Virus record (IMG/VR): IMGVR_UViG_3300030090_002467
Span: 1-25,939 of that record
Length of the DNA stretch: 25,939 nucleotides
Source of the DNA: a virus
Strand: one strand, 5' to 3'
Part shown: positions 1 through 25,939 of the stretch, piece after piece
How the letters are laid out: every line of letters starts with the position of its first letter
How positions within the stretch are numbered: position 1 is the stretch's first letter
The notes under the pieces: model-generated
What the model was told of the DNA's origin: nothing
Databases searched by the model: none
What the model saw: only the letters and a program-made list of their open reading frames with translations
Translations under genes and position numbers: made by a program

Positions 1-331
1 CATACGTGTTTATACCTTCAGGTGGATGTCTTAGTATTTCAGCACATTTCTCTATTGACATGTGTGTCTTACCATAACGCCTAGTATATTCATCTCCAAG
101 TGCCATCATGTGTCGGTATAACCACATATAATTGGGTATACCTTGCCTAACCCACACAGTTGAAGGATGGTTGTAGTGTGCTTTTTTGTATGGTACGTTG
201 TCGCCATTACCGTAATGATGGTGTGCTGTGCATAGCATCTGTGCCGACTCAAGTATCATCTTTACTACATGCTTGTCGTACATGTAACTAGCCGCTACGC
301 TTGGATCTTCGTGTAAATAAAATATATTCAT
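1..331 (-). CDS. Conserved phage protein of unknown function, C-terminal part cut off by the window edge
   Basis: An open frame begins at ATG 331 and is still open at position 2, giving 110 residues. The N-terminus MNIFYLHEDP and the segment DKHVVKMILESAQMLCTAHH, followed by a HPSTVWVRQGIPNYMWLYRH stretch, match a family I know from many phage genomes, in which a DKHVVKM core and a later NHP..VW motif are conserved. Its biochemical role is not established to my knowledge. The histidine- and cysteine-rich core could bind metal, which is inference. It is the last visible gene of the - strand arm and starts 5 nt after the stop of the gene at 337-555. Confidence 0.8.
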   Translation of the reverse strand, partial: MNIFYLHEDPSVAASYMYDKHVVKMILESAQMLCTAHHHYGNGDNVPYKKAHYNHPSTVWVRQGIPNYMWLYRHMMALGDEYTRRYGKTHMSIEKCAEILRHPPEGINTY

Positions 332-336
332 GTTAA

Positions 337-555
337 TTAGTATGGATCTTCAAAATCTTCTTTTGCTAACTCTTGCATAGAATCTCGGAATTTATCGTTA
401 GACAATAGAAAGGACAGATTGTGTTTTTCTTTTTTGTCTGTATAATAAATCCAATCTATATCTAAACTGCGACCTTCTGGGTAATCAACTACATAGTACA
501 CTAGGGTAGCTTCAAGCCCAAAGTCTAGTTCAAAATCTACTTCTCGTTTACTCAT
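337..555 (-). CDS. Small acidic hypothetical protein (72 aa)
   Basis: Not recognised. The 72-residue product is rich in Asp and Glu and has a tyrosine-rich centre (VYYVVDYPEG, WIYYTDKKEK). There are no cysteines and no membrane segment. Its ATG lies within the last codons of the upstream gene (8-bp overlap), and an A-rich leader replaces a Shine-Dalgarno site, as usual in Bacteroidota. Tight packing in a uniform - strand array supports a real early phage gene. An acidic DNA-mimic or inhibitor role is possible for such proteins but is only a guess. Confidence 0.7.
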   Translation of the reverse strand: MSKREVDFELDFGLEATLVYYVVDYPEGRSLDIDWIYYTDKKEKHNLSFLLSNDKFRDSMQELAKEDFEDPY

Positions 556-715
556 CTTTATTTTTCTGTATTTTAATTAATTCTTCTTTATACTTTTGCG
601 CTATAAGTTCCCAAGCCATAGCCTTTTTAAGTAACTCTGTCTTAGTGTGTGCTTTAAGCACCCTTTTTCTATCTTCTTTTGATATAAGATTTAGTGGGTT
701 GAATTCTTCTTCCAT
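548..715 (-). CDS. Small charged helical hypothetical protein (55 aa)
   Basis: Translated by hand from ATG 715 to TAA at 548-550. The 55-residue product starts MEEEFNPLNLISKEDRKRVL and ends in a lysine-rich amphipathic helix with the pattern LIAQKYKEELIKIQKNK. It overlaps the downstream gene by 8 bp, and its ATG lies 2 nt after the stop of the Fis-like gene, so the three are probably cotranscribed and translationally coupled. No family was recognised. Confidence 0.65.
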   Translation of the reverse strand: MEEEFNPLNLISKEDRKRVLKAHTKTELLKKAMAWELIAQKYKEELIKIQKNKDE

Positions 716-717
716 TG

Positions 718-876
718 TTATGTGTTTTTTGAACTTGTTACTTCAAGTCTGTGTCGTTTTATATTTCTCCATAAGGTTTCTGTCCTAATCCCCAACGCTT
801 TCGCAGCGTCAGACACATAGTCGTAATGATCTAAAGCCTTTTGCATCTTGGCTATACGCATCTCTTTAATTGTCAT
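718..876 (-). CDS. Fis-type helix-turn-helix DNA-binding protein (52 aa)
   Basis: Translated by hand from ATG 876 to TAA 718-720. Residues 10-41 (KMQKALDHYDYVSDAAKALG, then IRTETLWRNIK) follow the Fis/NtrC C-terminal HTH pattern: a helix, the turn before A-A-x-x-L-G-I, and a recognition helix ending in TLWRNIK. The whole protein is little more than this domain, with a basic tail after it. It probably binds DNA as a dimer and may regulate the early arm or the control region at 5150-6076, but no target can be read from the sequence. Confidence 0.75.
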   Translation of the reverse strand: MTIKEMRIAKMQKALDHYDYVSDAAKALGIRTETLWRNIKRHRLEVTSSKNT

Positions 877-1024
877 TAGTTTTAAGTTTAATGAAAGTTA
901 ATTGATTGGCAGTCCACCCTTCTTTTATACACTCCTTGAGATATGTTTTTTTACAACTTGTATATCCAAGAATGTACTCGCTCATACCTAAAACTTTCCA
1001 ATATGTTTTGTTACTCATGTTCAT
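866..1024 (-). CDS. Small hypothetical protein with a CKK/KEC motif (about 52 aa)
   Basis: Open frame ending at TAA 866-868. The longest version begins at ATG 1051, but the ATG at 1024 makes an ATGA overlap with the stop of the upstream gene (TGA 1021-1023), so I prefer 1024; ATG 1018 is also possible. The product, MNMSNKTYWKVLGMSEYILG onward, contains two cysteines and a YWKVLGMSEY segment. It overlaps the Fis-like gene by 11 bp. No family was recognised. Confidence 0.6.
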   Translation of the reverse strand: MNMSNKTYWKVLGMSEYILGYTSCKKTYLKECIKEGWTANQLTFIKLKTNDN

Positions 1025-1158
1025 TGTATTTTGTTTTTTATTTCCCTCCATGTGTCAGGGTATTCGTCTATTAGTATGCGTTTGAGTGCTTGTAGTTCAC
1101 TCCAGTTATCTCTAATAACCTTAGCTTGATTCTGTATTGTTCTATCCTTGTCCGTCAT
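1021..1158 (-). CDS. Small hypothetical protein (45 aa)
   Basis: Translated by hand from ATG 1158 to TGA 1021-1023. The product MTDKDRTIQNQAKVIRDNWS and onward is a charged, probably all-helical peptide of 45 residues ending WREIKNKIQ. The start overlaps the upstream stop (TAATG) and the stop overlaps the next start (ATGA), which argues for a real, translationally coupled gene. Function unknown. Confidence 0.6.
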   Translation of the reverse strand: MTDKDRTIQNQAKVIRDNWSELQALKRILIDEYPDTWREIKNKIQ

Positions 1159-1373
1159 TATTCCCATGTCATTTTATATAATATTCCGTTTGCTCTTGCT
1201 ATATCTAATGCTTCCTCTTCTGTAAAGTATTTTCTATCGGGATTCTCGTCATGCATTTCTTCTGATATGTCATCCCAACAAGACCACATTAAAATATGTC
1301 CCCTTATGTCTTCAACGTACACCCAGTAGTCATCGCCCTCGTTGAATGGGTATTTTTTATCCTTGTTTGTCAT
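1158..1373 (-). CDS. Small hypothetical protein (71 aa)
   Basis: A 71-residue product with a tryptophan-rich centre (DDYWVYVEDIRGHILMWSCW) followed by a helix YFTEEEALDIARANGI and the C-terminus LYKMTWE. The pattern of two strands then a helix with EEALDIAR resembles many small phage proteins that act on one substrate or partner, but no family is assigned. It overlaps the paralogue gene upstream by 17 bp in another frame. Confidence 0.7.
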   Translation of the reverse strand: MTNKDKKYPFNEGDDYWVYVEDIRGHILMWSCWDDISEEMHDENPDRKYFTEEEALDIARANGILYKMTWE

Positions 1374-1629
1374 TGTACTCTTTAATAAATTCTACTACTT
1401 CTTCGTACGCTCTTTCGATGTCGTTATCCATTACTCTGTTTTGTAACTCGTCGTAATCTATTTCAATTCCTTCATCTACTTGGTGTCTAATTATCACCTC
1501 TCTTACTACGGGCATTAGTAAATCCCAAGACTTAGAATAGTCATTGTATTTGTCGTATGCTTTCCCATGTCCAATTACATACTTAGGTATATCCCCCATA
1601 AATTCTGCTATTAGTTTGTTACTGTTCAT
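1357..1629 (-). CDS. NKLIAEFM/SWDxLMPVV family protein, short paralogue (90 aa)
   Basis: The longest frame starts at 1656. The internal ATG at 1629 is preferred because it aligns exactly with the neighbouring paralogue (MNSNKLIAEFM against MKDNKLIAEFM). Shared blocks are NKLIAEFM, SWD(L/W)LMPVV and EEVVEFIKEYN. Proteins with this arrangement are very common in phages and mobile elements of Bacteroidota. The function is unknown to me. The C-terminal zinc-binding part of the paralogue is missing here. It overlaps the upstream paralogue by 11 bp with this start. Confidence 0.75.
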   Translation of the reverse strand: MNSNKLIAEFMGDIPKYVIGHGKAYDKYNDYSKSWDLLMPVVREVIIRHQVDEGIEIDYDELQNRVMDNDIERAYEEVVEFIKEYNDKQG

Positions 1630-2017
1630 AATATTCTGTGCAATTTGTACATTCATCTACATCTGCGTCCTCATTAAACACCACCTCGTTCACGTGGTCG
1701 CCACAAGATCCGCATATGTATTTGTTATACTCGTTAATAAATTCTACTACATCATCGTAAACTGATTCGATATCGCCCGTTAGTAAAGCATGTTTCATGT
1801 TGTCTAATTCACAAGGCTCATCGCATAGGCTACTAACCTTCTGTACTACGGGCATTAACCAATCCCATGAGTATTTGTATTGCAACCCATCGGCTGTAAA
1901 TGGTGTGCCTTTTTTGGGGTGCTGATAACCCTCGTACACTATTCCATTTTCTGTTCCGATAGAGCAAGGAACTAGTGGTAGCTTCATAAATTCTGCTATT
2001 AGTTTATTGTCTTTCAT
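1619..2017 (-). CDS. NKLIAEFM/SWDWLMPVV family protein fused to a C-terminal zinc ribbon (132 aa)
   Basis: Residues 1-98 are the family core, with NKLIAEFM at 4-11, SWDWLMPVV at 50-58 and DDVVEFINEYN at 88-98. Residues 99-132 add a four-cysteine module, C102-x2-C105 and C123-x2-C126, which should bind zinc. The gene directly downstream (1357-1629) is a paralogue without this module, so the pair looks like a tandem duplication with domain gain or loss. The role is unknown; the zinc ribbon suggests nucleic-acid or protein binding. Confidence 0.78.
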   Translation of the reverse strand: MKDNKLIAEFMKLPLVPCSIGTENGIVYEGYQHPKKGTPFTADGLQYKYSWDWLMPVVQKVSSLCDEPCELDNMKHALLTGDIESVYDDVVEFINEYNKYICGSCGDHVNEVVFNEDADVDECTNCTEYYEQ

Positions 2018-2018
2018 T

Positions 2019-2258
2019 TTATTTTTCTTTTTCTTTCACGAATCTATGTCCTGCACACACCTCATCAATGAAGGTGAATATCTCTTGTGTAATCCAATTA
2101 GATTGCATTGTCTTATCTAGTATCTCTTGCGCATCTTCATCACTACACTCGTAGTTCTGCTTAATGTCATCTACGTGCCACAGATTATTAGTGTAAAATC
2201 CTCTCGATGCTAACTCATCACGAAGGTCGTTTGAGTTTATGTCTTTTAACTTATTCAT
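2019..2258 (-). CDS. Conserved small phage protein (79 aa), LRDELASRGFxTxNLWxxxDI family
   Basis: The N-terminal pattern LRDELASRGFYTNNLWHVDD followed by QNYECSDEDAQEILDKTM is one I recognise from many phage and plasmid genomes, where it is a short acidic protein of unknown role. Its ATG is preceded by the leader ACATACAAA, which is one copy of a 19-bp direct repeat; the other copy lies inside the 3' end of the upstream gene. It ends one base before the start of the zinc-ribbon gene. Confidence 0.75.
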   Translation of the reverse strand: MNKLKDINSNDLRDELASRGFYTNNLWHVDDIKQNYECSDEDAQEILDKTMQSNWITQEIFTFIDEVCAGHRFVKEKEK

Positions 2259-2275
2259 TTTGTATGTGATTTAAT
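2257..2275. repeat. 19-bp direct repeat, copy 1 (start-codon side)
   Basis: The + strand sequence ATTTTGTATGTGATTTAAT is identical to positions 2353-2371. On the - strand this copy is the leader and first bases of the start codon of the gene ending at 2019. The copies are 96 bp apart and bracket the possible structured RNA at 2280-2347. Confidence 0.9.
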
Positions 2276-2279
2276 AATA

Positions 2280-2347
2280 ATGAGGGTAGGTAACACGCCA
2301 TATAGCCACCTATTACTCGATTGGTTTCGCCTAATCAAAACCCTCAT
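2280..2347 (-). ncRNA. Possible structured RNA element between two small genes
   Basis: The outer arms ATGAGGGT (2280-2287) and ACCCTCAT (2340-2347) are perfectly complementary over 8 bp. Inside, on the - strand, are a hairpin GATTaGG-CGAAA-CCAATC with one bulged base, and a second stem TAGGT/ACCTA. Together they would form a three-way junction of 68 nt, about tRNA size, but without tRNA consensus bases. There is no ORF in it. It could be a processing, attenuation or protein-binding element of the early transcript. Pairing was judged by eye only. Confidence 0.4.
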
Positions 2348-2350
2348 ATA

Positions 2351-2533
2351 TTATTTTGTATGTGATTTAATTGCATCAATAAGACTTTCTCTTGCATGTG
2401 TCGGATCGGATAGCACTGCATGTACTAGCCACCTAAACTCTGTTATCATGGCTTCATCATCATATCCGTCTGTATCATTTCCCCACACCTCGTTGATGTA
2501 TTGTTCTGCTTGTTGTTGTATTTTGTAACTCAT
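2351..2533 (-). CDS. Small hypothetical protein (60 aa)
   Basis: A 60-residue acidic product, MSYKIQQQAEQYINEVWGND onward, with an FRWLVHAVLSDP helix and C-terminus DAIKSHTK. The last codons (AIKSHTK and stop) are encoded by the second copy of the 19-bp repeat. It overlaps the upstream gene by ATGA. No family was recognised. Confidence 0.65.
   Translation of the reverse strand: MSYKIQQQAEQYINEVWGNDTDGYDDEAMITEFRWLVHAVLSDPTHARESLIDAIKSHTK
2353..2371. repeat. 19-bp direct repeat, copy 2 (inside a gene 3' end)
   Basis: Identical to 2257-2275. On the - strand this copy encodes the last residues of the 60-aa gene starting at 2533. The copy pair suggests that the 96-bp unit between them arose by duplication or insertion. 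Confidence 0.9.
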
Positions 2534-2688
2534 TTTGTTGTGGTTTTTTCAAGGTGTCTAATTAAACTATTAAGTGCATAACAAATCCCTACGTATTCTG
2601 ATTTCGTATGGCTGTCGTTTACCCACTCGTCATCGCTTTTGATGTCTTTAGCTATGTTCTTTATTCGTTCTAGTGTAAATGTCTCCAT
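2530..2688 (-). CDS. Small hypothetical protein (52 aa)
   Basis: Translated by hand from ATG 2688 (leader AAAACAAAAACAAA) to TGA 2530-2532, which overlaps the next ATG as ATGA. The product METFTLERIKNIAKDIKSDD onward is helical and charged, with a central VGICYALNSLIRHLEK segment. No family was recognised. Confidence 0.65.
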   Translation of the reverse strand: METFTLERIKNIAKDIKSDDEWVNDSHTKSEYVGICYALNSLIRHLEKTTTK

Positions 2689-2714
2689 TTTGTTTTTGTT
2701 TTATTTATTAATGG

Positions 2715-2734
2715 CGTTATCGGAAAGGATAACG
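2715..2734 (-). terminator. Perfect 7-bp hairpin across a stop codon
   Basis: CGTTATC (2715-2721), loop GGAAAG, GATAACG (2728-2734). On the - strand it spans the stop codon of the gene at 2717-2908 and is followed by an AT-rich stretch (CCATTAATAAATAAAAC) without a solid T-run. It may be a weak terminator or a transcript-end stabiliser. Confidence 0.35.
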
Positions 2735-2908
2735 ATTACTTGCCCACTCTTCTATAAATTCTTCGAGGTCGTATGCAAAATTCTCCATGTCTGTGAGCAA
2801 GAAGTCATTCGTTTTATCTTCATACACAAGGAAGTATTCAAGTTTCTTGTAAGCACCTGATTCATTTAGTGCGTTGCTTATTTGCTCTATTCGTTCTTGT
2901 TTTGTCAT
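2717..2908 (-). CDS. Small acidic hypothetical protein (63 aa)
   Basis: The product MTKQERIEQISNALNESGAY onward has a helical N-terminus and the acidic segment TDMENFAYDLEEFIEEWASN. It overlaps the upstream gene by 47 bp in another frame. The stop codon is buried in a perfect 7-bp hairpin. No family was recognised. Confidence 0.65.
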   Translation of the reverse strand: MTKQERIEQISNALNESGAYKKLEYFLVYEDKTNDFLLTDMENFAYDLEEFIEEWASNRYPFR

Positions 2909-3032
2909 CTTTATCTGGTTTGATGCTCACTACGTGAACATTAGTAATTAGTTCTGCTAGTTCGTGCATGCTGAATGATGCGAACCCTGATTGTGTTTTT
3001 GGTTTACGTTTACTCATTGGTTTGTCCTTCAT
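2862..3032 (-). CDS. Small basic hypothetical protein (56 aa)
   Basis: The longest frame begins at 3080 but would overlap the upstream gene by 47 bp. The ATG at 3032 sits one base after the upstream stop (TAA 3034-3036) and is preferred. The product MKDKPMSKRKPKTQSGFASF onward has basic ends (SKRKPK and RTNRANKQRTK) around a short HELAELITNVHVVSI core, which suggests nucleic-acid binding. This is inference from charge only. Confidence 0.6.
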   Translation of the reverse strand: MKDKPMSKRKPKTQSGFASFSMHELAELITNVHVVSIKPDKDDKTRTNRANKQRTK

Positions 3033-3033
3033 T

Positions 3034-3186
3034 TTAATTAGTTTTATTTGTTTCTGCCCAGTGAAACGCTTTAGCTTCACCGATGGTTGTACAATGTGGA
3101 GTATTAAAATTTGAGCCGTCTTTGAAGTGCAACTTATTAAGTTCTGGAGCGTATTTATGTCGCTCTAATCCAATTATCTTTTTCAT
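3034..3186 (-). CDS. Small hypothetical protein (50 aa)
   Basis: Translated by hand from ATG 3186 to TAA 3034-3036. The product MKKIIGLERHKYAPELNKLH onward ends with EAKAFHWAETNKTN. The start overlaps the upstream stop as ATGA, which supports translational coupling. Histidines and one cysteine (residues 31-32, HC) are present but no metal motif is clear. Function unknown. Confidence 0.6.
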   Translation of the reverse strand: MKKIIGLERHKYAPELNKLHFKDGSNFNTPHCTTIGEAKAFHWAETNKTN

Positions 3187-3371
3187 ATCATGCAAATGTT
3201 TCCGTCCGTGTCTATGTAACCTGCATCGATCAGGGCTGATGCAGTTCGCCCGTAGCTACCTTGTAGCGTCCATGCTTTACCACTGCTGATTAGTTCAGCG
3301 AATAGTTCTAGCAATCCTTCGTCGTTTATATCCCCACATTCGTAGGCAATCATTCTGTCTATTAAATTCAT
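3183..3371 (-). CDS. Conserved small phage protein (62 aa), AWxLQGxYGRTAxALIDAGY family
   Basis: The segments IDRMIAYECGDINDEGLLEL and AWTLQGSYGRTASALIDAGY match a small protein family common in tailed phages of many hosts; I believe it corresponds to a DUF (possibly DUF7417) but cannot confirm the accession. Residues 1-30 and 45-55 are probably helices around a conserved YGRTA turn. It overlaps its neighbours on both sides as ATGA, so it sits inside a coupled early operon. Function is unknown in the family. Confidence 0.8.
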   Translation of the reverse strand: MNLIDRMIAYECGDINDEGLLELFAELISSGKAWTLQGSYGRTASALIDAGYIDTDGNICMI

Positions 3372-3592
3372 AGTTCCTTTGCGTTTACGGTTAACATTTC
3401 AACGTCCATTTGCTCAAGTTCTGCCTCACCCATGACATCCCATATCTCATCGTACAGATATTCATGTTCTTCCAAGTCATATAGGTCGTAATTTGTTATT
3501 CTTTCAACATCTCTTGCTGTTAAGTTATCGGCTGTTTCTACCTCGATTGTTGTGGTGTATGTACGCACCACTTCTATTTCAAATGTTTTCAT
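3368..3592 (-). CDS. Small acidic hypothetical protein (74 aa)
   Basis: The product starts with a beta-strand pair MKTFEIEVVRTYTTTIEVET and continues as an acidic helix-rich region (LYDLEEHEYLYDEIWDVMGE). The strand-then-acidic layout is typical of small phage proteins that read FEVEV.RTYT; I recognise the pattern but not a function. It overlaps the downstream gene by ATGA. Confidence 0.72.
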   Translation of the reverse strand: MKTFEIEVVRTYTTTIEVETADNLTARDVERITNYDLYDLEEHEYLYDEIWDVMGEAELEQMDVEMLTVNAKEL

Positions 3593-3603
3593 GATCGATG
3601 TAT

Positions 3604-3798
3604 TTATATTGATTCTACAATTTGCATCGCTTTATCCATAGCATAGGCACGTTGTTGTGTCATAGTGCCTGACGTTTGTGGTGTAGGTAGCATGCAAAGA
3701 GTTGGGTAAGGTTTGGTGTCCAACCTATAAATCTCTTCGTGTTTTTGGATAGCGTTAGCTATCTGCCTTTGGTGGTATAGTTTTTCTTGTAGTGTCAT
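3604..3798 (-). CDS. Small hypothetical protein (64 aa)
   Basis: The product MTLQEKLYHQRQIANAIQKH onward is helical at both ends, with a proline-rich central stretch (TKPYPTLCMLPTPQTSGTMT). The start overlaps the upstream stop (ATGA). No family was recognised. Confidence 0.65.
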   Translation of the reverse strand: MTLQEKLYHQRQIANAIQKHEEIYRLDTKPYPTLCMLPTPQTSGTMTQQRAYAMDKAMQIVESI

Positions 3799-4013
3799 GC
3801 GTATATTATTTCTGTGTTATTAACTCTTTCTATTGCTTTGGCTAGATTCTCTAGTGCCTCCACTCTCTCACGCAGTATATCCTCATCGTCTATACCGCAG
3901 ACGTAGTATCCTTCGATATCCCATAGGCAGGCATCGTGGTCGTATGCATCTCCTTCTGATGTTAGCATTTCGAGTTCGTCTTTTATTTTCCTATATCTTT
4001 TTAGTAAGTTCAT
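3795..4013 (-). CDS. Small hypothetical protein (72 aa)
   Basis: The longest frame starts at 4097 inside the upstream gene. The internal ATG at 4013 lies 13 nt after that gene's stop and is preferred. The product MNLLKRYRKIKDELEMLTSE onward has a helical pair around a central YYVCGIDDEDILRERVEALE, which could form a coiled coil. Function unknown. Confidence 0.65.
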   Translation of the reverse strand: MNLLKRYRKIKDELEMLTSEGDAYDHDACLWDIEGYYVCGIDDEDILRERVEALENLAKAIERVNNTEIIYA

Positions 4014-4026
4014 GATGTATGTTTTA

Positions 4027-4206
4027 TTAGTTTGTTTTTCTACCCCATAACATATCACGTGGCATTTCATCGAATACCACCATGCTGTCTTTTTCATTGG
4101 GTGCGTTTTGTACTAGCGTCTGTGCTTGCTCTCTTGTTAGATTTGTGAATAGGATATCTTTCTCAAAGCTATCTCTATACACTCGGTAAACTGCGTAATC
4201 TTTCAT
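4027..4206 (-). CDS. Small hypothetical protein (59 aa)
   Basis: Translated by hand from ATG 4206 to TAA 4027-4029. The layout is a strand pair (MKDYAVYRVYRDSFEKDILF), a helix (TREQAQTLVQNAP), a strand (DSMVVFDEMP) and a short basic tail. This beta-beta-alpha-beta plan recurs in tiny phage early proteins. No family was recognised. The gene begins 2 nt after the preceding stop. Confidence 0.65.
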   Translation of the reverse strand: MKDYAVYRVYRDSFEKDILFTNLTREQAQTLVQNAPNEKDSMVVFDEMPRDMLWGRKTN

Positions 4207-4208
4207 AG

Positions 4209-4397
4209 TTATCGATCTTTTATAATTATATTAATCCCTAATTGTCTAGATGCATAGTTGATATGCTTTTGTGTTGTCACACTCCACCAACCTAACTGAT
4301 GCATTTCATCCCCTCTTACTTCCGCTACTCTTGTGTTGTAGCTGTAAACGAACGGGTGTTCAAATTTTAAGTTCTTTGTGTATTTATTGAATTTCAT
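4209..4397 (-). CDS. Small hypothetical protein (62 aa)
   Basis: The product MKFNKYTKNLKFEHPFVYSY onward is basic, with a central RVAEVRGDEMHQLGWWSVTT and a C-terminus LGINIIIKDR. The aromatic, strand-rich look suggests a small beta fold. No family was recognised. The 42-bp gap to the next gene upstream holds nothing obvious. Confidence 0.65.
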   Translation of the reverse strand: MKFNKYTKNLKFEHPFVYSYNTRVAEVRGDEMHQLGWWSVTTQKHINYASRQLGINIIIKDR

Positions 4398-4439
4398 ATC
4401 TCAAAAGTTAGTTGTGCTTGTAAGTAAAACGTATTCTCA

Positions 4440-4568
4440 TCATTCAAAGTCTATAAGGTTGAACTCTGCCCCCATATCTAGCATTGCTTGTTGCATAGCA
4501 AGGTCGAAAGCTAGTGATGATGATGATAGTGATTCGTTTGGCTCGTGTGATGTTTTGAAGTTATTCAT
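4440..4568 (-). CDS. Very small hypothetical protein (42 aa) with a serine run
   Basis: Translated by hand from ATG 4568 to TGA 4440-4442. The product begins MNNFKTSHEPNESLSSSSLA and ends AMLDMGAEFNLIDFE. The serine run comes from a TCA repeat. The size and strand fit the operon, but a random frame cannot be excluded. Confidence 0.5.
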   Translation of the reverse strand: MNNFKTSHEPNESLSSSSLAFDLAMQQAMLDMGAEFNLIDFE

Positions 4569-4601
4569 GATTGAAATTGTTTATATGTATTAAAATTTAT
4601 G

Positions 4602-4619
4602 GCACGGCTTTACCCGTGC
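4602..4619 (-). terminator. Hairpin in the gap between two early genes, terminator-like
   Basis: GCACGG (4602-4607) and CCGTGC (4614-4619) form a perfect 6-bp GC-rich stem with a 6-nt loop. On the - strand it is followed by CATAAATTTTAATAC, so it resembles a weak Rho-independent terminator or attenuator between the genes at 4690-4911 and 4440-4568. The rest of the 121-bp gap (4569-4689) holds no convincing ORF. Confidence 0.45.
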
Positions 4620-4689
4620 GCCGTTGTTGTTCTGTGTGTTCTTTGCCACATATCCCACGTGTTTCAATGGGCTCGTACGTTGTGAGGTG

Positions 4690-4911
4690 TTACGCTCTCT
4701 TGCGTCTCATCTCGTTGAATGCTTTGCGGGCGTCTTTACGCTCGATGCGGTCTGATATCGCTACAACCTTTCGGTCAGTCGATGCCGTTGCTCGGTTAGA
4801 CTTTTGCGCTCTTGTGTTGCTGTAAGTCTTATTAGAGCGTTGGTGTCTATATCTTCCATCTTGCTCTGCCCGTTTGGGGTTGTGCTTGTTTATGCTTGTT
4901 AGGTATTTCAT
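4690..4911 (-). CDS. Small highly basic hypothetical protein (73 aa)
   Basis: The product MKYLTSINKHNPKRAEQDGR onward is strongly basic and hydrophilic (Arg, Lys, Asn, Ser), with a C-terminal helix DRIERKDARKAFNEMRRKRA. It has no cysteines and no hydrophobic core, so it is probably disordered apart from the last helix and may bind DNA or RNA. It is the second gene of the - strand arm. The base composition is a little richer in GC than its neighbours. Confidence 0.65.
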   Translation of the reverse strand: MKYLTSINKHNPKRAEQDGRYRHQRSNKTYSNTRAQKSNRATASTDRKVVAISDRIERKDARKAFNEMRRKRA

Positions 4912-4932
4912 TTGCTTTGTTTATTGTCTAAG

Positions 4933-4962
4933 ACGCTTCACAGCGTTTCGGGTATTCAACCC
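4933..4962 (-). promoter_or_regulatory. Two consecutive small hairpins between the first two early genes
   Basis: On the - strand GGGT-TGAAT-ACCC (4962-4950) is followed by ACGCT-GTGA-AGCGT (4946-4933). The second has a GNRA-type tetraloop (GTGA). They fill the 58-bp gap between the genes ending at 4970 and starting at 4911 and could act in RNA processing or attenuation. No T-run follows. Confidence 0.3.
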
Positions 4963-4969
4963 TCGTCAG

Positions 4970-5149
4970 TTAGACTATTTTTGCTTCAAGATTCTCAATC
5001 TTTGCTTCAGCTTCCCTCAAGTACTTCTCGTAATCGTCTCTTTCTCTTTCAAGTTGCTCTATGAGTTCGTCTCTTCTTTTAATCATATTGAGGCTTGCTT
5101 TAATTGATTCTTTAAGTGCCTCGATTAGCTGTTTATCTAAGTTTTTCAT
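4970..5149 (-). CDS. Small coiled-coil protein (59 aa), first gene of the - strand arm
   Basis: Translated by hand from ATG 5149 (leader AAACGAAACAAG) to TAA 4970-4972. The sequence MKNLDKQLIEALKESIKASL followed by an EQLERERDDYEKYLREAEAK stretch and IENLEAKIV shows heptad spacing of Leu and Ile over nearly its full length, so a dimeric coiled coil is likely. It is the gene nearest the control region and so is probably transcribed first. Function unknown. Confidence 0.7.
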   Translation of the reverse strand: MKNLDKQLIEALKESIKASLNMIKRRDELIEQLERERDDYEKYLREAEAKIENLEAKIV

Positions 5150-5244
5150 CTTGTTTCGTTTATTTCGTTTATATGATTTTTTGTGTTTTTGTTTGTTTGT
5201 TGGTGCTAAGATGTGGGCATCACTTCGACAATAGCAAATAAAAA

Positions 5245-5462
5245 ATGTTAACGAATGTTAAAACAATTTTAACGCTTTACAATGTGCATGCACACACGTA
5301 CGCACGTATAGGCAAAGAAGAACAGACTACCAAATGAATACTGTTAACAGATGTTAAATTTTGCGAGGTTGCAATATCTCGACTTTTTAAGGGTATAGTA
5401 CCAGCGAAGGGGGTTAGGTCTTTAAACGCTCTTAAAACGATTCGGTGTTAAAATATGTTAAC
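5245..5462 (+). repeat. Cluster of TGTTAA boxes, iteron- or operator-like
   Basis: Six forward TGTTAA hexamers start at 5246, 5256, 5342, 5352, 5447 and 5456, with one inverted TTTAAC at 5268. They come in pairs about 10 bp apart. CTGTTAACAG at 5341-5350 is a perfect 10-bp palindrome, and TGTTAACAGAT occurs twice (5342 and 5456). Pairs at one-turn spacing suggest cooperative protein binding, as at iteron origins or repressor operators. Confidence 0.5.
5282..5310. other. 29-nt perfectly alternating purine-pyrimidine tract
   Basis: Every step from 5282 to 5310 alternates purine and pyrimidine, mostly as CA/TG and CG/TA steps. The tract includes the 12-bp palindrome TGTGCATGCACA (5283-5294). 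Such tracts readily adopt left-handed or unwound forms. A shorter tract, CACGCACGTACACACG, lies at 5493-5508. Confidence 0.8.
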
Positions 5463-5492
5463 AGATTTGGATGCTATCTAAATAAGTCGTAT

Positions 5493-5508
5493 CACGCACG
5501 TACACACG
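5493..5508. other. Second alternating pyrimidine-purine tract (16 nt)
   Basis: CACGCACGTACACACG alternates without a break and shares the ACGTAC and CACACG words with the tract at 5282-5310. It is followed directly by the G-rich purine stretch. Confidence 0.7.
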
Positions 5509-5676
5509 GGAGAGGGAGTAGGTGAACGGGGATAAGTGAGCCACCATAAGAGGGAAGAGGGAAGCGTATTGTAAATGCATGGGGGGATTGTTCGGGGTTG
5601 CAACTCAACACCTTAACAAAACGAGCGTGAACCTGTACTTAAGTCAATGCATGCTAAGTGATTGATAGTCAACGCT

Positions 5677-5718
5677 ATGCAAAAAAGCTAAAAAGTATGC
5701 GCAAAAGCTAGAAAAAGT
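5677..5718 (+). repeat. Imperfect tandem repeat of about 20 bp in the control region
   Basis: ATGCAAAAAAGCTAAAAAGT (5677-5696) is followed directly by a 22-bp version (5697-5718) that keeps ATGC, AAAAGCTA and AAAAAGT. It may be a protein binding site or remnant duplication. Confidence 0.5.
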
Positions 5719-5945
5719 TAGGGGAGGGGGTTGGATATTATCGTTTTGGTTTGAAAATTCTAACGCTGTATAATATATATAATCCCCACACTCTATATTT
5801 CTGGCATTTTTTTCAAATTGACTTCAGATCTGCCAAAAATCATCGTATTTTAAACTCAAAAAAAAACAGGTATGTCAGCTTATATGCGTTTATTCTGTTC
5901 ATTTACAGCTATTTAGAGTCTGTCTCTTAAATCTTTACTTTACTC

Positions 5946-5976
5946 TTGACTTTTAAAAAAATAGTTTATACCTTTA
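5946..5976 (+). promoter_or_regulatory. Possible weak Bacteroidota-type promoter before the + strand arm
   Basis: TTGAC (5946-5950) and TACCTTTA (5969-5976) are 18 bp apart, which fits the -33 and -7 spacing. The last base of the -7 element deviates from TAnnTTTG. It lies about 100 bp before the first + strand gene. Confidence 0.3.
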
Positions 5977-6076
5977 CGGCATCTGCTGTTCAGTAGAACA
6001 CAAATAAGCTTTATAGATGTTTTTTTGTATGTACTGAAGAGTCTGTTATTAGTTTAAACGCAAGAATAGTTGTGCC

Positions 6077-6670
6077 TTGAGGTTAAATAGATCATATAGA
6101 AGCGGGATGGTTGTTAAAGATCCACCCAAAGACCCACCAAAGGGTTATAAGTATAACGAAGCTGGTAACTTAGTACCTATTGATTTTGAAGAGTTCCATG
6201 AGGAGAACGATTTGGACATAGAAGACCTTATGAGAGGTGTTTCTCAAGCGGAGAGTGCGGGAGGTGAATTAATGATAAACCCATATAGTTCTGCTACGGG
6301 GTTATATGGACAGCTTTACAATGAGATTAAAGACCTACCGTTTATGCAGGGGGTAAGTAGAGATGAGTTTGCAAGAGATAGGGACTTACAGAATAAAGTA
6401 TTTGAAATGAGGGTTACTGGTGAGTTACCGAATATACCTTCATTACAACAAAATGCATACGACTTAACAGATGAGTATGCTCCTCAGTTGGGGGATGCTT
6501 GGAACTTTACTTTAGATGAGGTTGCTGCTATAAGCAATTATTTAGGTAGACAAGGTGCAAGAAACTACTTTGCATCATTAAGAGACAATACAGAATATAA
6601 ACCTGCTGGAGTTAATAAATCAGTAGAGGAGTATCTAGAGATATATAGGTCTGGTAGAGACTCTAGGTAA
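6077..6670 (+). CDS. Lytic transglycosylase/lysozyme-like protein (197 aa)
   Basis: The centre reads GVSQAESAGG, then NPYSSATGLYGQL. This is the classic soluble lytic transglycosylase layout: a catalytic Glu in an ESxGG context (E59), then N-P-x-S-x-A-x-G-L-Y. The rest is helical (FARDRDLQNKVFEMR, LDEVAAISNYLGRQGARNYF). It should cut peptidoglycan glycan strands and is more likely a virion-borne entry enzyme than a free endolysin, because there is no signal peptide or membrane segment and virion-type genes follow. The frame opens at a TTG; the ATG at 6107 (MVVKDPPKD) is an equally possible start. The N-terminus has a KDPPKDPPKG repeat. Confidence 0.65.
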   Translation: MRLNRSYRSGMVVKDPPKDPPKGYKYNEAGNLVPIDFEEFHEENDLDIEDLMRGVSQAESAGGELMINPYSSATGLYGQLYNEIKDLPFMQGVSRDEFARDRDLQNKVFEMRVTGELPNIPSLQQNAYDLTDEYAPQLGDAWNFTLDEVAAISNYLGRQGARNYFASLRDNTEYKPAGVNKSVEEYLEIYRSGRDSR

Positions 6671-6684
6671 AAATTAATTATCGT

Positions 6685-6692
6685 TATATTTG
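6685..6692 (+). promoter_or_regulatory. Bacteroidota -7 promoter element TATATTTG, leaderless type
   Basis: TATATTTG fits TAnnTTTG exactly and is followed by CTGT and then ATG 6697. Transcription should begin at or next to the A of the start codon. There is no clear -33 TTTG. The same 4-nt spacing is seen before ATG 21666. Confidence 0.65.
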
Positions 6693-6696
6693 CTGT

Positions 6697-7983
6697 ATGG
6701 TAACAGCATATACTGACGAATACGGAAGACAATACTATATAGATCCTGACACAGGAAAAAGAATAGGTAAAAATGAAGCGTATTCTAAAGTAGGTACTAC
6801 TATAGACCCTGAAACTGGTAGAAGAAGAGATATAGGGGACACGGGGAAGAGGACAGAGTTCGGTATGTTTGGGGTAAAACAAGATTTAGCTTCTTCTAAG
6901 TACGATGTAGGTACTGCTGCTTCTAGAGCTATGTTTAGAGAAGAAGCTGGTATTGGGTTTGATGAGGAGTTGAAAGGAAAGCAGTTTAGGAAAACAAGAA
7001 GACAATTAGCTAAGCAGCAAAGAAAAAGAGAGAGAATAGGTAAGAGAGCTAAAAGAATTGAGCAACGTGCTGTTGGTGAAACAGATAAAAAGCAAGCAAG
7101 ACTTAAAAGAAAAGCAGCTAGGGTAAGAGATAAGTATGAAGGCCCTCGTTTAGAAGACTTCGATAAAGCTGCGGACTTCTACGATTATACTCGTATGGAA
7201 GACTTTGCTAGAGAGTCAAGAAAGCAACAAGCTGAAAACATAGCAGCTAAAGCTATTGAGCAAGGGGGTAAGGCTGTTCTGGGGTTTGGCGCTAAGAAAG
7301 CTATTGAAAGCGCTAAACTAGCTAAACTTCAAGCTGATACTGTTAAGAACACTCAAGAATTAGCATCTAAAACTATTGAAAACGTCAAACCAGCTAAAGA
7401 GCTAGTAACAAAGGGTACTAGTATTACTGGGGATGTTATTGGCGATACTGCTAAAGACGTTGTTGCAGATGCTGCGACTGATGTTGCGACTGATGTTGCA
7501 GACATGTCGTTTAAGCAGTTGTTAGGCGCAGGTAAAGATGCGTTTAAAGCTCGTGATGCTGATAAGTTTGTTGAAGTTGGTAAACAATTTTACGATAAAT
7601 CAAAACCATTTATGCAGGCTGCACAAGCAATAGGTGGTATAGCAAGCACTGGAGGGGGAGAAGAACAGACTCAAGTTACACCGACTGTTCCAGCTGAAAT
7701 GCCTATAATGGCAAACATACCTCCTGCAGGGTTTACCCCTACTGCATCGGCTGCACCTATAAACTTACAAATACCTCAGAGCCTTGATGGTATGTCTGCA
7801 GGTATGGCAAGCACCCAAACGCAGGGTGTAGTAGCTGCTTTAGGAGTCACCCCTCAAGACAATTATAATTTAGTTAACTTTGTAAATCCTTCAAGCATGC
7901 AAAATATATACGCTGAAAAAGGAGGTAGAGTAAAAACTAAAACGAATTACCCAAAACAGGGTGGTAGAATAAAAAGAGTATAA
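6697..7983 (+). CDS. Probable virion protein with basic coiled coil and C-terminal GGR motifs (428 aa)
   Basis: No family was recognised. Residues about 1-50 are Gly/Asp/Tyr-rich (DEYGRQYYIDPDTGKRIGK). Residues about 88-150 form a very basic helix (KQFRKTRRQLAKQQRKRERI). A long Ala/Lys helical part follows, with a 12-bp DNA tandem repeat at 7474-7497 encoding ATDV twice. After that comes a Pro/Thr/Ala-rich linker, and the C-terminus is EKGGRVKTKTNYPKQGGRIK. The GGR motifs recur in several neighbouring genes. It has its own promoter at 6685. An internal or ejected virion protein is plausible; a tape measure is less likely, as there are no long hydrophobic segments. Confidence 0.7.
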   Translation: MVTAYTDEYGRQYYIDPDTGKRIGKNEAYSKVGTTIDPETGRRRDIGDTGKRTEFGMFGVKQDLASSKYDVGTAASRAMFREEAGIGFDEELKGKQFRKTRRQLAKQQRKRERIGKRAKRIEQRAVGETDKKQARLKRKAARVRDKYEGPRLEDFDKAADFYDYTRMEDFARESRKQQAENIAAKAIEQGGKAVLGFGAKKAIESAKLAKLQADTVKNTQELASKTIENVKPAKELVTKGTSITGDVIGDTAKDVVADAATDVATDVADMSFKQLLGAGKDAFKARDADKFVEVGKQFYDKSKPFMQAAQAIGGIASTGGGEEQTQVTPTVPAEMPIMANIPPAGFTPTASAAPINLQIPQSLDGMSAGMASTQTQGVVAALGVTPQDNYNLVNFVNPSSMQNIYAEKGGRVKTKTNYPKQGGRIKRV

Positions 7984-8408
7984 TGGCAAGTCTAAAAGTA
8001 AAGATAACAGAAGACCTTGTAATTAACGGTCAAACCATAAATGGAGAAACTACTGTTACTTACGAGGTAAACGATGTATATAGAAGAATAATTTCTGCTA
8101 CTACTACAGAACAAACTGTATTGTTGTTTGGTGCTGCAGTTGCAGCTGGACAACTAAAAGATGGTGATCTTAAATACCTACGTATTACTAACCTCGATCA
8201 AACCAATTTTGTAACAATAAGAGTTGTTGCAGATGCAGAAGCTTACTTTATTAAACTACCACCTGAGTCTAGCTGGATGCTTTGCGACGACGAAATGGAA
8301 GCTAATTCAGACGGAGCTGCTTTTAACTCTTTTGAAACAATATCTCAAATAACTATAGACGCAGACACTGGAAGTTGCGACTGTGAAATCTACGCTGCTA
8401 CAGCTTAA
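7983..8408 (+). CDS. Small beta-rich probable virion protein (141 aa)
   Basis: The product MASLKVKITEDLVINGQTIN onward is almost entirely short strands with turns. The block LKYLRITNLDQTNFVTIRVV, followed by YFIKLPPESSWML, resembles small structural proteins often seen beside tail and head genes of marine phages. Its ATG overlaps the preceding stop (TAATG). Assignment as a head or tail decoration protein is inference from composition and position. Confidence 0.65.
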   Translation: MASLKVKITEDLVINGQTINGETTVTYEVNDVYRRIISATTTEQTVLLFGAAVAAGQLKDGDLKYLRITNLDQTNFVTIRVVADAEAYFIKLPPESSWMLCDDEMEANSDGAAFNSFETISQITIDADTGSCDCEIYAATA

Positions 8409-8418
8409 TAACAAAAAC

Positions 8419-9705
8419 ATGAAAGTAAATAGACATAACAGAATGTACGCCCTAGGAGGTATGCTTAAAAGATACATGATGGGTGGTGGAAGAATGTATG
8501 AACATGGTGGGCAATATCATGACGCAGACGGAAACCCTACTGACGCAGACGGAAATCGTATACCAGCAGATGAACTTGTTGCTGTTGCTTCTGATTTAGA
8601 ACGTAGATCTGGTTTAGCTGGTGATGATGGTGCTGCACTAACAGGTAGAGGGCAAGGTGGCACAACAGAAGGTGTTCAAGATACAGGGACCACTATAGCT
8701 ACTGGTGATCAAGTGGATTTAATGAACCCTGCCAATGTAGCAGCAGGAACTGTAGCTTCTTTTAATACAGAAGCGGTTTCTCCAGACATGTCTCAAGAGC
8801 AGTTCGATTTAGCTATGCAGTCTCCGTTTGTTGCTAAACAGTTTGAAGGGATGGACATCCAAAATCCACAACAGCTTTCAGAAGCTTACGATGGTTTTAA
8901 AAGCGAGGTAACTACAGCTATTAATAACAACGTACCAGATGTAGCAAATTCCGTAAGAGAGTTAGCCGAAACCAATAATAACTTTAAAATAAAGTTAGAT
9001 AAACTGGCTGAAGATTTAGGTAGAGAACCAACGGATCAGGATATAGCTGATATGATGATTGATATGAATACTGATGGTTTATTTGGTGATTTACACGGTG
9101 AAGTTGTTAATCAGTTCTTACCATCTGAGCAACTTAACCCAACAAATTTTCCAAAGTATCAAGAACAAAATAAGAGATTCGTATCCTCAACTACTATTAA
9201 TGGTCAAACAGTAAATGCTAACGGTCAAATTTTTACTAGCATACAGGATAAAGGAATAAATAGTAGAGCTGGAATGGAAAAACTTTTCCAAGATGCAACC
9301 GACGCTGGAATAGACTTAACAAAGCAAACAAAAGCAACAGAACAATTTTTAAGAGGGTGGTATACAGATTCAGCCAATGCAGACTTTATTGTAACTGGAC
9401 AAGGAGCTGAAAGAATGGTTACGGGAGGAACTGGTGTAGGCGATATAAGCAACCCAAGTTTTTTAGATACAATGTTTAAGGACGCTATGGTGGAAGAGAA
9501 TTCAACAGTTCCATCATTTGGTCAAATGGCTCGATACCGTCAGATTAGAGATACAAGGGGTCAAGAGGCAGCCGATGCCTACGCTGAGAGTGAAGGTTTC
9601 GATCCAAGTCGACATAACCGATTTGCTATGGGTGGTAAATACAAAGTACTTAAAGGTGGGGGTAGAGCTCCTATGGGGGCGTTATCCTCATTGCTTAGAA
9701 GATGA
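8419..9705 (+). CDS. Probable virion protein with terminal GG motifs and a DADGN repeat (428 aa)
   Basis: The frame is open from GTG 8383, but ATG 8419 after an AACAAAAAC leader clears the previous gene and is preferred. The N-terminus MKVNRHNRMYALGGMLKRYM leads into GGGRMYEHGGQYH. Then two DADGN motifs lie close together (DADGNPTDADGNR), like calcium-binding loops. The centre is acidic and helical without a recognised fold. The C-terminus is FAMGGKYKVLKGGGRAPMGA and LSSLLRR. The same GG-basic tags at both ends link it to the genes at 6697 and 9702. Unknown function, likely structural. Confidence 0.7.
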   Translation: MKVNRHNRMYALGGMLKRYMMGGGRMYEHGGQYHDADGNPTDADGNRIPADELVAVASDLERRSGLAGDDGAALTGRGQGGTTEGVQDTGTTIATGDQVDLMNPANVAAGTVASFNTEAVSPDMSQEQFDLAMQSPFVAKQFEGMDIQNPQQLSEAYDGFKSEVTTAINNNVPDVANSVRELAETNNNFKIKLDKLAEDLGREPTDQDIADMMIDMNTDGLFGDLHGEVVNQFLPSEQLNPTNFPKYQEQNKRFVSSTTINGQTVNANGQIFTSIQDKGINSRAGMEKLFQDATDAGIDLTKQTKATEQFLRGWYTDSANADFIVTGQGAERMVTGGTGVGDISNPSFLDTMFKDAMVEENSTVPSFGQMARYRQIRDTRGQEAADAYAESEGFDPSRHNRFAMGGKYKVLKGGGRAPMGALSSLLRR

Positions 9706-10229
9706 TAGTCGTAAAAAAATATAAGGATGGGGGTAAGTTTTCCATAAAAGATCTTCCTCGATTCTTAGCAGAAGGAGGTAAGGTTACTGGAGACCCTGAA
9801 AAAGAAGAAGGTGAATACTTTGTTGACTCTGAGGGCAACAGAATCACAGTAAATGTACCAGAAGCTGTAGTTGAGGCTCCCGCAGGTTCACCAGACATTG
9901 TAGAAGAAATTGAAAATCTACCCGATGTTTTGAAGTTTACTATATATAACAAGCTAATGGAAACTGGAAAAACTTCTTGGGGGCTCCCAACGTATGGTAA
10001 TGATCCATCTTCTGCAGTGGAATATGAAATACCCGCTTCTAGTGTTGTAAAAAGAGACCTAAAGGAAGGCGAAGAATATACTGATGCTATGCGCTTAGAA
10101 GACGAATTGAATGCAATTAAAAAATTTATGAAAGAGGAAAATATTGGAGGGTATTTTGATCCTAGATATTATGACAGACCAACTACAAACTGGATGGGCT
10201 TTAATGTAAGTGATTACCCTTATAAATAA
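9702..10229 (+). CDS. Hypothetical protein with N-terminal GGK motifs (175 aa)
   Basis: Its ATG overlaps the previous stop (ATGA). The N-terminus MIVVKKYKDGGKFSIKDLPR is followed by FLAEGGKVTGDPEKEEGEYF, so two YxxGGK-type motifs occur in the first 30 residues. The rest is acidic, with EEIENLPDVLKFTIYNKLME and a C-terminal Tyr-rich YFDPRYYDRPTTNWMGF. No family was recognised. It is the last gene before the - strand secreted protein, and only 11 bp separate the two converging stops, with no terminator hairpin. Confidence 0.65.
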   Translation: MIVVKKYKDGGKFSIKDLPRFLAEGGKVTGDPEKEEGEYFVDSEGNRITVNVPEAVVEAPAGSPDIVEEIENLPDVLKFTIYNKLMETGKTSWGLPTYGNDPSSAVEYEIPASSVVKRDLKEGEEYTDAMRLEDELNAIKKFMKEENIGGYFDPRYYDRPTTNWMGFNVSDYPYK

Positions 10230-10240
10230 CATCGATAGTA

Positions 10241-10831
10241 CTACTCAAACTTCCAACCGTGGTACGGCTCATCAGTAAAGCAGTTGTACATGTATGTGTC
10301 TTCCCCAGCTATACTTACTCCGCAGTGCTTTTGGCCAACTTTACGCTTGACGTTTCTTCTTATTCCTAAGCTACTGCTGCTGGTCCCCCAAAAGTCATGG
10401 CCAATATGAGCAGCTGTTGCCCCCAACAGCTCTCCAGTTTCTTTATTACGAGCGTACACGTGGTATATACCAAAACCATTACACTCAAAGGTCATAATAA
10501 TTTGACCATCATGCTCAGCAGTTTGAACTCTGTTGCTTTCTATTGACTTAGCAATAAACTCATCATCAATAACTGGATCGTACATAAATGTGTAGTGCGT
10601 TCTCTCCTCGTATGGAGTTGTCCAGTAGTATGTAGGGTCATTGTCTATACAGTTTATGCAGTTTGTATCATACATAGGATCTTTCCAAACTTCCCACATA
10701 ATTAAAGATCTGTCAACTCCACCTTGATTAAAAGCACAGCTTATAACTACACTGCTACCTCTTGTTGGTTCGTCTTGCGCATTTACTGTTATGGCTAGTA
10801 AAGCTGCGGCTGATAAAAATAAATTTCTCAT
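10241..10831 (-). CDS. Secreted cysteine-rich protein on the opposite strand (196 aa), moron-like
   Basis: The N-terminus MRNLFLSAAALLAITVNAQD is a signal peptide with likely cleavage after A18, leaving Gln, as is typical in Bacteroidota. The mature part has six cysteines (C32, C58, C61, C117, C170, C184), enough for three disulfides, and is rich in strands and aromatics (VVISCAF, IIMTFECNGFGIYHVYARNK). No family was recognised. It lies alone on the - strand among + strand virion genes, as expected of an independently expressed accessory gene. A periplasmic or surface role in the infected cell, for example exclusion of other phages, is inference. No clear promoter was found; TAACTTTT upstream is only partial. 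Confidence 0.75.
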   Translation of the reverse strand: MRNLFLSAAALLAITVNAQDEPTRGSSVVISCAFNQGGVDRSLIMWEVWKDPMYDTNCINCIDNDPTYYWTTPYEERTHYTFMYDPVIDDEFIAKSIESNRVQTAEHDGQIIMTFECNGFGIYHVYARNKETGELLGATAAHIGHDFWGTSSSSLGIRRNVKRKVGQKHCGVSIAGEDTYMYNCFTDEPYHGWKFE

Positions 10832-10858
10832 AACATATTGAATTAAAAGTTAAAAAAT

Positions 10859-10878
10859 CAAGTCGTATATTTGACTTG
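10859..10878 (+). promoter_or_regulatory. TATATTTG promoter element inside an inverted repeat (possible operator)
   Basis: CAAGTC (10859-10864) and GACTTG (10873-10878) are perfect 6-bp arms around GTATATTT, and the -7 element TATATTTG (10866-10873) lies in the middle. It faces the DUF5675 gene 156 bp away and lies in the gap shared with the - strand secreted gene. A repressor on these arms would block the promoter. The remaining leader to 11028 is A-rich and contains two GTTAAAAA words. Confidence 0.5.
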
Positions 10879-11028
10879 TTGATCACAATAAAAAACAAAT
10901 AATTGGTAAATCCAAAAAAAAATGTTAAAAAAGTGTTAAAAACTTGAAAAAGTTTTATTTCAACCCAATAAAGAAAAGAAAAGATCACGCTCAAGAGGCT
11001 GAAAAAATTAGATTAAATAAACTTAAGA

Positions 11029-11544
11029 ATGAAGCTAGAAGTAATAAGATTCAACAAAGGAGTAGATTCGACTAACGGTATTTTATTTGACGTAACTGAT
11101 GAAAGAAAATTTTTATGCTATACTCTCGAAGATGAGAGCCGTGAAGAAAAGGTGTGGGGAGAAACTTGTATACCTGAAGGAGAGTATCAAATCAAGTTTA
11201 GAAGAGAAGGTGGATACCACTCCAAGTACGGTAAGAGATTTGCTGACATACATATTGGAATGCTTGAAGTGTGTGATGTCCCTAATTTTAAATATATCCT
11301 TATTCACTGTGGTAATACTGATGAGGACACTGCGGGATGTTTACTTGTGGGTGATACGCAAGAAAACAACGACATAAAGAAAAACGGATTTATAGGAAAG
11401 AGTACTAAGGCTTACATGCGTATATACCCTGCTATAGCAAAAGCTTTAGAAGCTGGGGAAGAAGTAACTATAGCTTACAGAGACTTTGCTGAGTGCTTAA
11501 TATTAGATCCATTAGATCTAAAAGACTTAGCTGGAGAAGCTTAA
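11029..11544 (+). CDS. DUF5675-family protein (171 aa)
   Basis: The layout matches DUF5675: a first strand pair (MKLEVIRFNKGVDSTNGILF), LEDESREEKVWGETCIPEGE at 33-52, a basic strand YQIKFRREGG, and then the signature ILIHCGNTDEDTAGCLLVG at 90-108. The family's activity is not established. The conserved H93 and C104 (HCGNT...GC) recall the His/Cys active site of L,D-transpeptidase-like folds, so a role in cell-wall work is an inference. It heads a + strand unit behind the promoter at 10866 and is followed 9 nt later by the nuclease gene. Confidence 0.8.
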   Translation: MKLEVIRFNKGVDSTNGILFDVTDERKFLCYTLEDESREEKVWGETCIPEGEYQIKFRREGGYHSKYGKRFADIHIGMLEVCDVPNFKYILIHCGNTDEDTAGCLLVGDTQENNDIKKNGFIGKSTKAYMRIYPAIAKALEAGEEVTIAYRDFAECLILDPLDLKDLAGEA

Positions 11545-11553
11545 TCAATAAAC

Positions 11554-11913
11554 ATGTATACATACAATATAGAAGTTCTTAGAGTTATCGATGGGGACAC
11601 AATAGACGCTAGCATAGATCTAGGCTTTGATGTAAAAATCAAAAAGCGAATAAGGTTTATGGGTATTAACACGCCTGAATCGAGAACTCGTGATCCTGAA
11701 GAAAAGAAACGAGGGATGGCAGCTAAAAAAAGAGTAGCTGAGCTTTTAGATACAGCAACAGAAGTTCAGGTTGTATCGCATGGAGTCGGTAAGTTTGGTA
11801 GATGTCTTGGAGAAATAGACTTTTGCTGTCCTGACTCTCTTACTATGAAAAACTTAAACAAGCAGCTTATAGAAGAAGGCCACGCTGTAGAGTACGACGG
11901 AGGTAAAAGATAG
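11554..11913 (+). CDS. SNase-type thermonuclease (119 aa)
   Basis: A staphylococcal-nuclease fold enzyme that would cut DNA or RNA with calcium. The key residues are present: VIDGDT with the metal-binding aspartates (D13, D15), RFMGINTPES with the arginine (R34) and glutamate (E42) matching R35 and E43 of the staphylococcal enzyme, and KFGRCLGEI with R83 matching R87. N39 replaces the Asp40 metal ligand. At 119 residues it is a minimal domain. It has no signal peptide, so it should act inside the infected cell, for instance on host DNA. Its stop abuts the stop of the converging regulator gene with no gap. Confidence 0.9.
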   Translation: MYTYNIEVLRVIDGDTIDASIDLGFDVKIKKRIRFMGINTPESRTRDPEEKKRGMAAKKRVAELLDTATEVQVVSHGVGKFGRCLGEIDFCCPDSLTMKNLNKQLIEEGHAVEYDGGKR

Positions 11914-12333
11914 TTACTCTAACTCCCTATAGAAAGACTGCACTAGCAATCTTGCTTTTTGTGTTAAAGCATACCTTACCCTATAATTCATTTTTAGCTC
12001 ATCTCTGAATAAATGATCCTCATACGTTTGCGATGGGGTTAATTTATCGAAATGTTTGTATACGTACCCTTCTTTCACTAACGGGTATATTATCCTTTCT
12101 GCTATATGTTTTTTGGAATACTGATATTCTTTAGCTGCGTAATCTATAGTCCAAAACTCAAGGTCGTATGCCCAAAGCATAAACAACAATTCTTTTTCAA
12201 AGATGTCGTACCTTTTACAAAAGTTTAAAAGTTTAGTTCTAAGGTGTTTAAGAAAGTTTCTTTTTACGTACCTTTGATTAAGTTTAGAACTTTCCCTAAA
12301 AAGTTTTTTTTTAGCTATTTTGCTTTTTGGCAT
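11914..12333 (-). CDS. Winged-helix DNA-binding protein, probable regulator (139 aa)
   Basis: After a very basic N-terminus (residues 1-42), residues 46-136 show the MarR/PadR-like winged-helix order: helix FEKELLFMLWAYD, TIDYAAKEYQYSKKHIAERI as the helix-turn-helix, YPLVKEGYVYK as the wing approach, and a final strand and helix RYALTQKARLLVQSFYREL. It lies on the - strand among late genes. Its ATG is only 4 bp from the ATG of the diverging gene at 12338, so both promoters must overlap the opposite coding sequence. It may control the flanking operons, perhaps at the inverted repeat at 10859; this is inference. Confidence 0.75.
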   Translation of the reverse strand: MPKSKIAKKKLFRESSKLNQRYVKRNFLKHLRTKLLNFCKRYDIFEKELLFMLWAYDLEFWTIDYAAKEYQYSKKHIAERIIYPLVKEGYVYKHFDKLTPSQTYEDHLFRDELKMNYRVRYALTQKARLLVQSFYRELE

Positions 12334-12337
12334 TAAA

Positions 12338-12673
12338 ATGAGATTACTTCGTAAAGATATGGAAGAACAGGCATTTTTCTTAGAGGTTCAAAGATTATCT
12401 ATGGAATTAGATCGAATTGTTGACCTTTATAATATGCGAGATAGGGTAGCTTCTGTTATGGTTACAGGCTTAATAGATGAAGACATTATGGGTAATTCTA
12501 GATTAAAGGCTATATATAGTTATAGTCTTGACTCAAGAGAAGAATTAAATAGTATATTGCAATTTATAGATAGCACTTGGTACGATTTAGATAATAAAGA
12601 TTCAGAAGAAGTAGACGGATATAAAGACATTGATGATCTTTTGAATGGTACTGGTGTTGAGTTAGAAGATTAA
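12338..12673 (+). CDS. Acidic hypothetical protein (111 aa)
   Basis: The frame is open from a TTG at 12320, but ATG 12338 lies outside the diverging gene and is preferred. The product MRLLRKDMEEQAFFLEVQRL onward is helical for about 80 residues (LDRIVDLYNMRDRVASVMVT, EELNSILQFIDSTWYDL) and ends in an acidic tail rich in Asp. No family was recognised. It starts a run of small genes leading to the packaging block. Confidence 0.65.
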   Translation: MRLLRKDMEEQAFFLEVQRLSMELDRIVDLYNMRDRVASVMVTGLIDEDIMGNSRLKAIYSYSLDSREELNSILQFIDSTWYDLDNKDSEEVDGYKDIDDLLNGTGVELED

Positions 12674-12677
12674 TAAA

Positions 12678-12917
12678 ATGGAAGGACTTATTAGAAAAAT
12701 TATTATCGGGGAAGACCCGAAAAACGCTATGGCTTACTACGTTGGCATGAGAGCTGGTAGAGGTGAAGTAAGCACTATTGTACTTGACGAAAAGCATTTA
12801 TACAAGTACGGTAAACAAAGGTATTTAGTTTACATGCAGAACGAAGACGACTCTCAAGTTCTTTGGAAATCTGTTGACTCTATGCCTTGTATAATTGAAT
12901 ACGACTGTAATTTTTAA
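12678..12917 (+). CDS. Conserved small phage protein (79 aa)
   Basis: The product contains IRKIIIGEDPKNAMAYYVGM and RAGRGEVSTIVLDEKHLYKY, then RYLVYMQ and SMPCIIEYDCNF. I recognise this arrangement (IGxDPKxAMAYxVG and DEKHLxKYGxxRYLVY) from small proteins near terminase genes of marine phages. Function unknown. A single small alpha/beta domain is likely. It starts 4 nt after the previous stop and ends 3 nt before the co-chaperonin-like gene. Confidence 0.7.
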   Translation: MEGLIRKIIIGEDPKNAMAYYVGMRAGRGEVSTIVLDEKHLYKYGKQRYLVYMQNEDDSQVLWKSVDSMPCIIEYDCNF

Positions 12918-12920
12918 TTT

Positions 12921-13508
12921 ATGAAAACTTTAGATATTTTTGTTGTTGAGCTTGAAAAACAGTTCAACGACACAATTAAGACAGACTCTGGTCTAGAGCT
13001 ATATGTAGACAATAGATTTAATGAGTTTGAGCATAGGGTTACTGAAGGCCCTGTAGTTTGCTCTCCTTTAAAATACAACACAGGTGTGGAAGAAGGCGAC
13101 ACGTTGTACTTTCATCACTTGGTTGTAATTAATGAAGGTCAGGTATTAACTGGTAATGACAATCATTACTTGGTTAGATATGACCCAAACCATACAATAA
13201 ACAATCAAGCTATAGCTTATAAGAGTAAAAAAACTGGTGAAGTTAAACCGCTTATGGGGTGGGCTCTTCTAGAGTTTACAGAGCAAGAGGAGTTAGAGAC
13301 TAAATCAGATTTAATAGAAGTTGTAGACTTATCAGAAAAATTACCTACTAAAGGTCGTATTGCTTTTGATAGTCCTTGGCTGGAAGAGCTTGGAGTAAAG
13401 TCTGGGGATGTAGTGGGATTTAAACAGAATAGAGATTATCGTATAAAAATAGACGGGAAAGAATACTACCGTACCCGTGCAGAAGATTTGCTTTATGTCG
13501 AAAATTAA
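12921..13508 (+). CDS. GroES-like co-chaperonin with two Cpn10-type halves (195 aa)
   Basis: The C-terminal half, TKGRIAFDSPWLEELGVKSG, DVVGFKQNRDYRIKIDGKEY and YRTRAEDLLYVEN, follows the GroES end closely: a strand, V-x-GD-x-V-x-F, and a final S/AEDLLxVE strand. The N-terminal half repeats the theme: TDSGLELYVD near the mobile-loop position, then VEEGDTLYFHHLVV (GD at 59-60). GroES has about 97 residues, so this looks like two Cpn10-like units in one chain or one unit with a large insertion. It would cap the host GroEL to fold phage capsid proteins, as T4 gp31 does. The call rests on pattern only. Confidence 0.6.
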   Translation: MKTLDIFVVELEKQFNDTIKTDSGLELYVDNRFNEFEHRVTEGPVVCSPLKYNTGVEEGDTLYFHHLVVINEGQVLTGNDNHYLVRYDPNHTINNQAIAYKSKKTGEVKPLMGWALLEFTEQEELETKSDLIEVVDLSEKLPTKGRIAFDSPWLEELGVKSGDVVGFKQNRDYRIKIDGKEYYRTRAEDLLYVEN

Positions 13509-13785
13509 GTTTACGACAGTATCAGCAGCTAAAAGGCTAATGTCTAGTATGGAAGAGGCTATCAATAATATGATAGAAGAAATTAAGAAACCCGTTGATC
13601 CAGATATTAGCGGTAGTGCTAGAAAAGCCGAACTTCAATCTATTAAACAAACTGCAACAGATTGTAAAGAGCTGCTTGTAGAGAGACAGAGGTTAGAGCA
13701 AATGATAAAAGATTTGAAGTCTAGCGGAGAAATAGGTGAAGCTAAAGATTATTCAGGGGGATTTGCTGAAAGATTTTCTAAGTAA
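13495..13785 (+). CDS. Helical protein upstream of the packaging genes, possible small terminase (96 aa)
   Basis: The frame is open from GTG 13477, but the ATG at 13495 (MSKIKFTTVSAAKRLMSSME) gives a normal start inside the end of the co-chaperonin gene. The product is helical: EEAINNMIEEIKKPVDPDIS, ARKAELQSIKQTATDCKELL and VERQRLEQMIKDLKSSGEI. Small, charged, coiled-coil-like proteins directly upstream of the large terminase are often small subunits, but no DNA-binding motif is clear, so this is a positional guess. Its stop overlaps the HNH start (TAATG). Confidence 0.6.
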   Translation: MSKIKFTTVSAAKRLMSSMEEAINNMIEEIKKPVDPDISGSARKAELQSIKQTATDCKELLVERQRLEQMIKDLKSSGEIGEAKDYSGGFAERFSK

Positions 13786-14150
13786 TGGCTTATAAAGACG
13801 CAAAAGATCAGGCAGCAGCCGCAAAGCGTCACTACGAGGCTAACAAGCAAAAGATAAAAGATCGTAGTAAAAAGAAAAATAGAGAAAACAGGAAAAGAAA
13901 CAAAGAGTATATAGCTTTTGTTAAGACCTTATACTCATGTGTTGATTGCGGTGAAAGCAATCCATTGGTTTTAGAGTTTGATCACGTTAGAGGTGAAAAG
14001 AAGTCTAATGTTTCAGATATGGGTAATCAGTCATACTCTTTAAAAACAATACAAAAAGAAATAGATAAGTGTGAGGTTAGGTGTGCTAACTGCCACAGAA
14101 TAGCAACTTATGATAGAAGAAAAAAAAAGCGTAACTTGCAGCAGTTATGA
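13785..14150 (+). CDS. HNH endonuclease (121 aa)
   Basis: The zinc and catalytic layout is clear: CVDCG (C52, C55), LEFDHVRGEK with D66-H67, and CEVRCANCHRIAT with C100, C103 and H104. The N-terminus is a very basic helix (RSKKKNRENRKRNKEY). HNH nucleases beside terminases commonly assist cutting at packaging (established in HK97-like systems); a free-standing homing enzyme is the alternative. The position between a possible small terminase and the large terminase favours packaging. Starts and stops overlap on both sides. Confidence 0.88.
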   Translation: MAYKDAKDQAAAAKRHYEANKQKIKDRSKKKNRENRKRNKEYIAFVKTLYSCVDCGESNPLVLEFDHVRGEKKSNVSDMGNQSYSLKTIQKEIDKCEVRCANCHRIATYDRRKKKRNLQQL

Positions 14151-14398
14151 GAGTAAAGAAAAGAAACTACAAAAAAGAATACGATAAATTTCAATCTTCT
14201 CAAAAAGATAAGAGGGAGCGTGCTGCTAGAAACAAGCGTAGAAGAGAAGCTGAAAAGGGAGGTAGAGTAAAAAAAGGTGATGGGAAAGACCTACACCATT
14301 TTACAAAAGGAGGTAAAGTCGTAACAGTTGTAGAGCCTAAAAGCAAAAACAGAGGTAGAAAAGAAAAGTCTAGAGTAAAAGGTTCTAAACGAAATTAA
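14147..14398 (+). CDS. Basic HNH-related small protein lacking most HNH residues (83 aa)
   Basis: The sequence SQKDKRERAARNKRRREAEK, then KKGDGKDLHH, then SKNRGRKEKS has the frame of a small phage family in which KGDGKDxxHKDGN...N...V.SRSKNR forms a minimal HNH-type fold. Here the two histidines remain (residues 50-51), but the DGN and following Asn residues are replaced by FTKGGKVVTVVEPK. It is therefore probably not catalytic, or uses another mode. It also carries GGRVKKG and GGKVV motifs like the virion proteins. It overlaps the HNH stop by ATGA. Confidence 0.65.
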   Translation: MRVKKRNYKKEYDKFQSSQKDKRERAARNKRRREAEKGGRVKKGDGKDLHHFTKGGKVVTVVEPKSKNRGRKEKSRVKGSKRN

Positions 14399-14403
14399 AT
14401 GAA

Positions 14404-14592
14404 ATGGCTGAATATAAATGTGAGTGCAGTGATGACACTGTAGAAAAAACGGGTGTTACTATTAGGTATATAGAAGGCAAGGGGGTTATACACGATATAA
14501 AGTGTGATAAGTGTGAAAGTTACATGAAGTTAGCCAATCCTAAAACAGGATTCCCTAGCTTTGGTAGCGATAGATTTGGGAGGGTTCGTTGA
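14404..14592 (+). CDS. Small zinc-binding protein (62 aa)
   Basis: Two cysteine pairs, C6-x-C8 and C34-x2-C37 (CDKCESYMKLANPKTGFPSF), suggest one zinc site. The C-terminus SFGSDRFGRVR, with a Gly-Ser-Asp-Arg-Phe-Gly tail, is a motif I recognise in tiny proteins encoded directly before large terminases in marine phages. Function unknown. Its stop codon overlaps the TTG start of the terminase (TTGA). Confidence 0.7.
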   Translation: MAEYKCECSDDTVEKTGVTIRYIEGKGVIHDIKCDKCESYMKLANPKTGFPSFGSDRFGRVR

Positions 14593-16712
14593 GTAATTTA
14601 CTAGACATAGAAAACTATGAAGAACCTGCTATTAAGATTTGTCCCAACGGTACGGAAGGTGAGATTATTGAGCTCGGTGGGATACTCATTTGCCTTCCAA
14701 AAAGGCCGCCTAAGAAAAACATTATTGGATATAAAAAATCAGACGACTTGCAAATGTGGGAGAGGACACCTATGCCGCAGGAATTGTCTCGTATTCGTTC
14801 TATGGATGAGTGGGCGGAAATGCCAAGACAGTTTAGAGAGAAGTTTCGTCCATATATCGAGGAAGAGTTTAGGCGTAGGCGTGAGGGTCTTTGGTTTTAT
14901 AACAACGGTACAGCTACATATATTACGGGGCGGCATTACATGATGCTCCAATGGACAAAATTAGATGTAGGATACCCATATTTTTTAAACTTTCAACGTG
15001 AAATATTTTTACACATGGCTGCGTGCGAGTCTGATCCTCGTTGTATCGGTCAGCTATATACTAAGTGTCGTCGTTCTGGGTATACTAATATCTGTAGTGC
15101 TGTTCTTGTGGACGAAGCTACACAGGTTAAAGACAAGCTTATGGGGATCCAGTCGAAAACAGGTAAAGACGCTCAGGAAAACATCTTTATGAAGAAGGTG
15201 GTGTATATGTTTAGACACTACCCTTTCTTTTTTAAACCAATACAGGACGGTACAACTAATCCACGTATGGAGCTAGCTTTTAGAGAGCCGTCAAAGCGTA
15301 TCACAAAAAACAATAAAACATCACAAACTGGTGAGGCGCTTAACACAGTTATTAATTGGAAAAACACAACTAACAACGCATATGACGGTGAGAAGCTACA
15401 CTTGTTGTATTTAGATGAAGCAGGAAAATGGGAAAGACCTACAGACATAAGGGACGCATGGAGGATTCAGAGGACATGTTTGATCGTCGGAAGAAAAATC
15501 GTAGGAAAAGCTCTAGTAGGGAGTACGGTAAATCCGATGGACAAAGGTGGGAGTCAGTACAAGGATCTATGGAAGGATTCGAACCCTTTAGAAAGAAACG
15601 CAAACGGTAGAACTAGAACAGGTCTATATAGGCTGTTTATTCCTGCTTATGAATCTTTAGAGGGCTTTTTTGACCAATATGGCATGCCCGTAATAGAAGA
15701 CCCTGTAAATGTAACAAATGGTTTAGACGGTGAAGACATAATATTCGGAGCTAAGACTTATCTTAAAAATGAAAGAGAGTCTTTAAAAGACGACCCATCA
15801 GAGTTAAACGAAATAACAAGACAGTTTCCTTTTACTACTGATGAGGCTTTTAGGGATAGTATAGATGGTAGCTTATTTAACATTGGTAGAATCTATGAAC
15901 AGATTCAATACAATGACGAGTTGTTTCCAAATCCTGTAGTTGTAGGTAACTTTGTTTGGAAGGAAGCTCAGAAGGATACAGAAGTTGTTTTTAAGCCAGA
16001 CCCAAAAGGCCGATTTAAAATATCTTGGATGCCTCCACCTGAGTTAAGAAATGTAAAGAAATACGAAAGAGGTAAACGCATTCCTGCAAATTCTGATTTA
16101 GGGGTTGGTGGTGTTGACTCCTATGATCTTGACGCAACCGTTGATGGCAGAGGTTCGAAAGGCGCTTTGCACCTCTACAATAAGTTTCATATGCAACACC
16201 CTTCAAATATGTTTGTTTTAGAATACGCTTCTAGACCGCCGTTAGCTAAAATATTTTATGAAGACGTTCTTATGGCTGCTGTTTTTTATGGGTATCCTAT
16301 ATTGATTGAGAACAATAAGTATGGTATCGCAAGACATTTTGAATCAAGAGGTTATGATGGGTTTTTAATGAATAGACCAGACCATTTAAAATCTCCGAAC
16401 TCTAAGGTTAACGTAAAAACAAAAGGAATCCCATCTAACTCTCAAGATGTTATTCAAGCTCACGCACACGCTATTGAGGCTTATATCCACAACCATATTG
16501 GAATTAACTCAGAAACAGGGGAGTTTGGTAATATGTATTTTAACAACACTTTAGAGGATTGGATAGGTTTTAATATCAATAACAGAACAAAATTTGACCT
16601 TACTATAAGCTCTGGTTTAGCCTTATTAGCAGCTCAAAAATCTAAGCCAAAAAAGAAACAATCTAATTTTGCAGAAAAGAAATTCTTTAGAAGATATAAG
16701 CCAATCTCCTAG
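14589..16712 (+). CDS. Terminase large subunit, DNA-packaging ATPase/nuclease (707 aa)
   Basis: The motor that pumps DNA into the prohead through the portal and cuts it at the end. A Walker A-like segment TKCRRSGYT lies at 158-166, atypical because it lacks a full GKS/T loop. Walker B with its catalytic Glu is LLYLDEAGK at 272-280. A coupling-type GSTVNP lies at 311-316. The RNase H-like nuclease begins at GVGGVDSYDLD (D510, D513, D515), followed by IENNKYG at 573-579. The protein is longer than the usual 450-600, with about 130 extra N-terminal residues. The start is TTG 14589, overlapping the upstream stop; the next Met is at residue 56, too late. Confidence 0.9.
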   Translation: MSNLLDIENYEEPAIKICPNGTEGEIIELGGILICLPKRPPKKNIIGYKKSDDLQMWERTPMPQELSRIRSMDEWAEMPRQFREKFRPYIEEEFRRRREGLWFYNNGTATYITGRHYMMLQWTKLDVGYPYFLNFQREIFLHMAACESDPRCIGQLYTKCRRSGYTNICSAVLVDEATQVKDKLMGIQSKTGKDAQENIFMKKVVYMFRHYPFFFKPIQDGTTNPRMELAFREPSKRITKNNKTSQTGEALNTVINWKNTTNNAYDGEKLHLLYLDEAGKWERPTDIRDAWRIQRTCLIVGRKIVGKALVGSTVNPMDKGGSQYKDLWKDSNPLERNANGRTRTGLYRLFIPAYESLEGFFDQYGMPVIEDPVNVTNGLDGEDIIFGAKTYLKNERESLKDDPSELNEITRQFPFTTDEAFRDSIDGSLFNIGRIYEQIQYNDELFPNPVVVGNFVWKEAQKDTEVVFKPDPKGRFKISWMPPPELRNVKKYERGKRIPANSDLGVGGVDSYDLDATVDGRGSKGALHLYNKFHMQHPSNMFVLEYASRPPLAKIFYEDVLMAAVFYGYPILIENNKYGIARHFESRGYDGFLMNRPDHLKSPNSKVNVKTKGIPSNSQDVIQAHAHAIEAYIHNHIGINSETGEFGNMYFNNTLEDWIGFNINNRTKFDLTISSGLALLAAQKSKPKKKQSNFAEKKFFRRYKPIS

Positions 16713-16727
16713 AAACGTCTTATTTAG

Positions 16728-16735
16728 TATATTTG
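16728..16735 (+). promoter_or_regulatory. Bacteroidota -7 promoter element TATATTTG before the portal gene
   Basis: TATATTTG followed by C, as at 6685 and 21654. The TTG that opens the portal frame at 16733 is part of this element, so it cannot be the translated start. The real start is ATG 16754, with a leader of about 14 nt. Confidence 0.65.
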
Positions 16736-16753
16736 CATAAATACTATCCCTTG

Positions 16754-19216
16754 ATGTATACAAACGAAAACAAAAGTTCAGGCAGCTTCCCAGATCCACT
16801 AGCGTCTCAAAAAGTAAAAGAAAGTAAAGCGTACGGATTAAAGTATGCTAAAGCTATTGAAAATCAATGGGGCAAAACACAAGACATAGGGTCTTTATAC
16901 AACAAAAGAAATAAAACTTTTGAAAGAAATAGAGACTACGCTAACGGGACTCAAGATACAAATATATACAAGCAGATTCTTACAAATCTTGATCCTAACA
17001 ACTCGGATGGTAGCCTTATTAATTTAGACTACACTCCAGTTCCAGTTCTTCCTAAGTTTGCAAAAATTGTAGTAAACAAAATTTTATCACGTAACCCTTA
17101 TCCAAATCTTGAGGCTATTGATCCTCTTTCTTCTTCTGATAAGAATAAAGAAAAGCAGAGAATAAAGATTCAAGTTGAGTTAAAAGAGCAGTTAATGCAA
17201 CTCAAAAAGGAAACTGACGGATTGGTTTTAGATCAAGATCCTGAAATGTTGCCTGATACACTAGAGGAAGCAGATATATTTTTAGATACTAATATTAAAA
17301 CAGATGCTGAAATATCAGCTCAGATCGGTACCAATTTAACTCTTTCTTGGAATAATTTTAATGACTCTGTATACAGAAGGTGCGTTAATGATTTAGTCGC
17401 TCTTGGGATGTGTGTTGTTAGAAGGACTAACGATCCTAGCTACGGTATTAAAACAACATATGTAGATCCTTGTAATTTTGTGCATAGCCAAACAGAAGAT
17501 CCAAATTTTGAAGATCTTGTATACGCAGGGCATGTTAAAAGAATTACAATACAGGAATTAAAGCGATTAGCGGGGGACAGATTCACAGAGGAACAGTATA
17601 AAGAAATTGCCACTGATTCCGCTAGATCAAAATCACACGATACATCTAGATTTTCTATATCTAAATACGACAACTCTTTAAATAAAAATGTTTACGGTTA
17701 CGACGACTACACAATTGAGTTGTTAGACTTTGAGTTTATGTCTGTAGACTGCATGCACTTTGAAGAAAAAGAAAACAGGCATGGTAATAGAAATTTCTTT
17801 TACGAAGGATTTAACTATAAAGAAAAAACAGGTGGCGTGTTTGAGCGTAAGCCTCATAGAATGGATATAGTTACCATATATGGTGGGTTATATATTTTAG
17901 GTACAAAGCATATTTTTGATTATGGAATGAAAACAAACATTCCTAGAAACATGCACGACATAGGTAGAACTCGTATGGGTTATTCTGTTGTTGCTACTAA
18001 CTTTAGAGGCATGATGCCTAAGTCTATGGTAGACGGCTGTGTTGGTTTTGCTGATATGCTTCAAATAACTCACTTAAAGCTGCAGCAATCTATAGCTAAG
18101 GCTAAACCAGATGGATTAATTATAGATATTGAAGGGTTAGAAAATGTGCAACTTGGTAAAGGAGGAGAGCTTCAACCTCTTGAGCTTCATGATATTTATG
18201 AACAGACAGGTGTATTTTATTACAGAAGTAAAAACCCAGAGGGAGGCTTTCAAAACCCACCAGTTCGTACTATAGATAATAGTATTAGAAACATAAACGA
18301 ACTAATTGCTTTATATAATCACTATTTAAGATTAATAAGAGATACAACAGGTATTAATGAAGCTATGGATGCTTCAACTCCAAAAGGTGACGCTTTAGTT
18401 GGTGTTCAGCAACAAGCTATTGCTGCTGGTAATAATGCTATATATGACATAACAAACGCTTCTATGATCTTATTTAAAAAGGTGTGTGAAGATGTTGTTA
18501 AGTGTTTGCAGATTATTCCACCAGAGTCTGTTCTTATGGGAATTTACCAGAACGCTATTGGAAAGTCAAACATGGAGGTTTTAAGTTCTTTTAGCGACCT
18601 ACCAATGTTTAACTTCGGTGTTACCGTTCAAAAAGAAATGGAAGACTCTGAAAAAGCATATTTAGAGCAGAACATTCAAATGGCTATTCAACAGCAGCAA
18701 ATAGATTTAGAGGATGCTATAGCTATTAGAAACCTTAAAGATGTAAATCAAGCTGAAAGATTATTAATTATTAGGCGTAAAAAGAGAATGGATAAAATGC
18801 AAGCACAAGCTATGCAAAATTCTCAAATGCAGGCTCAACAAGCTCAGCAGGCTGCTCAAGCTGCTTCTCAGGCTAAGCAACAAGAAATGCAAATGGAGGC
18901 TCAGATTGAGGCTCAGAAGCTTCAGCTTAAGTCTCAGTTAGAAATACAGGTAGCTCAAGTAAGGCATGAAATGCAAAAAGAAATAGAGACAATTAGAGCT
19001 CAAGCTACACTAGGATTTAAAACTGACGATCAAGAGTTTAAAGAAAAAATTGAAGTTCTTAAAGAAGACAGAAAGGACAGTAGAGTTAAAAAACAAGCTG
19101 CTGAACAAAGTAAATTAATGTCTCAAAGAAAGGGACAAAGAGGTGAATTAACCGAACCTACAGAAATGCCTGATAAACAGGATCTAGATGAAACAGTTCA
19201 AAACATATTACAATAA
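16754..19216 (+). CDS. Portal protein (820 aa)
   Basis: The dodecameric ring at the capsid vertex that holds the packaging motor and later the tail. Recognition rests on position after the terminase, size and layout: an N-terminal region, then a long alpha/beta part with LNDPNNSD-like loops and the stretch RDTTGINEAMDASTPKGDAL preceding VGVQQQAIAAGNN (the helical stem and tunnel area of portals). A C-terminal Gln/Ala-rich coiled coil (about 670-790) contains AQQAQQAAQAASQAKQQEMQ. Such tails are usual in podovirus-like and related portals. The open frame extends to TTG 16733, but that lies in the promoter. The stop overlaps the next start (TAATG). Confidence 0.85.
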   Translation: MYTNENKSSGSFPDPLASQKVKESKAYGLKYAKAIENQWGKTQDIGSLYNKRNKTFERNRDYANGTQDTNIYKQILTNLDPNNSDGSLINLDYTPVPVLPKFAKIVVNKILSRNPYPNLEAIDPLSSSDKNKEKQRIKIQVELKEQLMQLKKETDGLVLDQDPEMLPDTLEEADIFLDTNIKTDAEISAQIGTNLTLSWNNFNDSVYRRCVNDLVALGMCVVRRTNDPSYGIKTTYVDPCNFVHSQTEDPNFEDLVYAGHVKRITIQELKRLAGDRFTEEQYKEIATDSARSKSHDTSRFSISKYDNSLNKNVYGYDDYTIELLDFEFMSVDCMHFEEKENRHGNRNFFYEGFNYKEKTGGVFERKPHRMDIVTIYGGLYILGTKHIFDYGMKTNIPRNMHDIGRTRMGYSVVATNFRGMMPKSMVDGCVGFADMLQITHLKLQQSIAKAKPDGLIIDIEGLENVQLGKGGELQPLELHDIYEQTGVFYYRSKNPEGGFQNPPVRTIDNSIRNINELIALYNHYLRLIRDTTGINEAMDASTPKGDALVGVQQQAIAAGNNAIYDITNASMILFKKVCEDVVKCLQIIPPESVLMGIYQNAIGKSNMEVLSSFSDLPMFNFGVTVQKEMEDSEKAYLEQNIQMAIQQQQIDLEDAIAIRNLKDVNQAERLLIIRRKKRMDKMQAQAMQNSQMQAQQAQQAAQAASQAKQQEMQMEAQIEAQKLQLKSQLEIQVAQVRHEMQKEIETIRAQATLGFKTDDQEFKEKIEVLKEDRKDSRVKKQAAEQSKLMSQRKGQRGELTEPTEMPDKQDLDETVQNILQ

Positions 19217-19638
19217 TGGCTAGTAAAGTAAACTTAGACGTATCAGAAAAACTAGATATAACATGTCGTCAAGGAGATAGCTTTAGTCTTACTTTGACGT
19301 TAAAAGATTCGTCTGGTACAGCTCTTACATTATCAACAGATAATTATTCATTTCTTATGCAGGTTTACCGATCTGGAGGCAGCGTAAAAAACACCTCTCC
19401 AGTTTTGGGTAGTTCTAATCTTGGCAAACAAGTTGACAATTCTTTTGAGGCTTTTGTTATTGACGATAGTGGAAATGTAACTATTAGTGCTACTGCTGCA
19501 ACTATGAGAAATATTAAGGCTGGTAGATATGTTTATGATTTACAACAAATAAAACCAACTGCATCTGGAGTTGATACCCACACCACTTTACTTAGAGGTT
19601 CTTTCATAGTAAATTCTGACGTTTCTAAATCTCTTTAA
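19216..19638 (+). CDS. BppU-like N-terminal domain / fibre adaptor protein (140 aa)
   Basis: The pattern LDITCRQGDSFSLTLTLKDS, TALTLSTDNYSFLMQVYRSG, then AGRYVYDLQQIK and TLLRGSFIVNSDVS matches the small beta-sandwich found at the start of baseplate upper proteins and of many phage fibres (I.QGDT....L..D..G.....G..Y.YDL.......L..G.F.V..DVT). Here it is a stand-alone protein directly before the collagen-type fibre. It probably attaches fibres to the tail or to each other. Confidence 0.65.
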   Translation: MASKVNLDVSEKLDITCRQGDSFSLTLTLKDSSGTALTLSTDNYSFLMQVYRSGGSVKNTSPVLGSSNLGKQVDNSFEAFVIDDSGNVTISATAATMRNIKAGRYVYDLQQIKPTASGVDTHTTLLRGSFIVNSDVSKSL

Positions 19639-19647
19639 TAAATTCAT

Positions 19648-20919
19648 ATGAGCGTAGAAGTTACAACAACATCTGGAAATACTGTAACCGCTACGGTTTC
19701 AGGCGGTACTAGCGTTACGTTTTCTTCATCATCTAGTTCTGTATCTGTAACCCCGACATCTAAAACAAGTGTTTCGGTTACTGAAAAAGGTCCAAAGGGA
19801 GACACTGGCGCTACAGGCGCAACGGGTGCTACAGGCGCTACAGGTGCTACAGGAGCTGCTGGTCCAACTTATAATATTTCTTGTGTTGATGGGGATAATT
19901 CTGACGAAGAAAAAATTAGATTAACGGGTAGCGATTCTTCTACAGATGATATAGTTTTAGAAGCTGGCACTGGATTAAGCATAGCTAGATCTTCAGACAA
20001 AATAACTTTTACGAATACTGTTAGTGATACAAATACGCAGTTGTCTGATGAACAAGTTCAAGATATTGTTGGTGCAATGTTTACTGGTAATACAGAAACT
20101 AGAATTAGCGCAACATATCAAGATGCTGACGGAACTATTGATCTTGCAGTTGATGATATGACGAACGCTGTAACTTCAATAGTTGCAGGTGACGGTATAG
20201 ATGTAAGTAGCTCAACGGGTGATGTTACTATTACTGCAGAAGACGCCTCTACTACAAATTCAGGTATAGTAGAGTTAGCTACTACCGCTGAAACTACAAC
20301 TGGCACAGACGCTACTAAGGCTGTTACTCCAGACGGTTTAAAAGATGGTTATGAAGGAAGTTCAAACGTAGTTACTACAGGCGCTTTAAATAGCGGATCT
20401 ATTTCATCTGGCTTTGGTAATATAGATATAGGCTCTAGTACGTTTGATACTACAGGAGATGTAAGTACAGGGATAATTACCCCCACAGCAATTAAACATA
20501 CTATAAGCGGTGATTCTGCAGGTGAGTACGGATCTGGTGCTGAAATACTATACGGTATAAGCGATGACAGCGTTACCGCTGGAGCTATATATGTTTTAAG
20601 AAATGGTGTATGGACGTTAATTGATGCTGACACTGAAACCACAACTACTCCATTAGCTGCAGTTGCAACGGTTGCAGCAGCAGCTTCAGACTCTTCAGCT
20701 GGTATGCTTATAAGGGGGAGTGTTACTTTAAGTGGTGCATATATTGCAGGAACTGATAAAGAAGGAGCTCCAGTTTACGCATCAACAACTGCTGGAAGGG
20801 CTACGCTTACAGCTCCTTCTGGTTCAGGCGATTTTGTTAGACTGCTTGGGCACTCTTTTAATGTAGGTGATAAAAAGATGTTTTTTAATCCAGATAACAC
20901 TTTTGTAGAAATAGCTTAA
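19648..20919 (+). CDS. Tail fibre protein with a collagen-like stretch (423 aa)
   Basis: The Ser/Thr/Val-rich N-terminus leads to GPKGDTGATGATGATGATGA at about residues 48-70, an uninterrupted Gly-X-Y run that trimerises as a collagen helix. After a beta-rich middle, NSGIVELATTAETTTGTDAT followed by KAVTPDGLKDG (about 206-236) matches the Phage_fiber_2-type repeat of long tail fibres. The C-terminal part (GAIYVLRNGVWTLIDAD onward) is a beta-rich probable tip. The protein should be a trimeric receptor-binding fibre. It lies 9 bp after the adaptor gene, and its stop overlaps the next start. Confidence 0.8.
   Translation: MSVEVTTTSGNTVTATVSGGTSVTFSSSSSSVSVTPTSKTSVSVTEKGPKGDTGATGATGATGATGATGAAGPTYNISCVDGDNSDEEKIRLTGSDSSTDDIVLEAGTGLSIARSSDKITFTNTVSDTNTQLSDEQVQDIVGAMFTGNTETRISATYQDADGTIDLAVDDMTNAVTSIVAGDGIDVSSSTGDVTITAEDASTTNSGIVELATTAETTTGTDATKAVTPDGLKDGYEGSSNVVTTGALNSGSISSGFGNIDIGSSTFDTTGDVSTGIITPTAIKHTISGDSAGEYGSGAEILYGISDDSVTAGAIYVLRNGVWTLIDADTETTTTPLAAVATVAAAASDSSAGMLIRGSVTLSGAYIAGTDKEGAPVYASTTAGRATLTAPSGSGDFVRLLGHSFNVGDKKMFFNPDNTFVEIA
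19807..19860 (+). repeat. 9-bp tandem repeats encoding Gly-Ala-Thr
   Basis: Six 9-bp units of the form GG(C/T/A)GC(T/A)(A/G)C(A/G/T) encode GAT five times and GAA once. Units 1 and 4 are identical (GGCGCTACA), as are units 3 and 5 (GGTGCTACA). Replication slippage could change the collagen length. Confidence 0.85.
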
Positions 20920-21647
20920 TGCCAGATTTATATTCAAATACAGACGATGGGCAAATCTTTGTAAATAATGCTAGTTCATGGGCTGGCGCAAGAGACGCTA
21001 CTGCTGGTACTTTAACTGCAACCGCTTCTGGGTCAAGCGCTTTTACAAGCGCAAGGAGGTCAACAGGAAGATCTGGACTTGTTTACGGAGTATATAGATC
21101 GTTTATGTATTTTGATACTTCTAGTATTACAAGCTCTGTAGCTTCTGCTACTATAAAAATATATGGATTTTCTGGCAATGACGGTAGTATTATAGCAGTA
21201 AAAAGTACAGCTTTTGGAGGAGATGGTGAAACAGCTTTACAAAGCACAGATTTTAATAATATATCTGGATTTTCAGCTGGCAGTAGTTTAGATGGTAGCG
21301 CTACAGTTTATGCTCCTCAAATATTAACGACAAACTGGAGCACTACAGCATACAACAGTATGACTGGAACAAGCGATCTTAAAACTGACATGCAAAATGA
21401 CGATGTAGTGATAATCTGTTTTATGGATTACACTCATGATTATTTAAACTCTGCTTTAACATCTGACCTTACTTTAAATATAGGCGGGCAATATACTGAA
21501 TTTGGAGGTTCCAGTACAACTAAAGATCCATATATAGAATACACTTTAGCGGGATATGGCAATAACGTAAATGGTGTTGCGGCAGCAAACATAAGTAAGG
21601 TAAAAGGCGTAGCAACAGCTAGCATAGATAAAATAATAGGAGTTTAA
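20919..21647 (+). CDS. Adhesin-like fibre protein with short C-terminal repeats (242 aa)
   Basis: The N-terminal two thirds form a beta-sandwich with VYGVYRSFMYFDTSSITSSV, then ATIKIYGFSGNDG and WSTTAYNSM. This is the layout of DNRLRE- or carbohydrate-binding-like domains (R.fl.FDtS.i.....a.l.l) found on surface proteins. The C-terminus carries three related units: VNGVAAANISK, VKGVATASIDK and IIGV. Such K-[IV]-x-GV-A-x-A-x-I repeats cap many phage and surface proteins. A role in receptor or glycan binding at the fibre tip is likely but not proved. It overlaps the fibre gene by one base. Confidence 0.65.
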   Translation: MPDLYSNTDDGQIFVNNASSWAGARDATAGTLTATASGSSAFTSARRSTGRSGLVYGVYRSFMYFDTSSITSSVASATIKIYGFSGNDGSIIAVKSTAFGGDGETALQSTDFNNISGFSAGSSLDGSATVYAPQILTTNWSTTAYNSMTGTSDLKTDMQNDDVVIICFMDYTHDYLNSALTSDLTLNIGGQYTEFGGSSTTKDPYIEYTLAGYGNNVNGVAAANISKVKGVATASIDKIIGV

Positions 21648-21653
21648 ATAAAC

Positions 21654-21661
21654 TATATTTG
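21654..21661 (+). promoter_or_regulatory. Bacteroidota -7 promoter element TATATTTG, leaderless type, before the T9SS-cargo gene
   Basis: TATATTTG is followed by CAAT and then ATG 21666, the same 4-nt spacing as at 6685/6697. The message would start at or next to the ATG. There is no clear -33 TTTG upstream. Confidence 0.65.
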
Positions 21662-21665
21662 CAAT

Positions 21666-24134
21666 ATGAAAAAACTATTATTCGCTTTATTTTTAATCCC
21701 TTCTATTTTATTTGCTCAACCATCTATTGATAGCCTTTGTACTGGCGTTCAAAACCTTCAAGGTCAAATTGATTGTTTTCCTTTTGCGCCAAACCAAGGA
21801 CAGCTTCAAGTTATGTGGACTATCGTTGAACCTAATTGCAATCCAGTTGGGTTTTATAGAGGAGATGATTTAAACAACCTTCAATTTGTGCCTTATGGCC
21901 CTTGGTTTAATGGAAGTTTTTATGGGGGTGTTTCATCTTCGCCTGTATCTAATGACGAGTATTATTTTATAGTGGAGTCTCCTAACAATATTATGGATAC
22001 ACTTGTAGTTGAAAATCCAAACTGCGGTGTAGGATGCTTAGATTCTTTAGCAACAAACTATAATCCTTTTGCTGGTATAGAAAGTGAATTTGGAGAGTCT
22101 TGTCAGTATGGTGAAGTATCAGAGTGCGGGAATGTATTTACACAAAAAGTTTATGTAAGTATTACAGCAGATACATACTCTCAGTGGGAAACAAGTTGGG
22201 AGATAGTTACAACAGATAGCATACCAATTGTTCTTGCTAGTGAAGATATAGGTTTTTATCAAACAGAGGGACTAACTGTGACAACTGAATACTGTATACC
22301 TCTTGGTGTAGAGTTTACTTTTAATATATATGATACATATGGTGATGGACTTGCAGGATCTACAACAGGAGGTTTTACCGATGGAGATGTTCTTGTTTAC
22401 ACAGAATGCGGCAACACTATATATAGCATACTTCCATTTGAGGGTCAAAATCCTGACTACGGATATGAAGCTATTAGCGAACCCAATTTACTAAACCCCT
22501 GTCCGCCAGACAATCCGCCATTTGGCTGCTTAGATCCAGACTACTTAGAGTTTAACTCTCTTGCTACAAACAATGATTCTACTTTATGTGTAACTCCTGC
22601 AGTTCAAGGTTGTCTTAATGAAGAGGCTTTTAATTATGATCCAGAAGCAAACATCATGGATTACATACCTGAGTGTGAATACACCCTGATGTTATTTGAC
22701 GGAGGTGGAGATGGATGGGATGGATCTTACTTAGGTGTTGTGCAAGACGGTCAGCCTATTGGTGCATTCACTTGTACAGAAGAACAAGCATTTTATGACA
22801 TAACAGTTAGCTCTCAAACTCACGTTGAGTTTACATTTTATGAAGTAGAGTTTGGTAGTTTCTTCGGCGAGGGAGGCACAAGTACTGATGTATCACAGTG
22901 TGGCTTTAAGTTAATAAGTCCAAACGGCAATATTGTTTTTGAAAAAGGAACTAATCCATGGCTTAATCCAATAGAACCCAGTGAAGTGTACACTCCCTAC
23001 TTAAGGTGTGGTAATTACTGTGAGCCTTATACGTATGGTTGCACAGATGAAAACGCACAGAACTACAATGGTGATGTTAACACAGAGGATGGTAGTTGTT
23101 ATTATCAAGCTGGATGTGCACAAGCTGGTTATTTAGAATATTACACTCAAGGCTATGAGGCTGATTTTGATGACGGTAGTTGTAATACTATAGCTGTGTT
23201 TGGCTGTACAGATGAAGAAGCATTTAACTACAACTCAGAAGCAAACGTAGATAATGAAGGCTGTATTCCTGTAGTTCTAGGGTGTATGAATCCTCTAGCA
23301 TATAACTATTTGCCATCTGCAAATGAGGATGACGGTAGTTGTATACCTTATATATATGGCTGTATGGATCCATCAGCTTACAACTACGATCCAAATGCAA
23401 ATATAGATGATGGTGAGTGTGAGCCTTTTGTATACGGTTGTACTGACAACACTATGTTTAATTACAATCCTGCTGCAAATGCCGAATACGACCCTTCTAA
23501 TTGTCAGCCTTACGTTTATGGCTGCACTGACCCTAGCATGCTTAACTATAACTTATCCGCTAACACAGAAGATTTTAGCTGTATCCCTTACATTTATGGC
23601 TGTACTGATAGCACTGCCCTTAATTACGATGAGTTGGCTAATACAGACAACGGCTCGTGTATTGAAGTATTAGTTGACTGTATGGACCCTAATGCTTTTA
23701 ATTACAATGAGTTAGCTAACACTTCTAATGAAGAAGCGTGTTTGTATGATGCTGGATGCATTACTGGTGCTGGAAATCCTTACTGGTTAAACGACGGATG
23801 CTATGCTTGGATTATAGACATTGACCCATACTGCTGTGAAGTTAGCTGGGATGAAACGTGTGTAGACCTATATTCTTACTGTGAGCAAGGGTGGCCACAA
23901 GGAGTGCTAGAAACCACAAGAGATATAAATGTATATCCTAACCCAACAAACGACTTACTAAACATACAAGCTCCATCTGGGGCTATTACAAGCGTATATA
24001 ACGCATTTGGACAAGTCGTAATAGAGGGGACCATAGACAAAGTTATAAACCTTTCAGAACTCTCTAATAGCGTGTATCAGGTTGTCATTCAATATAACGG
24101 AAGAACTATAATTAAAAAAATAATTAAATCATGA
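21666..24134 (+). CDS. Secreted cysteine-repeat protein with a T9SS type A sorting domain (822 aa)
   Basis: Residues 1-17 (MKKLLFALFLIPSILFA) are a Sec signal peptide with Q18 as the mature start. Twelve repeats of the type GCxDxxAxNYNxxANxDDGSC span the protein, mostly at its C-terminal half; two interposed beta domains carry DTYGDGLAGS and DGGGDGWDGS motifs. A separate cysteine-rich module (DPYCCEVSWDETCVDLYSYC) precedes the last 74 residues. These (INVYPNPTNDLLNIQ, VYNAFGQVV, VYQVVIQYNGRTIIKKIIKS) are a classic Por/T9SS C-terminal sorting domain, which sends proteins across the outer membrane. Such repeat proteins are common in flavobacterial exoproteomes, rarely in phages. It is likely to be shown on the infected cell's surface or shed. 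Confidence 0.88.
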   Translation: MKKLLFALFLIPSILFAQPSIDSLCTGVQNLQGQIDCFPFAPNQGQLQVMWTIVEPNCNPVGFYRGDDLNNLQFVPYGPWFNGSFYGGVSSSPVSNDEYYFIVESPNNIMDTLVVENPNCGVGCLDSLATNYNPFAGIESEFGESCQYGEVSECGNVFTQKVYVSITADTYSQWETSWEIVTTDSIPIVLASEDIGFYQTEGLTVTTEYCIPLGVEFTFNIYDTYGDGLAGSTTGGFTDGDVLVYTECGNTIYSILPFEGQNPDYGYEAISEPNLLNPCPPDNPPFGCLDPDYLEFNSLATNNDSTLCVTPAVQGCLNEEAFNYDPEANIMDYIPECEYTLMLFDGGGDGWDGSYLGVVQDGQPIGAFTCTEEQAFYDITVSSQTHVEFTFYEVEFGSFFGEGGTSTDVSQCGFKLISPNGNIVFEKGTNPWLNPIEPSEVYTPYLRCGNYCEPYTYGCTDENAQNYNGDVNTEDGSCYYQAGCAQAGYLEYYTQGYEADFDDGSCNTIAVFGCTDEEAFNYNSEANVDNEGCIPVVLGCMNPLAYNYLPSANEDDGSCIPYIYGCMDPSAYNYDPNANIDDGECEPFVYGCTDNTMFNYNPAANAEYDPSNCQPYVYGCTDPSMLNYNLSANTEDFSCIPYIYGCTDSTALNYDELANTDNGSCIEVLVDCMDPNAFNYNELANTSNEEACLYDAGCITGAGNPYWLNDGCYAWIIDIDPYCCEVSWDETCVDLYSYCEQGWPQGVLETTRDINVYPNPTNDLLNIQAPSGAITSVYNAFGQVVIEGTIDKVINLSELSNSVYQVVIQYNGRTIIKKIIKS

Positions 24135-24331
24135 GTTACAAAACAAATAAAACAACAAAAAAGCGCATTGATAAGCTTTTAACAAAAAATGCAGAATACC
24201 AAGCTGCAAATGTCTGTGTAACAAACAGTAAAACTAAAAGACAGGAAATTAATAGATACTGTCGTGTAAATTTTATTAATCCTATTAAAGAAATAGATTT
24301 AGATTTTTATAACCGCATAATTTTAGCATGA
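24131..24331 (+). CDS. Small basic hypothetical protein (66 aa)
   Basis: The ATG overlaps the previous stop (ATGA). The product MSYKTNKTTKKRIDKLLTKN onward is basic, with QAANVCVTNSKTKRQEINRY and CRVNFINPIKEIDLDFYNRI. No family was recognised. It is coupled to the T9SS-cargo gene and to the next small gene, so it belongs to the same transcript. Confidence 0.65.
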   Translation: MSYKTNKTTKKRIDKLLTKNAEYQAANVCVTNSKTKRQEINRYCRVNFINPIKEIDLDFYNRIILA

Positions 24332-24513
24332 TGAAAATAGATTGGATAAACAGCTGGAATGCTGGAAACAAAAAAGAAAAATACGAGATCAACCTAAGAA
24401 TAGGTACAGTTACTGTGTTTGAGATTTCATTCTGTCCTTGCCCTTCTTGTAAGACAAAAGGACATTGTAATAAATTTAGACTTATGATCTTAAACTTTGG
24501 ATTTGAATTCTAA
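24328..24513 (+). CDS. Small protein with a CxCxxC cluster (61 aa)
   Basis: The product INSWNAGNKKEKYEINLRIG, then TVTVFEISFCPCPSCKTKGH, then CNKFRLMILNFGFEF has four cysteines (C36, C38, C41, C47) and a histidine in a 12-residue loop between strands, so one zinc or iron site is likely. I recognise the end FRLMILNFGFE from small phage proteins of unknown role. Its start overlaps the previous stop by ATGA and its stop overlaps the barrel gene. Confidence 0.7.
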   Translation: MMKIDWINSWNAGNKKEKYEINLRIGTVTVFEISFCPCPSCKTKGHCNKFRLMILNFGFEF

Positions 24514-25586
24514 TGACACAGAAGAAAGATTTAACTGTATTTGTCTATGCTTTGATCATGATTGTAGCCTTTATATTAGGCAGCACTCTTGACGCAAAAG
24601 GACAGACTTTAAAAAAGACATTTAAGTATGCTACATTCTACACTGCTTTTAGCGGTGGTAACTCTGTAGCTGACGATAATATCTACTCCGTAACAAACGG
24701 CTTGCAGACTGATGTTGTTAAAACCCCATTCGATTACTCTATTACAGCTGGTGTTCGTAAGATTGCTAGGTTTGGGTACGAAAACAGGGCTAATGTGTTT
24801 TATGACGGTACGGAAAAATCTTACAGCGATGCAGCAAACATCGGTAAAGTAAAAGGATTTGAGTTTTTATTTGAGGCTGACTGGCGAAGACAGCAGGGTA
24901 GAAATTTTCTTGATCAGGATTACTTCCTGCGTTATGTAGCGAAAAACTGGATAGCTAAGGTTGAGTACCTTCAAGATGGTTTTGCAGATGTACAATACTT
25001 TGAGGGGTCTCAGAGATTTAGACTTCATGCAAATGATCGTCTTAGTTTTAACATTGGTGTAGCTCAACGTATATCAGAGCCTTACGGGTACGACCCTCTA
25101 GAAGAGTGGGTGTTATCAAATAACAATATACATTATACAAGTTTAGCTATACAAGAAGGCTATACAGTTGACGTACAGGCGGGAGAGTACTTTGCGCCAG
25201 ACGGTACTCTTGTAGCTAATAGCGTTGATGTGTGGGAGCAGGTTATTATACCTCAAGTTATTGATGATTATGTAGCTGCAAAAAGAAGTGAACTGCCTAA
25301 TGTTTGGAATTATTCTGTCGTTTTAGGTTATGATTATTACAAGTACAGCAAAGACTTTTGGGTTCATAGCTGGGCTAGTGTTATGCCATATCATTTAAAA
25401 ACAGATAACGAATTTTCTTTCTTTGAGACCACTGAAGACGAGCAATGGACGGATTACGGATTAGGCCTTATATTTGGGTGGAGATTAAACAAGAGTCTTG
25501 GTGTATTCTTAGAAGGTAAATACAATAAGTATTGGAATCGAGAATGGCATGATTTCTCTGTTGGGCTAAACTATGTAATACTATGA
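24513..25586 (+). CDS. Predicted outer-membrane beta-barrel protein (357 aa)
   Basis: An N-terminal hydrophobic segment (residues 8-24, TVFVYALIMIVAFILGS) and AKGQ suggest a signal peptide. The rest alternates strands with aromatic girdle residues: TFKYATFYTAFSGG, FEFLFEADWRRQ, YFLRYVAKNWIAKVEYLQDG, WNYSVVLGYDYYKYS, WTDYGLGLIFGWRLNKSLGV, FLEGKYNKYWNREWHDFSVG, ending LNYVIL. Paired strands every 10-12 residues and a hydrophobic last strand fit an outer-membrane barrel. I recall highly similar proteins in uncultured marine phages, but no function is known. It overlaps both neighbours, so it is in the T9SS-cargo operon. Roles could be receptor masking, a pore, or lysis. Confidence 0.72.
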   Translation: MTQKKDLTVFVYALIMIVAFILGSTLDAKGQTLKKTFKYATFYTAFSGGNSVADDNIYSVTNGLQTDVVKTPFDYSITAGVRKIARFGYENRANVFYDGTEKSYSDAANIGKVKGFEFLFEADWRRQQGRNFLDQDYFLRYVAKNWIAKVEYLQDGFADVQYFEGSQRFRLHANDRLSFNIGVAQRISEPYGYDPLEEWVLSNNNIHYTSLAIQEGYTVDVQAGEYFAPDGTLVANSVDVWEQVIIPQVIDDYVAAKRSELPNVWNYSVVLGYDYYKYSKDFWVHSWASVMPYHLKTDNEFSFFETTEDEQWTDYGLGLIFGWRLNKSLGVFLEGKYNKYWNREWHDFSVGLNYVIL

Positions 25587-25795
25587 AGGTAAGAAAGAAA
25601 AAAAAATATAATATTGGGGGTAAGACACCTTCTAAGCATTCTATAAGAGGTGTATCTCGTGAAGCTGCAGATAAAAAACTTGATGAGTACTTAAGGTCAC
25701 AGGGTTTTACTTCAGGTCGTAACACAAAAGGAGCTCCACAATATAAATTATTTCAAGACAAAAAAACTAAAGAATATATATTTAGAAAACAGTAA
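25583..25795 (+). CDS. Small basic protein with a GGK motif (70 aa)
   Basis: The start overlaps the barrel stop (ATGA). The product MKVRKKKKYNIGGKTPSKHS and RGVSREAADKKLDEYLRSQG is basic, with a helix and a final strand pair (YKLFQDKKTKEYIFRKQ). The KKKKYNIGGKTP segment matches the YxxGGK motif of the virion genes at 8419 and 9702. Function unknown. Confidence 0.65.
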   Translation: MKVRKKKKYNIGGKTPSKHSIRGVSREAADKKLDEYLRSQGFTSGRNTKGAPQYKLFQDKKTKEYIFRKQ

Positions 25796-25799
25796 AAAA

Positions 25800-25939
25800 A
25801 TGAGACCATTAAAAAAATTTGAAAACGGAGGTGCACCTCAAGGTGGCTCGACCGAACCGAGTTGGAAGTCAGCTGCCAGCGAAGAAGAGCTTGCTAAAAT
25901 AGAGGAGCTTCAGAGTTTAGCAGAGCGAGCACAATATGG
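25800..25939 (+). CDS. N-terminal part of a gene continuing beyond the window, GG-motif protein
   Basis: From ATG 25800 the frame is open to the right edge (46 codons): MRPLKKFENGGAPQGGSTEP onward, ending in an acidic helix ASEEELAKIEELQSLAERAQ. The opening KKFENGG resembles MIVVKKYKDGGK of the gene at 9702. A TATATTTA sequence lies 15 nt upstream (25777-25784), one mismatch from the promoter element, and could be a weak start site. A virion protein is likely. Confidence 0.6.
   Translation, partial: MRPLKKFENGGAPQGGSTEPSWKSAASEEELAKIEELQSLAERAQY

Follow-up and report, generated by a model that had tools for sequence, protein, structure and literature searches.

A three-way-junction RNA family without an Rfam 15 counterpart in phages of Bacteroidota, with copies inserted at gene ends

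The window, a 25,939-nucleotide stretch of the virus record IMGVR_UViG_3300030090_002467 of IMG/VR, carries a 68-nt three-way-junction RNA of a family that has covarying stems and a loop contact and is without counterpart in Rfam 15. This family is found in related phages of Bacteroidota, viruses of aquatic bacteria. Comparison with related records showed that the copies of the window and of one other contig, L011, arose by insertion at a gene end, in which 17-19 bp of the local sequence were duplicated; in the overall reading the insertion in the window took place recently and left a copied gene-end stretch on each side. The element could well be an accessory small-RNA gene, giving a stable RNA that would be co-transcribed with early genes and probably excised, a reading that is preferred here although we place it slightly under an even chance. 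The features of the window are as follows.

2019-2258, minus strand: downstream gene, 79 aa (MNKLKD...), no known family
2257-2275: copy of the 19-bp direct repeat that makes up the leader and the first two start-codon bases of the downstream gene
2276-2352, minus strand: 77-nt inserted segment between the 19-bp repeat copies
2280-2347, minus strand: 68-nt three-way-junction RNA (model position p is window position 2348-p)
2280-2286, minus strand: closing stem P1, 3' strand CCCTCAT, the same seven pairs as its 5' strand
2287-2312, minus strand: P3 hairpin TAGGTGGC-TATATGGCGT-GTTACCTA, conserved loop, two-sided changes in 7 of 8 pairs
2298-2329, minus strand: predicted L2-L3 contact from mutual information, with pairs 2329-2298 (C-G or A-U) and 2326-2302 (A-U, G-C or G-U) and covarying positions 2324/2303
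2319-2336, minus strand: P2 hairpin GATT(A)GG-CGAAA-CCAATC, 98.6% of cells paired, strongly conserved NGARA loop
2341-2347, minus strand: closing stem P1, 5' strand ATGAGGG, two-sided changes in the family in all 7 of 7 pairs
2351-2533, minus strand: upstream gene, 60 aa (MSYKIQQ...SHTK), no known family
2353-2371: copy of the 19-bp direct repeat in which the upstream gene ends, identical to 2257-2275
4926-4975, minus strand: hammerhead ribozyme by pattern, stem I GTCTAA/TTAGAC, CTGACGAG, CGAAA, stem III CGCT..AGCG

The RNA and both neighbouring genes are carried on the minus strand in the same sense. As the sequence-only reading had it, the 19-bp sequence occurs in two identical copies, at 2257-2275 and 2353-2371, with a spacing of 96 bp; the latter is the end of the gene at 2351-2533 and the former the leader of the gene at 2019-2258. 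Its further idea, that the insert brought its own translation start, is not clear, as the second copy restores the leader that the downstream gene would have had. In-silico removal of 96 bp from the window gave ...AAAATGAATAAG and restored a 4-bp stop/start overlap of the ATGA type, which was also seen at other nearby junctions.

The 68-nt segment is indeed closed by pairing of its ends, ATGAGGG with CCCTCAT, over 7 bp (8 with the next A-U pair), and encloses two hairpins. The folding energy of the minus strand was -22.2 kcal/mol compared to -14.9 kcal/mol for shuffled sequences (z -2.5), with 4 of 200 shuffles folding as well. Taken alone, single-sequence folding of the window RNA is weak evidence, while the comparison of 37 distinct relatives is strong evidence.

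For this comparison a covariance model built from two copies (R1) found further copies in related phages, and a gapped pattern search of IMG/VR, which catches members with conserved loops and misses others, matched 57 stretches. Loci L153 and L174 were excluded as members, and the weak second matches in L147 and L174 as well as the match in L189 were not counted. Alignment A6 comprises 57 loci with 37 distinct sequences, the window and L132 among them. All three stems covary in A6: 89.9% of stem cells were paired (68.6% after shuffling) and changes on both sides were found in 17 of 21 pairs. The covariation score was 0.609, against 0.210 for shuffled and at most 0.157 for slid alignments, in an alignment fitted to the R1 structure and thus leaning toward it, while the ranking by mutual information is structure-free. 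Among the top 13 pairs of this ranking two were loop-loop and the others stem pairs; one more loop-loop pair ranked lower. At alignment columns 21-54 (C-G in 21 sequences, A-U in 16) and 24-50 (A-U in 31, G-C in 4, G-U in 2) a standard pair was present in every sequence, and columns 26-49 covary as C/A or U/G; the first two are the L2-L3 pairs 2329-2298 and 2326-2302 of the window, standard in 100% of the family. The covariation shows a three-way junction that is predicted to be locked by contact between the two hairpin loops. As G-U cells (37) exceed A-C cells (9), the gene-sense strand is taken to be the functional RNA. In a cmsearch the 68-nt RNA scored 101.6 bits with model R1 and 80.5 bits with R2, both of which include the window sequence. 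The suggestion of a structured RNA is therefore strongly supported, since covariation was looked for in related phages and found in stems and loop-loop pairs alike. The possibility that chance or ordinary coding and start sequence accounts for the repeat and the fold, to which the only modest advantage of the single-sequence fold over shuffles might point, can be dismissed, being contradicted by the family-wide covariation and by the matching empty site in L042 described below.

No Rfam 15 family reached its curated threshold in the window or in 12 member loci, and the best match near the element in a permissive search had 17.9 bits against a threshold of 100. No description of this three-way-junction RNA was found in the open-access literature.

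Exactly one credible copy of the element was present in each of 30 carrier records, and most relatives examined are without it. All carriers are metagenomic records of uncultivated viruses, and several are fragments. Twelve carriers, including the window, have terminase and portal genes in common (phrog_6681, phrog_6547), and the nearest annotated relatives of these twelve include Flavobacterium elemo and Cellulophaga phages. Outside the carriers, BLAST comparison of phage and plasmid collections with the window element and with member regions yielded short chance matches only. Five pattern matches in genome contigs of bacterial chromosomes were read as chance, and two weak matches in 395 Bacteroidota genomes as coding sequence and a terminator. 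The single match in 13 annotated phage records, in Tenacibaculum phage Gundel_1, looks like a degenerate tRNA heading a tRNA array.

The insertion was best resolved for the copy in L011, the one other contig retrieved with the P2-hairpin pattern, whose unit agrees with that of the window at 64 of 68 bases. This unit follows a GP88-family gene (PF17338) and is bracketed by a different repeat of 17 bp. In L042 the uninterrupted counterpart of the site was found, with the gene end and the following sequence 96-97% identical and a single repeat copy. Both repeat copies of L011 carry the bases of L011 itself where L042 differs, which indicates that the duplication was made locally. L042 and L011 thus present the picture of a target-site duplication, with one copy in the empty site and two copies of the local allele in the filled one. 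For the window, the relatives of the 60-codon gene in L002-L005, L007, L009 and L010 end in ATTAAATCACATACAAAATGA or a one-base variant and run straight into other genes with no insert; as none of the relatives found has the two flanking genes of the window directly joined, the empty site is one-sided here. An inserted unit, as had been proposed, is hence supported from two sides for the sister copy and from one side for the window. The element DNA of the window and L011 is 90% identical over 90 nt, compared to 69-82% for most other aligned stretches of the two phages (one 41-bp stretch reaches 95%), a difference that points to transfer.

Of the earlier proposal of a tiny mobile or regulatory RNA unit, the RNA part stood. 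Self-movement is unsupported: each record holds one copy, the ends have nothing constant but a few A/T bases, a reverse transcriptase was not found, and protein genes are bracketed likewise. A regulatory role is possible, with no gene constantly adjoining. The element resembles a MITE in its shortness, its ends able to pair and its flanking target duplication, but unlike a MITE it occurs once per record, has covarying instead of fixed ends and is flanked by duplications of 17 and 19 bp; origin from a MITE or an insertion sequence was rejected on the single credible copy in each of 30 records and on closing-stem ends that vary and covary. Outside the closing stem the window and L011 inserts share few bases, which are A/T-rich. 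Clean flanking repeats were seen in these two copies only and are not a general mark of the family. A search for reverse transcriptase (PF00078) had no match in 36 records, including G000 and G009, where G000 is a 26-kb record that may be incomplete and a host enzyme is possible. No RNA ligase was found in the carriers.

A scan for repeats of 15-60 bp with an empty site elsewhere revealed protein-gene insertions of the same form. They came from comparisons of L134 with L156 (21-bp repeat, flanks 96% identical), L053 with L099 and L169 with L140 (26 bp each), L144 with L140 (40 bp), and L185 with L138 (31 bp); in several of them the repeat consists of the end of one gene and the start of the next. 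The RNA therefore appears as one cargo among others, and the exact junction copies of 21-40 bp around inserted genes may reflect a general mode of gene gain.

The genes next to the element vary widely, with no constant neighbour. The element lies in sense direction at gene boundaries, and about half of its distinct copies start 0-14 nt past a stop codon; the distance to the next start codon ranges from 10 to about 430 nt, and at least five T directly follow P1 in 13 of 37 copies. Two further settings are represented by a single contig and by one small clade, respectively. In contig L184 ARAGORN gave an array of 22 gene calls, including an overlapping tmRNA call, and the element takes up a space of tRNA size in it, flanked by tRNA-Leu(caa) and tRNA-Leu(taa). 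In L108 and L138 a hammerhead core lies directly 5' of the element and its stem I closes after it, so that the element makes up stem III; the scan gave a 63-nt stem III with the stop codon upstream and the ATG downstream in place, and L185 has the same arrangement of hammerhead and element.

Several further modules were noted near the element or in hammerheads. In L079 and L206 the hammerheads have a stem III of 71 and 95 nt, which contains insertions of other kinds. Two recurrent, apparently structured non-coding modules (TAGTGCGACAAG... and TAGGTAAGTATTTATGG...) adjoin the element in L166, L157, L047 and L177 and in L182, L155 and L179. A 95-nt tRNA-like gene (GTGAGTG...CACTCAC, with a T-arm) that ARAGORN does not call was seen in L055, L150, L010, L089, L094 and others; its place in L003/L055 and L072 is after the GP88 gene, where the element is found in L011. 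In L181, L135, L068 and L141 other strongly folding intergenic segments lie beside the element, each found once in the loci examined.

The reading as a stable RNA gene is favoured by the one copy per genome, the lack of a constant neighbour, the site in the tRNA array and the predicted hammerhead release in one clade. The element would be transcribed together with the early operon and cut out of the long transcript. In L108 and L138 the hammerhead would cleave at the 3' end of the element and release it, and in L184 excision among the tRNAs would presumably be left to tRNA-processing enzymes. The product may then act as a stable RNA wherever the element is inserted, much as phage tRNA genes do. 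With these genes it shares a similar size, a position that varies among related phages and, in one copy, a place in a tRNA array, but it has neither cloverleaf nor anticodon arm, and ARAGORN, which gave no tRNA in the window, did not call it in any of the member loci scanned. Against a stable RNA speaks the sense orientation at gene boundaries, often 0-14 nt after the stop codon, as a cis-acting element would show. The single copy does not separate the two either, as hammerheads in these genomes also number 0-2 by scan.

Hammerheads flanking genes are known from prophages (Perreault et al. 2011, PMC3088659). At gene boundaries of the present phages they are common, with 24 distinct ones in the related loci scanned, e.g. 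L097, L155, L183 and L144. They are pattern-based calls, since a permissive Rfam search of one stretch left its hammerhead unreported. Their slot is a fixed one: in most of them the upstream stop codon is no more than 10 nt away from where stem I starts, and an ATG follows 14-33 nt after stem I. The only hammerhead of the window by scan, at 4926-4975, overlaps the stop codon of the gene at 4970-5149, with the next ATG 14 nt on. Like the hammerheads between phage genes (PMC3088659), the element occupies the same slots of the same phages in sense orientation, forms a three-way junction, and is nested with them in L108/L138. It differs from them in that the CUGANGA...GAAA core with three stems is absent from its 68 nt, its conserved bases lying in the two hairpin loops.

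The element could thus, though somewhat doubtfully, be a cis-acting module of mRNA boundaries, a structured end that would both separate and protect the messages of adjacent genes, the role that hammerheads may play in these phages. It shares their type of slot, with a stop codon that lies within or next to the first stem and an ATG that usually follows at 14-33 nt, and both its closeness to stop codons and the T runs after P1 would suit such a module. A few genes (L097, L090, L155) come with one of the two, element or hammerhead, while a homologue in a different phage has the other; these substitutions are suggestive, but too few and not clearly above base-rate expectation. The conservation of loops and tertiary pairs also exceeds the needs of a mere end-protector, the L184 copy lies between tRNA genes and not protein genes, and the next start codon stands at a variable distance.

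It is unlikely that the element represents a new class of small self-cleaving ribozyme, cutting polycistronic phage RNA where related phages use hammerheads. A small, compact, loop-loop locked RNA with highly conserved unpaired bases in hammerhead-type slots of hammerhead-carrying phages would fit, but the foot of P1 has no conserved base, and in L108/L138, where the element is nested in a hammerhead, there would be no need for a second ribozyme. The HDV-like theta ribozymes of gut phages, with Bacteroidota hosts and sometimes directly beside tRNAs (Kienbeck et al. 2024, PMC10879173), are likewise small phage RNAs. Theta ribozymes have double-pseudoknot HDV folds, whereas the element is an open three-way junction with loop-loop pairs and one tRNA-array case. 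Covariation supports this P1-closed junction with L2-L3 pairs and no nested double pseudoknot; a tRNA 3' end within 5 nt, as at the cleavage sites of tRNA-associated theta ribozymes, was found in L184 only, with no tRNA in the window.

It is quite improbable that the element is a ligand-binding, riboswitch-like domain, by which the hammerhead of L108/L138 would be tuned. Purine riboswitch aptamers are three-way junctions closed by P1 with their hairpin loops in contact, and the element recalls this architecture, with P3 directly against P1; it also appears modular and fits onto hammerhead stem III. It differs in its conserved bases, has no constant regulated gene and no match to an Rfam riboswitch, and one copy lies in a tRNA array.

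An RNA family absent from Rfam 15, with covarying stems and a loop-loop contact, is a concrete new target, and the family, the empty site, the hammerhead nesting and the tRNA-array position open the way to cheap experiments. In these phages protein genes and this RNA gene alike were gained at gene junctions with 17-40 bp duplicated and both neighbours left intact. Such junction duplications may be a readable record of gene acquisition by compact phage operons.
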